NCBI RefSeq assembly: GCF_019931145.1
Contig: NZ_JAIOUV010000003.1
Coordinates: 1 to 64,000, forward strand
Length of the DNA: 64,000 nucleotides
Source: Marinicella meishanensis
GTDB lineage: Bacteria; Pseudomonadota; Gammaproteobacteria; Xanthomonadales; Marinicellaceae
Direction of reading: 5' to 3'
Shown: piece after piece, positions 1-64,000 of the stretch
Position numbering within the stretch: the first letter of the stretch is position 1
Layout: the number at the start of each line of letters is the position of its first letter
The notes under the pieces: generated by a model
Told to the model about the DNA's origin: nothing
What the model saw: only the letters and a program-made list of their open reading frames with translations
Databases searched by the model: none
Position numbers and translations under genes: made by a program

Positions 1-477
1 GGCCACCGAGCCTGTTAGGTGTGTCTGTTATGGTGATTGATTCTTAAGCCTTGATGTGGCTTCGACGGGCTCAGCCGGCTTGATTGGTGGGTACATCAAC
101 ATATTCAATAAATCTCAAGAACACCGAGCTTGTCGAGGTGTGTTTACTTCGCTGGTTGATTGTCCAGTCTTGATGTGGCTTCGACGGGCTCAGCCGGCTT
201 GATTGGTGGGCACATCAACATATTCAAAAAGTCTCAAGAACACCGAGCTTGTCGAGGTGTGTGTATTTGACTGATTGGTATTCAGCCTTGATGTGGCTTC
301 GAAGGGCTCAGCCAGCTTGATTGGTGGGTACACCATCACATTCAAAAAATCTCAAGCTCACCGAGCTTGACGGGGTGTGTATCCCATTGATTGATTATCT
401 ATCTATGCCGAGGCTTCGACAGGCTCAGCCAGCGTAATCGGTGGCCCATCATTAAATCCCACAGCTTGGTTGTGCAA
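1..477. repeat. Tandem ~118-bp repeat array with REP-like palindromes
   Basis: This stretch holds no convincing gene. The segment GGCTTCGACGGGCTCAGCC recurs at 58, 177, 295 and, degenerate, at 412, giving periods of 119, 118 and 117 bases. Each unit also carries a second palindrome, CACCGAGCTTGTCGAGGTG, about 65 bases downstream (near 121, 240 and 358). The second element is roughly the reverse complement of the first, so each unit is an inverted pair of REP-like sequences separated by a conserved spacer. A partial unit lies at 1-49, so the array probably continues left of the window. The last, 5'-only unit abuts the 3' end of ispA. It could act as transcript-end structure or a binding site for a REP-type transposase or nucleoid protein; that is inference. 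Confidence 0.85.
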
Positions 478-1350
478 TCAGTGTTTGCGGTGCAGGATGG
501 TATGTGCCAGATCGCGCAGTTCGTCGGTGTCTTGTGGCAGTTGATCCAGGGCATCGAAGGCCGCTTCGATCAACTCATTGGCCTTTTGTTGGGCTCCTGC
601 GGTGCCGAGCAGGCTGGGATAAGTGGATTTGTTATTTTTGGTGTCTGAGTGGGCGGGTTTACCGAGCGTGGCGGTGTCTTGGGTCACATCCAGCACATCA
701 TCCACCACTTGAAAGGCCAATCCCAGGTGTTCGGCAAAGCGCAGAAAATGTTGTTGTTGGTCCTGCGGTAAAGTCGGATGACCGAGCACCGGCATGGCCA
801 CACAAGCCCGCAGCAAGGCTCCGGTTTTGGCGTTGTGAATTTGCTGCAGTTGGCTCAAATCAACTGTCTGCTGCTCAGAAATCAAATCCAAACTTTGGCC
901 GCCGGCCATGCCGGCCAAACCACTGGCTTGGGCCAGTTCACGAACCCATTTGACCACCACAATGGGCTCCGCTGGCGCTGCGGCTAAGCTGGCAAAGGCC
1001 AGAGACTGCAAGGCATCACCGGCCAGGATGGCGGTGGCTTCATCAAATGCGATGTGATTGGTGGCTTGGCCACGACGCAAATCGTCGTTATCCATGGCCG
1101 GTAAGTCATCATGAATCAATGAATAGGCATGAATCATCTCCAAGGCCGCTGCCAAGTGATCGGCCACTGCCAGCTCCAATTGTAAACTGTTGGCTGTGGC
1201 ATAGACCAACAAAGGGCGCATGCGCTTGCCATCTGACAACAGGGAATAGGCCATGGCTTGTTTCAGCCTGGAATCATGCGGCTGACACCGATTCAGCTGC
1301 TCAGTAAGGAATTGATTGATGCGCTGTTGCAGGATTGCTTGGGAGATCAA
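478..1350 (-). CDS. ispA: Farnesyl/geranyl diphosphate synthase (polyprenyl synthetase)
   Basis: Cytoplasmic chain-elongating prenyltransferase that condenses isopentenyl diphosphate with allylic diphosphates, supplying farnesyl diphosphate for undecaprenyl-P and quinones. The 290-residue protein has the usual IspA length. It shows the first aspartate-rich motif DDLPAMD (residues 81-87, the DDxxxxD form of bacterial FPP synthases) followed by NDDLRRG, and the second motif DDVLD at 217-221. The start overlaps the end of xseB by 4 bases, as in the common xseB-ispA(-dxs) operon. No dxs follows; the gene ends against the tandem repeat array. Chain length (C15 versus C20) cannot be settled by eye, but similarity favours C15. 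Confidence 0.95.
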   Translation of the reverse strand: MISQAILQQRINQFLTEQLNRCQPHDSRLKQAMAYSLLSDGKRMRPLLVYATANSLQLELAVADHLAAALEMIHAYSLIHDDLPAMDNDDLRRGQATNHIAFDEATAILAGDALQSLAFASLAAAPAEPIVVVKWVRELAQASGLAGMAGGQSLDLISEQQTVDLSQLQQIHNAKTGALLRACVAMPVLGHPTLPQDQQQHFLRFAEHLGLAFQVVDDVLDVTQDTATLGKPAHSDTKNNKSTYPSLLGTAGAQQKANELIEAAFDALDQLPQDTDELRDLAHTILHRKH

Positions 1351-1541
1351 TTGTTCTGTTCCATCAATTGCTGGATTTTCTGTTCGGCTTCATCGATGAT
1401 TTTTTGGCATTTTCTGGTCAGTTGAATGCCTTGTTCGTACAACTTCAATGATTCCTCCAGCCCCACATCATCTTGCTCCATTTTTTCAATGATGGTGGAC
1501 AACTGTTCCAGATTTTTTTCAAAGGTTTGTGTTTGACTCAT
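1347..1541 (-). CDS. xseB: Exodeoxyribonuclease VII small subunit
   Basis: Small subunit of ExoVII, which degrades single-stranded DNA to oligonucleotides together with XseA. The 64-residue protein is typical in size and matches the family: FEKNLEQLSTIIEKMEQ, then LEESLKLYEQGIQLTRKCQ, then a glutamine-rich helical tail. It lies 9 bases after the tilS stop and overlaps ispA by 4. No Shine-Dalgarno is visible. Instead the sequence just upstream reads TAAAAT AAGCCC ATG on the minus strand, so a leaderless transcript from an internal promoter is possible in addition to operon read-through. The large subunit xseA is not in this window. Confidence 0.93.
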   Translation of the reverse strand: MSQTQTFEKNLEQLSTIIEKMEQDDVGLEESLKLYEQGIQLTRKCQKIIDEAEQKIQQLMEQNN

Positions 1542-1550
1542 GGGCTTATT

Positions 1551-2825
1551 TTACATAAGAAAGTGGGGGGATCGCCAATGATATTGTGCTTGATGTGCCG
1601 ACAACCAATCAACGAATCGTTGGCTGAGGAATTGATCACCACAGGCCATCAATTCACCGTTGATGTACAACATGGGCATGACCGATCGGATCCAAGGTGG
1701 TACAGCGTGTTCCTGGAACAGTTTTTTTAGTTTTTTGTGGTGTTTGTGACCCGGCAACAACAAGCGTTCTCCGCGTTGTTGGAAGCGAATGTCCACCTCG
1801 AGTTGAACTCCTTGTTCGGCTTGCAGCAACAAGCGGCCTTGTCCTGAAGGGACCGTCCATGCTGATCCGGCTTGCAAGGTGGGTTGCCATTGTGCAGCAG
1901 AATTGGTCTCGAGCGGTCGCAACGCATGGACTTGTTGTTGCCACAGGACCAATTGGTAATCGGGTCCAGCCAGCTCTGGTTTCGCGTCAGGGGCAGCCTG
2001 CAAACAGTCCTCACTGAATTGTCGCAATTGGCCATGTTGAGGGGCGGCTAATTGCATGCCATGCAACCAATGGTACAAGGCGCTGGCCAACAACGCCGGT
2101 TGTGTGAACGGGGCGATTGGCAGCGGGTTGTCGTTGCCCAACAGGGTGGTTAATAAATCCAGGCTGTGTTGCAAATTGAGCCGCGTTTGGGCCAAATTAT
2201 TCAGGCTGTCCGGATGGTAATCCAGCAAGGCGGGCAGCACCCGATGACGCAGGTGATTGCGGCTGTAGCGGTGGTCATCATTGCTTGGATCAGAGACCCA
2301 TTTGAGTTGCTGACTATGGGCGTAGCGGTTCAGTTGCTCTTGACTGGTGTTCAGTAAAGGTCGGTACACGGCGTAGTGGTCCATGCGGCTGACCGTTTGC
2401 ATCGCGGTGAGGCCGTACAGGCCGGTGCCACGCAACAAACGGAACAACACCGTTTCCAATTGATCGTTCAAGTGGTGGGCCGTTACCAGACAATCCTGGG
2501 CAGTCAGGATTTCAGCAAAGGCGGCGTATCTGGCGGTTCTGGCGGCGTTTTCGCTGTCGTTGGCAGCACTGACTGTGGCAGTGATCAAGGGGATCTCGAG
2601 CGCCTCGCAAATCTGGGCACAATGATGGGCCCATTGATCGGCCTCGGGGTGCAGCTGGTGATTGATGTGGATGGCAGACAGTTTGCCTTGCAGTGCGTGC
2701 TGTTGCGTCAGGTGATGCAGCAGGACCGTGGAGTCCAGGCCGCCACTGAAGGCCAGGTAATAGTGATTTGCAGCAGGAAGACTGGTCTCGTCAATCAGCG
2801 GCTTAGGCTTCGCTGAAGGCACCAT
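1551..2825 (-). CDS. tilS: tRNA(Ile)-lysidine synthetase
   Basis: Converts C34 of the tRNA-Ile(CAU) anticodon to lysidine with ATP and lysine, changing both charging and decoding from Met to Ile; it is essential in most bacteria. The 424-residue protein has the PP-loop motif SGGLDS at 27-32 in an N-type ATP pyrophosphatase domain, the HHLNDQLET segment, and the C-terminal substrate-binding domain with [21 protein letters not shown]-like basic residues. The ATG start lies inside the 3' end of accA (23-base overlap), so translation is probably coupled. The accA-tilS order is common in gammaproteobacteria. Confidence 0.95.
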
Positions 2826-3762
2826 AAGACATCAATTTTTGGTATCGCTGCTTGAGCAGCTCTGCATCATCCAACTGTTGTAACCGCTGCAACTCCTGAC
2901 TGATCACAGCTTTTAGTTGGCTGGCCACAAACTCGGTGTCGCGGTAAGCGCTGCCCAGGGGCTCTTGGATGACTTGATCAATCAGGCCCTGTTGCTTGAG
3001 TTTTTCTGAGGTGATGCTCAAGGCTTCAGCCGCATCCTGTGCCTTGTCGGCACTGCGCCACAAGATCGAAGCACAGCCTTCGGGAGAGATCACCGAATAG
3101 GTGCTGTATTGCAACATCAGAATCACATCGCCCACACCAATGGCCAAGGCGCCACCAGAGCCGCCTTCACCAATCACAGTACAAATGATCGGCACTTTCA
3201 GGTGCGACATGACTTCCAGATTTTTGGCAATGGCCTCGGATTGCCCCCGTTCTTCGGCACCGATTCCCGGGTAAGCCCCTGGGGTGTCGATGAAGGTCAC
3301 GATGGGCATGTTGAATTGCTCGGCCAAACGCATCAGGCGCAAGGCCTTGCGGTAACCCTCGGGTCGCGGCATGCCAAAGTTGCGTTTGATTTTGGACTTG
3401 GTGTTGCGGCCTTTCTGATGGCCAATGACCATCACCGATTGGCCGTCGAGTTTGGCCGGTCCACCCACAATCGCGGCATCGTCGGCGAAGGCCCGGTCAC
3501 CATGCAGTTCTTGAAAATCCGTGAACATCATGTCCACATAATCCAGGGTGTAAGGCCGTTTGGGGTGCCTGGCCAATTGAGAGATTTGCCAGTCAGACAA
3601 ATTGGAGAAAATGCTCTCGGTTTTGGACTTCAACTTGCTTTTTAACCGTTGAATTTCTTCATCAATGTTCATTGCATTGTCGTCGCTGACATTTTGCAAT
3701 TCATTGATCTTGGCTTCCAGCTCAGCCAGTGGTTGTTCAAAGTCCAAATAGTCTGTATTCAT
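2803..3762 (-). CDS. accA: Acetyl-CoA carboxylase carboxyltransferase subunit alpha
   Basis: Alpha subunit of the AccAD carboxyltransferase that moves carboxyl from biotin carrier protein to acetyl-CoA, the first committed step of fatty-acid synthesis. I chose the ATG at 3762 ([19 protein letters not shown]), which matches the family N-terminus; a TTG three codons upstream (3771) is the only alternative. The 319-residue protein carries [11 protein letters not shown], the acyl-CoA-binding segment IDTPGAYPG and the glycine-rich oxyanion region [12 protein letters not shown]. It is first in accA-tilS-xseB-ispA. A -10-like TAAAAT lies about 30 bases upstream near 3795. Confidence 0.96.
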
Positions 3763-3872
3763 ACCAGGCAAAGATTGCTCAAAGAAGGGCTTATTTTACG
3801 TGTTCGCTGAACAATGTGCCAACTGTAATGGCTGATTAAATGGTAAGATGCCAGATTTACTTTTGCACAACG

Positions 3873-4892
3873 ATGTCTGAATTCATCGAAAAATTACCCA
3901 AAGTTGAATTACACATGCACATCGAAGGCGCCATGATGCCTGATTTGATGCTGCAATTGGCCGAGAAAAACCACATCAAGCTGCCTTACCAAACACTGGA
4001 AGAGGTGGAGGCGGCTTATCAGTTCAAAGATTTGACCGCATTCATCAATTTGTATCTGCAAGGCACCGAAGTGATCCAAAGTGCTGAAGATTTTTATGTG
4101 TTGACCCAATCCTACTTGGACCGGTGTGCGGCACAAAACATCCGGCATGCCGAGGTGTTTTGTGACATCCGCACCTATGTGGAGCGCGGCTTACCGCCGG
4201 AAATGGTGCTGGATGGCATCGAAGCCGGGTTTGCCGAGGCGCGTGACAGGCACGGCATTTCTGGGGGCATGCTGGGCACTTTCATCCGCCATCTGGGGGT
4301 GGACAAAGCCGCCGAAGATTGGCACTTTTATCAGCAGCATGCCGAGCGGTTGTTGGGCATCGGTCTGGCGGCCATTGAGGTGGGTTATCCTGCCAGCCAA
4401 TTCAAAGCCATTTTTGATCAGGTGCACGCCGCTGGCTTGCCAGTGGTGGCCCATGCCGGCGAAGAAGGGCCGGCTACATACATTTGGTCGGCGATCCACG
4501 ATGCCGGCGTCAGTCGCATCGACCACGGCATTCGGGCTTTGGATGACCCCAAATTGGTGCAGTTTCTACAACAAACCCAAATCCCCTTGACCGTATGTCC
4601 CTGTTCCAATGTCAGCTTGCATGTGTTCGAACACATGAACCAACACGTGATCAAACAGATGTTGGACTTGGGCCTCAATGTGACCATCAATTCCGATGAT
4701 CCGGCCCATTTCGGTGCGTTCCTGCAGGAAAATATGGTGGCGGTCCAACGCCATTGTGGCATCACCGATGACGACCTCATTCGCATGACCTACAACGCCA
4801 TCGATGCCAGTTTTGCTGACCAGCCCAGAAAAACAGAATTGTCTGATGAATTAGACCAATACCTGGAACAAGTGCTGGCACCCGTCGGTTAA
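3873..4892 (+). CDS. Adenine deaminase, ADA-like (Aah1) type
   Basis: Zinc-dependent aminohydrolase predicted to convert adenine to hypoxanthine in purine salvage. The 339-residue protein starts MSEFIEKLPKVELHMHIEG; an in-frame ATG at 3840 adds eleven unlike residues. Metal and catalytic residues are visible: H14/H16 (HMH), H194 and E197 (HAGEEG), and D275/D276 (SDDPAHFG). Several stretches fit adenine rather than adenosine deaminases of this superfamily: FINLYLQGTEVI, RHAEVFCD, HAGEEGPATYIW, RIDHGIR and LTVCPCSNV. Adenosine deaminase (Add) is the alternative name an automatic pipeline may give. It stands alone on the plus strand, divergent from accA. Confidence 0.88.
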   Translation: MSEFIEKLPKVELHMHIEGAMMPDLMLQLAEKNHIKLPYQTLEEVEAAYQFKDLTAFINLYLQGTEVIQSAEDFYVLTQSYLDRCAAQNIRHAEVFCDIRTYVERGLPPEMVLDGIEAGFAEARDRHGISGGMLGTFIRHLGVDKAAEDWHFYQQHAERLLGIGLAAIEVGYPASQFKAIFDQVHAAGLPVVAHAGEEGPATYIWSAIHDAGVSRIDHGIRALDDPKLVQFLQQTQIPLTVCPCSNVSLHVFEHMNQHVIKQMLDLGLNVTINSDDPAHFGAFLQENMVAVQRHCGITDDDLIRMTYNAIDASFADQPRKTELSDELDQYLEQVLAPVG

Positions 4893-4919
4893 CAACAATC
4901 ACTGAGTAAGAGTCCAGCC

Positions 4920-6017
4920 ATGACCTCAGCCATGATCCAGTTCCAAGTCCTGAAAAATGACCTGAACCAAAGCCGTTTGCTGAAATCCTCAGAAACCATT
5001 GAATTGGCGCCTGGCCAAGTTGAAATGCAGATCGAGTCATTCGGATTCTCGGCCAACAACATCACCTATTGGGCGCTGGGAGATCAGTTCAAGTACTGGC
5101 AGTTTTTTCCGGCGTCAGACAATGCCAATGATCGCTGGGGCCTGATTCCGGTGTGGGGCTATGCCACTGTGCAGACTTCGGCACACCGTGATTTACCGGT
5201 TGGTGAGCGCCTGTTTGGCTATTGGCCACCAGCCAGTCGCTGGGTGTTGCAGCCAACCCAAATCAACCGCCATGGTTTGCTTGATGGCAGTGCCCATCGC
5301 CAGTCCTTACCAGCTGGCTACAACCGCTACCAACGGGTGCCGAAACAAGAGCCGGCCAATCAGCAGCAAGAGGCTTTGCACATGTTGCTGTTTCCACTGC
5401 ACATCACCTCGTTTTGTTTGGCCGAAGCCCTGACCGGGCAGGACTGGTTTGGGGTCCAACAAATCATTTTGACCAGTGCTTCCAGCAAAACCGCGTTGGG
5501 TCTGGCCCAGGCTTTGGCCACCCAAGATCAAGCCCCGGCTGTGGTGGGTTTGACCTCGGCGGCCAACCAAGCCTTTGTGGCTTCATTGGGGTGTTATGCC
5601 CAGGTCCTGAGCTATGAAGAGCTGGCGCAAATTGAAGCCGATAAAACGGCGGTGATTGTCGATTTTTCTGGCAACGGTGCGGTGTTGAATGAATTGCATG
5701 CGCGGCTTGGAAAGCACATGATTAACACCTGGCATGTGGGTTTGACCCATTGGTCGCAGAATGACATGGGCCAGGCCTATATCCGCGACCGCAGCGAAGT
5801 GTTTTTTGCCCCTGCCTACATCCAACAATGCATCGAAACTTGGGGCCCAGAAGTCTTCAACCAACGTTCAGGGACATTCCTGCGTGAGGCCGCGGAGGCC
5901 ACCAGCCGGTGGCTTGAAGTGATCGCAGTGGATGGCTTGGCGGGCTTGACCGAGCCATTCAAAGCGGTGGCCAATGGACAACTGCCAGCCGCCCAAGGCT
6001 TGGTGGTTCATTTGTAA
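4920..6017 (+). CDS. DUF2855 family protein (MDR-like fold)
   Basis: Conserved protein of unknown function. The 365 residues match the DUF2855 family: an N-terminal GroES-like segment with ESFGFSANNITYWALGD and WGLIPVWGYATV, a middle HMLLFPLHITSF segment, and a Rossmann-like region beginning IILTSASSKTALGLA. The fold resembles medium-chain dehydrogenases/reductases, but zinc ligands are not evident and no substrate can be named. It follows the adenine deaminase by 27 bases and may be co-transcribed. A second in-frame ATG at 4932 is possible. Confidence 0.8.
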   Translation: MTSAMIQFQVLKNDLNQSRLLKSSETIELAPGQVEMQIESFGFSANNITYWALGDQFKYWQFFPASDNANDRWGLIPVWGYATVQTSAHRDLPVGERLFGYWPPASRWVLQPTQINRHGLLDGSAHRQSLPAGYNRYQRVPKQEPANQQQEALHMLLFPLHITSFCLAEALTGQDWFGVQQIILTSASSKTALGLAQALATQDQAPAVVGLTSAANQAFVASLGCYAQVLSYEELAQIEADKTAVIVDFSGNGAVLNELHARLGKHMINTWHVGLTHWSQNDMGQAYIRDRSEVFFAPAYIQQCIETWGPEVFNQRSGTFLREAAEATSRWLEVIAVDGLAGLTEPFKAVANGQLPAAQGLVVHL

Positions 6018-6022
6018 CACTC

Positions 6023-6062
6023 AAAAAAAGGCCGCGGACAACAACGGGGTTTGTTGCCGCGG
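6023..6062 (-). terminator. Intrinsic terminator on minus strand
   Basis: Read on the minus strand, the arms CCGCGGCAACAA and TTGTTGTCCGCGG pair with one bulge around a short C-rich loop and are followed by seven T. It ends the transcript of the small lipoprotein gene at 6110-6343 and also lies just past the stop of the DUF2855 gene. Confidence 0.8.
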
Positions 6063-6109
6063 TTAAGCTTGGGGAAAAAGTGAATGCAGGCAGTGAGCAG
6101 TCAGTGCAT

Positions 6110-6343
6110 TCAGATGCAATGCCAGTGCTGGCGGTGTTTTTTACACACGCGGTTTTTGGCCGGTTTCACCCGCACAATGGTGTAGTTTTTGCGGCGGTGG
6201 TCGTTGTCCACCAAAATCACCTTGGTTTGGTGGGGCTTTTTCACCACCACAACACGGTCAGTATTGTGGTCTGCTTTGTGCGCATGGCAACCGGTGGTGA
6301 AGGTCAAGGCCGCCAGGCCAGTCAGTAAAATCATCGTTTTCAT
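6110..6343 (-). CDS. Small histidine-rich basic lipoprotein, unknown
   Basis: Unrecognised 77-residue protein. It starts MKTMILLTGLAALTFTTGC, a lipoprotein signal with a TTGC lipobox, so the mature protein would begin at Cys19 and be only about 59 residues. The mature part is very basic and rich in histidine (CHAHKADH, KKPHQTK, KKHRQHWHC) with two further cysteines near the C-terminus. A good Shine-Dalgarno (AGGAGCC) precedes the ATG. Metal binding or interaction with the envelope surface is possible, but that is inference from composition alone. Confidence 0.7.
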   Translation of the reverse strand: MKTMILLTGLAALTFTTGCHAHKADHNTDRVVVVKKPHQTKVILVDNDHRRKNYTIVRVKPAKNRVCKKHRQHWHCI

Positions 6344-6495
6344 GTGAGGCTCCTGTAGTTTTTATGGTTGTTGTCGTATTTGTCGTTGTTATCAGTTACA
6401 ACGCGCCACTGAGCATGGGGTTGACAGCGCAATGAAAATGGCTGCAACCAATGACTCACCGGACAGTCCAATCCACATCAAACAAGGAGAATGTG

Positions 6496-7269
6496 ATGAG
6501 AAAACTCATGACCATGGTGCTGTTGTTGCTCAGCCATTGGGCGCAAGCCATCACCTGGCGCCCGGGAGCCGTGCCTGATCCATTGCTGGCTGGTGCCGAA
6601 TGTCAGGTCAATAAACCGGCCAGTTATGGCGGTTATATTTATCGTTACCCCTCACGCTTTGATTTTGTCTTTTGGCCTTACACCGATCCCAACAACATTT
6701 GGTACTGTGAGCAATCCGGGTACATGGGCTTCATGCCTGCCTTTGAGGAAGTTGGCGCGGCAGAAAAGCCCCAGATCATCCAATACATCAAAGACAACAC
6801 ATTCAATCCCGATGATTTGTTGTCGAAAATTCAGTACCTGGAAGGCCTGTATGCGGTGCGGGATTTGAACGATGAATTCCGCAACAAGCTGCTGCGGGTT
6901 TTTGCCCGTTACCACCAAGAGGCGGGTTTATATGAGCAAGCCGATGCCTACCGGCAGCAGGCGTTGGCACAAATTGATAGCGAGCTGGTAGCCGGTGTGC
7001 GACCTGAGCTGATGGTGGTGTATTTGTATCTGGGGGCCAATTACCACCGGCAATTTGGTCACCACTCCAAAAGCGATGAATACCTGTTGCGCTTGCACGA
7101 AGGCTTGCAGTCGATCGAGGAAGAATCGTTGCAAGATTTGAAAGCATATTTACTGGATTTGGCCCCTTTGAGTCAATTGATCACACCGGGTGGTGCGCTG
7201 GAACCCAATCATGAGCTGATCGAGCAGTTTGAACAACAACGGCGGGCCGCCGCTGCATCAACAGAATAA
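6496..7269 (+). CDS. Secreted hypothetical protein with helical repeats
   Basis: Unrecognised 257-residue protein. The start MRKLMTMVLLLLSHWAQA is a signal peptide ending at AQA and is preceded by AAGGAG; in-frame ATGs upstream lack this. The mature protein has an aromatic and proline-rich N-terminal region (WRPGAVPDPLLAGAEC, FVFWPYTDPNNIWYC) with two cysteines that may pair. A helical C-terminal half follows, with TPR-like spacing (RYHQEAGLYEQADAYRQQALAQ, YHRQFGHHSKSDEYLLRL). Its last 12 bases overlap the convergent lipid kinase gene. A periplasmic location is likely. Confidence 0.72.
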   Translation: MRKLMTMVLLLLSHWAQAITWRPGAVPDPLLAGAECQVNKPASYGGYIYRYPSRFDFVFWPYTDPNNIWYCEQSGYMGFMPAFEEVGAAEKPQIIQYIKDNTFNPDDLLSKIQYLEGLYAVRDLNDEFRNKLLRVFARYHQEAGLYEQADAYRQQALAQIDSELVAGVRPELMVVYLYLGANYHRQFGHHSKSDEYLLRLHEGLQSIEEESLQDLKAYLLDLAPLSQLITPGGALEPNHELIEQFEQQRRAAAASTE

Positions 7270-8169
7270 TCGCAAAGCCCCAGGCAGACAATCGATGGAC
7301 ACTGGGGTGTGGCCTATGAATTCGCCGTCGGGCATCAATGGCATGGGCTGTTCGGTGTGGATGGTGATGCGTTTGACCTGATGGGTTTCGACTTCCCGGT
7401 AATTAACATGCTTGCCGGAGTAAATGGTGGGGAACAAGCGCAGGATCTTGAAGCGGGAAATTTTTTTCAAGATGATCACATCCAATAAGCCATCGTCAAT
7501 CTGGGCTGCTGGTGCGATCAAGAATGAGGTGCCGGTGTAGCGGCTGTTGGCCACCTCGACAAACACCACATCATCATCCAGCTCAAGCGTTTGGTTGTGG
7601 GCATCAAGCAGGGTCAGTTTGACCCGGTGTTTTTTCAGTTTGGCCGTTTCCCATAAAGTCGCCAGGGTGTAAGCCGATTGTCCCAGTTTTTTGATTTTCA
7701 GGGTGTTGCGTCCGGCATCGACCACAAAGCCCATGCCGATGATGTTGAGGAAATGGTATTGTTGGTCAGCCATGTGGGCATGGCCGACATCGATGGCTTG
7801 GGTCCGTTGCTGGCGGATCAGATCAATCCCCGGTTGCCAGTCGGTGGGTTGCAGCCCCAGCTCCCGTGAGAAGGCATTGCCGGTGCCGACTGGGATCACG
7901 CCCAATGGCGGGCGCTCATGTCCCGGGTGGGCCATCATGCCATTGACCACCTCAAACAGGGTACCGTCGCCACCGGCCGCAATGATCCCCGAAAATGGGG
8001 TCAAATCGGCCTGTGTCACCAGCTCCTGGGCATGACCGGCATGGTCGGTGTGTATGATCTTCACCGCCACCCCATGTGCAGCCAAATGCGACTCAATCAA
8101 GGGCAAAAACTGTTGCGCCCGACCGCTGCCAGCTTGGGGGTTAAATATGATCAGTAAGGGTGCGTTCAC
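7258..8169 (-). CDS. Lipid kinase of the diacylglycerol kinase family (YegS-like)
   Basis: Predicted ATP-dependent lipid kinase (DAGK catalytic domain). The 303-residue protein has NPQAGSG at 10-16, the nucleotide-binding GGDGT at 66-70, PVGTGNAFSRELG and the C-terminal beta-sandwich with LIAPAAQIDDGLLDVIILKK. Members phosphorylate diacylglycerol, phosphatidylglycerol or sphingosine-like lipids; the substrate here cannot be told. It is convergent with, and overlaps by 12 bases, the upstream secreted-protein gene, and divergent from rapA. Confidence 0.88.
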   Translation of the reverse strand: MNAPLLIIFNPQAGSGRAQQFLPLIESHLAAHGVAVKIIHTDHAGHAQELVTQADLTPFSGIIAAGGDGTLFEVVNGMMAHPGHERPPLGVIPVGTGNAFSRELGLQPTDWQPGIDLIRQQRTQAIDVGHAHMADQQYHFLNIIGMGFVVDAGRNTLKIKKLGQSAYTLATLWETAKLKKHRVKLTLLDAHNQTLELDDDVVFVEVANSRYTGTSFLIAPAAQIDDGLLDVIILKKISRFKILRLFPTIYSGKHVNYREVETHQVKRITIHTEQPMPLMPDGEFIGHTPVSIDCLPGALRLFC

Positions 8170-8285
8170 AGTGGTCGTTGGATGGCTGCGACATGGGCAG
8201 GGGTGTCATCGGGAAACTGTCAGGAAAGTCCACCAGTATAGTGAAAATTCGTTAAAATAGCCAACCTTTGGCAACCGCGAATTTC

Positions 8286-11150
8286 ATGGCTTTCATCACC
8301 GGACAACGATACATCAACAACGCCGACCTGCAACTGGGTTTGGGTCGGGTGGTGAGCGACAACCACCGCATGGTGAAAGTGGCGTTTGACGCCGTCGGTG
8401 AAGAGCGCATCTACGCCAAAGATTCGGCGCCATTGAGTCGTTACGTGGCACAAGTGGATGACCCCTTGCAGCACAAAGACGGTTGGGTGTTGACGGTCAA
8501 AGAAGTGAAAAACCTGAATGGCCTGAACATCTATTTTGGGGAGAAAGCCAATGGTGAGGAAGACGTCATCCCCGAAACCGAGATCGCCGACCACATTTCC
8601 CTGGACCGCCCGGCCGACCGTTTGCTCAATGCCCAAATCGACAAACAAAAATGGTACGACGTCAGGCAAATGGCTTGGGCCCACCAACAGCGGTTGTGGC
8701 AGTCCAGTTTATATGGCTTAACCGGTTGCCGCACGGCTTTGTTGCCACACCAAATATACATTGCCCACACGGTGGGTAAGCGCCATGCCCCCAGGGTGTT
8801 GTTGGCCGACGAAGTGGGCTTGGGTAAGACCATCGAAGCCTGTTTGATCTTGCACCAACAATTGCTGACCAACCGGGCCCAGCGGGCCGTCATCATTGTG
8901 CCGGAAAGCCTGACCCACCAATGGATGGTGGAATTGTTGCGGCGCTTCAACTTGTCGGTCAGTGTGTTTGATGAAGAGAAGTGTCAACAAATCGAAACGT
9001 CCAGTGGTTTGAGCAACCCATTTGAAGCCGCACAACTGGTGTTGTGTCCCTTGTCCATGCTGCTGGCAAACCCACTGCGGGCCGAACAATTACAAGCCGC
9101 TGGTTGGGATTTGTTGGTGGTGGATGAAGCGCATCATTTGGTCTGGAATGAGGGCGCAGACGCCGACGAAACTGCGGTGCCCGAAGCGGTGCAAGCCTAT
9201 CAAATGGTCGAGTCTTTGACCCAACACATCCCCGGTGTGTTGTTGTTGACCGCCACCCCAGAGCAGTTGGGCCGCAAAAGCCACTTTGCCCGCTTGCGCT
9301 TATTGGATCCAGACCGGTTTCATGATTACGAAACCTTCATAGCACAGGAAGCCACTTTTGAACAGGTGGCCGATGTCATCGAACAGTTGATCTTGGCTGA
9401 AACCAACGATGAGCCGATGAATCTGGCGGCTTTGACCGCAGCCTTGGCGCCACACATCGATGCCGACTTATTGCAACAAATTCAAGGGCTTGAGGCGCAC
9501 CCCGAACAACGGCAGGCGGTGATCAACCAACTGTTGGACCAACACGGCACCGGCCGGGTGCTGTTCCGCAACACCCGGCAGTCGGTGGCTGGTTTTCCTG
9601 CCAGACATGCCCATTTCACGGCTTTGGATGTACCTCCGAAATACACGGAGTCAGCCGCCGCCTTAACAACTTTGACCCCAGAGACCACCGGGGCAGATGC
9701 AGCAGATTTTGAGTGGCTGACCTGGGACCCACGGGTGGCTTGGCTGGTGAGTCAAATCAAAAGTTTGCGGCCAGCCAAGGTACTGGTCATTGCCCACCAT
9801 GCCCGCACTGTGCTGCAACTGGAACGGCATTTCAGGGAACAGCATGGCCTGCATGTGGCGCTGTTTCATGAGGGCATGAGCTTGATCGAACGGGACCAAG
9901 CGGCGGCCTGGTTTGCCGACATGGACAACGGGGCCCAAGTGCTGTTGTGTTCTGAGATTGGCAGTGAGGGGCGTAATTTCCAGTTCGCTCATCACTTGTT
10001 GATGTTCGATTTACCGGATCACCCGGACTTGTTGGAGCAGCGCATCGGCCGCTTGGATCGCATCGGTCAAACCGAAACCATTCAAATCCATGTGCCCTAT
10101 TTAAAAGACACGCTGCAGGCCCAGTGGCAACGCTGGTACCACGAGGGGCTGGACTTGTTCACTCAACCCAATCCAGCGGCCCATCAGGTGTACAGCACCA
10201 TGCACGAGACCTTGTCTCAGCCACAAACAGCAGCGGATTTGGATCGCCTGATTGCGCATAGCCGCCAGCTCAGTGAAGGGTTGTTGGCCACCATGCACCA
10301 GGGACGAGACCGCTTGTTGGAATACAACTCATGCCGACCAGCGGTGGCCGCAGGGTTGTTGAAACAAGCCACCGAGCTGGCCCAAGGTGAGGCCCTGGAG
10401 TCATTCATGCACCGCGTGTTTGATTTGTTTGGGGTGCACCATGAAGAACATCGCAGTGGCAGCGAAATCATCCGTCCCACCGATGAAATGCACGGTTATT
10501 TCCCGGGCTTGCTGGATGATGGCATGACCATCACTTTTGATCGCGACATTGCCCTGGCCAATGAAACCTTTCATTACCTCACTTGGGAGCACCCGATGGT
10601 GACCGAAGTGTTGGATTTGATTTTGAGCCAAGAGCAAGGCAACACCGCCTTTGCCGTGCTGCAAAACTCCGGCTTGAATGCCGGTCAAATGTTTTTGGAA
10701 TGCCGCTATGTGATTCAGGCCACCGGGCGCAGCCAAATGCAATTGAGCCGTTACCTGCCGCCCATCAATCAGCGCTACTTGTTGGCGGAAATGGGTGTCG
10801 ATGTGGGCGACAAATTGACCGAAAATCGGATCAATCAGTTCAAAAACTCAGCCCCGATGAATGTCGCCGTGGAGGTGTTGAAAGCCAAATTGGGCACCAT
10901 CAAAAACCTGTTGGCGCAAGCCGATCAAATGATGACCCAAGCGATGCCGGCCATCAAGCAGGTGGCTGAACGATCGATGCGGGTGAGTTTAAATGCAGAG
11001 ATTGAACGCTTGCGGGATTTGGCGGCGCACCATGGACAGGTGCGAGATGAAGAAATCGAATACCTGCAAGGCAGCCTGCAACAAGCCACCACGGCGCTCA
11101 ACCAAACCCAACCGCAGTTGGATTCTGTGCGCGTTTTGGTTACCATGTGA
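8286..11150 (+). CDS. rapA: RNA polymerase-associated ATPase RapA (Swi2/Snf2)
   Basis: Snf2-family translocase that binds core RNA polymerase and promotes its recycling after termination. I chose the ATG at 8286 (MAFITGQRYINNADLQLGLG), which matches the RapA N-terminus; a TTG at 8268 would add six residues. The 954-residue length fits (E. coli RapA 968). Visible are the two N-terminal Tudor-like segments, Walker A DEVGLGKT at 175-182, DEAHH at 280-284, LLTATPEQLG, and the helicase C motif QRIGRLDRIGQ. A -10-like TAAAAT at 8253-8258 may drive it. glsA follows after 2 bases. Confidence 0.96.
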   Translation: MAFITGQRYINNADLQLGLGRVVSDNHRMVKVAFDAVGEERIYAKDSAPLSRYVAQVDDPLQHKDGWVLTVKEVKNLNGLNIYFGEKANGEEDVIPETEIADHISLDRPADRLLNAQIDKQKWYDVRQMAWAHQQRLWQSSLYGLTGCRTALLPHQIYIAHTVGKRHAPRVLLADEVGLGKTIEACLILHQQLLTNRAQRAVIIVPESLTHQWMVELLRRFNLSVSVFDEEKCQQIETSSGLSNPFEAAQLVLCPLSMLLANPLRAEQLQAAGWDLLVVDEAHHLVWNEGADADETAVPEAVQAYQMVESLTQHIPGVLLLTATPEQLGRKSHFARLRLLDPDRFHDYETFIAQEATFEQVADVIEQLILAETNDEPMNLAALTAALAPHIDADLLQQIQGLEAHPEQRQAVINQLLDQHGTGRVLFRNTRQSVAGFPARHAHFTALDVPPKYTESAAALTTLTPETTGADAADFEWLTWDPRVAWLVSQIKSLRPAKVLVIAHHARTVLQLERHFREQHGLHVALFHEGMSLIERDQAAAWFADMDNGAQVLLCSEIGSEGRNFQFAHHLLMFDLPDHPDLLEQRIGRLDRIGQTETIQIHVPYLKDTLQAQWQRWYHEGLDLFTQPNPAAHQVYSTMHETLSQPQTAADLDRLIAHSRQLSEGLLATMHQGRDRLLEYNSCRPAVAAGLLKQATELAQGEALESFMHRVFDLFGVHHEEHRSGSEIIRPTDEMHGYFPGLLDDGMTITFDRDIALANETFHYLTWEHPMVTEVLDLILSQEQGNTAFAVLQNSGLNAGQMFLECRYVIQATGRSQMQLSRYLPPINQRYLLAEMGVDVGDKLTENRINQFKNSAPMNVAVEVLKAKLGTIKNLLAQADQMMTQAMPAIKQVAERSMRVSLNAEIERLRDLAAHHGQVRDEEIEYLQGSLQQATTALNQTQPQLDSVRVLVTM

Positions 11151-11152
11151 CC

Positions 11153-12082
11153 ATGTCTGATTCACGGCCCGATTACCAACGCATCATTGAACAAATTCAC
11201 CAAGAATTGTTGCTGCACAAAAATTACGGTGAAGTGGCCGACTACATCCCTGAATTGGCCAACATCGACAGTGAACAATTTGGGGTGTTTTTGCACACTG
11301 TAGATGGCAACAATTACCACACCGGAGATTGGCAGACCCCATTTTCCATTCAAAGTATCGTCAAGGTGCTGCTGTTGAGCCTGGCCTACACCAAGCTGGG
11401 TGGCCGGCTGTGGCAACGGGTTGGGGTCGAGCCGTCCGGCACCCCATTCAATGCCATGGGGACGTTGGAACACGACGACGGCATTCCCAGAAACCCCTTT
11501 TCCAATGCCGGGGCCTTGGTGGTGTGTGACGTGTTGATGGACACCTATGAGGATCCCAGGGCGGCCTTGTTGGCTTTGCTGCGTTCGGCTTCGGGTGACG
11601 ACACCATTGATTTCGATCCGGTGGTGGCAGCTTCCGAGAAAGCCGAAGGCCATCGCAACTTGGCCTTGGTCAATTTCCTCAAGTCCTTGGGCAACATCCA
11701 CAACGACGTGGAGGCAGTGTTGGATTTGTATTTGGACAGCTGTTCGGTGGCGGTGAACTGTGAGCAACTGGCCCGCAGTTTCATGTTTTTTGCCAACCAC
11801 GGACAAACCCTGGACGGTGGCGTGCAATTGCTCAATCGCAGCCAAGCCAAACGCCTCAATGCCATCATGCTCACTTGTGGTTTCTATGACGAAGCCGGTG
11901 ATTTTGCCTATAAAGTGGGCTTGCCGGGTAAAAGTGGGGTGGGTGGCGGCATCGTGGCGGTTCTGCCCAATCATTTTTCCTTGGCAGTGTGGAGTCCTCG
12001 CTTGAATGAGAAAGGCAATTCATACCGCGGCCTGCGGTTCTTGGAGCAGTTCACCACTGTGACCGGAGAATCCATCTTTTGA
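11153..12082 (+). CDS. glsA: Glutaminase
   Basis: Hydrolyses glutamine to glutamate and ammonia (serine-dependent beta-lactamase-like fold). The 309-residue protein has the catalytic SxxK in FSIQSIVKV, then LWQRVGVEPSGTPFNAM, IPRNPFSNAGALV, and GLPGKSGVGGGI near the C-terminus, all typical of GlsA. The ATG at 11153 is 2 bases after the rapA stop; a GTG at 11147 is possible but less likely. It is probably co-transcribed with rapA. Confidence 0.94.
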   Translation: MSDSRPDYQRIIEQIHQELLLHKNYGEVADYIPELANIDSEQFGVFLHTVDGNNYHTGDWQTPFSIQSIVKVLLLSLAYTKLGGRLWQRVGVEPSGTPFNAMGTLEHDDGIPRNPFSNAGALVVCDVLMDTYEDPRAALLALLRSASGDDTIDFDPVVAASEKAEGHRNLALVNFLKSLGNIHNDVEAVLDLYLDSCSVAVNCEQLARSFMFFANHGQTLDGGVQLLNRSQAKRLNAIMLTCGFYDEAGDFAYKVGLPGKSGVGGGIVAVLPNHFSLAVWSPRLNEKGNSYRGLRFLEQFTTVTGESIF

Positions 12083-12141
12083 CCCACAAAGCATGACTTT
12101 GTTGACATGTGTCGAGGCCGGCGTTGCCCTACAATGGGGGC

Positions 12142-12957
12142 ATGCAAGAACAGGTGCTCTACCAAAGTGAGTTGATCGAAATCGGGGTGTTTTCCGTGCA
12201 ACCCGATGACCCCACTTTTACCGAACCCGGCCATGTGGACGCCCCCATCATTGTCTTTCCCAAGCACAGCATTTGGATTCAACACGAGGGTTCAGAGCCT
12301 TTTGTGGCCGATCCCACCCTGGTCAATTTTTATAACCGTGACCAAACTTACCACCGCTTCCTGATTGACCAACAAGGCGATCACTGCCATTGGTTCAAAG
12401 TCAAAGACGCGGTGCTGGCAGAAATGCTGGGCCGCGACGATGGCGGATTCAAGCTCGAAAACATGCCGTGTCCACCGGCGGTGTTCTTGCAACATTTGCA
12501 GCTGTTACAACAACTCACAGGCAATGCACCGACCGATCCCATGGCCTTGGAAGAAGGGGTGTTGGCCTTGTTCACGGCCTTGTTGGATCCCGCTGCTGGT
12601 GGCGTCAGCGAGGGCCCGATCAAGCCCCGACACAAACAATTGGTCGAACAAGTCAAAGTCACCTTGCAGGCCGATTTGAGTCAATCAATCAGCCTCAAGC
12701 AATTGGCCCGGCTGCACCACACCTCACCTTACCATTTGTCCCGGCTGTTCAAACGCATCCATGGCCAGGGCCTCAACCAATACCGCAAACAACAACGGTT
12801 GCGGAATTTGTTGTTGTCATTGCGCCAGGATTCTTCGGACTTGGTGGATTTGGCCTTTGATTTTGGCTTCTCGAGCCACGCCCACATGACCGCCTCGTGT
12901 CGCCAGGTGTTTGATTTGACCCCCACCCAATACCGCGCGCAGTTCAGTCGGTACTGA
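12142..12957 (+). CDS. AraC-family transcriptional regulator
   Basis: DNA-binding regulator. The N-terminal part (about residues 1-160) resembles a cupin-type sensor (VDAPIIVFPKHSIWIQHEG). The C-terminal ~100 residues form the double helix-turn-helix, with SLKQLARLHHTSPYHLSRLFKRI and LVDLAFDFGFSSHAHMTASCRQVF ending TPTQYR. Targets are unknown; no sugar or efflux gene is adjacent. The ATG at 12142 was preferred over 12109 because it follows GGGGGC and leaves the cupin intact. A TACAAT hexamer ends six bases before this ATG, so the mRNA may be leaderless. Confidence 0.88.
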   Translation: MQEQVLYQSELIEIGVFSVQPDDPTFTEPGHVDAPIIVFPKHSIWIQHEGSEPFVADPTLVNFYNRDQTYHRFLIDQQGDHCHWFKVKDAVLAEMLGRDDGGFKLENMPCPPAVFLQHLQLLQQLTGNAPTDPMALEEGVLALFTALLDPAAGGVSEGPIKPRHKQLVEQVKVTLQADLSQSISLKQLARLHHTSPYHLSRLFKRIHGQGLNQYRKQQRLRNLLLSLRQDSSDLVDLAFDFGFSSHAHMTASCRQVFDLTPTQYRAQFSRY

Positions 12958-13045
12958 AGCAGCATTGATTCAATAAGCAATTTTTTGATAGCGCCGGGGC
13001 ATCCCGAGCCGCATAATCAGGGTTTTCAATTGTCGTGAGGTGGTG

Positions 13046-14020
13046 ATGTCCAAACCCGTTTTGTTGTTTTGGGGGCTGTGTTTAACTGCGTTCACTGCGG
13101 CGGTGATGGCCGATGACCAACTGGCTGCCAAAGCGGCCCAATTGCACCAAGCAGGGCAATGGGCTGAATCGATCGAAGTCCACCAACAATGGCTCAAAGC
13201 GGAGCCCGATTTACCCGTCAATCAAGCGGAAATTGCCTGGTACCGCCTGGCTCATGCCCACCTGCAAACAGGCCAAGGTGAAGCGGCCTTGGCCGCCAAT
13301 GCCCAGTTGGCCAAAGCCACTGTGGTCCACCCCTCACTGGTGCTGTATCAAAAAGCCCAGGCATTGAAGTTGTTGAATGATGAGGAACGTTTGTGGCCGA
13401 CATTGGAACAAATGATTGCCGCTGGTTACAGCAACGTTGAAGAGTTGCAAACCAACCCCATGTGGCAGGACCTGGCCAGTGAGGCGAATTTTCAAGCGGT
13501 GATCGAACAGGCCGATCAAAACCTGCGGCCCTGCATGCACCAAGCCATTTATCGGCAGTTTGACTTTTGGTTGGGGCAGTGGGAAGTGTATGGTAACTTG
13601 GACAAGTCCGGCCCGTTGTATGGACACAACGCCATCACCCTGTCCGAACAAGGCTGTTTGATCATGGAACACTGGCAAGGGGCCAGTGGTTCCAGCGGCA
13701 CCAGCATGAATTATTATGATGGCATCCAAGGCCAGTGGGTTCAACGCTGGGTCAGCAGCGGTGTGGTGATTGATTATGCCGGTGGCATGGTTGCTGCAGA
13801 AGGTGGGCGCCAGGCGATGCAATTGGTGGGCAAGATTCACTATGCATCGACCCAACAACAGCCCCAATTGCGTGACTTTCGGGGTACTTGGACGCCCTTA
13901 GATGGCGGCGTGGTGCAGCAGTTTTTTGAAGAATCCATTGATGGCGGTGCCACCTGGTATCCGTGGTTCAATGGCTATTATTTTCCCAAAGCCACAAGCG
14001 AGGAGGAAAACCATGAATGA
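13046..14020 (+). CDS. Secreted TPR plus DUF1579-like (lipocalin-fold) protein
   Basis: Unnamed 324-residue protein with a signal peptide (MSKPVLLFWGLCLTAFTAAVMA). Residues about 25-150 are helical and TPR-like (AAKAAQLHQAGQWAESIEVHQQWL, RLAHAHLQTGQGEAALAANAQL). Residues about 165-310 form a beta-rich domain with FDFWLGQWEVY, SEQGCLIMEHWQGASG and GTWTPLDGGVVQQFFEES, like DUF1579/lipocalin-type proteins. Its stop overlaps the start of the next gene by 8 bases. The two neighbours both carry this type of domain and probably arose by duplication, though divergence is strong. Function is unknown. Confidence 0.78.
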   Translation: MSKPVLLFWGLCLTAFTAAVMADDQLAAKAAQLHQAGQWAESIEVHQQWLKAEPDLPVNQAEIAWYRLAHAHLQTGQGEAALAANAQLAKATVVHPSLVLYQKAQALKLLNDEERLWPTLEQMIAAGYSNVEELQTNPMWQDLASEANFQAVIEQADQNLRPCMHQAIYRQFDFWLGQWEVYGNLDKSGPLYGHNAITLSEQGCLIMEHWQGASGSSGTSMNYYDGIQGQWVQRWVSSGVVIDYAGGMVAAEGGRQAMQLVGKIHYASTQQQPQLRDFRGTWTPLDGGVVQQFFEESIDGGATWYPWFNGYYFPKATSEEENHE

Positions 14021-14585
14021 AGTGAATGGCAAAATACGTCTCTTGGCGGCCTTTTTGTTGTGTGCCGTGGGTGCCGCCTGGGCCAAAGAGCCCACCCTGT
14101 CAGCCCAAATGGAAGCCAGTTTGATGAAAGCCTTGTTGGGTGAATGGCAGATCCAGGACAGCTCGCTGGGGACCGATGGCCAATGGCAAGCCGGGCCAGG
14201 AGCCGATTGGCATTTTTATCCCATCCTCAACGGCCATGCGGTGCAGGATGACTGGATATCACCGCCCTTGCGCCAGCCAGCACCTGCCAGTGGTCGTCAG
14301 TTTGGCACCAACATCCGCATTTTCAATCCCGCCGAGAATCGCTGGGAAATGGCGTGGGCTTCGGTCAAAGGTCAGCAGGTGGACACTTTCATGGCCACCG
14401 AAACCGCTGAATCCATTATCATGACGGGTGAATTCAATGGGCAGAATTCACGCATCACTTTTTATGACATCCAGCCAGAGCGGTTTTCCTGGAAGCTGGA
14501 ATATGAAACGGCACCGGCGGTGTGGACCGAAGTGTACCGAATTCAAGGCACCCGGGCCCCAGCTGAACCGGTCACAGCCGATTGA
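14013..14585 (+). CDS. Secreted DUF1579-like protein
   Basis: Unnamed 190-residue protein. A strong Shine-Dalgarno (AGGAGG at 14001) sets the ATG at 14013, inside the previous gene. A signal peptide ends at AAWAKE. The mature part has LLGEWQIQDSSLGTDG, WHFYPILNGHAVQDDW, IRIFNPAENRWEMAWAS and ERFSWKLEYE, a beta-barrel pattern shared with the C-terminal domain of its upstream partner. It overlaps the convergent DUF1223 gene by 14 bases. No enzyme motif is visible. Confidence 0.78.
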   Translation: MNEVNGKIRLLAAFLLCAVGAAWAKEPTLSAQMEASLMKALLGEWQIQDSSLGTDGQWQAGPGADWHFYPILNGHAVQDDWISPPLRQPAPASGRQFGTNIRIFNPAENRWEMAWASVKGQQVDTFMATETAESIIMTGEFNGQNSRITFYDIQPERFSWKLEYETAPAVWTEVYRIQGTRAPAEPVTAD

Positions 14586-15354
14586 GGGTGCCTGGTGGCA
14601 GTGGACCGCCAACGGCCTGAATTGGGCGCAGGGAATCGGTCGCGCTGACCCAAGCCACCAGGGCAAATTGTTCGGGGTCGTGCTGGGTGATCAAAGGCAA
14701 CAGGAATTGGGCCGGTCCTGGCCCAATGGTCTGTTGGTGATGCAGCACCACAAAATCATGCTCTAAGGTGTGGCCGCTGTTTTCACCGGCTTGCACCGCG
14801 GTACTCAAGCCCATGCCCAACACCGCAAGGTGATAAGTCAAAGGGCTGTCTGTGCTGCCTTGAAAAGTCACCAAAACCTGTTGTTTTTGTGCGGTCAGAC
14901 GCAGGCGGCCAGGTTTGGCCTCGCTTTGGGGCAAACTGCGGATGGTATTAAAAAAACCCGTCCACTCAGCGCCGTTGATCACAAAACCTGGGGTGTAAAT
15001 GGAACTCAACGCGCCTTGTCTGTGGTGCATTCGTTGCCTCTCTGAAAAGTCCGCAGAAGCAAAGCGGTCGCGCCAGCCCAGCCAGTCCCAATAATCCACA
15101 TGGAATGACAGCGGCAAATAAGTCTGCCACAGCCCTTCGGTTTGTTTGAACTGGCTGACAAAATGATCGGCAGGCGGGCATGAGCTGCAACCCTCAGAGG
15201 TGTACAGTTCCACCAGCGTGGTCTGTGACTCGGGGCTGATGAATTCAATGGCCAGGGCGCCAATGGGCCAGACAAGCAACAAACCACCCAACAACATCCA
15301 CGACAAAGCCAGGTTGTTATTGGGGGCAGTAGAGGTCAGGTTTTTGGGGTTCAT
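14572..15354 (-). CDS. DUF1223 family secreted thioredoxin-like protein
   Basis: Member of the DUF1223 family. The N-terminus has a hydrophobic segment (LSWMLLGGLLLVWPIGALA) acting as signal or anchor, then VELYTSEGCSSCPPADHFV with a CxxC pair at C56/C59. HVDYWDWLGWRDRFAS and SIYTPGFVINGAEW follow, both typical of the family. The fold is thioredoxin-like and the location is probably periplasmic; redox activity is likely but unproven. An in-frame ATG further in (residue 20) could be the true start. Confidence 0.85.
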   Translation of the reverse strand: MNPKNLTSTAPNNNLALSWMLLGGLLLVWPIGALAIEFISPESQTTLVELYTSEGCSSCPPADHFVSQFKQTEGLWQTYLPLSFHVDYWDWLGWRDRFASADFSERQRMHHRQGALSSIYTPGFVINGAEWTGFFNTIRSLPQSEAKPGRLRLTAQKQQVLVTFQGSTDSPLTYHLAVLGMGLSTAVQAGENSGHTLEHDFVVLHHQQTIGPGPAQFLLPLITQHDPEQFALVAWVSATDSLRPIQAVGGPLPPGTLNRL

Positions 15355-15531
15355 GACACAACAGACAGGAGCCGATGCGATGATCTTTCAAACATTTGCC
15401 ACCCGCTGAGCCGTTGCTGGCTTTGATGGGCCTGTGACAAAAGTCACGATCGCTCGGTTTTTACCGGGCTTGGGCTGTAAACTGGGCCAGAAACTGCTAA
15501 TATCATTGCTCTTTTTTATGCGAGTGTGATC

Positions 15532-17643
15532 ATGCGAAACCTGACTTTGATGATGTTGTTGATGGCTGTTGGGGCCAATGCCAAAGACACCATGGAAGAC
15601 CCGTTTATTTGGTTGGAGGATGTGGATGCAGAAAAATCCATGGCCTGGGTGCATGAGCAGAACCAAAACACCGCCGATGAGTACAAGGCCAAGCCCATTT
15701 ATCAAGAGTTGTATGACCAAGCCTTGTCCACCTTGAACAACCAATCCCGCATTCCTTCTGTGAGTCAACGCGGCGAGTGGGTTTATAACTACTGGAAAGA
15801 CGCCGACAACCCACGTGGTTTGTACCGCCGCGCCAAACTCAAGGACTTCAACAACAACGACGAGCCCAAGTGGCAAACGGTGTTGGACATGGATGCCTAC
15901 AACGAACAGCACAGCGGCAACTGGGTGTTCAAAGGCATGAATTGCCACGCCCCGAAAAACCGCCGCTGCCTGGTTTCATTGTCCCCCGGTGGTGGTGATG
16001 CCGTGGAAGTCTTTGAATTTGATATGGAGCGCAAGCAGTTCATCGAAGATGGCTTTCGCCTGCCGGTTTCCAAAGTGCGTTTGAGTTGGCAGGATGCCGA
16101 TCACATTTTTGTCGGCACCGACTTTGGTCAAGATTCGATGACCGACTCAGGCTATCCCCGAACCATCAAATTGTGGCGCCGAGGCACGCCTTTGGCTGAG
16201 GCCAAAGAGCTGATGACCGTGCCAAAAAAATCCGTCGGCATTTTCGCTTTCCGCACTGGCGAGGGCAAAGAGGCCAAAGACTTTTTGATCGACAGCACCT
16301 CGTTTTGGTCGCAGCAGTATTATCAATGGGTGGACGGAACGGCTTTGCCACTGGATTTGCCGGCTTCAGCTGTGGTCAATGGCTTCTTTCAGGGAGATGT
16401 GATTGTGTCCTTGAAAGAGGACTGGGAGTACCAAGGCCAGTTTTTGTCAGAAGGCATGGTGCTGATCATCAATCCGGATGTGTTGACCGGCCGCAAAAGC
16501 CTGGTCGAAGCCGATGACTGGTCGGTGTTCTTGAACCCACGGCCGAATGAAAACATCGAGGGCATTGCCACCGCCGATGACAGCATCATTGTGACGTTTT
16601 TGACCGACGTGGTCGGTGGTGTCTATGTGTACCGCCCGGATGATGACGGTTGGGATGTGGAACAAATTGCCTTCCCCGACAATGGGGCCATTGGCATCAC
16701 CGCGGTGGATGATGAAAGCGGCAGTTTCTTTGCCGAGTATGAATCGTTCATCACGCCCCCAACCCTGTATCATGTGGATGGCAAAAGCCTCAAGCCCAAA
16801 GCCGTGAAATCGCAGGCCCAAAGCTTTGACCCATCACCCTACCAAGTGGAACAGTTTTTCGCGCGTTCGGCCGACGGCACCTTTGTGCCTTACTTCATCG
16901 TGATGCATAAAGACACCGAATTCAATGGCAAAAATCCCACCCACATCTTTTCCTATGGTGGCTTCCGCAACTCACTGACGCCGTCTTATTCGGGTTCTTA
17001 TGAAGCGCTGGAAGGGGCCTACGGCAAGCTGTGGTTGGATCGTGGCGGGGTGTTTGTTTCTGCCAACATCCGTGGCGGCGGGGCTTATGGACCCAAATGG
17101 CACAAAGCCGCGCTGTTGGAAAACCGCAACAAGTCGTATGAGGACTTTGAAGCGGTGGCTGAGGACTTGATCAAGCGCCGCATCACCTCGCCAGAACACT
17201 TGGGCATTGAAGGACGCTCCAACGGCGGCCTGTTGGTCGGTGCCACCATGACCCGACGTCCGGATTTGTATGGTGCGGTGATTTGTGGCGTGCCTTTGTT
17301 GGACATGAAGCGCTACAACAAGTTGTTGGCCGGTGCCAGTTGGATGGGTGAATACGGCAACCCCGATAAACCCGAACAATGGGCCTTCATCAAAACCTAC
17401 AGCCCTTACCAAAACCTCAAACACGAGACTGAGTACCCCGCGACGTTTTTCTACACCTCGACCCGCGACGACCGGGTGCATCCGGGCCATGCCAGAAAAA
17501 TGGCGGCCAAAATGATGTCATATGGGTACCCGATTTGGTATTACGAAAACACCGAAGGTGGCCACGGGGGCTCGAGCACCAATGAACAATTGGCCGAACG
17601 CTTGGCCTTGGCTTACACCCACTTGTGGACGCACCTCAAGTGA
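15532..17643 (+). CDS. Prolyl oligopeptidase family serine peptidase (S9)
   Basis: Secreted peptidase cleaving short peptides, probably after proline. The start MRNLTLMMLLMAVGANAKDTMEDPFIWLEDV gives a signal peptide ending at NAK; a GTG two codons upstream is the alternative. The 703-residue protein has an N-terminal seven-bladed propeller region and a C-terminal alpha/beta hydrolase domain. The nucleophile is S563 in GRSNGG, the Asp is in STRDDRVHPGHA (residues 646-647) and H678 is in GGHGG. It is monocistronic by appearance. Peptide scavenging would suit a TonB-receptor-rich organism. Confidence 0.93.
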   Translation: MRNLTLMMLLMAVGANAKDTMEDPFIWLEDVDAEKSMAWVHEQNQNTADEYKAKPIYQELYDQALSTLNNQSRIPSVSQRGEWVYNYWKDADNPRGLYRRAKLKDFNNNDEPKWQTVLDMDAYNEQHSGNWVFKGMNCHAPKNRRCLVSLSPGGGDAVEVFEFDMERKQFIEDGFRLPVSKVRLSWQDADHIFVGTDFGQDSMTDSGYPRTIKLWRRGTPLAEAKELMTVPKKSVGIFAFRTGEGKEAKDFLIDSTSFWSQQYYQWVDGTALPLDLPASAVVNGFFQGDVIVSLKEDWEYQGQFLSEGMVLIINPDVLTGRKSLVEADDWSVFLNPRPNENIEGIATADDSIIVTFLTDVVGGVYVYRPDDDGWDVEQIAFPDNGAIGITAVDDESGSFFAEYESFITPPTLYHVDGKSLKPKAVKSQAQSFDPSPYQVEQFFARSADGTFVPYFIVMHKDTEFNGKNPTHIFSYGGFRNSLTPSYSGSYEALEGAYGKLWLDRGGVFVSANIRGGGAYGPKWHKAALLENRNKSYEDFEAVAEDLIKRRITSPEHLGIEGRSNGGLLVGATMTRRPDLYGAVICGVPLLDMKRYNKLLAGASWMGEYGNPDKPEQWAFIKTYSPYQNLKHETEYPATFFYTSTRDDRVHPGHARKMAAKMMSYGYPIWYYENTEGGHGGSSTNEQLAERLALAYTHLWTHLK

Positions 17644-17700
17644 GTCGGCGGTTCTGGGGTGACTGACTGATCAAAGCAGGCGCTGGTGGTGGGCGGCGTT

Positions 17701-18078
17701 TCAGAATGGTTGGTTGTCAAATGACAGGGTGAAGCGGCCGTTTTGGTGGGTCAAGTGCACCCGGCCATGATCGTAGTTTCGGGGAATGAACTCAAAGGTG
17801 TCGAAGCGTTGTTGTTGGTCTTGGCCTTGGTGATCCAACCAAGTAATCCTGATTTCATCGGTTAAGCGGTGTTGCTGATAAATGCCGGTTTCCCGGCTGT
17901 TGGCCGGCACCCGCAAATACTCAAAAGACAAGTCTCCCAACCACAAAGTCACGTCATCAATGGGCTGATCGGCCTCGTTGATCACCACAATCAAATACCG
18001 CTCATGCTGGCAGGCACTGAGCAACAACAAAGCCCAGGTTAAAGCCAACAGTTTGCCCAGAGTAAGCAGGCGGTTCAT
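17701..18078 (-). CDS. Small lipoprotein, unknown
   Basis: Unrecognised protein of 125 residues when started at 18078 (MNRLLTLGKLLALTWALLLLSAC); an ATG at 18096 would add six residues. A lipobox LSAC predicts a lipidated Cys. The mature part begins QHERYLIVVINEADQPIDDVTLWLG and looks like a small beta-sandwich. It lies between the S9 peptidase (convergent) and the TlpA-like gene (divergent). No function can be assigned. Confidence 0.72.
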   Translation of the reverse strand: MNRLLTLGKLLALTWALLLLSACQHERYLIVVINEADQPIDDVTLWLGDLSFEYLRVPANSRETGIYQQHRLTDEIRITWLDHQGQDQQQRFDTFEFIPRNYDHGRVHLTHQNGRFTLSFDNQPF

Positions 18079-18155
18079 GGAGGGGCGAGGGTTCATGGTC
18101 GTTTTGGGTCACACATCGGGTCATTCACACCCCTTCATTGTGCCAGTTGTAACCC

Positions 18156-18183
18156 TTGGCGGCAAAAAAAAATCACCTATAAT
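18156..18183 (+). promoter_or_regulatory. Promoter of the TlpA-like lipoprotein gene
   Basis: TTGGCG (18156-18161) and TATAAT (18178-18183) are separated by 16 bases, a good sigma-70 match. They lie 33 bases before the ATG at 18217. Confidence 0.7.
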
Positions 18184-18216
18184 GTCAGTTTTTGCCCCAT
18201 TTGGGGTCTTCAAGGT

Positions 18217-19512
18217 ATGAAAAACATCCTCCCATTGATGCTGATCGCCATTTTGTGGTCATGCAGCAGCAGCGACCACAGCGATGCGGCCAGTGATTCC
18301 AGTGCAGTATCCGCCGAGTCTGCAGCCACAGAACAGCTTGCACCAGCCGAGCCCAGATTGTCGGGTTTGTGGCGTGGGGTGCTGGACTCGCCGGGTGGCG
18401 AATTGCCGTTTGGCATCCAACTGGCACAGACGGCCGATGGTTACCAAGCCAAAATCCTCAATGGGCCTGAACAGGTCGACACCTCAGCGGTGTTGGTGAC
18501 AGGCTCGCAAGTCGAAATTCAATTCAGTTGGTATGACGCCAGGCTCAAAGCCACGGTGGATGCAACGGGTCAGTCAATGCATGGTGAGTGGTCAAAAACC
18601 GCTGCGGATGAGCACATTTCTCGCTTGCCATTCACCGCCACCAAAGGCTACCCATACCGCTTCCGGGCTGACCATTCAAAGCTGGACGCCAGTGATGTGG
18701 GTGGGGTGTGGCAAGTTGAATTTGTCGATGAAGATGGCCCCTCGGTGGCGGTGGGTGAGTTTCAGCAGAGCGGCACCAAGGTCAATGGCACCTTCCTCAC
18801 ACCGACCGGCGATTACCGCTACCTGGCCGGTCAGGTCCAAGCCGGGGTGTTGCGTTTGTCGGCCTTTGATGGCGCCCATGCGTTTTTGTTTGAAGCACAC
18901 CTCGAAGGGAATCAATTGACCGGCGATTTTTGGTCCCGGGACACATACCACGCCACCTGGACGGCGCACCGCAATGACCAGGCCCATGACGTGTTGCCTG
19001 ATGCGTGGCAGGCGGTCAAACTGACCACCGATGAAATCCAATTTGCCTTTCCGGACGAAACCGGCCAATTGGTGCGGTTGTCTGACCCACGTTTTGCCAA
19101 CAAAGCGGTGATCATCAACATCTTTGGCACTTGGTGCCCAAATTGCAATGACGAAGCACCGGTGTTGGCTGGGTTTTATCAGCAATACCGCGATCAAGGC
19201 CTGGAAATCGTGGGCTTGGCTTTTGAATACACCGATGATCCGGTCCGTGACTTCCAACAAATTGCGGCCTTTCGACAACGCCACGGCATAGACTACCCCT
19301 TGCTCAGGGCGGGCCAAAATGACAAAGCCGAAGCGGCTCAAATCTTGGGTTTTGTGGATCAAATCGTGGCCTATCCGACCAGCCTCTTCCTGGACCGTGA
19401 TCACCGGGTGGTCAACATCCATTCGGGGTTTGCTGGCCCTGGTACCGGCGCCCATTATGAGCAACTGGTGCAACAGCTGGAAGCGCAAATTCAAGCCCTG
19501 TTGCTTGAATGA
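18217..19512 (+). CDS. TlpA-like thiol-disulfide lipoprotein with long N-terminal beta domain
   Basis: Periplasmic, membrane-anchored redoxin of 431 residues. The signal MKNILPLMLIAILWSC ends in a lipobox-like LWSC. Residues about 45-270 contain two related beta-rich units (GLWRGVLDSPGGELPFGIQL and GVWQVEFVDEDGPSVAVGEF, each about 100 residues). The C-terminal ~160 residues are a TlpA/ResA-type thioredoxin with FGTWCPNCNDEAPVLAGF (C307, C310) and the cis-Pro region AYPTSLFLD. It may reduce periplasmic thiols or serve cytochrome c maturation; partners are not encoded nearby. The N-terminal domain is longer than in ordinary TlpA. Confidence 0.86.
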   Translation: MKNILPLMLIAILWSCSSSDHSDAASDSSAVSAESAATEQLAPAEPRLSGLWRGVLDSPGGELPFGIQLAQTADGYQAKILNGPEQVDTSAVLVTGSQVEIQFSWYDARLKATVDATGQSMHGEWSKTAADEHISRLPFTATKGYPYRFRADHSKLDASDVGGVWQVEFVDEDGPSVAVGEFQQSGTKVNGTFLTPTGDYRYLAGQVQAGVLRLSAFDGAHAFLFEAHLEGNQLTGDFWSRDTYHATWTAHRNDQAHDVLPDAWQAVKLTTDEIQFAFPDETGQLVRLSDPRFANKAVIINIFGTWCPNCNDEAPVLAGFYQQYRDQGLEIVGLAFEYTDDPVRDFQQIAAFRQRHGIDYPLLRAGQNDKAEAAQILGFVDQIVAYPTSLFLDRDHRVVNIHSGFAGPGTGAHYEQLVQQLEAQIQALLLE

Positions 19513-19524
19513 GCTCAAACAACA

Positions 19525-19553
19525 CTGGCATGTCCCTTGAATTTCCCTATAAT
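19525..19553 (+). promoter_or_regulatory. Promoter of small membrane protein gene
   Basis: CTGGCA (19525-19530), a 17-base spacer and TATAAT (19548-19553) form a strong sigma-70 candidate. A ~95-base leader precedes the ATG at 19649. Confidence 0.65.
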
Positions 19554-19648
19554 GATTGGCAGTGGATGGTGGCTTGACCGCGTCTGCAAACTATCGGAGC
19601 CCAACGGCGGCTTCATCAATCACTCAATCTAAAAAGGAAAGGAACGCT

Positions 19649-19864
19649 ATGAAAGCATTGAAAATCTTTGGAATCTTATTAATCGTATTTGGCGCTGTGG
19701 ATCTGATCGGCAGTTACTCGGGCTTCGACCTGTGGGGCCGCCTGGGAGTGACCCTGCCTGATCTGTTGTGGAAGTATTCTTCTTACATCGAAATAGGTTT
19801 GGGCCTGTTGTTGTTCAACATCGGCGGCGCGCAGCCGGCCGACGATGCCGAAGACAATGGCTGA
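19649..19864 (+). CDS. Small two-helix membrane protein
   Basis: Unrecognised 71-residue protein with two predicted membrane segments (KIFGILLIVFGAVDLIG and YIEIGLGLLLFNIGG) and an acidic tail (ADDAEDNG). The start at 19649 has a strong Shine-Dalgarno (AAAGGAAAGGAAC). It has its own promoter and a clean intrinsic terminator, so it is a single-gene transcript. The architecture resembles small conserved inner-membrane proteins of unknown role. Confidence 0.75.
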   Translation: MKALKIFGILLIVFGAVDLIGSYSGFDLWGRLGVTLPDLLWKYSSYIEIGLGLLLFNIGGAQPADDAEDNG

Positions 19865-19885
19865 TCATTGGATCGCCTGGAATCA

Positions 19886-19916
19886 AACCCAACACCGTCG
19901 GTGCTTGGGTTTTTTT
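19886..19916 (+). terminator. Intrinsic terminator
   Basis: The arms AACCCAA-CACCG and CGGTG-C-TTGGGTT form a long stem with a minimal loop, followed by a run of seven T. It ends the small membrane protein transcript. Confidence 0.88.
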
Positions 19917-19923
19917 GGGCTTG

Positions 19924-20697
19924 CTAAAAGTTCATTGCCATCACATCTGGATGGCGCAATTGATAATTGAGTTGTGCTTTGATTCGCTGGTTGTCGATGA
20001 CTTTATCACTGCCACCCTTGGCGGTGGTGAAGGTTGGTGGCGGCACCTGTAACTGATCCGCCATGGCCTGGTAAAAATCCAATTTGCGCGGGTGGGTGTC
20101 GGCACAGACGTTGAAGATTTGTGGCCATGCGTGCTGCTCGATGATGGCCTGCAACACCCCGATGCAGTCATCCAAATGCACCAAGTTGACCCGCGCCTGG
20201 GGATTTTTCAAAGTTCGGCCTGACTGGAAGAATCGACCTGGATGCCGGCCGGGCCCCACCAAACCGGCCAACCGCAAAATCGTGTGTCGCGAAGATTCCA
20301 TCACCAACTGTTCAATCACCCTCAAAGGACTGTCATCATGCAAAGCCTCACTGCTTTCATCATGAATCTGACCATTGTTGGTATAAACCGAAGTGGAGCT
20401 GGTGAAAATCAGGTGCGGCTGGTGTGGGGCCGAGTCCAGTTGTTGCAGCAAGCGGGCAAATGCGGCCACGTCTTTGCTGGTGATGGCGATGACCAAAACA
20501 TCCGCCGCCAACAATTCTGAGGATGGGTCCAACTCATCCCCCAACCGATAAACCAGGGCCGGCAGCCCGGTCTCTTGTAAAGCTTGTGCTTTGGTGGCAT
20601 CGGTGGTGGTGACCTTTACTGGGTGACCCAAGTCTTGGCAATGCCTGGCGGCCGGTTCGGCCAACCAGCCGCTGCCGATGAATTGGATGCGCATCAT
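19924..20697 (-). CDS. NAD(P)-binding epimerase/dehydratase-like protein (SDR, YeeZ-like)
   Basis: Atypical short-chain dehydrogenase of about 257 residues. The N-terminus [18 protein letters not shown] has a GxGxxA-type nucleotide-binding loop. FTSSTSVY and [14 protein letters not shown] are typical of the NAD-dependent epimerase family, and the C-terminus resembles E. coli YeeZ. The substrate is unknown. Its ATG overlaps the dcd stop (ATGATG across TGA), so it is translationally coupled to dcd; either ATG (20697 or 20694) could be used. Confidence 0.8.
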
Positions 20698-21263
20698 GCT
20701 TTGGGCAAGGTCACACCCACCTGTCCTTGATACTTGCCGCCACGGTCTTTGTAAGACACGTCACACACCTCATCGGATTCAAAGAACAAAAACTGCGCCA
20801 CCCCTTCATTGGCATAAATCTTAGCTGGCAAAGGGGTGGTGTTGGAAAATTCCAGGGTCACATGACCTTCCCATTCGGGTTCCAATGGGGTCACATTAAC
20901 GATGATGCCACAGCGGGCATAAGTCGATTTGCCCAAACACACGGTCAGCACATTGCGGGGTATCTTTAAGTATTCGACGGTGCGGGCCAAACAAAATGAG
21001 TTGGGTGGAATGATGCAGACGTCGGCTTTCACATCGACAAAGCTTTTGCGATCAAATTTCTTGGGGTCCACCACCGCGCTGTTGATGTTGTGAAAGATTT
21101 TGAACTCATCAGAACATCGCACATCGTAACCATAACTGGAGGTGCCGTAAGAGATGATTTTGTTGTTTCTGGCGGTGGTTCTGACCTGATCGGCAGTGAA
21201 TGGGCTGATCATGTCGTGTTCTTGGGCCATGCGGCGAATCCATTTGTCTGATTTGATGCTCAT
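20694..21263 (-). CDS. dcd: dCTP deaminase
   Basis: Converts dCTP to dUTP for thymidylate synthesis. The 189-residue protein has the family length and sequence from [13 protein letters not shown] onward, including [31 protein letters not shown], the [24 protein letters not shown] segment of the trimeric dUTPase-like fold, and the C-terminal [18 protein letters not shown]. It lies 22 bases after mrp in reverse orientation order and is followed by the SDR gene. Confidence 0.96.
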
Positions 21264-21285
21264 GTGTGGTCGGTGCTCCGGTGAA

Positions 21286-22317
21286 TTATTTTTTATGTAA
21301 TTTGAGGCTGTCGGTGAGGCTGAACTTGATGGGGCATTGAGCCAGGTTTTGGGCGGTGCGCAGGCCCATCATCAAGGCCTGTTCGTTCAAGGGGTGGGCC
21401 GTTTGCCAAACCGCTGCGGGCTGACCCGCGTCCATCTGCACCCTGAGGTCGATGTTTAAGGGCATTTGACCCAATAAGGGCACTTCGAACTCTGCTGCCA
21501 TTTGAGCACCGCCATGCTGGCCAAAGATGTGCGCTTCATGGCCGCAGTTATCGCAGACATAGGTGCTCATGTTTTCAATCACGCCCAGCACCGGGATTTC
21601 CACTTTTTGGAACATGGCCAGGGCCTTTTGGGCGTCCAATAAGGCAATGTCTTGCGGCGTGGTAACCAGCACCGCTGCGGTGACTGGGATCTTTTGGATC
21701 ATGGTCAATTGGATGTCTCCGGTGCCTGGTGGCAGGTCCATGATCAAATAATCCAAACCATGCCAGCGGGTGTCTTGAATCATTTGCATCAAGGCTTTGG
21801 TGACCATGGCTCCGCGCCAAATGGCCGGATCCTTCTCGCCCAGGATGTAACCCAATGACATGGTTTGTAAGCCATCGGCAGACACCGGCAAAAAAGACTT
21901 TTGGTCGGGTGACTCGGGTTTTTGGCTGACCCCCAGCATTTTGGGAATGCTGGGACCATAGATGTCGGCATCGAGAATGCCCACCGTGGCGCCCAGTTGT
22001 TGCAAGCTTTTGGCCAACATCACACTCATGGTGGATTTGCCCACCCCGCCTTTGCCTGAAGCCACCGCAATGATGTTTTTCACGCCCTTCAGCGGCTGAA
22101 TGCCCTCGCGGACCTGGTGTTGGCGAATGCGTTGCTTCAACAGCCACGATTGTTGACCCAGTTCTGCGTTGAGCCAAGTTTGGTATTGTTCGGTAAACGG
22201 CGCCATGGGGAAGCGAAATTCGGCACGACCTTTATTGGCATTGAGGTCAATCGATTTGCCGATCGCTTGGCCGGTCACGGCATCATTTTGTGGGTTGTTT
22301 GGGCTCATGGTGGTCAT
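21286..22317 (-). CDS. apbC: Iron-sulfur cluster carrier protein Mrp/ApbC
   Basis: P-loop ATPase of the Mrp/NBP35 family that carries and delivers Fe-S clusters. The 343-residue protein has the deviant Walker [10 protein letters not shown] (88-96), [24 protein letters not shown], and a CDNC pair in the C-terminal half for cluster binding at the dimer interface. The N-terminal DUF59 domain of longer homologues is reduced to about 70 residues. Its start overlaps the pgi stop by 4 bases (ATGA). Confidence 0.93.
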
Positions 22318-23846
22318 TCCATCACTTTTTTGATCAGTGCCAATGTAGATGGGTCTAAAGCCATCTCATTCAAGGTGTTATTTTCCACATGTTGCTGGAT
22401 GTCGCGAGCAATTGATTTGCCCAGTTCCACCCCCGGTTGATCAAAGCAATTGATGTTCCAAATCACGGCTTGGGTGTAGATCATGTGTTCATACATGGCC
22501 AGCAACTGCCCCACGGAACGGGCCGACAGGTTTTTCAGCAACAATGTGGTGCTTGGTTTGTTGCCTGGGCAACCTTTCATGCTGTGATCTTCTTCCTTGC
22601 CTTGCATCAGTGCCGCCCCTTGGGCGATTAAATTGAACAACAAAAAGTCTTGGCTTGGGGATTTGTGTTCCAGCACCCCGATGAAATCCAGGGGCAGGGC
22701 ATCAATGCCTTGATGAAAGGCCTGGAAGAAGGCGTGTTGTGACAATTGACCATGATCGCCAAACACCCAAGGTGTGGTGGGGTAGTTGATCACATCCCCG
22801 TTGACGTTGTGCATTTTGCCAGCACTTTCCATCATCAATTGTTGCAACCATTTGGGCAGGCTGCGCAAGCGGGCATCATAGGGCAAGCAGCTGTATGCAG
22901 ACAAACCGATGAAATTGCGGTACCAGATCGACATCAGGGCCATCAGCACCGGGATGTTGTGGGCAAATTCTTGTTGCCGGTAATGCAAATCCATGGCGTG
23001 GGCCCCGGCCAATAAGTCGAGGAATTTTTGTTTGCCAGCGGCCAGTACAATGGGGAAGCCGATGGCTGACCACAACGAGAAACGCCCGCCAATGGACTCA
23101 TCAAAAAGCAAAATCATGTGGGGTGGGATGCCGGCCTCCAGCGCCCGTTGTTGGTTGGCGGTGATGGCCATCAATGAACTTTGCTGATCATTGGGCGCAT
23201 AACTCGGGATGTTTTTCAGTTTGGCATGGATGGCCCTGGCATTCATCAAAGTTTCCACGGTGGAAAAACTTTTGGAACTGATGCAAAACAAACAATGCTC
23301 AATGTCGATGGAATTGAACAGTTGGTTGAGCAAAGAGTCGTCCACACTGGCGGCGAAGAAAATGGGGATGCGGCTTTCGCTTTGTAATTCAGTCAAGGCC
23401 TCCACCACCAGCCGGGGGCCGAGGTAAGAACCACCAATGCCGATGTTGACCAATTGTTTGACCGGTTGTCCAAAACCGGTTTTGATGTCGCCAGCCAAAA
23501 CCCGATCAGCCAATCCGAAGATGGACTGAATGTTGTCTTGGTAATTGGGGTGATCAGGATCCCTGAGGGTGGTGTGGGTGGCGGGCAATTGATCGGTGGT
23601 GTTGACCACATCGCCATTGAACAGCTGTTCAATGGCCGCTTGCAGATTGGCGTGGCTGGCCAGGTCACACAGGGCCGCCAGGGCCTCCTCGTCCAGCCAA
23701 TTTTTCGACAGATCCAAGTAGATGTTGTCGTGCTCAAACACCAAAGCCTGGTGTCGATTGGGTTTTTGCCACAAGCTGGCCAGGTCTTTGATGGCATCCT
23801 GACTGGCCAATTCGGTGAGACGGTCCCACAGTGGGTTGTTCTGCAT
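22314..23846 (-). CDS. pgi: Glucose-6-phosphate isomerase
   Basis: Interconverts glucose 6-phosphate and fructose 6-phosphate. I prefer the ATG at 23846 (MQNNPLWDRLTELASQ; 510 residues), which fits the family N-terminus; an ATG at 23897 would add 17 unlike residues. Visible signatures are IGGSYLGPRLVVEAL, SKSFSTVETL, FDESIGGRFSLWSAIG, and the C-terminal QPGVELGKSIA with its catalytic lysine. It is slightly shorter than the E. coli enzyme (549). It is followed by mrp with a 4-base overlap, an unusual pairing of glycolysis and Fe-S assembly. Confidence 0.95.
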   Translation of the reverse strand: MQNNPLWDRLTELASQDAIKDLASLWQKPNRHQALVFEHDNIYLDLSKNWLDEEALAALCDLASHANLQAAIEQLFNGDVVNTTDQLPATHTTLRDPDHPNYQDNIQSIFGLADRVLAGDIKTGFGQPVKQLVNIGIGGSYLGPRLVVEALTELQSESRIPIFFAASVDDSLLNQLFNSIDIEHCLFCISSKSFSTVETLMNARAIHAKLKNIPSYAPNDQQSSLMAITANQQRALEAGIPPHMILLFDESIGGRFSLWSAIGFPIVLAAGKQKFLDLLAGAHAMDLHYRQQEFAHNIPVLMALMSIWYRNFIGLSAYSCLPYDARLRSLPKWLQQLMMESAGKMHNVNGDVINYPTTPWVFGDHGQLSQHAFFQAFHQGIDALPLDFIGVLEHKSPSQDFLLFNLIAQGAALMQGKEEDHSMKGCPGNKPSTTLLLKNLSARSVGQLLAMYEHMIYTQAVIWNINCFDQPGVELGKSIARDIQQHVENNTLNEMALDPSTLALIKKVME

Positions 23847-23962
23847 GAGGCAAGGGCCTGTTTTGTCAAACGGGTTATTGTAGCTCAAGGGTGCCATGAG
23901 ATAAAGCCATGATGGCAGTGGTCGCCGATGCGTGTCCGACCCGTCCGTGGGTCATTGGGGCC

Positions 23963-23992
23963 AAAAAAAAACCCATCCAAATTGGATGGGTT
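23963..23992 (-). terminator. Intrinsic terminator after folK
   Basis: A perfect inverted repeat AACCCATCC / GGATGGGTT with a 5-base loop is followed on the minus strand by eight or more T. It lies between the end of folK (24171) and pgi, so it ends the pcnB-folK transcript. Confidence 0.88.
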
Positions 23993-24170
23993 AAATACGA
24001 TATTTTACTTTTGTGCCCTGCTTGTCTTGGAGTTTCGAATGATTTACTCTAAAACTGGTAACAATATTAAACCAAGATTGGCTTAAAAGCAACACCAATT
24101 TGGCTTTTTGTTTAAAAAAAACAACAAAAATGACATGGAAGGCGTTTTTGTTGCAAAAAAACAACATTTT
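23993..24170. other. AT-rich non-coding stretch
   Basis: Gene-free DNA between the pcnB-folK terminator and folK. It is clearly richer in A and T than its surroundings, with several A and T runs (for example near 24114, 24145 and 24157). It contains the inverted pair ACAACAAAAA / TTTTTGTTG (about 24120-24153). I see no ORF or promoter that I would defend. On the minus strand this is the 3' untranslated region of folK. Confidence 0.5.
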
Positions 24171-24731
24171 TCAGGGCAAATGGGTGCCTTTTAAGCCACT
24201 TCTGCGCTGAGCTGCAGGCAGGCGACTCAATGTCATGTGGCAATTTGTGCTGGCCAACAGCCTCAGCATGTCTCGCTGTAATTTGACCGGCAATTGGGGT
24301 TTGAGTTCCAACAGCGGTGTGGTGACAAAACAACGTTCAGCGATCAACGGGTGGGGCACACACAAATGCTTGGAGTGATGTCGTTGACGACCAACCAGTA
24401 ACAGGTCAATGTCGATGTTTCTGGCATGCCAGCGGGCGTTGGGTTGTCGCTGCATCAGGCGGTATTCGATCACTTTGATGTGTTGCAGCAAGGCACTGGG
24501 TGTGAGTTGGGATTTGAGGTGCAAGGCGGTGTTGATGAAATCGTTTTGTGCGGTCACGCCCCAGGCTGGACTTTGATACCATTGGGCACTTCGCAACACC
24601 TTTGATTGAGGCAGGCGTTGCAACCACTTGATGGCCCGGTTGAGTTGTTTGACGGGGTTGTTCAAGTTGCTGCCCAGACCCAGATAAATATCGGTGCCAG
24701 GCCAGGTGGCCTGCGCCGCCTTACAAGGCAT
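24171..24731 (-). CDS. folK: 6-hydroxymethyl-7,8-dihydropterin pyrophosphokinase
   Basis: Transfers pyrophosphate from ATP to hydroxymethyl-dihydropterin in folate synthesis. The real start is the ATG at 24731 (MPCKAAQATW), overlapping the pcnB stop by 11 bases; longer readings run through pcnB in the wrong frame. The 186-residue protein shows YLGLGSNLNNPV, SPAWGVTAQNDFINTAL, and the signature RWHARNIDIDLLLVG. It is about 27 residues longer than E. coli FolK at the two ends. The pcnB-folK order is conserved in gammaproteobacteria. Confidence 0.95.
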   Translation of the reverse strand: MPCKAAQATWPGTDIYLGLGSNLNNPVKQLNRAIKWLQRLPQSKVLRSAQWYQSPAWGVTAQNDFINTALHLKSQLTPSALLQHIKVIEYRLMQRQPNARWHARNIDIDLLLVGRQRHHSKHLCVPHPLIAERCFVTTPLLELKPQLPVKLQRDMLRLLASTNCHMTLSRLPAAQRRSGLKGTHLP

Positions 24732-25977
24732 GGTCGATTTTTTTGCGTTTGACTTTTTTGCCAAAAATGAGGCTTTTGATGCCTTCTGGTGACAGGCTTT
24801 GGATGTTGGTCCAAAATTCGGCTTTGCGAGACAAGCGCTCTTGCACTTCACTGCGCAACAACAAAAAGTCGTAAGCCGCGCGGAAACGGGGGTGGTGCAG
24901 GGTGCTGTAAACCCCTTTGCCATACATTTTCTTGAATCGCAGCTGCAACATCCACATTTGGCGGATGCCGTTTTGAATGGCCTTGGGCACCATCAAGTGG
25001 TGGCGTTGATTGGCCATCACCAAACTTGTGGCTTCATGCAGGGCGTCATGTGGGTTTTTGCCATTGTTCAATAATTGGTCATACAGCGGAATGAACTCCA
25101 GCCACATGACACAGGCACTGAGGAACACCGGGGTCACGGATTGACCATTTTTCAAACGGTGGTCGGTGTTGCGGAAGGCCAGGCGCAAAAACAGGTCCCA
25201 TTGTTCATCGGAGCGGGCAATTTTGGCCGGCATCGGGAACAAAATCTCAAACAGTTTCAACTCAACCAAACAGTCATAGGCGATTTCCATGTTGCCGCAA
25301 TGGAACATTTTGATGGCCTCATCAAACAATCGGGCGGTGGGCACTTGGCGCAGGTTTTCCCGGTTGTTGATGATGTCCTGTTTCATCTCTTCGGTCAAGG
25401 TCAAACCCAATTTGGCATGAAACCGCACGGCCCGCAGCATGCGCACCGGGTCTTCAACGAACCGTTTGTTGGGGTTGCCAATCAGCCGAAGTTCGCCTTT
25501 TTTCAGGTCATGCACCCCGGCGGTGAAATCCAGGATGGTTTGTTCGTTGATGTCGTAATACAAGGCGTTGCAACTGAAGTCACGACGGATGGCGTCCTGA
25601 TCCACCGTGCCAAACACATTGTCGCGGATGATCTGACCTTTTTTCATCACCCGGTCACCGGGTTCGGTGCCGCGGAATGTGGCCACCTCATAGATGCTGT
25701 TGCCCATGTACACGTGGGCCAGGCGAAATCGGCGGCCAATCAAACGGCATTTGCCTTTGAAAATGGCTTTGATGTCTTCGGGTGTGGCATCGGTGGCAAT
25801 GTCAAAATCTTTGGGGTGCAGGCCCAACAACAAATCACGCACGGCACCGCCGACCAAGTAGGCTTCGAAGCCATGCTCGACCAACTTGTTGATGATTTTT
25901 TTGCTGGCGTTACTGATTTCGCCATTGGGCAACCGGTGTTCGAATTGATGGTATGTGATGAGGTTATGGTCTAGCAA
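24721..25977 (-). CDS. pcnB: Poly(A) polymerase I
   Basis: Adds poly(A) tails to RNA 3' ends, promoting decay. The 418-residue protein has the nucleotidyltransferase core YLVGGAVRDLLLG and DFDIATDATP, then GRRFRLAHVYMG, AIRRDFSCNALYYD and the RNA-binding region with EDPVRMLRAVRFHAKLG. These distinguish it from tRNA nucleotidyltransferase together with the lysine-rich C-terminus (KKVKRKKIDHAL). The start is a TTG at 25977, as no ATG or GTG fits; the start is the uncertain part. It is divergent from fdxA. Confidence 0.93.
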   Translation of the reverse strand: MLDHNLITYHQFEHRLPNGEISNASKKIINKLVEHGFEAYLVGGAVRDLLLGLHPKDFDIATDATPEDIKAIFKGKCRLIGRRFRLAHVYMGNSIYEVATFRGTEPGDRVMKKGQIIRDNVFGTVDQDAIRRDFSCNALYYDINEQTILDFTAGVHDLKKGELRLIGNPNKRFVEDPVRMLRAVRFHAKLGLTLTEEMKQDIINNRENLRQVPTARLFDEAIKMFHCGNMEIAYDCLVELKLFEILFPMPAKIARSDEQWDLFLRLAFRNTDHRLKNGQSVTPVFLSACVMWLEFIPLYDQLLNNGKNPHDALHEATSLVMANQRHHLMVPKAIQNGIRQMWMLQLRFKKMYGKGVYSTLHHPRFRAAYDFLLLRSEVQERLSRKAEFWTNIQSLSPEGIKSLIFGKKVKRKKIDHAL

Positions 25978-25982
25978 GATTG

Positions 25983-26013
25983 TTGACTGCGTTTTATTGG
26001 CTTGTTGTATAAT
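25983..26013 (+). promoter_or_regulatory. Promoter of fdxA
   Basis: TATAAT at 26008-26013 is a consensus -10. TTGACT at 25983-25988 is a -35 candidate, but the spacer is 19 bases, longer than ideal. A Shine-Dalgarno (GAGGAG) follows at about 26032. Confidence 0.65.
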
Positions 26014-26044
26014 TGCGCATTATATCAAATCGAGGAGCTGTTGA

Positions 26045-26377
26045 ATGACTTTTGTGGTGACTGAGGCCTGCATCAAGTGCAAATACACCGACTGTGTGGA
26101 GGTCTGTCCAGTGGATTGTTTTCATGAAGGACCGAATTTTCTGGTGATCGACCCAGAAGAGTGCATCGACTGTACTTTGTGTGAACCCGAATGTCCCATT
26201 GAAGCCATTTATCCGGAAGATGATTTGCCGGCCGGGCAAGAGTCTTTCATTGAATTGAACAAGGAGTTGTCCGCCGTGTGGCCGGTCATCACCGAGATGA
26301 AGGACCACCCTGAAGATGCCGATGATTGGGCCCAAGTCAAAGACAAGACGCATTTATTGGACCGCGGGGAAGATTAA
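26045..26377 (+). CDS. fdxA: Seven-iron ferredoxin (FdxA type)
   Basis: Electron carrier with one [3Fe-4S] and one [4Fe-4S] cluster. The 110-residue protein has [17 protein letters not shown] beginning at residue 9, then [13 protein letters not shown], the arrangement of Azotobacter FdI-type ferredoxins. The C-terminal extension (about 50 residues) is also typical. It is a single-gene unit with its own promoter and a strong terminator. Confidence 0.95.
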
Positions 26378-26400
26378 TGGTCCAAAAATAATGAACAAGA

Positions 26401-26428
26401 AAAAAGGCGCCTGTTGGCGCCTTTTTTT
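26401..26428 (+). terminator. Bidirectional intrinsic terminator
   Basis: GGCGCC-TGTT-GGCGCC is flanked by A5 on the left and T7 on the right. It lies between the convergent fdxA and bamC-like genes and can serve both. Confidence 0.9.
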
Positions 26429-26449
26429 ATCCGCTTTATAACCAGACCA

Positions 26450-27070
26450 TCAGTCCTTGGTGGCGGCTTCAAAGATGTGTGTAAACAAGTCATCAATGAC
26501 GTATGAGGAGGGGGCTTCAAAGTCGATGGTCTGCAACCAAATTTGTTGCTTCTGTGGCAACTTCAGACAGGTCAATACGTATTCGCCAGAGCGGTCAATG
26601 TAGCTGCTGTTGAGGCTGAACAGTTTTTTGAAAAACCCTTGTTTTTCCACTTCATCGGTGATCGGGTCATAGAACCGAAAGGTGGCCTGGCAGTTGTCGG
26701 GGTCTTCGTCCAGCAACAGCCAATTGTAACCATGATCACCGACCATCAAATCCCAGGCATCCTGGTCATTGAATATTTCAATGGTGGGCATGCCGCCTGA
26801 TTCTATGATCACCACATTTTCATCGTCACTGCGGCGTCTGGCAAAAGCCATCTCAGGGGGTTTGGTATCAGGGGTCGCGCCGTCACCGGTGGACGCCACT
26901 GCCGGGATGTCCAAATTGTTGTTGGTGCGGGGCAGATCTTGTCCTTCCACAGGATTCAGGGCTGGGGTGCTTTCGGCAGCCAGGTAAGGCTCTTCCTTAA
27001 CCATGCGCTTGCAGTTGACCAACAGGCCACACAGTGCCAGCATCAGAATGGATTTGAACATTGTTTTCAT
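26450..27070 (-). CDS. bamC: BamC-like outer-membrane assembly lipoprotein
   Basis: Lipoprotein of 206 residues placed directly after dapA, the conserved position of BamC (NlpB), a BAM-complex accessory. The signal MKTMFKSILMLALCGLLVNC ends in a lipobox. The early mature part YLAAESTPALNPVEGQDLP resembles the unstructured BamC N-terminus that binds BamD. A single helix-grip-like domain follows (IEIFNDQDAWDLMVGDHGYNWLLL). It is shorter than E. coli BamC (344), so the second helix-grip domain is apparently missing. Assignment rests largely on context and N-terminal pattern. Confidence 0.72.
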   Translation of the reverse strand: MKTMFKSILMLALCGLLVNCKRMVKEEPYLAAESTPALNPVEGQDLPRTNNNLDIPAVASTGDGATPDTKPPEMAFARRRSDDENVVIIESGGMPTIEIFNDQDAWDLMVGDHGYNWLLLDEDPDNCQATFRFYDPITDEVEKQGFFKKLFSLNSSYIDRSGEYVLTCLKLPQKQQIWLQTIDFEAPSSYVIDDLFTHIFEAATKD

Positions 27071-27969
27071 AAAGAACTAAACTCCTTGCGGATGGGGTTG
27101 AGGTATTTGTTGAGGTCGCTTTTGCTGACATGGGTCAGCAGTAAAGGGGCACGGATGCCGTCATCCATCAAGCCGGCCTCGTGCATGATGGCTTTGACTG
27201 GACATGGGTTGGGTTCATGAAACAGCCATTGGTAAAATGGTTCCATCTCGGCATTTTTCAACTCGGCTTCGGCCACTTGGCCCAATTGCATCAGATCACA
27301 CATTTGCTTGATCGCTTTGGGGCGGGCATTGGCGGCGACACTGATCACGCCATCGGCACCATGCGCCATGGCTTGTACAAAGGTGCCGTCATCACCTGAC
27401 AGCACCGCGAAATTTTTGATTTTGGCCAGTTTCTCCACCCGTTGCATGTCGGCTTTGGCTTCCTTGATGCCAATGATGTTGGGGTGGGTGGCCAAAGTGG
27501 CCGTGGTGGCGGCCTGCAAGTCATTCCCAGTTCTACTGGGCACATTGTACAACACCACCGGCAGGGGTGACTCGTCGGCGATCTGTTTGAAATGGTGCAT
27601 CAAACTGCGCTGTGTCAGGGTCAAATAATAAGGGGTGACCACCAGCACCGCTTGGGCGCCGTCGGCTTGTGCTTGCCGATTGGCGGCGGACACTTTGGCC
27701 GGATCAATGGCGCCGGTGCCGGCCATGACCCAGGTGTTGGTGCCGTGGCACAGTTGCGCCGCTTGTTGGATCAATTGGCTGATTTCAGCCGCAGACAACA
27801 AAGCCGATTCACCGGTGGTGCCAGCCACCACCAGCACCTGGGTGCCACAGCTGATGTGCCATTGAATCAGCTGAGTCCATTGTTCCAGGTTGATGCGACC
27901 GTCGGCGTGCATCGGTGTGACCAGGGCCACCATGCTGCCGGTCAAATCTTTGGCTTGAATTTGCCCCAT
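27067..27969 (-). CDS. dapA: 4-hydroxy-tetrahydrodipicolinate synthase
   Basis: Condenses pyruvate and aspartate semialdehyde, the first step of the lysine/diaminopimelate branch. The 300-residue protein has GSMVALVTPM at the N-terminus, VAGTTGESALLS, the Tyr in VLYNVPSRTG, and the Schiff-base lysine in IIGIKEAKAD. It is divergent from bcp and overlaps the bamC start by 4 bases, the usual dapA-bamC operon. Confidence 0.96.
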   Translation of the reverse strand: MGQIQAKDLTGSMVALVTPMHADGRINLEQWTQLIQWHISCGTQVLVVAGTTGESALLSAAEISQLIQQAAQLCHGTNTWVMAGTGAIDPAKVSAANRQAQADGAQAVLVVTPYYLTLTQRSLMHHFKQIADESPLPVVLYNVPSRTGNDLQAATTATLATHPNIIGIKEAKADMQRVEKLAKIKNFAVLSGDDGTFVQAMAHGADGVISVAANARPKAIKQMCDLMQLGQVAEAELKNAEMEPFYQWLFHEPNPCPVKAIMHEAGLMDDGIRAPLLLTHVSKSDLNKYLNPIRKEFSSL

Positions 27970-28036
27970 TGAGACTTGTATCTGCTTTACAAAAGCGCAT
28001 AATTATATGCTTTTTTTAAATCAGGTGTATTAAACA

Positions 28037-28498
28037 ATGGTTAAAATATCGAATAAAATCTGGACCCAATCTGTCCCCCTCACTGACGGCTCAGAACAAT
28101 CCTTGAGTGATTGCGTTGCACAAACCCTGGTGGTGTATTTTTACCCCCGCGCCAACACCCCAGGATGTACCACTGAGAGCCAGGATTTCAGTGCCGAATA
28201 TGCGGCGTTTCAGGCCGCTGGTTGCCAGGTGTTGGGGGTGTCGCAAGACTCGTTAAAGAAACAACAAAACTTCAAACACAAATTCGACATGCCCTTTGAA
28301 TTGGTGGCCGATGTGGATGGTGTCTTGTGTGCAGCGTTTGAGGTCATCAAAGAGAAGAAAATGTATGGCAAAACCTTCATGGGCATCGAACGCAGCACTT
28401 TTGTGTTGGATGCACAAGGCACCGTGGTGGCTGAATGGCGCAAAGTGAAAGTGCCAGGCCATGTGGCTGAAGTTTTGACTGCAGTCAAAGAAATGTAA
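28037..28498 (+). CDS. bcp: Peroxiredoxin, Bcp/PrxQ family
   Basis: Thiol peroxidase reducing hydroperoxides. The 153-residue protein has the peroxidatic C44 in ANTPGCTTES and the PrxQ C-terminal half KKMYGKTFMGIERSTF and WRKVKVPGHVAEVL, which look most like xanthomonad PrxQ. The resolving Cys of E. coli Bcp (five residues after the peroxidatic one) is absent. C63 and C98 are the other candidates, so the enzyme may be 1-Cys or use an unusual partner. It is divergent from dapA. Confidence 0.92.
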   Translation: MVKISNKIWTQSVPLTDGSEQSLSDCVAQTLVVYFYPRANTPGCTTESQDFSAEYAAFQAAGCQVLGVSQDSLKKQQNFKHKFDMPFELVADVDGVLCAAFEVIKEKKMYGKTFMGIERSTFVLDAQGTVVAEWRKVKVPGHVAEVLTAVKEM

Positions 28499-28510
28499 CG
28501 CGATTTGAGC

Positions 28511-28516
28511 TATAAT
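28511..28516 (+). promoter_or_regulatory. -10 element upstream of isocitrate dehydrogenase
   Basis: A consensus TATAAT lies 46 bases before the ATG at 28563, right after the bcp stop. No convincing -35 is visible at the usual distance. It suggests the dehydrogenase has its own promoter rather than only read-through from bcp. Confidence 0.5.
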
Positions 28517-28562
28517 TAACGCCCACAAAAACAGTTCAAAAACGAAAACAAAGGATCAGTCA

Positions 28563-29567
28563 ATGAGTCAAAAAATCACCGTCATCAAAGGGGATGGCAT
28601 CGGACCCGAAATCATGGACGCCACATTGCGCGTGTTGGATCACTTGCATCTGGATTTTGAGTATGAATTCAAAGCCGCTGGTCTGGCCGCCTTGGAACAA
28701 TATGACGAGTTGTTACCGGCAGACACCTTGGATGCCATTGCCGCCAACCACATATGTTTGAAAGGACCTTTGACCACACCGGTGGGCAAAGGATTCAGTT
28801 CCATCAACGTGGCTTTGCGGCGCCATTTCAACCTGTATGCCAACGTGCGGCCGGTGATCACTTTTGAAGGTACCCAGGCCCGTTACGCCGACATTGACAT
28901 CCTGACCATCCGGGAAAACACCGAGGGCGCCTACCTCAGTGACGGACAGACCATCAATGAAGCCCGCACCGTGGCCGAATCAAAAATTGTGGTGACCCGT
29001 GAGGCTTCGGAGAACATCGTTCGTTATGCTTTTGACATCGCCCGCAAAGCCGGTCGCAAGAAAGTCACGGCCGTACACAAAGCCAACATCATGAAAACCA
29101 CCAGTGGTTTGTTCCTGGAAGTGGCACAAGAAGTGGCCAAGGAATATCCCGACATCGAATTCAACACCTTGATTGTGGACAACACCTGCATGCAATTGGT
29201 GATGAACCCGGCGCAATTTGATGTGATTGTCACCACCAACTTGTTCGGTGACATCATTTCAGATTTGTGTGCCGGTTTGGTTGGTGGCTTGGGCATGGCG
29301 CCCGGTGCCAACATTGGCCAGGAAGTGGCCATGTTTGAAGCGGTACATGGCTCAGCGCCGGACATCGCCGGCAAAAAAATAGCCAATCCCACGGCGTTGA
29401 TCTTGGCCGCGGCCATGATGGTCGAGCATTTGGGTCACGTCGAGGCGGCTGGTCGCATACGTCAGGCCATCAAAGCCACGTTGTTGGCCAAAGACCGCTT
29501 GACTGGCGACCTGGGCGGCACCGCCCACACCGCCGAGTTCACCGATGCCGTGATTGCCCGGTTGTGA
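28563..29567 (+). CDS. Isocitrate dehydrogenase, NAD-type
   Basis: Oxidative decarboxylation of isocitrate to 2-oxoglutarate in the TCA cycle. The 334-residue protein belongs to the short beta-decarboxylating dehydrogenases: ITVIKGDGIGPEIM, KGPLTTPVGKGFSSINVALRR, ADIDILTIRENTEGAYLS, NLFGDIISDLCAGLVGGLG, and EAVHGSAPDIAGK. The SSINVALRR segment and the short length point to NAD-dependent IDH rather than the NADP enzyme Icd or LeuB. NAD specificity is inferred from family similarity. Confidence 0.9.
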   Translation: MSQKITVIKGDGIGPEIMDATLRVLDHLHLDFEYEFKAAGLAALEQYDELLPADTLDAIAANHICLKGPLTTPVGKGFSSINVALRRHFNLYANVRPVITFEGTQARYADIDILTIRENTEGAYLSDGQTINEARTVAESKIVVTREASENIVRYAFDIARKAGRKKVTAVHKANIMKTTSGLFLEVAQEVAKEYPDIEFNTLIVDNTCMQLVMNPAQFDVIVTTNLFGDIISDLCAGLVGGLGMAPGANIGQEVAMFEAVHGSAPDIAGKKIANPTALILAAAMMVEHLGHVEAAGRIRQAIKATLLAKDRLTGDLGGTAHTAEFTDAVIARL

Positions 29568-29655
29568 GGCGGTGTTGCGGTGTCGAGCCGTTGGTTCGGT
29601 TGAGCAAAGAATCCGGGGATGTGTTGGCCATTGTTGTCTTTTTGCAACATGAGCC

Positions 29656-29686
29656 CCAAAAAAGCCGCTTTTTTGCGGCTTTTGCG
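29656..29686 (+). terminator. Intrinsic terminator after isocitrate dehydrogenase
   Basis: AAAAAAGCCGC and GCGGCTTTT flank a T-rich loop of about six bases. The stem sits about 90 bases after the stop codon and before the outer-membrane gene. Confidence 0.7.
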
Positions 29687-29751
29687 TGTTGAAAAATTGA
29701 CTTTCTGTTGTATTTTTGCAAAAATTGCCGGTGAAGCCAACAATTGAATCA

Positions 29752-30972
29752 ATGGTTAAAAAAGTCAATCAATTCATTTTAATCTTGATGATGATCCCGG
29801 CCCTGATTGGAACCGCCCATTCAGCGTCGGATTTGTCATTGTTTGGTGTGGCTGCGATTTCTGCCCAGCACACGCCCGCTTCCCGCCTAAACAGCACCAT
29901 GGAATTGGGTCACTGGCGCAACAGCATTGCTGAGCGCATCTATCCCAACTTTTACTCCAACTTGCAATTGTCTCAAGCCGATCATTTTGCCGACGCCATG
30001 AGTTTGCAAGGGGCCAAGTTGTATTTCAACGCCAAGCGCTTCAATGAAATCAGCCAATTGACCAGTGGCAAGTCCTATTTCTTCACCTTTGATTACGATC
30101 AGTCGATCTTACAGCCGGTCAATTTTCAGGATTCACCGTTCCAGTTTGATCAGCTGTTGCTGGTTGACAACGAATCTTTCAGCCGCAGCATCTTCGCCCC
30201 AGGTGTGGCTTATCGTTACAGCGATGATTCTGAATTGAGTTTTGCCGTGGTGTTTGCCCAACAAAACTATTCTGACATCAATTTCCTCGCTTCTGAAATT
30301 AATGGCTTTGATCAATTGGACTTGTATTCAGTCAGTTACACCGAAACCAGCAATGGCTTGGGTTTGAACCTGGGTTGGTCGCAAGACTTTTTCAGCCGCT
30401 TTCATGTGGACACCCAATACCAATCCAAAATTGACATGGATGGCTTCAGTCGCTTGTTGGGTGTGCAAGCCGATCCGGCGGACTTTGATATTCCAGAACA
30501 GATCAATGTCGCGGTTGGGTTTGATTTGACCGATCGCAACACCATCACCTTCAAGGCCACCCACAATTATTACAGCGACATCAATGCCTTCATCAGTCGC
30601 TCGTATCCTGACATTTTCCTGACGTTCTTGAATGACTTGGAAAGTCCGGATTTTCAGTGGGACGACCAAACGGTCTTTGCTGTGAACATGGCCCATCGCT
30701 TTGACAGCGGCGCCGTCTTCAACGTCGAGTACTCAGGTCGCCAACAACCGCCGGCCACCGACGCCGATCTGACCACCATTTTGAAAGCCATTTCAGCCCC
30801 TTACAGTGTGCGGGTCGGGTTGAACACCCCATTGTTTGGCGGCGAATTGGATCTGTATGCCAGTTATGCGCCGAAGCCCCTGAACTTTGGCCGCACTGAT
30901 TTTGGCAGTGTCAGCAGTGAATTGAGAGGCAAACACACCGAAGCGGTGTTGTCTTGGTTGTTCACATTCTGA
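29752..30972 (+). CDS. Outer-membrane beta-barrel protein, FadL-like
   Basis: Predicted outer-membrane protein of 406 residues. The ATG at 29752 begins a signal peptide (MVKKVNQFILILMMIPALIGTAHSAS). The mature protein alternates polar and hydrophobic residues in many strands and ends in Phe (EAVLSWLFTF), the usual barrel C-terminus. Segments such as PEQINVAVGFDLTDRNTITFKA recall FadL/OMPP1-type transporters. The N-terminal 90 residues are less barrel-like. The ligand is unknown. Confidence 0.72.
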   Translation: MVKKVNQFILILMMIPALIGTAHSASDLSLFGVAAISAQHTPASRLNSTMELGHWRNSIAERIYPNFYSNLQLSQADHFADAMSLQGAKLYFNAKRFNEISQLTSGKSYFFTFDYDQSILQPVNFQDSPFQFDQLLLVDNESFSRSIFAPGVAYRYSDDSELSFAVVFAQQNYSDINFLASEINGFDQLDLYSVSYTETSNGLGLNLGWSQDFFSRFHVDTQYQSKIDMDGFSRLLGVQADPADFDIPEQINVAVGFDLTDRNTITFKATHNYYSDINAFISRSYPDIFLTFLNDLESPDFQWDDQTVFAVNMAHRFDSGAVFNVEYSGRQQPPATDADLTTILKAISAPYSVRVGLNTPLFGGELDLYASYAPKPLNFGRTDFGSVSSELRGKHTEAVLSWLFTF

Positions 30973-31032
30973 TGTGTAGGGACTGAATGCAATCAGTCCA
31001 ATGACCATCCCCACAACAACGCAAAACGCCCC

Positions 31033-32106
31033 ATGAATGTCATTTCCAGTTGGTTCAAACGCAACTTCTCTGACCCACAAATCGTCATCCTGATCTCGGT
31101 TTTGATCCTGGGGTTTGTGTTTGTGATTTACTTTGGCCGCGCCCTGGCACCGTTTTTAACCAGCATCGTGGTGGCCTATTTGTTGGAAAGCGTGATTGTG
31201 CGCTTGGAAAAACTCAAGATTCCACGCATCCTTGCGGTTGGTTTGGTGTTCTTGGTGTTCATCGCGGTGATGTTTGTGTTGTTGATTTGGTTGGTGCCTA
31301 AGCTCACCACCCAGGTCACGCAACTGGTTCAGGCTTTACCGGCTTACATTTCAACCGGCCTTGACTTTTTGCGCACCATGCCAGAAAAATACCCCACATT
31401 GGTGAAAGAAGAGCAGATGCAGTCGGTGATCGCCAGCGTCACCAATGAGATGACCGCCATGGGCCAAACGTTATTGGGTAAAACCGTGTCTTCGGTCTTC
31501 AGTGCTTTTTCTATTGCGGTTTTTTTGGTGGTGATGCCCATTTTGGTGTTCTTTTTGTTGAAAGACAAAACCATCATCGTCACTTGGTTTCGGCAGTTCA
31601 TTCCCAAGGACTCCAAACTCACATTATCCGTATGGCATCAAGTGGATGTGCAAATCGGCAATTACGTGCGCGGCAAAGCCTTTGAAATCCTGTTGGTCGG
31701 CTTGACCAGTTACATTGTGTTTGTGTTCCTGGATCTGGAATACGCCATCTTGCTGGCGACATTGACCGGTTTTTCGGTGTTGGTGCCGTTCATTGGCGCC
31801 GTGGCAGTGACCATCCCCATCGCTTTGGTGGCCTTCTTCCAGTTTGGTTGGACCGGCCCTTTTGCTTATGTGATGATCTCGTATGGGGTGATCCAGATGC
31901 TGGATGGCAATGTGTTGGTGCCTTGGTTGTTTTCGGAGGTCAATAATTTACACCCGGTGGCGATCATCGTCGCGGTGTTGTTCTTTGGTGGGGTGTGGGG
32001 CTTTTGGGGGGTGTTTTTTGCCATTCCGTTGGCCACCTTGGTCAATGCCATCATCGAGTCTTGGCCCAAAACCATCGTCACCCCAGAAACCGAACAGGCG
32101 CCGTAA
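31033..32106 (+). CDS. AI-2E/PerM family membrane permease
   Basis: Integral membrane protein of 357 residues with about eight membrane segments. The N-terminal pair is IVILISVLILGFVFVIYFG and FLTSIVVAYLLESVIVRLEKL; the family's P-rich end is seen in FFGGVWGFWGVFFAIPLATLV. The family (AI-2E transporter, PerM, TqsA) exports small molecules or ions; the substrate is not predictable. Single gene, convergent with the tus cluster. Confidence 0.88.
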   Translation: MNVISSWFKRNFSDPQIVILISVLILGFVFVIYFGRALAPFLTSIVVAYLLESVIVRLEKLKIPRILAVGLVFLVFIAVMFVLLIWLVPKLTTQVTQLVQALPAYISTGLDFLRTMPEKYPTLVKEEQMQSVIASVTNEMTAMGQTLLGKTVSSVFSAFSIAVFLVVMPILVFFLLKDKTIIVTWFRQFIPKDSKLTLSVWHQVDVQIGNYVRGKAFEILLVGLTSYIVFVFLDLEYAILLATLTGFSVLVPFIGAVAVTIPIALVAFFQFGWTGPFAYVMISYGVIQMLDGNVLVPWLFSEVNNLHPVAIIVAVLFFGGVWGFWGVFFAIPLATLVNAIIESWPKTIVTPETEQAP

Positions 32107-32115
32107 GCGCGGCTT

Positions 32116-32370
32116 TCAGGAACGCAACATTTGATCCAATTGGCCGGCTTGCTCCAGCGCGTACAAATCATCAAATCCGCCCACGTGCTGATCGCCGATG
32201 AATATTTGCGGCACGCTGGTGCGGCCCGATCTTTCCATCATCACCAGCCGCTGTTGGCGGTCCTGATCCACCCGAATTTCTTCGAAGGCCAGGCCTTTGC
32301 TTTGCAGTAAATTTTTCGCGGCGTTGCAGTAAGGGCAGATCAAGGTGCTGTAAATGAGTATTTTGTTCAT
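32116..32370 (-). CDS. Glutaredoxin, class I (GrxC-like)
   Basis: Glutathione-dependent thiol oxidoreductase of 84 residues. The start MNKILIYSTLICPYC places the active site CPYC at 12-15, followed by TSVPQIFIGDQHVGGFDDL with the cis-Pro and GSH-binding glycine pair. An ATG two codons earlier (32376) is possible. It ends the tus operon, 10 bases after tusE, and could feed reducing power to it, though that link is inference. Confidence 0.92.
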   Translation of the reverse strand: MNKILIYSTLICPYCNAAKNLLQSKGLAFEEIRVDQDRQQRLVMMERSGRTSVPQIFIGDQHVGGFDDLYALEQAGQLDQMLRS

Positions 32371-32380
32371 GGTCATGGGG

Positions 32381-32692
32381 TCACATGCAGTGTTTGGGTT
32401 TGGGTAAGCCGGCGTGTTTGCTGGCCAAACGCACCGGTCCGTCTGGGTACAGGCGATACAGGTGGCGCGAATCGATGGCCGGATCAAGCCGCTGACGCAG
32501 CACTTTGATCAACAAGCGCATCGGCGGGGTGTCGCCAGTCTCATCAAACAGGTCTTGCACCGCACGAATCAGCGCCCAATGGTCATCGGTTAGGATGATG
32601 TGGTCGGTGTCAGCCAGTTGTTGCGCCACTTGCTGATTCCAGTCTTGGCGGTTTTGTAGGTGACCGTGTTGATCGGTGTTCAGGGATTTCAT
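32381..32692 (-). CDS. tusE: Sulfurtransferase TusE (DsrC family)
   Basis: Final relay protein that takes persulfide from TusBCD and passes it to MnmA for 2-thiolation of U34 in tRNA. The 103-residue protein has NRQDWNQQVAQQLA, LTDDHWALI and the C-terminal arm HAGLPKPKHCM. Its penultimate Cys102 is the acceptor Cys of the DsrC family; the second Cys of dissimilatory DsrC is absent. Last of tusDCBE, overlapping tusB by 4 bases. Confidence 0.92.
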   Translation of the reverse strand: MKSLNTDQHGHLQNRQDWNQQVAQQLADTDHIILTDDHWALIRAVQDLFDETGDTPPMRLLIKVLRQRLDPAIDSRHLYRLYPDGPVRLASKHAGLPKPKHCM

Positions 32693-32970
32693 TTCCAGGC
32701 CCAGGTGTTGTGGTGTTCACTGATCAGTTCAACCCATTGCTGTGGACTGATCAACTCAGGTCCTTGGTGGTGGTCATCGGCATCTGACAAGGCGCTGCCC
32801 ATGACCCGGTACCAGGGACGTTCAATGGCCCCCATGTGGGTGCGAATGAATTCGATTTCAAGGGCGTTGAGCTGGCCGTAAACCACCAAGGCGTCTGCTG
32901 TGCCAATCCATTGACAGTGTTGTTGAAAGTGCGATTTGTCATGCCAATGACACAGGTGTAAGGTTTTCAT
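32689..32970 (-). CDS. tusB: Sulfur relay subunit TusB (DsrH-like)
   Basis: Small (93 residues) subunit of the TusBCD heterohexamer. It starts MKTLHLCHWHDKSHFQQHC and has a DsrH-like core (ADALVVYGQLNALEIEFI). Sequence similarity is weak, so the call rests on size, order and fold pattern. It overlaps tusC and tusE by 4 bases each. Confidence 0.78.
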   Translation of the reverse strand: MKTLHLCHWHDKSHFQQHCQWIGTADALVVYGQLNALEIEFIRTHMGAIERPWYRVMGSALSDADDHHQGPELISPQQWVELISEHHNTWAWK

Positions 32971-33269
32971 GACACAAATCCTGCGGTCGATTTCAGTCGC
33001 TCCAATTCGGCGTGATCAATGGTGCGAACTGGCCATGAACATGCCACAGGTGGCTCGGCATTGAGCAACAAAAACTCATCCACGCCATACAAATTCAAAG
33101 CCCGCCACGACTGATTGAGGGTGTCAGAAGCCATCAGTTTTTGCAACACGGGGGCGGTCATAACCACCTGCACATCATGATCAAAGTTGAGCATGGCCAA
33201 GCACAGCAGGTGCTGTTGTTGCAAGCCATCGGCATCCAGGTGTTCGTGTAACAAAAACAAAGTCTGCAT
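32967..33269 (-). CDS. tusC: Sulfur relay subunit TusC (DsrF-like)
   Basis: Small (100 residues) subunit of TusBCD. It begins MQTLFLLHEHLDADGLQQQHLLCLAMLNF, a DsrE/F-like alpha/beta pattern, followed by VQVVMTAPVLQKL and YGVDEFLLLNAEP. Assignment is by fold pattern and position between tusD and tusB. It touches tusD by one base and overlaps tusB by four. Confidence 0.78.
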   Translation of the reverse strand: MQTLFLLHEHLDADGLQQQHLLCLAMLNFDHDVQVVMTAPVLQKLMASDTLNQSWRALNLYGVDEFLLLNAEPPVACSWPVRTIDHAELERLKSTAGFVS

Positions 33270-33601
33270 CAGGCCAGCTCAACGGTGCGGTCGGCTTGTT
33301 CCATGGCTTGGGTCAAGGCGGCCAGACCCACCACTTCAAAACCGGGTGGTTTGGAGTCAACCTCGATGTGCCAATGCTGCAGTTGGGTGCTGCACAACAA
33401 CAGACGGGCCCCGCTGTGTTGTTGCCATTGTTGCCAGGCCTTCAGCAGTTTTGGGTGTTCAATTAACTTCACCGCTTCGCCATACAAAAACACCGCGTTC
33501 ACGGCATGGCCCTCAGCAGCCATGGCTCGGGCCAACGGCAAAGCCTGTTGTAAGGTGGTGGGCCACTGCTTGGCGGCATTGATCAACAAACAGAATTTCA
33601 T
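33269..33601 (-). CDS. tusD: Sulfur relay subunit TusD (DsrE-like)
   Basis: Subunit of TusBCD that receives persulfide sulfur from TusA on its active Cys. The 110-residue protein begins MKFCLLINAAKQWP and has ALPLARAMAAEGHAVNAVFLYGEAV; C70 in LLLCSTQLQHW is in the expected place of the active Cys. The ATG at 33601 is preferred to upstream in-frame codons because homology begins there. TACAAT AAAGCC ATG directly precedes it on the minus strand, with no Shine-Dalgarno, suggesting a leaderless start of the tus operon. Confidence 0.86.
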   Translation of the reverse strand: MKFCLLINAAKQWPTTLQQALPLARAMAAEGHAVNAVFLYGEAVKLIEHPKLLKAWQQWQQHSGARLLLCSTQLQHWHIEVDSKPPGFEVVGLAALTQAMEQADRTVELA

Positions 33602-33837
33602 GGCTTTATTGTAACCCCTTGGCGCCAAAAAACCAGCGACCGTGAGGCGGCCAATTGATGGTGGCAACACGGTGAGTCTGGGGCCGTGAATTGATGCCTT
33701 TTCGTTGTTGGGGATCTGTTAAAATTGTTGCGTCAGATAAAAAGAACGGTGGCGGTTCTCTTGAAACGCCAGCAAAGACCCATAAACCTGATTTGTGGCT
33801 GAATTAAACACGCTTTTAATGGTCCAAAGCATACACT

Positions 33838-35328
33838 ATGAAGATGAAGAAAAACCCGCAAATGTTGTTGTTGCTGTTGTTGCTGGTGATCACCTCAGCA
33901 ACTGCCCAGTTCAAATTGCCTGATTTGGGTAATCCTGCCGATAAGGTGTTGTCTGCTGATGATGAACAGCGGTACCGACAAAACATCAAACAACAAATGT
34001 ATCAATACAACTTCGTCATGACCGACCCCATCGTGGCCTCATACATTTATCACCTGGGCTACCGGTTGGCAGCGAATTCCAACAAGCCGGATCAACCGTT
34101 TGATTTTTTTCTGGTGCCAGCCAATGTCATCAATGCCTCGGCTTATCCAGGCGGCTTGATCGTGGTTTACAGTGGTCTGCTGTTGCAAACCGACAGTGAA
34201 AGTGAACTGGCCGGGGTACTGGCCCACGAGATTGCCCACGTCAATCAACGACACATCTCGCGGATGTTGGCCAAGCAACAAAAAGCCACCGTGCCGGTGT
34301 TGTTGGGGATGTTGGCGGCCATCGCCGCGGCCCAATCAACCAACAGCGGTGATGCACCGGTGGCCATCGCCGCCAGTATGTCGGCCATCCAGCAACAACT
34401 GGCGATTAACTTCACCCGTTATCATGAATACGAAGCCGACCGGGTGGGCATCAACACCCTGCATGCATCCGGCTTGAACCCAGAGGGCATGGCCACCTTT
34501 TTTGCCAAATTGATGCAAAAAAACCGCGTGGACCCGCGCTATCAATTGCCAGAATATCTGCGCACCCACCCGTTGTCGATCAACCGCGTGACCGAAGCCC
34601 GCAACCGCTTGAATGCCTTCACGCCCAGGCCGGTTTATGAGTCTGAAATCTATGACTATGTGAAGCAACGTGTGCGGGTGCTGACAGTGGATGAATACAC
34701 CGATTTGGAAGCTTATTTCACCGGTGCCTTAAAACAAGGTCAAAGCGACCCCAATGCGCTGATGTATGGCTTGGCGTTGTTGCATTATCTGGACAATGAT
34801 TTCGCCCAAGCTTGGGCTTGGTTGCAAGAGATCCAAGCCACGCCCAAAGCCAAACACCTGGTCGATTTGTTGAAAGTGGAGGTCATGGCGCAGATGGATC
34901 GCACCCGGGCCAAAGCCTTGATTGATGACGTGTTGCGTTGGTACCCAGACAACGATGTGGTGTTGGAAACCACCGCCCAGGTGATGCTGCAATCCAAAGA
35001 ATTGGCCTGGGTGGATGAAGCGATCAAGAACATCCGTAAACTGGTGCTGTCTCAGCCGGAGAACCCGCATTATTATGAGTTGTTATCAATTGCTTATTTG
35101 AATGCCTTGAAACCGATTCAAGCCGGAGAAGCCATGGCCCGCAAAGAACACCACATGGGGCGCAATTACCGTGCGGTCAGAATTTTGCGCAACCTGAAAA
35201 AAGACGACGGCCTGGATTATTACCAGTCGGCTGAAATCAACGCCTTGATTGCTTCATATGAACCCTTGATCACCGACCGCGAACGGCAACAAGAAATTGC
35301 CGCTGATCGGGGCATTGGCCGCCGCTGA
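33838..35328 (+). CDS. bepA: Periplasmic M48 metalloprotease/chaperone BepA
   Basis: Zinc metalloprotease with a TPR domain that maintains outer-membrane protein and LptD assembly. The 496-residue protein has a signal peptide (leucine-rich, ending TSATAQ), the motif HEIAHVNQRH (H130, E131, H134), the third ligand in YHEYEADRVG, and a C-terminal TPR region (YGLALLHYLDNDFAQAWAWLQE onward). BepA has these two domains and this length (E. coli 487). Single transcript, divergent from the tus operon. Confidence 0.93.
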   Translation: MKMKKNPQMLLLLLLLVITSATAQFKLPDLGNPADKVLSADDEQRYRQNIKQQMYQYNFVMTDPIVASYIYHLGYRLAANSNKPDQPFDFFLVPANVINASAYPGGLIVVYSGLLLQTDSESELAGVLAHEIAHVNQRHISRMLAKQQKATVPVLLGMLAAIAAAQSTNSGDAPVAIAASMSAIQQQLAINFTRYHEYEADRVGINTLHASGLNPEGMATFFAKLMQKNRVDPRYQLPEYLRTHPLSINRVTEARNRLNAFTPRPVYESEIYDYVKQRVRVLTVDEYTDLEAYFTGALKQGQSDPNALMYGLALLHYLDNDFAQAWAWLQEIQATPKAKHLVDLLKVEVMAQMDRTRAKALIDDVLRWYPDNDVVLETTAQVMLQSKELAWVDEAIKNIRKLVLSQPENPHYYELLSIAYLNALKPIQAGEAMARKEHHMGRNYRAVRILRNLKKDDGLDYYQSAEINALIASYEPLITDRERQQEIAADRGIGRR

Positions 35329-35378
35329 GCGAATCACGCAACAGGGGCTTGAGACGGTCAATTTGGGTCCAATAAACT

Positions 35379-35407
35379 TTGCTATTCGGCATCAATTTGA
35401 TTACAAT
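35379..35407 (+). promoter_or_regulatory. Promoter of rpoZ-spoT operon
   Basis: TTGCTA (35379-35384), a 17-base spacer and TACAAT (35402-35407) make a good sigma-70 promoter 31 bases before rpoZ. It lies in the gap after bepA. Confidence 0.7.
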
Positions 35408-35438
35408 GCGCGATTAGCTCAATTTTGACGAGAGTGTT

Positions 35439-35717
35439 ATGGCACGAGTGACTGTAGAAGACTGCTTAGAAAAAGTACCCAATCGTTTTGATTTGGTCTT
35501 GATGGCCGCCAAGCGTGCGCGCCTGATCGCCAATGGCCAAGAGCCAATGGTTGAAGAAGAAAACGACAAACCCACTGTTTTGGCCTTGCGCGAAATTGCC
35601 GAAGAAAAAATCAATGACGAAGTGTTGGCCGAACTGGAATTGGAAGCCAAGCGTGCCCGTGAGTTGGAGGCTTGGAATGCAGCCGCTGAAACTCAAGACA
35701 ATGAAGACAACGAGTAA
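35439..35717 (+). CDS. rpoZ: RNA polymerase omega subunit
   Basis: Small subunit that supports RNA polymerase assembly and forms part of the ppGpp site. The 92-residue protein begins [28 protein letters not shown] and continues to [14 protein letters not shown], the standard omega sequence. It is followed by spoT, the usual order, so ppGpp metabolism and a ppGpp-binding subunit are co-transcribed. Confidence 0.97.
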
Positions 35718-35753
35718 GGTTTGTTCTGATCCCTTAAATGTGAGGTTCTGGAT

Positions 35754-37934
35754 GTGACTGAGTTGTCATTCACATCCAAAACCATGAGCCACAAAGCGGT
35801 CCAAGCCGCGTTTAAAAAGCTCAAAGAAACCACCAACCCCTACCTCAACGCCGATGAAAAAGCCAAGCTCCGAGAAGCCGTGCATTTCGGTGCGTACGCC
35901 CACGAAAAACAAATCCGCAAGTCTGGCGAGCCATACATCACCCACCCCATCACCGTATCCACGGTGCTGGCCGAATTGCGGGTTGACCTTGACACCTTGA
36001 TTGCCGGGGTGTTACACGACACCATTGAAGACACCGACATCACGTTCCAGGACATTGCCGAACACTTCAACAGTGACGTGGCCAACCTGGTGGAGGCAGT
36101 GACCAAACTGGATAAGCTGAAATTCAGAAACCTGAAGGAAGCCCAGGCCGAAACTTTTGTGAAAATGTTGTTTGCCATGGCCGATGACATTCGGGTGATC
36201 ATCATCAAATTGTCGGACCGGTTGCATAACATGCGCACCATTGGTGCCATGAGTGCCTCAGGTCAACGGCGCATTTCTCGGGAAACTTTGGATGTGTATG
36301 CCCCGATTGCCGAGCGCATTGGTCTGAAGTCAATTCAGCATGAGTTGGAAGACCATGCGTTTCGGGCCTTGCACCCGAACCAATACCGCGCCATCAGCGA
36401 TGCCTCGAAGAAAATTGCGGGAAACCGCAAAAAAGCGGTGGAGCGCATCCGAAAGAACATCGAAAAAGCGCTGTTGGAATCGGCCATGCATGCGGAAGTC
36501 ACTGGGCGCCAAAAATCACCTTACAGCACCTACAAAAAGATCAAGTCCAAACAAGTTGACATCGACCAGATCCACGACCTGTTTGGGGTGCGCATTGTGG
36601 TCAAAGAGCTGCATCAATGCTACCTGGCCCTGGGTGTGATCCATAATTTGTATCCACCCAATGAGAACGGTTTCAAAGACTACATTGCGGTGCCCAAGCA
36701 AAATGGCTACCAGTCACTGCACTCGGTGGTCACCGGGCCTTTTGGTATGCGCTTGGAAGTGCAGATCCGCACCGAAGAAATGGATCAATTGTCCGAAGCC
36801 GGGGTGGCGGCCCATTGGCTGTACAAGCACAAAGGGGCTCAGCCGACGCAATCGCTGACCAAAGCCCGCAGCTGGTTGAATTCGCTGTTGAAGCTACAAA
36901 AAGACTCTGGCAGTTCTTTGGAGTTTTATGAAAACCTCAAAGCCGATCTGGGAACCGATGAAATTTACGTGTTCACGCCCAAAGGTGACATCGTGCAATT
37001 GCCACTCAAATCCACGGTGTTGGATTTTGCCTTTGCCATCCACACCTCAGTCGGGGCGCATGCCGAAAGCGCCGTGGTCAATGGCAACCCAGCCACACTG
37101 TCACAACAATTGGACACCGGCGACTCAGTGTCCATCAAAACCGCCAAAGGCTTGACTGTGACGGCCGATTGGCTGCGGGTGGTGGTGACCAGCAAAGCGC
37201 GCACCGCGATTCGCAAAGAGTTGAAAGACATCAAGGACGAAGACGCCTTGATCTTGGGCCACCGCATGCTGGATCGGGCCCTGGACACTTATGGGTACTC
37301 CTTTGAAAAACTGGACCCCCGTGCGATCAAGCGGGTGCTCAAGCATTACCAATTGAAGTCCATGGATGAGTTGCTCAAAGCCTTCGCCTTTGGGCAGTTG
37401 TTGCCTTCGATTGCGGCACGCAAACTGATGCCGCTGATGAAACAACGTCGCCTGGACAAAGATTACCAACCCAAGGAGTCGTTGACCATTGATGGCACCG
37501 AAGGCTCCATCGTAAATTACCCGAATTGTTGCATGCCCTTACCGGGTGATGAGATCACCGGCTACCTCAGTCCCAGCAAAGGGGTGGTGATCCACCGCAG
37601 TGGCTGCATCAACCTGCAGGAAACCTTGAAAAGTGCCCCCGAGCGCAAGGTGTTCTGCAGCTGGAGTGTCAACACTTCCGGCAATTTCAAAACCTCTTTG
37701 GAAGTGGATGTGGTCAACCGCACCGGCGTGCTGGCCAACCTGGCATCGCTGATTGCCAGTGAAGACATCAACATCGTCACCATCGACCAAAAAGACAAAG
37801 ACACCGGTTTTTCACAACTGCTGTTCACCGTTGAAGTAGAAAACAAAGCCCACGCCAAACAATTGATGGATCAGTTGGAAGGCCACCGAGAAGTCGTCAA
37901 CGTCAATCGAGTTTATCATGAAAAAAATCATTAA
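35754..37934 (+). CDS. spoT: Bifunctional (p)ppGpp synthetase/hydrolase SpoT
   Basis: Makes and degrades the alarmone (p)ppGpp. The 726-residue protein has the HD hydrolase domain (GAYAHEKQIRKSGEPYITHP, VLHDTIEDTD), the synthetase domain (KSPYSTYKKI, DLFGVRIVV, QNGYQSLHSVV), then TGS (IYVFTPKGDIVQLP), the cysteine-containing helical/zinc region (YPNCCMPLPGD) and a C-terminal ACT domain. The start is a GTG at 35754 with GTGAGG upstream; an ATG at 35784 is possible. Its last 17 bases overlap ridA. Confidence 0.96.
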   Translation: MTELSFTSKTMSHKAVQAAFKKLKETTNPYLNADEKAKLREAVHFGAYAHEKQIRKSGEPYITHPITVSTVLAELRVDLDTLIAGVLHDTIEDTDITFQDIAEHFNSDVANLVEAVTKLDKLKFRNLKEAQAETFVKMLFAMADDIRVIIIKLSDRLHNMRTIGAMSASGQRRISRETLDVYAPIAERIGLKSIQHELEDHAFRALHPNQYRAISDASKKIAGNRKKAVERIRKNIEKALLESAMHAEVTGRQKSPYSTYKKIKSKQVDIDQIHDLFGVRIVVKELHQCYLALGVIHNLYPPNENGFKDYIAVPKQNGYQSLHSVVTGPFGMRLEVQIRTEEMDQLSEAGVAAHWLYKHKGAQPTQSLTKARSWLNSLLKLQKDSGSSLEFYENLKADLGTDEIYVFTPKGDIVQLPLKSTVLDFAFAIHTSVGAHAESAVVNGNPATLSQQLDTGDSVSIKTAKGLTVTADWLRVVVTSKARTAIRKELKDIKDEDALILGHRMLDRALDTYGYSFEKLDPRAIKRVLKHYQLKSMDELLKAFAFGQLLPSIAARKLMPLMKQRRLDKDYQPKESLTIDGTEGSIVNYPNCCMPLPGDEITGYLSPSKGVVIHRSGCINLQETLKSAPERKVFCSWSVNTSGNFKTSLEVDVVNRTGVLANLASLIASEDINIVTIDQKDKDTGFSQLLFTVEVENKAHAKQLMDQLEGHREVVNVNRVYHEKNH

Positions 37935-38298
37935 TACCGACCAAGCCCCAGCTGCCATTGGCACCTATTCACAAGCCATTGTGCACGGCAACACCCTGTA
38001 CACCTCGGGTCAAATCCCCATCGATCCAGCCACCGGTGAGATGTTGCCCCCAGATTTTGAGGCCCAGGCCCATCAGGTGTTCAAAAACCTGGCGGCGTTG
38101 GCCACAGCCGCTGGCACCCAGTTGCAAAATGCCATTAAATTGAATGTGTTTCTACAAGACCTGGAGAATTTCGCGGCCTTGAATCGCATCATGGGTGAAC
38201 ACATCGCGGAACCGTATCCAGCCCGTGCGGCGGTGCAAGTGGCCCGCTTGCCGAAGGATTCATTGATCGAAATCGATGCCATCATCGCGGTGAACTGA
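37918..38298 (+). CDS. ridA: Enamine/imine deaminase RidA
   Basis: Hydrolyses reactive 2-aminoacrylate and related enamines released by PLP enzymes. The 126-residue protein has YSQAIVHGNTLYTSGQIPIDPATGE, and the C-terminal YPARAAVQVARLPKDSLIEID with the catalytic Arg. It starts inside spoT (17-base overlap), a conserved spoT-ridA-recG order in gammaproteobacteria. Confidence 0.95.
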   Translation: MKKIINTDQAPAAIGTYSQAIVHGNTLYTSGQIPIDPATGEMLPPDFEAQAHQVFKNLAALATAAGTQLQNAIKLNVFLQDLENFAALNRIMGEHIAEPYPARAAVQVARLPKDSLIEIDAIIAVN

Positions 38299-38320
38299 GG
38301 TCACGGCGCAACCAGGTGGC

Positions 38321-40387
38321 ATGGAGCTGACTGATCTCAAAGGCATCGGCCAAACCACGGCAGAAAAATTGCTGGCCTTGGGCCTGTCTGAGGTCATCGA
38401 TTTGCTGTTCCATTTGCCTTTGCGCTACGAGGACAAAACCCGCCTCACGCCAATCGATGAGCTGGTTGGTTTTCGCTATGCCCAAGTCGAAGGTGAAATC
38501 GTCAAATCCTATGTGACCCAAGGCCGTCGGCCGATATTGGTTTGTGAAATCGATGACGGCAGTGCCTGCATGCAGTTGAAGTTTTTCAATTTTTACTATT
38601 CGCAGAAAATCAAGATGCGCGCCGGCTTGCGCATCCGGGCCTATGGCGAGGTGCGCGATGGCATGTATGGCATGGAAATCATCCACCCGGAATTCAGTTT
38701 GGGTGCCAAGCAACCGGCCCTGGCCAAAAGCCTGACCCCGATTTACCCCAAATCAGAGGGCATTTCACAAAAGCTGTTACAAAAAGCCGCGGCGCAGGCC
38801 ATCCAGATGTTGCAAGATGGGGCGTTTGAATTGGATGAATTGTTGCCGGCAGACTGGTTGGCGGCCCAGGCCATGCCGACTTTGGTTGAGGCCCTGCAGT
38901 TTGTGCACAGCCCGCCGCCCGACGCCGATGTGCTGCAACTGATCAACCACACCCACCCGGCCCAACAGCGCCTCAAGTTGGAGGAAATATTGGCACATTT
39001 TTTGGCCATGCACCAAGCCCGCACCGCGATCCAACAGCTCAATGCCCCGCGTTTGATCATGGCGCCGGGCCAAGCCCAAGGTGTGATGTCGTTGTTGCCT
39101 TTCGAATTGACTGGGGCGCAGCAGCGGGTGGTGCAAGAAATCCATCAGGACATGGCTTTGAATCACCCCATGCAACGTTTGGTGCAAGGGGATGTGGGCA
39201 GTGGCAAAACCGTGGTGGCGGCCTTGGCCATGCAAGCCGCCCTGGTCCACGGCAAACAAGCGGTGATGATGGCCCCGACTGAAATCCTGGCCGAGCAACA
39301 CCTGCTGACCTTAAGCGAATACTTTCCGGACCGCGAAGTGGTGTTTTTGGCTGGCAAGGTCAAAGGTCAGGCCCGTGCCGAGGTGTTGGCCGCGATAGCC
39401 GGCACCGCTGAAGTGATCATTGGCACCCATGCCTTGTTTCAAGCCGATGTGCAGTACCGTGATTTGGCGCTGGTGATCATTGATGAGCAACACCGCTTTG
39501 GGGTCCACCAGCGTTTGTTGTTGAAACAAAAAGGCCAGGCCAGTGAGGACAACACCGAGCAGTTGATGCCGCACAACCTGATCATGACCGCCACCCCGAT
39601 CCCACGCACCTTGGCTCAAATCGCCTATGCCAATTTGGATGTGTCGGTGATCGATGAATTACCACCCAACCGCAAAACCATCAACACCCTGTTGTTGGAC
39701 AACCAAAAAATGCCACAACTGGCCGAACGCATCAAACAGGCCTGTGCCGGTGGTGAGCAGGCTTATTGGGTCTGCACCTTGATCGAAGAGTCTGAACACC
39801 TGCGGGCCAAAGCCGCGCAAGACACTTTTGCAGAACTGCAAGAATGGTTTCCTGACTTGCAAGTGGGTTTGATTCATGGGCGCTTGAAGGGCGATGAAAA
39901 ACAAGCGGTGATGGACCGCTTCAAAGCCAATCAGATCCAATTGTTGGTGGCCACCACGGTGATTGAGGTGGGGGTGGATGTGCCCAATGCCAGCTTGATG
40001 GTGATCGACAACGCCGAACGCTTGGGTTTGTCGCAATTGCACCAATTGCGGGGCCGGGTGGGGCGGGGCAACCGCCAAAGCCACTGTGTGCTGATGTACC
40101 AGGCCCCCTTGAGTGAAAACGCCCAAGTGCGCCTGAGCACCATGCGCGAGACCAACGACGGTTTCCAAATCGCCCAACAAGACCTGAAACTGCGCGGCCC
40201 AGGTGAAATTCTGGGCACCCGCCAAAAAGGCAGCATGGAATTCCGCTTTTCCAATCCCGAACAAGACGCCGCCTTGTTTCAACAAGCCAAAGGCATGGCT
40301 GCTGACTTGCTGGCCTGCAACCCCCAAGCCTGTGAGCAACTGATCCAACGCTGGCAAAAACAAGCCCAACTCTTGGCCAAGGTTTGA
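38321..40387 (+). CDS. recG: ATP-dependent DNA helicase RecG
   Basis: Branch-migrating helicase that remodels stalled forks and Holliday junctions. The 688-residue protein has the N-terminal wedge/OB domain (LKGIGQTTAEKLLALGL, FNFYYSQK), Walker A GDVGSGKT, the DEQH box IIDEQHRFGV, MTATPIPRTLA, and LRGRVGRG. Length matches E. coli (693). It ends the rpoZ-spoT-ridA-recG run. Confidence 0.96.
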   Translation: MELTDLKGIGQTTAEKLLALGLSEVIDLLFHLPLRYEDKTRLTPIDELVGFRYAQVEGEIVKSYVTQGRRPILVCEIDDGSACMQLKFFNFYYSQKIKMRAGLRIRAYGEVRDGMYGMEIIHPEFSLGAKQPALAKSLTPIYPKSEGISQKLLQKAAAQAIQMLQDGAFELDELLPADWLAAQAMPTLVEALQFVHSPPPDADVLQLINHTHPAQQRLKLEEILAHFLAMHQARTAIQQLNAPRLIMAPGQAQGVMSLLPFELTGAQQRVVQEIHQDMALNHPMQRLVQGDVGSGKTVVAALAMQAALVHGKQAVMMAPTEILAEQHLLTLSEYFPDREVVFLAGKVKGQARAEVLAAIAGTAEVIIGTHALFQADVQYRDLALVIIDEQHRFGVHQRLLLKQKGQASEDNTEQLMPHNLIMTATPIPRTLAQIAYANLDVSVIDELPPNRKTINTLLLDNQKMPQLAERIKQACAGGEQAYWVCTLIEESEHLRAKAAQDTFAELQEWFPDLQVGLIHGRLKGDEKQAVMDRFKANQIQLLVATTVIEVGVDVPNASLMVIDNAERLGLSQLHQLRGRVGRGNRQSHCVLMYQAPLSENAQVRLSTMRETNDGFQIAQQDLKLRGPGEILGTRQKGSMEFRFSNPEQDAALFQQAKGMAADLLACNPQACEQLIQRWQKQAQLLAKV

Positions 40388-40434
40388 GTCTGTGAAAAAA
40401 GGTATAATGAGCTCAGTGGCAGCTCCAAGAAAGC

Positions 40435-40722
40435 ATGATAGCACCGTTTAAGAAAACACCCAAGAAACCTTACACCTGGCGCAGATTCCGCCGCGCCTTG
40501 CTGGGCTTGATCATTGGCCTGGGGGTATCGGCTTTGATTCTGTGGTTGATCAACGGGGTATTTGAACTGGGCATGCCGTGGGGCTTGGTGTTGAGTGCCG
40601 CCTATGTCTTTGTCATCGGACCCTTTTTCATCCAGTGGATCATGGATCAGTGCCGCCACCCTGACGACAAAGACGGCTCCAATCTGCCCCGCCTGGCCAA
40701 ATTCTACCTGTTCCGTAAATAA
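40435..40722 (+). CDS. Small two-helix membrane protein, unknown
   Basis: Unrecognised 95-residue protein. A basic N-terminus (KKTPKKPYTWRRFRRA) precedes two membrane segments (LLGLIIGLGVSALILWLINGVF and WGLVLSAAYVFVIGPFFIQWIM) and a basic tail. A TATAAT at 40403-40408 suggests its own promoter just after recG. No function can be inferred. Confidence 0.72.
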   Translation: MIAPFKKTPKKPYTWRRFRRALLGLIIGLGVSALILWLINGVFELGMPWGLVLSAAYVFVIGPFFIQWIMDQCRHPDDKDGSNLPRLAKFYLFRK

Positions 40723-41134
40723 GGCCAACCCATTTTCGTGATGGTGAGGGAGTTCGCAATCTGACCGAGATCTCTTCACTCACTGTGTTTGGTCGAGATG
40801 ACCACATGAGTCATCCTCAGCGCTGCCAGTCGTTACCGCGTCCTGCTATCGCGGCACACCCATATCTATGTGGGCGGAAGGGGGCCGGGGTTATGAAATA
40901 CCAAGGTCACTGAGCTTGACGAAGTGAACCTGAAAGCTGCGTGGTCTCAATTCAGTCATTCAACACAGAATGCCCGCTTGCCCCCCTTGTTCACTGACGA
41001 TCTACACCGGCCGTCGTCCTCGGGCTTGATCCGGAGACCCATTTTCTAATCAGGCAACAAAACACCCAGGATAGACAGAACCAATCACACCCACCAAACT
41101 GTCCTGCCACCGTTCACTGTGCTAAATTAACCCC
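40723..41134. repeat. Repeat-rich intergenic region without genes
   Basis: This 412-base gap holds no convincing gene. It contains remnants of several dispersed bacterial repeats. One is a degenerate GAGATCTCTTCACTCACTG...GAGATGACC element (about 40767-40803), related to the copy at 56258. Another is a palindrome with the arms GGTCACT and AGTGAACC around GAGCTTGACGA (40905-40930), like the REP core at 1-477. A third is a GTCGTCCTCGGGCTTGATCC-type element (41013-41040). The segments look pasted together, as in an insertion hot spot. Confidence 0.6.
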
Positions 41135-41398
41135 ATGTCGAACACGAAATTCAATAAACCGATCCTCATGGTCCTGGCCGGATTTTTGGTTGGCGTGTTG
41201 GTGACAATCCTCAGTATGGTGGTGCTCACACCATTGGGCGCCGTGGTGTTTGGCTTAACCTTGGTGTTGGCCGGCTATTGGGTCTTCACCCACACCAAAA
41301 ACCAATGGGCCCAACTGTTGGCCCTCACCCTCATGGTCTGCCCTGTGTTCATCATCCTGGCATTCTTCATCCGCTTCGTGCGCTTGTTGTTGCAGTAG
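41135..41398 (+). CDS. Small three-helix membrane protein, unknown
   Basis: Unrecognised 87-residue protein with three likely membrane segments (ILMVLAGFLVGVLVTILSMVVL, LGAVVFGLTLVLAGYWVF, and LLALTLMVCPVFIILAFFI). TAAATT AACCCC immediately precedes the ATG, without a Shine-Dalgarno, so the transcript could be leaderless. It sits next to the broken zinc-ribbon gene. Confidence 0.65.
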   Translation: MSNTKFNKPILMVLAGFLVGVLVTILSMVVLTPLGAVVFGLTLVLAGYWVFTHTKNQWAQLLALTLMVCPVFIILAFFIRFVRLLLQ

Positions 41399-41506
41399 AC
41401 CAGGCCCAAACCCCAAGCCCACAGCATGCGATACTGACCTCAGGCACATGATTGGTTGCTGCGGCTTTGCTATGATGGATGTTTCTACATTTTCAGGAGG
41501 AAAATC

Positions 41507-42314
41507 ATGCAATGTCCCAGCTGCCACTACTCCAGATTACAAGCCACCCGTTTGGACCAAGGCTTACCGGCTTTGGGTTGCGCCGATTGCGGCGGCGCCC
41601 TGTTGCCTTTGTTGTCCTATCGGGATTGGGTGGAACGATTGACCCCTGATGGCCACAGCGCTGAATCCAGTTCACTGACCTGCCAGGTCGAACACGACAG
41701 CCGCCGGGCATTGAGTTGCCCCAAGTGCAATGGCCTGATGACAAGGGCCTGTTAACACCCACTTAATGACCACTGTTCAGGTTACAAAGGTCACAATCAA
41801 GGCGCGAAAAGCGTGATTTGGTCATTCCAATCGAGCGATGAGCAACGCAGGGTGTGGCCTTTGTAGGCTGAACCCATGGGGCTGGGTCGTATTGATCACC
41901 CCTCTGCGTTATTCACTCGTTCATGTGGAATGACCACACATCACGACTGATGCCTTGATGGCTGATCAATACGATCCAGCAGTCGCCTTTCAGTGGGTGC
42001 TAACAGGTCCTAAATATCGCATCCAAAGTGACCAGGAAAACCGCTTGGACTTGTGTGACCATTGTGATGAGGCCTGGTTGGATGGGGGCGAATGGGCCTT
42101 GTTGCAAGCTTTGCAATTGACCGATCAGCTGCCACAAATCTTCACCGAAACCTGGCAACAACGGATCAGCCATGAACACAGCGAACAACGGCTGAAAGCC
42201 CGTTACCAACAACTGGTGGGCGCGGCCGACATCGAAAAAGCCGCGGCTTTCAGAGACTGGTTAAACCGACATGAAAAACGCGCTGAATTGTTGTTCTTCA
42301 TCAGTCAGAAATAA
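41507..42314 (+). pseudogene. TFIIB-type zinc-ribbon protein gene split by an insertion
   Basis: The 5' part (from ATG 41507, Shine-Dalgarno AGGAGG) encodes MQCPSCHYSRLQ with C3, C6, C25, C28, then C71PKC74NGLMT, and stops after 82 residues inside inserted DNA. The 3' part resumes in another frame after 42011 with KYRIQSDQENRLDLCDHCDEAWLDGGEW, the rest of the second zinc ribbon, and ends at 42314. Removing 41744-42011 joins ATG ACA to AAA TAT CGC and restores one frame of 179 codons plus stop. The result matches zf-TFIIB proteins that have two CxxC...CxxC ribbons. The intact gene was probably a small metal-binding protein of unknown role. The element supplies an in-frame ATG (41958), so a C-terminal fragment could still be made. 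Confidence 0.86.
41744..42011. mobile_element. MITE-like 268-bp element with terminal inverted repeats
   Basis: The left end AGGGCCTGTTAACACCCACT and the right end, read in reverse complement as AGGACCTGTTAGCACCCACT, match at 18 of 20 positions. There is no transposase gene. It inserted within the codons for MTK of the zinc-ribbon gene. No target duplication is visible; deletion restores the frame exactly. Internally there are strong inverted repeats: 41819-41851 with 41899-41936, 41882-41898 with 41963-41979 (16 of 17 pairs), and 41783-41790 with 41858-41865. The first two pairs cross each other. Confidence 0.85.
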
Positions 42315-42362
42315 GCCGCAAAAAGGGTTCGTTTTGAGTCGAAACCAAGCTGCCTCTTCACC

Positions 42363-42394
42363 AAAAAAAACTGGGGCCAATCGGCCCCAGTTTT
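42363..42394 (-). terminator. Intrinsic terminator between convergent genes
   Basis: CTGGGGCC and GGCCCCAG with a short loop are flanked by A8 on the left and T4 on the right, so it is strongest on the minus strand. It ends the CxxCH protein gene and faces the broken zinc-ribbon gene. Confidence 0.88.
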
Positions 42395-42414
42395 CATGGT
42401 GCACCCAAGCTGTA

Positions 42415-44061
42415 TCAATCGTCTGATAAGGGACTGGCATTCAACACGCCCCACACGAAATCGGTGCGGGCGGTGTTGAGGGTGACGGTGCCGGGTTGGA
42501 AAAACACGGCGGCTTCCGGGGCACCGTTGGTGACTTTGTTGATCCCATCCAGTGACAGGTTCATGGTGCCGCCGACGGTGTTGCCATTGGGCCCTTGGGC
42601 ATTGGCGCCGGCTTGCACGTGACAGCTCATGCACGATGCGGTGTTGACAAATCCCCCTTCGGTGACCGAGGCGCCCATGTGCACCGGGGTGCCGTCGTTG
42701 TTATAAAAAGTGGTCTGGGTGCCTTTCAGGCGGTAGCTCTGCCAGGCCGCACTGTTGACTTTGGGCATGGGGTTTTGCTCGGTGACGTGGGTCACCGGAC
42801 CTTGGCCCACCCCCATGGCTTTGAACAAATCGGCCAACTGTTCGGTCATGTCAGCTGATGGGTATTTTTCATTGCGCACAAACAGGTTGTCGCCCAGTTC
42901 GATGGTGGTTTGTTTCGGTGGAATGTAATGGCTCATGACGGCTTGTTGGCTGCCATCAGGCATGTTGACCTCAACCGAATATTGAAAGCCGTAACTGTCG
43001 TTACAACCGATGTAATCACAACGCCCAATGTTGTCGACGTGTTCGAAAGCATACCAGTGCCAGTTGGGCAGGGCTTTGGAAGCGCCGGTGACCGCCACCA
43101 AGTAATGGGTTTTCAATTCACCGCTTTCTGGGTTTTTGATCATCATGGTGATGTAAGGGTGCTCGGCATTGTTGGGCGGGGTGCTTGGGTCATTGTCGTG
43201 GTCTGAAATGTATCCCAGGATTGTCATCACTTCCTCGGAAATGAAATCCACTTTGAACATGATCGCGCTTTGCGGATAGCTGACTCCTTGACCACTGGGC
43301 CGTTGGGGGGCTTGTTGTTGGGCTTGAAATTGTTCACGCTTATACAGGTCGATCAGGCCGTTGGTGTGGTACAGGTCTTGGGTGACGCTGTAATTAAAAA
43401 ACGGTAGGTTATGGTAGACGATTTCTGCCTCGGTGTCTCTGGCAATGCGCGAAACGTCGTCATCCAGATGCCTGGCCTGGCTGGCAATGTGCGGCGACAA
43501 TTCATGCTCGTCGGCAAACACCGTGAGTTGAATGCCACCCATGGATTCCGGATACAAAGGGCAGTGGCTGTTGCCACCGCTGGCGTTACCGCGGTAGTTG
43601 GTTTTGCCGGTTTTGGGGTTCAGTTCGCAGCAGTCACTGTCTTTGGCATCGGCACAATAGGCTTTCGGTTTGGCCACCCAAATCTGTTGGTCGGTGGCCC
43701 AGTTTTGCCAAAATTCTGCGGTCACTGCGTTCATGAATTGGGTCCAGGCAAAGGCGTCCGGACAGGCCATGGCCGGGTTTTGGATGCCTTCGAAATGCAT
43801 TTTTTTGCGGCTGACTTGCAAGGCGTCCTGACAATTGGCCGCATCACGGACGTGGCTTTTGAAGTACATGGCTTGGTCAATGCCGGTGGGCGATTGGTCG
43901 GCAAAGCCAGCTGAGACCCACAGCATCAGGACCATGGGCCACCAGCAGCCCATGAGCCGGCGTCTACCGGGCGGTCTTTTGGTGGTGTGCATCAGGTGTG
44001 ATGGATGTATTGGATTGGATGTTGTGGTGCCTGCACAGGCGGTGGTTTGAACTTGGTTCAT
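42415..44061 (-). CDS. Secreted protein with one c-type heme motif, unknown family
   Basis: Protein of 548 residues. The ATG at 44061 (MNQVQTTACAG) has a GAGGGG Shine-Dalgarno; a more distant in-frame codon exists. A hydrophobic stretch (MGCWWPMVLMLWVSAGFADQ, residues about 37-56) acts as signal peptide. Near the C-terminus, C477MSCH481 is a c-type heme site (CxxCH), so the protein is likely periplasmic. Between lie cysteine-rich segments (AKDSDCCELN, GNSHCPLYPE) and a long region I do not recognise (GELKTHYLVAVTGASKALPNWHWYAFEH). It is monocistronic. It could be a redox enzyme or electron-transfer protein; I do not name one. Confidence 0.78.
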   Translation of the reverse strand: MNQVQTTACAGTTTSNPIHPSHLMHTTKRPPGRRRLMGCWWPMVLMLWVSAGFADQSPTGIDQAMYFKSHVRDAANCQDALQVSRKKMHFEGIQNPAMACPDAFAWTQFMNAVTAEFWQNWATDQQIWVAKPKAYCADAKDSDCCELNPKTGKTNYRGNASGGNSHCPLYPESMGGIQLTVFADEHELSPHIASQARHLDDDVSRIARDTEAEIVYHNLPFFNYSVTQDLYHTNGLIDLYKREQFQAQQQAPQRPSGQGVSYPQSAIMFKVDFISEEVMTILGYISDHDNDPSTPPNNAEHPYITMMIKNPESGELKTHYLVAVTGASKALPNWHWYAFEHVDNIGRCDYIGCNDSYGFQYSVEVNMPDGSQQAVMSHYIPPKQTTIELGDNLFVRNEKYPSADMTEQLADLFKAMGVGQGPVTHVTEQNPMPKVNSAAWQSYRLKGTQTTFYNNDGTPVHMGASVTEGGFVNTASCMSCHVQAGANAQGPNGNTVGGTMNLSLDGINKVTNGAPEAAVFFQPGTVTLNTARTDFVWGVLNASPLSDD

Positions 44062-44289
44062 GATTTCCCCTCTTATTTGTTTTTTCGAAAACATGGGATG
44101 CACGTTATGCGCAACCCACTTCGCATATTTATTATACATAGAAGTCTAATGAAATAGACATTCTTTCTGCAGATCATGGCAACCGCCGGCGTGTCATCAA
44201 CAATGGTCTTGGTGGCAACACCGCAAATACCAATTGAGTCCGGCCCCACAAAATGACACAATGATTTCATCGAATCGGGTTCATGAGCC

Positions 44290-44604
44290 ATGCAAGTGAA
44301 AGTCAAGATTGAACGCAATCAAGTGGTCATCAGCACCGCCAAGCAGTCTCGTACCTTCAAAGCCAGTCAATCGTATTCGTATCCACGCCTGGTGGTGGGT
44401 GATTTCAAAGCGGCCGAACAATGCGTCAGAGATGGCGCAAAAGCCATGGGTCTGGTTGGTTTTTTTAAGGGCAAGCACCATGTGCGGGTGGAAGTGCACG
44501 ACTATTTTGGTGATGGCATCATGCCCGTGGAGCGGCAATTATATCGAGAATTGGTGGGCTGTTTGCGGATCGAAAAATTTGAATTGGAGGTGTTGCGCGG
44601 ATGA
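44290..44604 (+). CDS. Conserved-looking small protein, unknown
   Basis: Unrecognised 104-residue cytoplasmic protein. It is compact alpha/beta by pattern (MQVKVKIERNQVVIS, YPRLVVGDFKAAEQCVRDGAKAMG, HHVRVEVHDYFGDGIMPVERQLYRELV). Its stop overlaps the next gene's ATG by 4 bases, so the two are probably translated together. No motif points to an enzyme. Confidence 0.68.
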   Translation: MQVKVKIERNQVVISTAKQSRTFKASQSYSYPRLVVGDFKAAEQCVRDGAKAMGLVGFFKGKHHVRVEVHDYFGDGIMPVERQLYRELVGCLRIEKFELEVLRG

Positions 44605-44960
44605 TGGCAGATGACGACATCAACCCACAGGTCAGGCGTTGGCTGGCCTGTTGGCAAAACGGCCGACTGGATGAGTTGCCGATTGCCGATGATTTTCAGC
44701 ACACCAGCCCCTTTGGTACCATCGCAGACAAAGCCAGGTACCTGTCGATCGTGGGCAAAAACCAGGCTGATTTTTTGGACAACACATTCACGGTATTGGT
44801 GCAGTTACAACAAGGTGATTGCGTGTGTGTGCAATTCGAACAAAACAACCACAGCACCGGACTGCAAATGGTGGTGTGTGAGTGGTACCAATTGCAAGAC
44901 GGGCTGATTCAATCCATCCAGTCCTTTTACAATGTGGGTGATGCCGAAATCAAAGGTTGA
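44601..44960 (+). CDS. SnoaL/NTF2-like protein
   Basis: Small 119-residue protein with the NTF2-like cone fold pattern: helix VRRWLACWQNGRLDELPIADDFQHTSPFG, then alternating strands ending VVCEWYQLQDGLIQSIQSFYNVGD. Such proteins can be isomerases, hydrolases or binding subunits; no catalytic residues stand out. It is coupled to the gene at 44290, and the GST gene follows after 72 bases. Confidence 0.75.
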   Translation: MMADDDINPQVRRWLACWQNGRLDELPIADDFQHTSPFGTIADKARYLSIVGKNQADFLDNTFTVLVQLQQGDCVCVQFEQNNHSTGLQMVVCEWYQLQDGLIQSIQSFYNVGDAEIKG

Positions 44961-45032
44961 CCCACCCCCTGATTCACGGCAGTCAACAGCCTGACAATGC
45001 TAAGATGTTGGTTTTCATTGTCGAAGACCATC

Positions 45033-45707
45033 ATGATCACTGTCCACCACCTGAATAACTCCCGTTCGCAACGCATTTTGTGGTTGTTGGAAGAACTGGG
45101 GGTGCCGTATGAAATTGAATTTTATCAACGCGATGCCGACACCCAGCTGGCCCCGGAGTCGCTGAATAAAATCCACCCACTGGGAAAATCTCCAGTGGTC
45201 ACCGATGGCGATGCGGTGTTGGCCGAGTCGGGGGCGATCATTGACCATTTGGGACATGCTTATGGCGATGGGCAATGGGTGCCGCGCCGCAACAGCAAAA
45301 AATACCGCCCCTATATGTACTGGTTGCATTATGCCGAAGGCTCCTTGATGTCACCCTTGTTGTTGAAACTGGTGTTTGATAAGGTCAAAACCAGCCCCAT
45401 GCCGTTTTTTGTAAAACCGATTGCCAAAGCCATTGCCAACAAAGTGATGGATGGATTTGTCACACCCAACATCAAGAAACATTTCCAATATGTGGAAGAC
45501 CACTTGGCCCAGCATGCTTATTTTGCCGGCGAGGCCATCACCGGGGCCGACATCCAAATGTCATTCCCGCTGGAGGCCAGCGTGGCGCGGGGCATTTTGA
45601 ACGAGCAATCCCATCCGCACATCGTGCGCTTTGTGCAGGCTTTTCAGGCCCGTCCGGCTTACCAACGGGCACTGGAAAAGGGTGGGGACTACGATTATTC
45701 TGACTGA
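45033..45707 (+). CDS. Glutathione S-transferase
   Basis: Cytosolic GST of 224 residues. The ATG at 45033 starts MITVHHLNNSRSQRILWLLEELGVPYE; an upstream in-frame ATG (44997) lacks homology. NSRSQRILWLLEE supplies the N-terminal active-site Ser region, LGKSPVVTDGDAVLAESGAIIDHL the cis-Pro and GSH-binding part, and AGEAITGADIQMSFPLE the C-terminal helical domain. Substrate unknown. Confidence 0.9.
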   Translation: MITVHHLNNSRSQRILWLLEELGVPYEIEFYQRDADTQLAPESLNKIHPLGKSPVVTDGDAVLAESGAIIDHLGHAYGDGQWVPRRNSKKYRPYMYWLHYAEGSLMSPLLLKLVFDKVKTSPMPFFVKPIAKAIANKVMDGFVTPNIKKHFQYVEDHLAQHAYFAGEAITGADIQMSFPLEASVARGILNEQSHPHIVRFVQAFQARPAYQRALEKGGDYDYSD

Positions 45708-45733
45708 TCGACGTTTGCCTGCCTGCTGGGGGT

Positions 45734-45761
45734 TTGCAGCGGCTGTCGCACGCGGTATGAT
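45734..45761 (+). promoter_or_regulatory. Promoter of trpE
   Basis: TTGCAG (45734-45739), a 16-base spacer and TATGAT (45756-45761) lie 40 bases before trpE. The leader is too short for a classical trp attenuator peptide. Confidence 0.6.
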
Positions 45762-45801
45762 AGCGCCTCCGGTAAGCAGATAAAACACCCACCCAGTCAG
45801 C

Positions 45802-47274
45802 ATGAAACAAGAACAGTTCCAGCAATTGGCCGCACAAGGCCACAACCGCATTCCCTTGTATCGCTGCGTGTCAGCGGATTTGGACACCCCTTTGAGTGCC
45901 TGGCTGAAGCTGGCCAATGGCAAACACACGTTCCTCTTGGAATCGGTGGAAGGCGGGGCACAATGGGGGCGCTATTCAATCATTGGTTTGTCAGCCAACT
46001 TCCGCTTTGAGGTGCATGGCCGGCGCTTTCGTGAGTATGCTTATGACACCTTGGTGGATGAGTACGAAGTCGATGATGTGCTGCAACAAGTGGAAGTGAT
46101 CAAGGCCCGCTATCAAGTGCCCGAAATCGACGAATTGCCAGCCTTCAATGGCGGTCTGGTTGGGTATTTCGGTTACGAAATCATCGAACAAATCGAAGCC
46201 AAGCTCAAAGGCCTGGCACCCGAAGACCGTTTGCACATCCCTGACATTCACATGATGTTGGCCGAAGACATCGCGGTGTTTGACAACCTGGCTGGCAAGG
46301 TCTGGTTGATCGTGCATGTGGACCCCAGTGAGGATCTGGCTTATGAAAAAGGCAGTAAGCGTTTACAGGACCTGACCCACCGCCTGCGTTCGGGTACCAC
46401 CGGTTATGCCGAAATGATCAACCCCAACAGCATCAACACCACTGATTTTAAAACCGGTTTCACCCGTGAAGAATTCGATGTTGCCATTGATCGCTGCAAA
46501 GCCTACATTGAATCTGGTGACATCATGCAAGTGGTGTTGTCACAACGGATTTCCACCCAATTCAATGCCCGCCCACTGGATGTGTATCGGGCTTTGCGGG
46601 CCTCCAACCCCAGCCCATACATGTATTTCATGGATTTCGGTGGCTACCAAGTGGTCGGATCTTCGCCCGAAGTACTGGTGCGCCGCATGGGCGATGAAGT
46701 GACCCTGCGTCCGATTGCCGGCACCCGGCCGCGGGGCATAACCCCGGCAGAAGACCGCGCCCTGGAACAGGACTTGTTGAATGATCCCAAGGAAATTGCC
46801 GAACATTTGATGTTGATTGACCTGGGTCGCAATGACGTTGGTCGCATCGCCCAGATCGGTTCGGTGGTGCTGCAAGACAAGATGATCATCGAGCATTACT
46901 CCCATGTGATGCACATCGTGTCGGAGATTCGCGGTCAGTTACAAGCCGGGAAATCCAACGCCGACATCATCAAAGCGGTGTTTCCCGCCGGCACCTTGTC
47001 CGGTGCGGCCAAAGTGCGGGCCATGGAAGTGATCGCCGAGTTGGAAAAAGTCAAACGCAATGTGTATGCCGGTGCCGTGGGTTATTGGGGCTGGCATGGC
47101 GATATGGACATGGCCATCGCCATCCGCACCGCGGTGATCAAAGACCAAGAGCTGCATGTGCAGGCCGGTGCCGGCATTGTGGCTGACAGCACCGCAGATA
47201 ATGAATGGCAGGAAATCATGAACAAATCCAAAGCGGTGTTCCGCGCCGTGGAGCAAGCCACCCGCGGTTTGTGA
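45802..47274 (+). CDS. trpE: Anthranilate synthase component I
   Basis: Converts chorismate to anthranilate with ammonia from TrpG. The 490-residue protein has the tryptophan feedback motif LLES (45-48), GGLVGYFGYE, and the chorismate-binding region VVLSQRISTQF, PIAGTRPRG, LGRNDVGRIA, HIVSEI and AGAGIVADS. Its partner trpG is separated from it by a TonB-dependent receptor gene, which breaks the usual trpEG adjacency. Confidence 0.96.
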   Translation: MKQEQFQQLAAQGHNRIPLYRCVSADLDTPLSAWLKLANGKHTFLLESVEGGAQWGRYSIIGLSANFRFEVHGRRFREYAYDTLVDEYEVDDVLQQVEVIKARYQVPEIDELPAFNGGLVGYFGYEIIEQIEAKLKGLAPEDRLHIPDIHMMLAEDIAVFDNLAGKVWLIVHVDPSEDLAYEKGSKRLQDLTHRLRSGTTGYAEMINPNSINTTDFKTGFTREEFDVAIDRCKAYIESGDIMQVVLSQRISTQFNARPLDVYRALRASNPSPYMYFMDFGGYQVVGSSPEVLVRRMGDEVTLRPIAGTRPRGITPAEDRALEQDLLNDPKEIAEHLMLIDLGRNDVGRIAQIGSVVLQDKMIIEHYSHVMHIVSEIRGQLQAGKSNADIIKAVFPAGTLSGAAKVRAMEVIAELEKVKRNVYAGAVGYWGWHGDMDMAIAIRTAVIKDQELHVQAGAGIVADSTADNEWQEIMNKSKAVFRAVEQATRGL

Positions 47275-47493
47275 ACCCGTGCTGTCTGGCGGGTGAAAGG
47301 GATGGCGCCTCAAGCTGTTTACGTCTGAAAGCTTTCGTGCATTAAATTAGTCCATTTATGCATTGTAATCATGGTCGCTATCACCTATATTTGTTGCGCT
47401 CACTGCCTGTTGTGCAGGCTTGGCGTTGGTCAAATGAATGTGGGTGAATAAACAAAAATAAATCAATCAATCAAGCAACTCAGAGGGTTTAAA

Positions 47494-50388
47494 ATGAAAA
47501 ATCAATTCAAGCGCACCAAGCTTGCGTCTGCTCTGTGTATCGGATTATCAACGGCCTTGGCACCATCCATGGTGCTGGCCCAAGCTGACGATTCCGTTGA
47601 GGAATTGGGCAAGGTACAAGTCACCGGTTCACGCATTCGCCAATCACAAATCGAGGGCATCGAGCCCACCCAAACCATCACCCGTGAGGACATCGACCGT
47701 TCCGGTTTGACTTCTGTGGGTGACATCCTGCAACAGTTGACTCAATCCGGTTCAGCCATCAACACCCGTTTCAACTCCAGTGGTAACTTCGGTTTTCCAT
47801 CCAATGGTGGCGGTATTGGCGCTGGTTCAACCCGGGTTGACATGCGCCATTTGGACAGCAGCCGGGTGCTGGTGTTGGTGGATGGCTTGCGCTGGGTGGC
47901 CGGCAGTTCAGCCTCTGGGGTCAGTAATGCGGTGGACATGAACACCATTCCGGTGGGCATCATTGAGCGCATTGACATTTTGAAAGACGGCGCCTCATCC
48001 ATTTACGGTGCCGACGCCATTGCTGGCGTGGTGAACATCATCACCAAAGACGCCATGCAAGGCGGGCAGGCCCGGTTGTATGCCGGGGCGTTTGATGAAG
48101 GTGACGGAGAAACCGGCAGCTTTGATCTGACCTTTGGCACGCAAACCGACAAAATTGACATGATCTTCAATGTTGGCTACACCGACCAACAAGAAGTGTC
48201 GGCCGCCGACCGGGTGTTGTCAGCGGTACCCAAACCCTTTACTGGCGTTACGCGCGGCAGTTCGGGTACACCCCAAGGCCGGTTTTTGTTGACCGATGCC
48301 TTGGGCAACCAAATCAACTGCACCATCAATGATGGTGTGACTGGCATGCCGTTTTATGATGCCAACTCGCCATGCAGCGGTGATGATTTCCATCCATTCA
48401 CCGATGATGATCGTTTCAACTACGCCCAATTCAATTATTATGTGACCCCATCCAAGCGGTCCAACATATTTGGTAAGGTGGATGTGGAATTGACCGACAA
48501 CATCTCTTGGCACATCAAAGGGGTGTACAACAACCGCAAATCAACCAACCAGGCGGCGCCAGAGCCGATCTTCATTGGTCCATTTGCCGGTGCCGGTGCG
48601 ATTGCTGACAACATCATCATTGACGCCACCAACCCCTACAACCCATTCGGCATCAACTTGTTTGAAGACGGCTTTGGTTTCATCGGTCGCCGACCATTGG
48701 AAGCCGGCCCACGGATCTTCAATCAAGACGTCGACACGTTCTACTTCTCCACCGGTTTGGAAGGTTCATTCAATGCGGCTGATCGCACCTGGTATTGGGA
48801 TGTGAATGGTTTGTATGGTAAGAACCAAGCGTCACAACGCAAAACGGGGGCCTTGAACATCGCCCGCATCGCCACGGCGTTGGGACCTTTGAGCGAGTGT
48901 GAAAACACCCCAGGCTGTGTGCCATTGAACCTGTTCGGTGGTCAAGGCAGTGGCGGTGGTTCCATCACGCCTGAAATGTTGAACTACATCTCATTCATCC
49001 AACAAGACAGCTCCGAGCAAGAATTGACCGATTTCACCGCCAACATTTCTGGTGACTTGGTTGAATTGCCTGCCGGTCCCTTGTCGGTGGCCGTCGGTTA
49101 TGAGTACCGCAAGAAGTCGGGTTTCTTCCAACCCGATCCCATCGTGGTGGCCGGTGAAAGTAATGGCGTTCCTGCCAGCCCAACCGCTGGTGAGTTCAGC
49201 GTCGATGAATTGTATGCTGAATTCTTGATTCCGGTGTTGGCCGATCGTCCGGGTGCCGAATTGTTGGACTTCTCAGTGGCATTCCGCAGCTCCGATTACA
49301 GCACTTCGGGTTCTGACACCACCGGTAAAGTGGGCTTCAAGTACATGCCGACTGAAAACCTGATGTTCCGTGGCACCTTCGCCGAAGGTTTGCGGGCACC
49401 ATCGATCGGTGAGTTGTTCGGCACCCAAGCGCGATTTGATGCGCAGTTGAACGACCCTTGTAACTCCGATGCCAACGGTGTGATCCCGGCTTTGCCAGGC
49501 TGTGCCGGCATCCCGGCCGGATACCAACAAGCCAATCCGCAGATCTCCACCGTGACCGGGGGTAACCCAAACCTGTCACCAGAAGAAGCCGAAACCCTGA
49601 CTTTGGGTGTGGTTTACTCGCCAGAGTGGGCCGATGACACCAGCTGGTCTTCCAGCCTGGACTTTGAGGTGACTTATTACGACATCGAAGTGGAAGGTGC
49701 GATTCAAGCGGTGGATGCGCAATTCATCTTGAACCGCTGTGCACAGGATCCGAGCTATGTGTTGTGTTCTTCATTCAACCGTGACAGCTTCGGTAACATC
49801 CAAAACTTCAGCACGCAGCTGACCAACATCGGTGGCATCGAAACCAACGGTGTGGATGTCAACATGACTTGGACATCGCCGCAGTTTGACTGGGGTTTTG
49901 TGCAAGCCACCTGGAACAACTCATTCGTCAATCAATTCGACGAGCTGAACCCGGCTGACACCCCATCTGGTTTTGCCCCCCGTGATTTGGATGGCATAGA
50001 AACCAATGACTCGGGCATTCCCAACTGGAATTCCAACCTGTACACCACGTTCAATGTGCGGGACTGGAAATTCATCTGGGGCACCCGTCACGTCGGTGGC
50101 TTGCAAGAAGCCTGTAGTGACTTCTTGGACGGCTCACCCAATGGCTTGGCTGAGTTGGGTCTGTGTTCAGATCCGGCCAACCGTTTGAACCGTTTGGGCA
50201 GCACCACCTATCATGATCTGCAAGTGATCTTCCCTGAGTGGAATCGGGTGCAATTGGAGGCTGGCATCAACAACGTCACCGACAAACGCCCACCCACCTG
50301 TTTCAGTTGTTCTCTGAATGGCTATGACCCATCCACCTATGATGGCGAAGGTCAATTTGGCTACGTTCGGGCCACGATTGATTTTTGA
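47494..50388 (+). CDS. TonB-dependent outer-membrane receptor (Oar-like)
   Basis: Outer-membrane active transporter of 964 residues. A signal peptide ([30 protein letters not shown]) is followed by a plug domain ([78 protein letters not shown]). A long barrel follows with [18 protein letters not shown] and [16 protein letters not shown], ending [12 protein letters not shown]. The ligand is unknown; close relatives import peptides or glycans. It has its own ~220-base upstream region and a terminator, so it is a separate unit inside the trp cluster. Confidence 0.94.
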
Positions 50389-50414
50389 TCTGGTTCGCAC
50401 ACAGCGAAAGCTTG

Positions 50415-50446
50415 AAAAAAACGGCCTCATTGAGGCCGTTTTTTCG
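50415..50446 (+). terminator. Intrinsic terminator after the TonB-dependent receptor
   Basis: AAAACGGCCTCA and GAGGCCGTTTTTT form a long stem with a tiny loop and a T tail. It isolates the receptor transcript from trpG. Confidence 0.9.
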
Positions 50447-50499
50447 TTTCACCCCCTGGTTTTTTTCGTTACAATGCCCTTTTTGACCGGATGCAACAG

Positions 50500-51084
50500 A
50501 TGTTGTTGATGCTTGATAACTACGATTCGTTTACCTACAACCTGGTGCAATACTTTGGTGAGTTGAATTGCGAGGTTCAGGTTTACCGCAATGACGAGAT
50601 CACAGTGGCCGAAGCCCTGGCCTTGAAACCCGATCACGTGGTGATTTCACCGGGTCCAAGGAATCCGGACAAAGCCGGCATCTCCATGGAATTGATCGAA
50701 GCCTGTGCTGGCAACATCCCGTTGTTGGGGGTGTGTTTGGGGCACCAATCGATTGGCCAGGTGTTCGGTGGCCAAGTGATCGCGGCCAAAACCATTATGC
50801 ACGGAAAAATATCGGCGGTGCACCACCACAGCAACGACGTATTCAGTGGCTTGGCTGCCCCGTTCAATGCCACCCGCTACCATTCTTTGGTGGTAGACCG
50901 CGACAGCTTGCCTGATTGTCTGGAGATCACCGCCTGGACCGAGACGCCCGATGGCCAATTCGATGAAATCATGGGTTTCAGGCACAAAGAATACGCCATT
51001 TCCGGGGTGCAATTTCATCCCGAAAGTATTTTGACCGAACACGGCCATCAGATGCTGCAAAACTTTTTGACCCAAACCCGCTGA
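50500..51084 (+). CDS. trpG: Anthranilate synthase component II (glutamine amidotransferase)
   Basis: Provides ammonia from glutamine to TrpE; may also serve PabB. The 194-residue protein starts [18 protein letters not shown]; an ATG three codons upstream (50491) is also in frame. Class I amidotransferase residues are visible: C79 in GVCLGHQS and the HPES segment near the C-terminus. The oxyanion loop reads SPGPRNP. A TACAAT about 25 bases upstream may be its promoter, as the preceding receptor gene ends in a terminator. Confidence 0.94.
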
Positions 51085-51102
51085 CCCAACCGAGGACTGA
51101 CC

Positions 51103-52143
51103 ATGTTCAAAACACCGATTCAAACTGCCCTGGACTTACTGGGTGAGAGAAAACCATTGCGCACCGGTCAAATGACCGCTGTGATGAATCAAATCATGGA
51201 TGGTGCCGCCACCCCAGCCCAAATCGGTGGTTTGTTGATGGCCCTGAAGCTCAATGGTGAATCGGTGCGGTTGATCACTGAAGCGGCCACGGTGATGCGC
51301 GAACGGGCACTGAAAGTTGAGGTCAGTCCAGAACACTTGATTGACACCTGTGGCACCGGTGGTGATGGGGTGGGGATTTTCAATGTGTCCACCGCGGTGG
51401 CGTTCATTGCCGCCGCGGCTGGCTGTCGGGTGGCCAAGCACGGCAACCGCTCGGTCTCTTCGTCGACGGGCTCGGCCGATGTGTTGGAAGCGGCGGGCAT
51501 GAACTTGAACCTGACGCCCGAGCAAGTGGCCGCTTGTATCGACCGCTTCAACATTGGCTTTTTGTTCGCGCCGGCTCACCACGGTGCCACCAAACATGCG
51601 GTGGGGCCGCGCAAAGAGTTGGCCGTGCGCACCATGTTCAATTTATTGGGACCCTTGACCAACCCCGCCGATACACCGTTTCAGGTGATGGGCATCTTTG
51701 CCAAGCAATGGGTGCGCACCGCCGCCGAAGTGCTCAAAGAGTTGGGCTCGAAACACGTCATGGTGTTGCATTCAGATGACGGCATGGATGAAATATCATT
51801 GGCCGCACCCACCCATGTGGCCGAACTCAAAGCAGGCGAAGTCAACGAATACACCATTCAACCCGAAGATTTTGGCATCCAACAGCAAGCCATTGATGAC
51901 TTGGTGGTGGCCGATGCCGACCAAAGTTTGGCTTTGATCCAACAGGCTTTGACCGGCCAATCGGGGCCGGCTGCCGACATCCTGGCGCTGAATGCCGGGG
52001 CCGCCATTTACGTGGCAGGCAAGGCCGATGACATGGCCGGCGGGGTGACCCAAGCCCAAGCCATCATACAATCGGGCACCGCATGGGACTTGCTGCAAGC
52101 GCTGGCCGTGCATACCCAATCGCTGCAGGCAGGTGACGCATGA
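51103..52143 (+). CDS. trpD: Anthranilate phosphoribosyltransferase
   Basis: Transfers phosphoribose from PRPP to anthranilate. The 346-residue protein has the PRPP motif GTGGDG (84-89), KHGNRSVSSSTGSADVLEA, and HHGATKHAVGPRKELAVRTMFNLLGPLTNP. It is 18 bases after trpG and overlaps trpC by 4 bases (ATGA). Confidence 0.97.
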   Translation: MFKTPIQTALDLLGERKPLRTGQMTAVMNQIMDGAATPAQIGGLLMALKLNGESVRLITEAATVMRERALKVEVSPEHLIDTCGTGGDGVGIFNVSTAVAFIAAAAGCRVAKHGNRSVSSSTGSADVLEAAGMNLNLTPEQVAACIDRFNIGFLFAPAHHGATKHAVGPRKELAVRTMFNLLGPLTNPADTPFQVMGIFAKQWVRTAAEVLKELGSKHVMVLHSDDGMDEISLAAPTHVAELKAGEVNEYTIQPEDFGIQQQAIDDLVVADADQSLALIQQALTGQSGPAADILALNAGAAIYVAGKADDMAGGVTQAQAIIQSGTAWDLLQALAVHTQSLQAGDA

Positions 52144-52973
52144 GTGCCGCCCAGTCCGCCGCCAAAGGCAATGTGTTGGATCGCATCGTGGCCACCAAAC
52201 GAGAGGAAGTGGCCGCCGGCAAACAACAACAAACTTTGGCTGATTTGGCCGCCTTGATCGCCCAGCAAGAACCCCCGCGCGGTTTTGCACAGGCCCTGGA
52301 AAGCCGCTTGCAATCGGGTCAAATGGCGGTCATTGCCGAAGCCAAAAAGGCCTCGCCTTCCAAGGGCGTGATTCGTGCCGACTTTGATCCGGTGGCCATC
52401 GCCCGATCATATCAGCGGGGTGGTGCCGCATGTTTATCGGTGTTGACCGATGAACAGTACTTCCAGGGCCACGATGATTATTTGCGGGCGGTCAAACAAG
52501 CGGTGTCGTTACCGATCCTGCGCAAAGATTTCATGATTGACCCCTGGCAGATTCACCAGTCACGGGCGATGGGGGCCGATTGTGTGCTGCTGATTGTGGC
52601 TTGTTTGGATGATGACACCTTGCACGAACTGTATCAGCTGGCATTGGAGTTGGGCATGGATGTGTTGATGGAGGTGCATGACGAGGCTGAATTGCAACGG
52701 GCCATGCAAACCCAATGCCGTTTGTTGGGCATCAACAACCGCAACCTCAAGACTTTCGACACCAGTTTGGAAACCAGTGCCCGCTTGCGGCAGATCATCG
52801 GGCAAACAGCCAATTTCCCCCACACCGTGATCAGTGAAAGCGGCATCCACACCTCGGTCGATGTGCAGTTCCTGCAAGGGCATGACATCGGGGCGTTTTT
52901 GATTGGTGAGTCCTTGATGCGGCATGCCGACCCTGGTGACGGTTTGAAACGCTTACTGTCAGATCAAGCATGA
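52140..52973 (+). CDS. trpC: Indole-3-glycerol phosphate synthase
   Basis: Closes the indole ring from carboxyphenylamino-deoxyribulose phosphate. The 277-residue TIM barrel has the catalytic region VIAEAKKASPSKGVIR, LSVLTDEQYFQG, LPILRKDFMIDPWQI, and LGINNRNLKTFDTSLETS. It lacks a fused PRAI (trpF) domain. It overlaps trpD and mtnN by 4 bases each. Confidence 0.97.
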   Translation: MSAAQSAAKGNVLDRIVATKREEVAAGKQQQTLADLAALIAQQEPPRGFAQALESRLQSGQMAVIAEAKKASPSKGVIRADFDPVAIARSYQRGGAACLSVLTDEQYFQGHDDYLRAVKQAVSLPILRKDFMIDPWQIHQSRAMGADCVLLIVACLDDDTLHELYQLALELGMDVLMEVHDEAELQRAMQTQCRLLGINNRNLKTFDTSLETSARLRQIIGQTANFPHTVISESGIHTSVDVQFLQGHDIGAFLIGESLMRHADPGDGLKRLLSDQA

Positions 52974-53662
52974 GCCGCATTGGCATCATCGGGGCCATGC
53001 ACCCCGAATGCGAGTTCCTGCGGACGCAATTGACCGCGACACAACACAGCCAATACTTGAACATCAAAATTTGTCACGGTCAATGGGCCGGCCATGCCGT
53101 GTGTTTATTGGAGTCTGGCATTGGTAAAGTCAACGCCACTCTGGCGGCCGAATGGTTGGCCCGAGAGTTTGCCCCCGATTTGGTGATCAACACCGGTTCA
53201 GCCGGTGGCATCAGACCGGGTGCTCAGGTCGGTGACTTTGTGTTTGCTGATCGGGTCTGCCACCATGACATTGACATCAGTCCCATTGGATTTGCCTTTG
53301 GTGAATTGCCCGAGTTGCCGGTGTATTATCCTGTGCCTGAGCGCTGGTTGGCTTTGTTGGTCCAGGTGGCCGATGCCTTGCACGAAAACCACCATGTGGG
53401 GACCATTGCCACCGGCGAATCATTCATTTATCACGGCGACCAAGTGAGCACCATCCAACACCGCTTCGATCAGGTGTTGGCGTGTGAAATGGAAGCCGCT
53501 GCCGTGGCCCAGGTGTGCCACTTGCATGGCTTGGATTTTTTATTGATCAGGAATCTGTCTGATGTGGCCGGTGCGGCGGCACCAGAGAATTTCACCCAAT
53601 TCATTGAACAAGCTGGGCGCAAGTCGACCGAGTTGGTGTTGGCCTTGATCGAAGCCATCTAG
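52970..53662 (+). CDS. mtnN: 5'-methylthioadenosine/S-adenosylhomocysteine nucleosidase
   Basis: Hydrolyses MTA and SAH to adenine plus the thioribose sugar. The 230-residue protein has IGIIGAMHPECEFL, LLESGIGKVNATLAA, GSAGGI, and CEMEAAAVAQVC with the ribose-binding Glu, plus RNLSDVAG with the catalytic Asp. It is coupled to trpC by a 4-base overlap, so it shares the trp transcript, an unusual link. Confidence 0.93.
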   Translation: MSRIGIIGAMHPECEFLRTQLTATQHSQYLNIKICHGQWAGHAVCLLESGIGKVNATLAAEWLAREFAPDLVINTGSAGGIRPGAQVGDFVFADRVCHHDIDISPIGFAFGELPELPVYYPVPERWLALLVQVADALHENHHVGTIATGESFIYHGDQVSTIQHRFDQVLACEMEAAAVAQVCHLHGLDFLLIRNLSDVAGAAAPENFTQFIEQAGRKSTELVLALIEAI

Positions 53663-53716
53663 GGCGTGTTAACGGGCCCAAGTGAGCGCCCTTGATTTGG
53701 CGCAGTCAAGCTGCGC
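53661..53716. repeat. Paired hairpins after mtnN, related to MITE end
   Basis: AGGGCG (53661-53666) pairs with CGCCCT (53687-53692). Next, GCGCAG-TCAAG-CTGCGC (53700-53716) forms a perfect hairpin. The first 14 bases, AGGGCGTGTTAACG, differ from the MITE end at 41744 (AGGGCCTGTTAACA) at two positions. It may be a relic of the same element or a structured 3' end for the trp transcript. No T-run follows, so it is not a classic intrinsic terminator. Confidence 0.5.
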
Positions 53717-53726
53717 TGGCAAACAA

Positions 53727-54101
53727 TCAGTTCAAATTAGACAATTCGAACAATTCTTTGTAGCGTTCCACGTAATAAATGTCTCGCAGCGGCTCGGCAC
53801 CTTGTACCCGTTGCTGGCAATAACCATTTCGGGTACAGCGCCAACGTTCTTGAGTGCCCGATACCAGGGTCAAATCAAACAGGTAATCGAAACTCAAATC
53901 GGCCTGCACATCATCGACGTCTTGTCGGTTGTAAAACATGGCCGCGATTTCTTTCAGTTGTTCCGGGTCTTCGGTGTCCAGCACCGTGGTGAAGCGTTCG
54001 TCAAAGGCTTTGAAGTGGGTGAGTTCGGGGTGGCTTTCGCCACAGGCGCTGAGCAGCAGCGTGGCGGTTACCAAGGTGAGGGTGGTTCGATTTTTTTTCA
54101 T
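53727..54101 (-). CDS. Small lipoprotein, unknown
   Basis: Unrecognised 124-residue protein. The signal MKKNRTTLTLVTATLLLSAC ends in the lipobox LSAC. The mature part is acidic and helical (HFKAFDERFTTVLDTEDPEQLKEIAAMFYN) and then carries a CxxxxxC pair (RWRCTRNGYCQQRV). It lies divergent from the YihY gene and convergent with mtnN. No function can be assigned. Confidence 0.75.
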   Translation of the reverse strand: MKKNRTTLTLVTATLLLSACGESHPELTHFKAFDERFTTVLDTEDPEQLKEIAAMFYNRQDVDDVQADLSFDYLFDLTLVSGTQERWRCTRNGYCQQRVQGAEPLRDIYYVERYKELFELSNLN

Positions 54102-54309
54102 GGCAATACCTTTGCAGTCACGTTACTTACACTGAAAGGTCTTTGAAACACACACTGAAGGTCATTAGGTGATGTGTTCTCAAGCCCCCCAGCTAACACA
54201 CACAATTAATATAGCACAATTGCCTGGCGAACACAATTGAACGTTTCTGTACCACAATGAATTCCATAGACTCACAGCATTTTTCTCTCAACTTGTAACT
54301 TGGTGGGAG

Positions 54310-55536
54310 ATGAAAGACAATAGCGGCATGAACCGAGTGACCAAATTTGGCCTGAATTTCAAGAACTTTGCCACCGAAGTGGCCCGGCGTTATCGCGATG
54401 ACGAAACTTCGCAAGCCGCCAGCTCTCTGGCCTACACCGCTTTGTTGTCGCTGGTGCCATTCATGTCGGTGTTGATCACGGTTTTTTCTGCCATGCCGCT
54501 GTTTGAAGAGGCGTCCCAACAACTGCAAGATTTCATCTTTCAAAACTTCGTACCAACCACCGGTGAGGTGGTGCAAAGTTACCTGCTGGGCTTTGTTGAG
54601 AAGGCCCGGGGTTTAACTGTGACCATGTTCCTGGCGGTGTTCATCACATCGTTGTTGATGATGCACACCATGGAAAAAGCTTTGAACCGGATTTTTGACA
54701 CCCGTTCGACCACCCGCTTCACCCGCAAGCTAATGATGTATTGGGCGGTGCTGACCATGGGGCCGTTGTTGGTGGGTGGTGGCATGGCCTTGTCATCCTT
54801 GGTGTTTGAATACGCCGCCTTGGCCAGCGTCAAAGGGTTGTTGGTGGAATTCTTACCGGTGCTGTCAGCCGCGGTGGCTTTTTTCTTGATTTATTTGGTG
54901 GTACCCAACCGCAAGATCAAATGGAAGCACGCGATGATCGGCGCCTTGTTCGCCGCGATCTGTTTTGAGTTGGCCAAGCAGGGCTTCAAACTGTATGTTT
55001 CCTCGATTCCCAGTTACCAACAAGTCTACGGCGCCCTGGCCACCGTGCCCTTGTTTTTGATTTGGATGTTTTTATCTTGGAACATCATCTTACTGGGAGG
55101 CACCATCACCGCCACTTTGGAGACATCGCGGTGGCGGCTCAGGGTACAGCAATACCAAACCGACCAACGGTTGTTGTTGGTGCTGGATGTGCTGAGTCAA
55201 TTGAAGCAGGCCAGCCAGCAAGGTCAAACCGTCAGCCATCAAGCCATCAGTGACCGCTATTCTTTTGTGCCTGATGATGAGCTGAGCGCGCAAATGGCCT
55301 GGCTACAAACGCACCAATACATCACCGTCGACCACCAGGGCGATTACCTGCTGCAACACGACACACAAACCGTCACATTTCGACAACTTTATGGCACCGG
55401 AGGGTTTAAAATACCGGTCCAAGCGAGCCAACACTTGGCCCATTACCAACCCTTGCTGGATCGATATTGGCAACCGGCCGAGGGCCTGTTGAACGAAACT
55501 TTGGAACAAATCATTGCCGACCATTCAATCACATGA
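54310..55536 (+). CDS. YihY/UPF0761 family inner-membrane protein
   Basis: Conserved integral membrane protein of 408 residues. The core ASSLAYTALLSLVPFMSVLITVFSAMPLF, FIFQNFVPTTGEVVQSYLLGFVEKA and MMHTMEKALNRIF matches the YihY (formerly RNase BN) family. About six membrane segments span residues 40-275. The C-terminal ~130 residues are soluble and winged-helix-like (HQAISDRYSFVPDDELSAQMAWLQTHQYI). Function is not established. It overlaps the next gene by 4 bases. A second in-frame ATG at 54328 is possible. Confidence 0.9.
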   Translation: MKDNSGMNRVTKFGLNFKNFATEVARRYRDDETSQAASSLAYTALLSLVPFMSVLITVFSAMPLFEEASQQLQDFIFQNFVPTTGEVVQSYLLGFVEKARGLTVTMFLAVFITSLLMMHTMEKALNRIFDTRSTTRFTRKLMMYWAVLTMGPLLVGGGMALSSLVFEYAALASVKGLLVEFLPVLSAAVAFFLIYLVVPNRKIKWKHAMIGALFAAICFELAKQGFKLYVSSIPSYQQVYGALATVPLFLIWMFLSWNIILLGGTITATLETSRWRLRVQQYQTDQRLLLVLDVLSQLKQASQQGQTVSHQAISDRYSFVPDDELSAQMAWLQTHQYITVDHQGDYLLQHDTQTVTFRQLYGTGGFKIPVQASQHLAHYQPLLDRYWQPAEGLLNETLEQIIADHSIT

Positions 55537-56150
55537 AAGACACCAACATGAAACCATTGACCCACACTTTAATCATTGTCATGCTCACCACCCTGCTGTT
55601 CGGTTGTTCCGAACCGGCCGCCGAGGCCCCTGCCGCAGCACCCCATGCCAACACCACCGCTGAACCGGTGGGCACCAAGCCACCTGCGGCTGACTCTGAA
55701 GCTGATACCACGGCTGACTCCACGGCCGATGCCGTGGCCAATGACGGCATCAATGGCCCCTTGTCCTTCACCTTGACAAACCTCGATGGTGAAGACGTCA
55801 AGGCCGAAGATTACCGCGGTCAATGGTTGGTGTTGAACTACTGGGCCACCTGGTGCGCCCCTTGTCGCGATGAAATGCCCGAACTGGTGCAATTCCAAGC
55901 CGAGCATGACAATGTCCAGGTGTTGGGCATTGCTTATGAAGACGCTGAAGTCGAGAAGTTGAAAAACTTCGCGGCTGACTTCAATGTGAATTATCCCTTG
56001 TTGACCATCGATGTCTACAACCCACCGGCCTTCGCCGAAGAAGGCGGCCTCGGTCTGCCCACCACCATAGTTTACAACCCTGAGGGCATGCGCCACAAAA
56101 AACACATGGGTCCGATTGATGCCAAGGGGTTGGTGGAAATGTTGGAGTGA
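55533..56150 (+). CDS. TlpA/DsbE-like thiol-disulfide lipoprotein
   Basis: Periplasmic thioredoxin-like lipoprotein of 205 residues. The signal MKPLTHTLIIVMLTTLLFGC ends in a lipobox. An Ala/Thr/Asp-rich linker (AADSEADTTADSTADAVA) leads to the redoxin domain with LNYWATWCAPCRDEMPELV (C108, C111) and the cis-Pro loop GLPTTIVYN. It may act in cytochrome c maturation or general thiol reduction. The start at 55533 is coupled to the YihY stop (ATGA); an ATG at 55548 is also plausible. Confidence 0.9.
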   Translation: MKDTNMKPLTHTLIIVMLTTLLFGCSEPAAEAPAAAPHANTTAEPVGTKPPAADSEADTTADSTADAVANDGINGPLSFTLTNLDGEDVKAEDYRGQWLVLNYWATWCAPCRDEMPELVQFQAEHDNVQVLGIAYEDAEVEKLKNFAADFNVNYPLLTIDVYNPPAFAEEGGLGLPTTIVYNPEGMRHKKHMGPIDAKGLVEMLE

Positions 56151-56257
56151 AGTTCGGTTAATCCAGTTAACTGAAGATCATTGCGAGGCGGCTGAGCTGG
56201 CGGGTCAATCTCGTGTATGTAGGGCAGATCTCAAGTTTGAAATCAACTGTCCATGAT

Positions 56258-56296
56258 GAGATTCTTCGACAGCACTGCGTTTCGCTCAGAATGACG
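56258..56296. repeat. Dispersed intergenic repeat (GAGATTCTTCG...CAGAATGACG type)
   Basis: GAGATTCTTCGACAGCACTG followed by CGTTTCGCTCAGAATGACG is a familiar type of short dispersed repeat in bacterial intergenic DNA. It lies between convergent genes and resembles a degraded copy near 40767. The rest of 56151-56317 shows no gene. Confidence 0.6.
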
Positions 56297-56317
56297 ATTT
56301 TCCTGTTTGTAGAATCA

Positions 56318-57376
56318 TCACCGACTGTCATGACTCCCTAACTCTGCCAGCGCCCACTCAATGTGTTCTTTGACCATGGGTGAAGCCGTGAGTAACTTGG
56401 CTTGCAAAGCCTGAATGGTGGCTGCATCAGGCTCGGCGTTGCCCAAGGCCACGGCGATGTTGCGTTGCCAGGCGTCATAGCCAATGCGGCGGATGGGGGA
56501 GCCTTCGGTGTTACTGAGGAATTCGCGTTCGGTCCATTGAAACAGGGCCAACAATTCAATGTCATCCATTCCATGGCGGGGGGCAAAGTCGGCCACTTGG
56601 GTGTCTTGGGTGAACTTGTTCCAGGGGCAGACCACCTGACAATCATCACAGCCGTAGATGCGGTTCCCCATGGCTTTCCTGAATTCCTCGGGAATGGGCC
56701 CTTGGTTTTCTATGGTCAGGTAGGAAATGCAGCGGCGGGCATCGACCTGAAACGGGGCGACGATGGCTTCGGTGGGGCAGTCTTGCAAGCACTGGGTGCA
56801 AGAGCCACAGTGGAAAGTGGCCGCTGGGTCCGGGGGTAGGGGCAAGTCGGTGTAAATTTCACCCAAGAAAAAGTAGGAGCCGGTGTTTTTGTTCAGCAAG
56901 TTGCTGTGTTTGCCGATCCAACCCAAGCCGGCTTTTTCGGCGATGGCTTTTTCCATCACCGGTGCCGAGTCGGTGAACACGCGGTGACCAAAGGGGCCGA
57001 TGGCCTCGCTGATTTGTTCGGTCAGCTTTTTCAATTTTGCCCGCAGCACCTTGTGGTAATCGCGGCCCAGGGCATAGCGCGAAATGGCCGCTTTGTGGGG
57101 TTGTTCGGTGAGTTGTTGGTACGGTGTGAGTCCGGTGTCCATGTAGTCGAGGCGCACCGAGATGATGCTCACAGTACCCGGCACCAGCTGATCTGGCTGG
57201 TAGCGTTTGCTGCCATGGCGGTGCATGTAGTCCATGGCGCCATGGTATTGCTGTTCCAGCCAGTGATTGAGGTGTTCGCCGGCGGCTGACAGGTCGATGT
57301 CCGACACCCCCATTTGTTGGAATCCCAAAGCCAAGGCCCAAGACTGGATGTCTGATTTCAGGGTTTGATAATCCAT
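56318..57376 (-). CDS. queG: Epoxyqueuosine reductase QueG
   Basis: Reduces epoxyqueuosine to queuosine in tRNA, using cobalamin and two [4Fe-4S] clusters. The real start is the ATG at 57376 (MDYQTLKSDIQSWALALGF); the open frame extends further but overlaps the divergent nnr gene. The 352-residue protein has CGSCTQCLQDCPTEAIV and GCDDCQVVCPWNKF for the clusters. The queG-nnr-tsaE order matches E. coli, but here queG is divergent. Confidence 0.95.
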   Translation of the reverse strand: MDYQTLKSDIQSWALALGFQQMGVSDIDLSAAGEHLNHWLEQQYHGAMDYMHRHGSKRYQPDQLVPGTVSIISVRLDYMDTGLTPYQQLTEQPHKAAISRYALGRDYHKVLRAKLKKLTEQISEAIGPFGHRVFTDSAPVMEKAIAEKAGLGWIGKHSNLLNKNTGSYFFLGEIYTDLPLPPDPAATFHCGSCTQCLQDCPTEAIVAPFQVDARRCISYLTIENQGPIPEEFRKAMGNRIYGCDDCQVVCPWNKFTQDTQVADFAPRHGMDDIELLALFQWTEREFLSNTEGSPIRRIGYDAWQRNIAVALGNAEPDAATIQALQAKLLTASPMVKEHIEWALAELGSHDSR

Positions 57377-57418
57377 GTTTTGCTGACCATGTTTTGTTTG
57401 CTTGGGTTCACTGGTAAA

Positions 57419-57439
57419 ATGGTGCCGGAATGGCACCAT
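57419..57439. promoter_or_regulatory. Perfect palindrome in queG/nnr divergent region
   Basis: ATGGTGCC and GGCACCAT are perfect 8-base arms around GGAAT. It sits 42 bases from the queG start and 25 bases from the nnr start, in the only sequence between two divergent genes. An operator or a shared regulatory site is plausible but unproven. A TATAAA follows at about 57440. Confidence 0.45.
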
Positions 57440-57464
57440 TATAAACCACCAGGACCAACCCAGC

Positions 57465-58925
57465 ATGACCCCTTTGTACAGCAACGACAAAACCCAAACC
57501 ATCGACCAACTGGCGGCCCAGGCGCTCGGAGTCAACTCCTTTGAGTTGATGCAGCGGGCCGCAGCGGCGGTGTATGCCCATCTGACCACCTGCAAACGGT
57601 TGTTGGTGTTCACCGGTCCAGGCAACAACGGCGGTGATGGCTGGGTGATCGCGGAAATGGCCCGGCAGCAAGGTCAGGCGGTGTTATTGGTGGCCATGCG
57701 ACCCCCGGCTGAATTGGCTGGTGATGCCCGCTTGGCGGCTGAACATTACCAGGGTGAGCACATCACCTTTGAAGCCTTCCAAAAGGGCGTGAATTTCCCC
57801 CATGACGTGTTGGTGGATGCGGTGTTTGGCACCGGGCTGAATCAAGCGGTGCGCGGGGCCTATCAAGCAGTCATCAACTGGATCAATCAACAAAGCCAAC
57901 CGGTGTTGGCGGTGGACATCCCCAGTGGCTTGAACGGCACCACCGGACAGATCGAAGGGGTGGCGGTGCAAGCCGATCACACGGTGTCGATTTTGGCCCG
58001 CAACACCGGCTTGTATACCCTGGATGGCAAAGCTTGCTGTGGCACCATCCATTTCGCCGATTTGGCGGTCGCGCCTGCCGCCTTGTCGAGCGTGCCGGTC
58101 AGCGCTGAATTGTTGCCAGCACATGTGTTGCAACAAGTGGTCCAGCGCCGGCCAGCGAACAGCCACAAAGGCCATTTTGGCCATGTGCTGGTGGCCGGCG
58201 GTCAAGCCGGCATGCTTGGTGCGGTGTTGTTGGCTGGGCAGGCGGTGCTGCGATCCGGTGCTGGCTTGTGCACCGTGGTCACCGATCCCGAGCATGCCAA
58301 CTGGATCCCCTTGCAGACACCAGAGTTGATGTCGCAGGCATTTGACGGCACCGACGGTGAAGGTGCGTTTTGGTCTTTGCTGGAACGCAAACCACCGCAG
58401 GTGCTGTTGCTGGGCATGGGTTTGGGCTTATCCCAATGGTCCAAGCAGGTGTATCAGATGGTCACCCGCAGTGAGGTGCCATTGGTGGTCGATGCCGATG
58501 GTTTGACCTTATTGGCAGCGGCGGCCCGGGTGCCAGAGCATTTGGCGGTGATCACCCCGCATCCGAAAGAAGCGGCGGTGTTGTTGGGCTCAACCGTGGC
58601 TGAAGTGCAAGCCGATCGCTGGCAAGCGGTTCAGGCCTTGGCCGAGCGCTACCAATGCGTGGCGGTGCTCAAAGGCTCAGGCAGTTTGATCTGCGATGGG
58701 CAGACCACTTGGTGTTGTCCATTTGGCAATGCCAACCTCGCCACGGCCGGATCCGGCGATGTGCTTGGTGGCTTGGTGGCGGGCTTGCTGGCGCAAGGGC
58801 ATGCGCCGGCACCAGCGGCCTGCTTGGCGGTGACCTGGCATGCTTTGGCTGGAGAGCGTTCGGCGCAGGGCTTGTGTCTGACGGCCTCAGACTTATTGGC
58901 TGAATTGCATCGGGTGCTGCCATGA
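57465..58925 (+). CDS. nnr: Bifunctional NAD(P)H-hydrate epimerase/dehydratase
   Basis: Repairs damaged NAD(P)H hydrates. The 486-residue protein starts at ATG 57465 (MTPLYSNDKTQTIDQ). The N-terminal YjeF_N epimerase has GPGNNGGDG (51-59) and DAVFGTGLNQAVRG. The C-terminal ribokinase-like dehydratase has HKGHFGHVLVAGGQAGMLGA, ITPHPKEAAVLLG, VLKGSGSLICDG and LATAGSGDVLGG. It overlaps tsaE by 4 bases. Confidence 0.96.
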   Translation: MTPLYSNDKTQTIDQLAAQALGVNSFELMQRAAAAVYAHLTTCKRLLVFTGPGNNGGDGWVIAEMARQQGQAVLLVAMRPPAELAGDARLAAEHYQGEHITFEAFQKGVNFPHDVLVDAVFGTGLNQAVRGAYQAVINWINQQSQPVLAVDIPSGLNGTTGQIEGVAVQADHTVSILARNTGLYTLDGKACCGTIHFADLAVAPAALSSVPVSAELLPAHVLQQVVQRRPANSHKGHFGHVLVAGGQAGMLGAVLLAGQAVLRSGAGLCTVVTDPEHANWIPLQTPELMSQAFDGTDGEGAFWSLLERKPPQVLLLGMGLGLSQWSKQVYQMVTRSEVPLVVDADGLTLLAAAARVPEHLAVITPHPKEAAVLLGSTVAEVQADRWQAVQALAERYQCVAVLKGSGSLICDGQTTWCCPFGNANLATAGSGDVLGGLVAGLLAQGHAPAPAACLAVTWHALAGERSAQGLCLTASDLLAELHRVLP

Positions 58926-59341
58926 AGGAAACCATTGACATCACCGACCTGTCTGATCTGCAGCGTTTTGCCAAGCGTTTTGCCGGTATGGTCCAAGCCG
59001 GTGATTTGGTTTTTTTGCGGGGCGACCTGGGCGCAGGCAAAACCACTTTCACACAAATGTTGCTCAAAGCGGCCGGTGTGACCGATCCGGTGAAAAGCCC
59101 CACTTACACCTTGTATGAAACCTATGTCACAACCGATCTGGCTTTTGTGCACATGGATTTGTATCGGTTGAGTGATCCGGAAGAATTGTATTTTTTGGGT
59201 TTGGAGGATTTGGTTGATGGGCGCCACATTTTGTTGGTGGAGTGGCCTGACAAAGGCCGGGGTGTGCTGCAACCACCAGACTGGGTGCTGGAACTGACCA
59301 TGACTGGCGCTAACAGAACTTTAACATTAACATCAAAATAG
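58922..59341 (+). CDS. tsaE: tRNA threonylcarbamoyladenosine biosynthesis ATPase TsaE
   Basis: ATPase that works with TsaB/TsaD to make t6A37 in tRNA. The 139-residue protein has the Walker A GDLGAGKTT (34-42), KSPTYTLYETY, HMDLYRL, and VEWPDKG with the catalytic Glu/Trp region. Length is close to the E. coli protein (153). It is coupled to nnr. Confidence 0.96.
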   Translation: MKETIDITDLSDLQRFAKRFAGMVQAGDLVFLRGDLGAGKTTFTQMLLKAAGVTDPVKSPTYTLYETYVTTDLAFVHMDLYRLSDPEELYFLGLEDLVDGRHILLVEWPDKGRGVLQPPDWVLELTMTGANRTLTLTSK

Positions 59342-59427
59342 TAGCCTATCTTGTTGATTTTGTGTCATAATACTTGATATTGATCGTGCAGATACATAAA
59401 ATTGCAGCCAATTGTATGCGTCATATC

Positions 59428-60702
59428 ATGAAAAAAACCGTCTTCACATTGTTATTTTTGCTGTTCAGTGGCACGGTATCGGCCACCAACATCGAAGGCA
59501 TGCGTGTGTGGACCGGTCCTGAGCACACCCGGGCGGTGTTTGACCTCAGTGGCGATGCCGACTACAAATTATTTGAATTGCAAAACCCACCGCGTGTGGT
59601 GATTGATTTGAATGACGCCAAGCTGACTTCCAGTTTGACCATCAAGAACAACAAAGACATCAAAAAAGTCCGGTTCAACTCAGAAAACGACAAAGTGCGC
59701 ATTGTGTTGGACTTACATGATTCTCTGAAATCCAAAAGTTTTCTGTTAAAACCCGCGGGTAAATACGGTCATCGGCTGGTGGTGGATCTGAACCGCGACG
59801 TCAAACCGCAAGCCAAAACCGTAGAAACTGTGACCCAACCCAACCGCGATGTGATCGTGGCCATTGATGCCGGTCACGGGGGTGAAGACCCCGGTGCCAT
59901 CGGGGCCGCTGGTACCTATGAAAAAAATGTGGTGCTGAATATCGCCAAGGAATTGGCCAAGAAAATCGATGCCAAACCTGGCATGAAAGCCTTGATCATA
60001 CGCACCGGTGATTATTACATCAAACACCGCAAACGCTTTGAAAAAGCCCGGGATCACGGCGCTGATTTGTTTGTTTCGATCCACGCCGATGCCTTTCACA
60101 GCCGCAAAGTCAATGGAGCCAGTGTCTACATCCTGTCACAACGTGGGGCTTCTTCAGAAGCGGCCAAGTGGTTGGCTGAATCCGAAAACAAATCCGACCA
60201 AATTGGTGGGGTGGTGATCGAGGACAAGCAAGACATGTTGTCCAAAGTCTTATATGACTTGTCACAAAACGCCGCCTTAGAAGAGTCGCACAAAGCAGCG
60301 AAGTCAGTCCATGCCTCGATGAAAAGTGTGGTCAAGTTACATGGCCAGGGTTTTGGCCAGGCCAATTTTTTGGTGTTGAAATCGCCCGATGTCCCTTCCA
60401 TGTTGGTGGAAACGGGTTACATCAGCAACCCCGGTGATGAAAAGAAATTGAAAGATCCCAAACACGTCGATAAGTTGACCCGGCAAATCGCTGAGGGCAT
60501 CCGCAATTACTTTTACCAAAGCCCGCCACCCAATACCTGGATTGCCGCCCAAGCCAAGGGCAAAAAACACATCGTTCAATCTGGTGACACGCTGACCGAC
60601 ATAGCCAGCAAACACGGTGTGACTTTGGCCGCGATCAAATCCATCAACAACAAAACCACCAACAAATTGATGGTGGGTGAGGTGTTGTACCTGCCCAATT
60701 AA
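59428..60702 (+). CDS. N-acetylmuramoyl-L-alanine amidase with AMIN and LysM domains
   Basis: Periplasmic zinc amidase that cuts the stem peptide from septal peptidoglycan during cell separation. The 424-residue protein has a signal peptide (MKKTVFTLLFLLFSGTVSA) and an AMIN domain (EGMRVWTGPEHTRAVFDLSGDA). The Amidase_3 domain has its Zn ligands in AIDAGHGGEDPGAIG and FVSIHADAF plus the catalytic VETGYISNP. A C-terminal LysM follows (HIVQSGDTLTDIASKHGV). It matches E. coli AmiB/AmiC. An ATG at 59416 would add four residues. It follows tsaE. Confidence 0.93.
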   Translation: MKKTVFTLLFLLFSGTVSATNIEGMRVWTGPEHTRAVFDLSGDADYKLFELQNPPRVVIDLNDAKLTSSLTIKNNKDIKKVRFNSENDKVRIVLDLHDSLKSKSFLLKPAGKYGHRLVVDLNRDVKPQAKTVETVTQPNRDVIVAIDAGHGGEDPGAIGAAGTYEKNVVLNIAKELAKKIDAKPGMKALIIRTGDYYIKHRKRFEKARDHGADLFVSIHADAFHSRKVNGASVYILSQRGASSEAAKWLAESENKSDQIGGVVIEDKQDMLSKVLYDLSQNAALEESHKAAKSVHASMKSVVKLHGQGFGQANFLVLKSPDVPSMLVETGYISNPGDEKKLKDPKHVDKLTRQIAEGIRNYFYQSPPPNTWIAAQAKGKKHIVQSGDTLTDIASKHGVTLAAIKSINNKTTNKLMVGEVLYLPN

Positions 60703-60728
60703 GGGCCATCTGATTTCAGGGGGGAATC

Positions 60729-61109
60729 ATGAGTCGTTATTTATTACTGCTGTCCTTTGGCTTCGCCACCTTCGGCTTGGTGCTGGGTATTTACATGGGC
60801 ATCAGCCAAAACCATGCACAACTGGTGGCCCATGCCCATTTGCTGTTGGTGGGTTTTTTGATGAGCTTTGTGTATGCCTTGTGTCACCGTTTGTGGTTGG
60901 GTGATTTGATCACCCGCCTGGCGAAAATTCAAATGGTGTTGCATGTGCTGTCTGCCTTGGTTTTGACGGCTGGCTTATTCATGCTATATGGACAAATATT
61001 CCCAGGTCACGTGATCGGGCCGGTATTGGGCATCGCCAGCATCGGCGTTTTCTTGGCCTTTTTGATGATGTTTTGGCTGTTGCTCAAACACCCCCAAGCT
61101 CGTCAGTGA
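60729..61109 (+). CDS. Four-helix membrane protein, unknown
   Basis: Protein of 126 residues with four likely membrane segments. The motif HAQLVAHAHLLLVGFLMSFVYALCHRLW places several histidines within or near helices 1-2, as in some heme- or copper-binding membrane proteins, but no family name is certain. A GGGGGA Shine-Dalgarno precedes the ATG. It replaces mutL, which usually follows the amidase gene in E. coli. Confidence 0.7.
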   Translation: MSRYLLLLSFGFATFGLVLGIYMGISQNHAQLVAHAHLLLVGFLMSFVYALCHRLWLGDLITRLAKIQMVLHVLSALVLTAGLFMLYGQIFPGHVIGPVLGIASIGVFLAFLMMFWLLLKHPQARQ

Positions 61110-61114
61110 TCCAT

Positions 61115-61582
61115 TCAGAAAGATTTTCTGGCCAGTTTTTTGCTGAGTACATTGACCTGCATCAAGGCGGCTGAGCCATACCAAGGAATCAACTCCATCA
61201 CCAAACTGCCAGCTTGGATCGCAGGATCGGTTTCGGTCAGCGCTTTGGCTTCCTCAACGGTGCCCACCGCAAACACATAAATGCCTTTCAGCCCACTGTC
61301 ATTGTCACCGTAGGGGCCTGCCAGCACCAATTGGCCGGCCTCGGCCAAGCGTTTGATGTTGGCCATGTGGGCGGCCTGCAATTGGCGGGCTTGTTCCGGG
61401 TCGTCTGGCCGCTTGGGCCCGGCTTTCAATAACGCCATCACATACATTTTCATGCCATAGTCATCGGCGCCCAATTCAGTGGCCAATGCCTCGTCATATT
61501 CAGGTGGTAATGGCGGCAGGGCATCGGCGGCCCACACCGCAAATCCGGTCATGAGTGCCATCATCATCAACAAAATTCGCAT
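61115..61582 (-). CDS. Secreted YciI-family protein
   Basis: YciI-like protein of 155 residues. The ATG at 61582 begins a signal peptide (MRILLMMMALMTGFAVWAAD), which YciI proteins normally lack. The domain runs from YVMALLKAGPKRPDDPEQ through AHMANIKRLAEAGQLVLAGPYGD to ETDPAIQAGSLVMELIPW, with the AH...GP pattern expected of the fold. The function of the family is mostly unknown; some members are dehydrochlorinase- or dehydratase-like. Confidence 0.8.
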   Translation of the reverse strand: MRILLMMMALMTGFAVWAADALPPLPPEYDEALATELGADDYGMKMYVMALLKAGPKRPDDPEQARQLQAAHMANIKRLAEAGQLVLAGPYGDNDSGLKGIYVFAVGTVEEAKALTETDPAIQAGSLVMELIPWYGSAALMQVNVLSKKLARKSF

Positions 61583-61923
61583 ATCGGTTACTCGGTTTTG
61601 TGAGCCAGTCAGCATATCACAGTCGCGGGGTCTGTTAAAACCAACTGAATGACCACAGGCCCTGAACTGCCAAGCCATGACTTTAGTCAGGTGTTTGTGA
61701 CCTGAATATGCGTTAAAGTGAGCCAGCTGATCGGGCCGTGTGGAATTTTCACGCGTTTCGCATGTCTCTGTGAGTAGCATGATCACGGAGCCAGACAGGA
61801 GAACTGACTGGAAAACATGCCATCAGTCAAGGCTGATCACCCACACCATCGCTTGAGACCCTTACTTCAGGTCAATGGTTGGCAACGGTCTTGATCCATT
61901 GAAACATCATTGAGAGGAGTATT
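61583..61923. other. Intergenic region between divergent genes
   Basis: A 341-base gap between the secreted YciI gene (minus) and the M16 peptidase (plus). It presumably contains both promoters. I see no ORF, tRNA or strong hairpin that I would defend. A Shine-Dalgarno (GAGAGGAG) lies at about 61911 for the M16 gene. Confidence 0.5.
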
Positions 61924-64000
61924 ATGTTGATTAAATCATCCAGTAAGTGGCTGCTGTTGTTGTCACTGTTGGCCATGGGCCAGGCTTTTGCCAAGTTACC
62001 CAAAGGCATTGAGAAAGTGACATCGGTCGAGGGCATCACCGAATACCGATTGGACAATGGCTTACAAGTCTTGTTGTTCCCAGATCAGTCACAAGAAACC
62101 CAAACCGTTAACATCACCTACCACGTGGGCTCAAAACACGAAAACTACGGTGAAACAGGCATGGCCCACTTGTTGGAACATTTGGTGTTCAAAGGCACCC
62201 CCAAACACCCCAACATCACCAAAGAGTTGACCGATCGCGGCGCCGAACCCAATGGCACCACCTGGACCGACCGCACCAACTACTTTGAAACCTTTGCCGC
62301 TTCTGATGACAATTTGGAATGGGCCTTGGAGTTGGAAGCCGATCGCATGATCAATTCCTTCATCGCCAAAGAAGATTTGGACTCTGAAATGACGGTGGTC
62401 AGAAATGAATTGGAAAACGGCGACAACAACCCGATACGCGTGTTGTTACAGCGCATGGGCTCAGTGGCCATGGACTGGCACAACTACGGCAAGAGCACCA
62501 TTGGTGCCCGCTCTGATTTAGAAAACGTCGACATCAGTAACCTGCAAGCGTTTTATAAAAAATATTACCAACCCGACAACGCCACTTTGATTGTGGCCGG
62601 TAAAATTGATGAAGCCAAAACCTTGGGTTTGATCAAAAAACATTTTGCCCCGATTCCCAAGCCCAAGCGGGTGTTGCGTGAGCTGTACACCGAAGAACCC
62701 ATCCAGGATGGCGAGCGCATGGTCACCGTCAGACGGGCGGGTGATGTGCAAGTGGTGGCCACCATGTACAAAGCACCGGCTGGATCCGATGAAAACTACC
62801 CAGCCTTGAATGTGCTGTCACAAATCATGGCCCACCCCACCAGTGGTCGACTGCATGAGAACGTGGTGAAAAAAGAATTGGCCGCCAACTCATTTGGTTT
62901 TAACTTTCAGTGGGCAGAGCCCGGGGTGGCCAATTTCATGATGCAAGTGGCCAAAGACAAAGACATCGACGCGGCCAAAATGGCCATGTTGGCGACGCTG
63001 GAAGGGGTCAAAGACAGCCCCATTACCGAAGACGAGGTCAAACAGGCCAAAGCCAACTTGATCAAACAATTTGAGTTGTCTTTCAATTCTTCAGAGCGCA
63101 TTGCACTGGCTTTGAGCGAGTGGGTTGGTATGGGTGACTGGCGTTTGATGTTCCTCAACCGCGACCGCACCGAAGCCGTCACCACCGAACAGGTACAAGC
63201 CGCCGCCGAAGAGTATCTGGTCAATGACAACCGCACCCTGGGCTTGTTCATTCCAGAAAATGACTTTGATCGCGCCGACTCCATCAAACGCTATACATTG
63301 GCCGAAATCAAAGCCAAAGTCGAAGGCTACGAAGGCCGTGAAATGGTGGCCCAAGGGGAAGATTTTGACCCTTCCTTTGATAACATCGACGCCCGCACTG
63401 CTTATGTGGACTTAGACAATGAAGCCAAAATGGTGCATGTGCGCAAAGAAACCCGTGGCGACTCGGTGGTGATGAACATTCGCCTGGATTTGGGTAATGA
63501 GGAAGCCCTGTTTAACCAATCGGTGGTGGGTCGTTTGGCCGCCAACATGTTGGACCGTGGTACCGAAAACCACAGCCGCACCGAGTTGAAAGCCAAATTC
63601 GATGAGTTGAAAGCCAATGTCGGCGTTTCGGGCAGTGCCCGCGGTGCCAGCATCAGCGTACGCACCACCCATGAAAACCTGCCTGCCGTGATCAATGTGC
63701 TGGACGAGGTGTTGAAAAAACCGGCATTCGATGCCGAAGAGCTGGAGGTGTTGAAACAGGAGTTGGTGGTTTCATTGGAGCAACAAAAACAACAACCCAC
63801 CACCCAAGTGTTCCGCCAGTTGGGGCAACACCTGGACCCTTATGAGCCAGGTCATCCCCGCTACCAAATGGACATCGATGATGAAATTGAGGCCATCAAA
63901 GCCACCACTGCTGACCAAGTCAAAGCCTTCCATAAACGCTTTTATGGCGGTCAAAATGCCGATGTGAGTGTGGTGGGCGACTTCGACGTCAATGCGGTCT
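61924..64000 (+). CDS. M16 family zinc metallopeptidase, truncated by window end
   Basis: Insulinase/pitrilysin-type peptidase; at least 692 codons lie in the window with no stop. The signal peptide is MLIKSSSKWLLLLSLLAMGQAFA. The inverted zinc motif HLLEH is at 82-86 and the distal Glu is E162 in VVRNELENG. A second M16-like domain begins in the 480s (VHVRKETRGDSVVMNIRLDLGNEEAL). Long two-domain secreted M16 proteins of about 900 residues are common in gammaproteobacteria. It likely degrades peptides in the periplasm. Confidence 0.92.
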   Translation, partial: MLIKSSSKWLLLLSLLAMGQAFAKLPKGIEKVTSVEGITEYRLDNGLQVLLFPDQSQETQTVNITYHVGSKHENYGETGMAHLLEHLVFKGTPKHPNITKELTDRGAEPNGTTWTDRTNYFETFAASDDNLEWALELEADRMINSFIAKEDLDSEMTVVRNELENGDNNPIRVLLQRMGSVAMDWHNYGKSTIGARSDLENVDISNLQAFYKKYYQPDNATLIVAGKIDEAKTLGLIKKHFAPIPKPKRVLRELYTEEPIQDGERMVTVRRAGDVQVVATMYKAPAGSDENYPALNVLSQIMAHPTSGRLHENVVKKELAANSFGFNFQWAEPGVANFMMQVAKDKDIDAAKMAMLATLEGVKDSPITEDEVKQAKANLIKQFELSFNSSERIALALSEWVGMGDWRLMFLNRDRTEAVTTEQVQAAAEEYLVNDNRTLGLFIPENDFDRADSIKRYTLAEIKAKVEGYEGREMVAQGEDFDPSFDNIDARTAYVDLDNEAKMVHVRKETRGDSVVMNIRLDLGNEEALFNQSVVGRLAANMLDRGTENHSRTELKAKFDELKANVGVSGSARGASISVRTTHENLPAVINVLDEVLKKPAFDAEELEVLKQELVVSLEQQKQQPTTQVFRQLGQHLDPYEPGHPRYQMDIDDEIEAIKATTADQVKAFHKRFYGGQNADVSVVGDFDVNAV

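Follow-up and report, generated by a model that had tools for sequence, protein, structure and literature searches.

The window, by which we mean the whole stretch of 64,000 nucleotides of Marinicella meishanensis that was analysed, contains a small double zinc-ribbon gene whose two halves lie on either side of a palindromic repeat (Table 1). Dropping positions 41744-42011 joins 41507-41743 (79 codons) to 42012-42311 (100 codons) in a single frame of 179 codons, just as the first-pass annotation of this DNA had proposed. The 5' half matches Zn_ribbon_TFIIB (PF13453; E 2.8e-6, 27.1 bits against a cut-off of 22), the 3' half has no Pfam family of its own at E 1, and each of them contains part of the second zinc ribbon. 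Relatives of the 3' half occur in 2 of the 17 other genomes of the genus (E <= 0.001; 32-33% identity), where the residues at the junction read MT-KYK and MT-KFK, the hyphen marking the position of the repeat; the G003 relative is identical in sequence to L129, from Marinicella marina X102. On a larger scale, 97 relatives were confirmed when GTDB contigs were scanned; 80 loci were kept and 79 examined, L126 (match beginning at residue 3) being excluded. In these 79, the residue two before the junction is M in 77 and L in 2, and the one after it is K in 78 and R in 1, so that all of them read M/L-x-K/R, with MTK in 24. The junction comparison that the first-pass annotation had offered as a possible refutation does not, then, count against the split. 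As a separate observation, relatives of the 3' half in Pseudomonadales reach 58% identity, compared with 32-33% for the copies from the same genus. The gene being rare in the genus (2/17) and nearer to Pseudomonadales, either horizontal gain or differential loss is possible.

Table 1. Features of the interrupted gene and of the inserted repeat (positions in the window).
Feature	Positions	Strand	Remarks
5' half of split gene	41507-41743	+	79 codons; first zinc ribbon whole (CPSC...CADC) and CPKC of the second
MITE-like palindromic element (copy L001)	41744-42011	.	266-bp core 41745-42010 and one base on each side; from same-genome matches and alignment A2 (17 copies)
Terminal inverted repeat, left	41744-41763	+	AGGGCCTGTTAACACCCACT; family end GGNCCTGTTAACACC
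TAA in frame, within left terminal repeat	41753-41755	+	terminates the 5' half; ORF 41456-41755
Hairpin A (internal), left arm	41778-41794	.	partner 41854-41870; helix 3; two-sided changes across families
Core, element positions 68-116	41811-41859	+	also in third-family elements with other ends
Hairpin A (internal), right arm	41854-41870	.	helix 3; two-sided changes across families
Hairpin B, left arm	41882-41909	.	partner 41952-41979; helix 7; inverted repeat I1, arms 41881-41904 and 41957-41980
Hairpin B, right arm	41952-41979	.	inverted repeat I1; helix 7
Candidate restart: ATG within element, frame through right end into 3' half	41958-42314	+	118 aa; ORF 41955-42314
Terminal inverted repeat, right	41992-42011	-	pairs with left end at 18/20
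3' half of split gene	42012-42314	+	100 codons and stop; CDHC, the second zinc-ribbon pair; WLDGGEW motif

Could the two halves be separate genes with a repeat that merely lies between them? Both are open, and an in-frame ATG for the 3' half is available inside the element, as one would expect under such a reading. However, the second zinc ribbon is split between the halves, and each of the 79 relatives examined carries one open frame across the junction, which rules out separate genes as the origin of this arrangement and makes the reading exceedingly improbable. Translation of the 5' half runs four codons into the element before it meets the stop. The 3' half, in turn, could at most restart from the ATG inside the element: in 14 of 17 copies, the mini-frame that begins there (41958 in L001) reaches the right end without a stop, and in L001 and in L008 it shares its frame with the gene half downstream. 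The loss of function claimed at first is likely, with the qualification that the first zinc ribbon is intact and that this ATG shares the frame of the 3' half.

The repeat itself has the general traits of a MITE: it is short (266-268 bp) and non-coding, it is bounded by terminal inverted repeats, and it is dispersed in many copies with ends in common. The first 20 bases, AGGGCCTGTTAACACCCACT (41744-41763), and the reverse-complemented right end (41992-42011) agree at 18 of 20 positions, as had been stated, and the ORF listing holds no frame of transposase size within 41744-42011, again in agreement with the earlier description. Across the family, the ends read GGGCCTGTTAACACC, and the core measures 266 bp. 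A blastn search with the 268 bases against the same genome (15 contigs, 3.99 Mb) returned 50 pieces, some of them opposite arms of one and the same copy, and the search for further copies that the first-pass annotation had called for thus yields 21 near-full ones spanning at least 258 of the 268 bases, the window copy counted, with fragments besides. Identity is 81-100% in 20 of the 21 and 72% in L025, a similarity far beyond chance. Together with the inverted-repeat ends and the uninterrupted relatives, this multicopy family supports the original view of a MITE-like element inserted in a gene. No match to the window element was found in plasmids or phages at E 1e-5. Several copies lie directly behind genes.

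In contrast, the description of the insertion as recent and datable finds no support in the copies. Namely, the window copy has 6 private differences over 266 sites (L008 has 0 and L019 has 18), its closest copy, L002, is 93.7% identical to it, and private changes may predate the insertion. Some copies are arranged as dimers, and one identical dimer-junction sequence is found at L014, L015 and L022; the outer flanks of the whole dimers (L002 and L006) differ, which is what one would expect if dimers moved as units, and the L022 dimer is incomplete (L049). Shortened forms exist as well: one of 59 bp (L038) in the same genome, and forms of 18 bp (L056, L058) and 42 bp (L059) in the genus relative G009. 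At L034:501-524 and L036:501-524 there are two identical 24-bp forms that consist of hardly more than the two ends. In L020 (1501-1768), the inner segment 32-130 is inverted between the arms of hairpin A, and the copy adjoins an 18-bp palindrome resembling both ends; this inversion rests on blast alignments, and in a re-measurement at fixed, unaligned offsets the inverted orientation fitted no better than the direct one.

The zinc-ribbon gene is not the only one to have been interrupted. At L003:1213-2102 (contig position C8:260507-260774 of the same genome, G000), a copy lies in a flavin-reductase-like gene, with a match to PF01613 on the 5' half and to PDB entry 3fge on both halves, and this gene is whole in all five other genus genomes that have it. 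At L008:1236-2598 (G000 C9:185854-186120), a frame of 365 amino acids reads across once 268 bp are omitted; judging by this frame, the copy probably interrupts a gene, which probably encodes a membrane protein, and for which neither a relative in the genus nor a Pfam match was found. 

Where exactly does the element begin and end? The core shared by the aligned copies, GGGCC...GGNCC, measures 266 bp (265-267), and the window copy carries 2 bp beyond it, which may be either a decayed TA duplication (AA/TA) or part of the element ends. In other words, the exact borders given at first are right as far as the net length of 268 is concerned, while the element proper is a 266-bp core with 2 bp of uncertain origin, and the two ways of assigning these lead to the same protein. 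The target itself can be read from 32 elements with both ends mapped, comprising 19 near-full copies from the same genome, among which L002 and L006 have one flank inside a dimer, and 13, picked by hand, that are shortened or come from relatives. On the left, a pyrimidine is found at -3 in 29 and at -2 in 29, and A at -1 in 23; on the right, T is found at +1 in 25, and a purine at +2 in 31 and at +3 in 31. The preferred target is, consequently, Y-T/C-A on the left and T-A/G-R on the right, a YTAR-like site. In this same set, the 2-bp flanks on the two sides are identical for 11 of the 32 elements, compared with 9.6 in shuffles (P 0.32), and since such identity is no commoner than that, a TA duplication cannot be claimed. 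The net lengths of individual insertions differ: L001 requires 268 bp, as judged by its frame and the 79 relatives, and L008 requires 268 by frame alone, whereas L003 fits 266 and zero duplication, all five of the other genus genomes with the gene having exactly one residue between the halves. Judging from these lengths, a TA duplication would be neither proven nor excluded, and the earlier statement that there was no target duplication is likewise not established. A minor point concerns stop codons: in a raw count, a TAG stop is rebuilt from the flanking TA and the first G of the element on 5 of 64 element sides, four of these five being at gene ends (L019, L020, L044, L054) and the fifth (L003, antisense) being dropped.

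Genome-wide searches for three transposase families (PF01609, PF13358 and PF01797) brought up no partner, and the full-length IS with the same ends that the first-pass annotation had suggested looking for is not present among the genes of these families in the same genome. In particular, DDE_Tnp_1 (PF01609) and DDE_3 (PF13358) are absent at E <= 0.001, the latter result removing an IS630 partner within the genome from the list of candidates. The Y1 transposase family (PF01797; Y1_Tnp, RAYT-like) is represented by three genes, L149, L150 and L151, each of which sits among inverted repeats of its own that differ in sequence from the element; no pair of element ends surrounds any of the three, and the similarity to the element at L150 is confined to 24 nt that correspond to element positions 25-48 (E 7e-4). 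A REPIN with its RAYT was rejected for this reason, the RAYT gene not being flanked by the same palindrome at L149-L151. A DDE_3 gene is present in 1 of 18 genus genomes (G012, L152), and its locus contains no pair of element ends, just six isolated sites, each with 3 mismatches. A search of 69 loci (206 kb) for ends paired at a distance of 600-3000 bp gave 8 pairs, each having one end with 2 mismatches, and the longest frames in the 7 loci that contain them belong to thioredoxin, LysR, metalloenzyme or aconitase families or to none, with no transposase. Finally, inspection by eye of the neighbourhoods of unexplained end sites (11 loci) brought up no autonomous partner among the loci listed.

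The element folds strongly, with an energy of -127.8 kcal/mol on one strand (z -9.7) and -121.2 kcal/mol on the other (z -8.4), and its arms have changed together. Among 17 copies from the same genome, two-sided changes are found in 10 of 92 pairs, compared with 2.7 in shuffled alignments and 2-3 in slid ones. The effect is more pronounced in an alignment of 12 hand-picked elements from seven genomes, covering families f1 and f8, in which both sides have changed in 50 of 82 pairs, as against 27.9 after shuffling and 12-17 after sliding; here, 93.5% of the cells pair, against 35.0-42.6% when slid, a figure that leans towards pairing because this alignment also supplied the structure. What is more, changes that are private to one copy at both partners and still pair number 5, where 1.08 would be expected (P 0.003), and one of them (152:224) sits in the window copy; over all paired columns, 31 private changes keep the pair and 31 break it.

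One may ask whether this pattern reflects a structured RNA, regulatory or small, that has spread as a mobile repeat and whose pairs are kept by selection on the transcript. The stability of the fold (z -9.7 and -8.4), the two-sided changes in 50 of 82 pairs and the position of several copies right behind genes are what such a history would leave. So is, to a degree, an excess of G-U over A-C cells in alignment A3 (36 v 21, P 0.06), which is smaller in alignment A2 (27 v 20, P 0.38). Counted by column among pairs with a Watson-Crick majority, however, G-U is not significantly commoner than A-C (24 v 20 in A3, 19 v 18 in A2). This comparison is a weak test; as A-C pairs are never selected by RNA folding, pairs that are mostly G-U (2 in A3, 8 in A2; A-C none) were left out of it, and its balance does not favour selection on the RNA strand. 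In addition, both strands fold about equally well, Rfam 15 gives zero matches at gathering score in the window, and a permissive search adds only a sub-threshold MIR393 (21.2 bits against a cut-off of 60). We therefore regard an RNA as the origin of the conserved pairs as improbable. Rather, the two-sided changes in combination with the lack of a clear G-U bias suggest that the fold is kept at the level of DNA, plausibly by template switching. Namely, PMC8604942 lists arm homogenisation and spacer inversion among the outcomes of template switching, and the private paired changes and the inversion in L020, being outcomes of the kind described there, were counted in its favour.

What, then, moved the element? 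In our reading, positions 41744-42011 are very probably a non-autonomous, MITE-like palindromic mobile element that entered a gene for a small double zinc-ribbon protein, between its codons 79 and 80; a DDE transposase acting in trans would have moved it, and the pairing of its arms would have been kept at the DNA level. The copies by themselves demonstrate a dispersed, multicopy family with common ends that has entered genes which are whole in relatives and that prefers a particular target. As for the mechanism, the transposase acting in trans would have a TA/YTAR preference, being IS630-like in its choice of target, and would since have been either lost from the genome or not recognised; insertion between codons 79 and 80 would cut off the 5' half of the gene at the stop inside the left repeat; and the pairing of the arms would be maintained at least partly by template switching between them during replication. 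We count against this explanation that no partner was found, that the target duplication is not significant, that L003 fits none at all, and that 31 private changes break their pairs.

These points weigh differently if the folded DNA was moved as a single-stranded hairpin by an HUH/Y1 enzyme or some other recombinase and not by a cut-and-paste DDE transposase, for then no fixed target duplication would be expected. The net 266 bp at L003, 2-bp flanks that are identical no more often than in shuffles, a fold that has persisted between families around a core conserved for the most part, and a genome that has three Y1_Tnp genes and no DDE_Tnp_1 or DDE_3 all agree with such a route. Yet the Y1 genes lie between different inverted repeats without a pair of element ends, just a 24-nt piece being present at L150, the symmetrical ends and the YTAR flanks fit a TA-targeting cut-and-paste reaction better, and L001 (as well as L008, by frame alone) needs a net 268 bp, or 266 + 2. 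On balance, we consider single-strand movement unlikely.

By analogy with described repeats, the best reading is that of an ERIC/Correia-style MITE-like element that prefers YTAR sites. PMC2229807 and PMC10969869 describe bacterial MITEs as elements with TA ends and stem-loops that are mainly intergenic, some lying in genes with fused frames; they describe ERIC (or RU-1) and Correia/NEMIS, in particular, as short palindromes, repeated tens to hundreds of times, with TA ends and long stem-loops, that are mostly intergenic and now and then lie within a gene. Compared with these by description, the window element is longer (266 bp), has other ends, belongs to another order, has no proven target duplication and contains an inner core that is common to elements with other ends. 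RUP of Streptococcus pneumoniae, as treated in PMC2229807, is likewise non-autonomous with TA-containing insertion sites, but it has a matching IS630 (IS630-Spn1), whereas the search of the genome studied here found no DDE_3 gene. The target choice recalls IS630/Tc1-mariner elements (ISY100, IS630), which, according to PMC2170065, insert at TA and sometimes at AA/TT; a preference of IS630 for TA in CTAG is named in the reference list of that paper. For ISY100, the same paper gives a TA duplication in 34 of 39 insertions, with 2 into AA/TT and 3 flanked by TA at one end and by just A at the opposite end, so that the duplication is regular there and not demonstrable here. REP/REPIN systems with RAYT share the palindromic repeats and the presence of Y1 genes in the same genome, but the Y1 genes here sit among inverted repeats of other sequence. 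Also by description, the Chunjie MITE of Geobacter uraniireducens is similar in that it measures 235 bp, disrupts an operon and has dozens of shorter or partial copies (PMC10969869). In the literature searched, whose coverage is thin for subscription journals, no description of the window repeat was found. The splitting of a gene by a MITE is a common kind of event; of wider interest is that some 20 near-full copies and relatives in other families show, as a natural archive, how long palindromes maintain the match between their arms, through private changes that pair and through a spacer that is inverted, and that the element raises the question of its moving enzyme, there being no partner among the transposase families searched.

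The repeat family goes beyond what the first-pass annotation suggested, both in its distribution and in its degree of structure. In a sample of 299 genomes of the order, 18 matched, G000 among them, and this is a lower bound given that the search scored two candidates per genome. For the ends, we examined 20 stretches from 14 of the 18 matched genomes (G009 was read separately, and G208 and G212 were excluded); both ends were found in 13 of the 20 and not in L167, L168, L172, L173, L174, L175 and L179. In a second family of the order, f8, the genomes G163, G203, G191 and G199 have elements with the same ends and a 266-bp core, G163 reaching 67-68% identity to the window element along the full length. 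In a third family, f9, the genomes G117, G121, G228, G168 and G172, on the other hand, have palindromes of 275-276 bp, or 340-345 bp in L164 and L178, with other ends: those of the two kinds of element read GGGCCTGTTAACA versus GGAGCCTCTGAATAAC, the latter and its like marking the f9 palindromes. It is only in the core that blastn matches the latter, at positions 68-116 or 68-107 (about 40-49 bp), a segment that is kept largely, not strictly (TTTGG-TCATT-CCAA in most). The f9 loci with this core are L164-L169, L171, L172, L178 and L179, and wherever both ends were found in them, the ends differ. No plasmid matched an f9 element.

That one inner core recurs in elements whose ends differ offers a testable route to a recognition site. 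One could go further and propose that these hairpin elements form an undescribed class in several families of one order, with a fold kept at the DNA level and ends that have been exchanged, that the shared apical core would be the recognition site of a recombinase acting on folded DNA, and that this enzyme would find its smallest substrates in the forms of 18-59 bp seen in two families; we hold this whole proposal to be unlikely. The 400 kb sampled from G121, an f9 genome, contain 2 copies of full length and, in addition, three short forms measuring 42-55 bp, and the sole pair of ends 600-3000 bases apart runs from a full copy to a short form.
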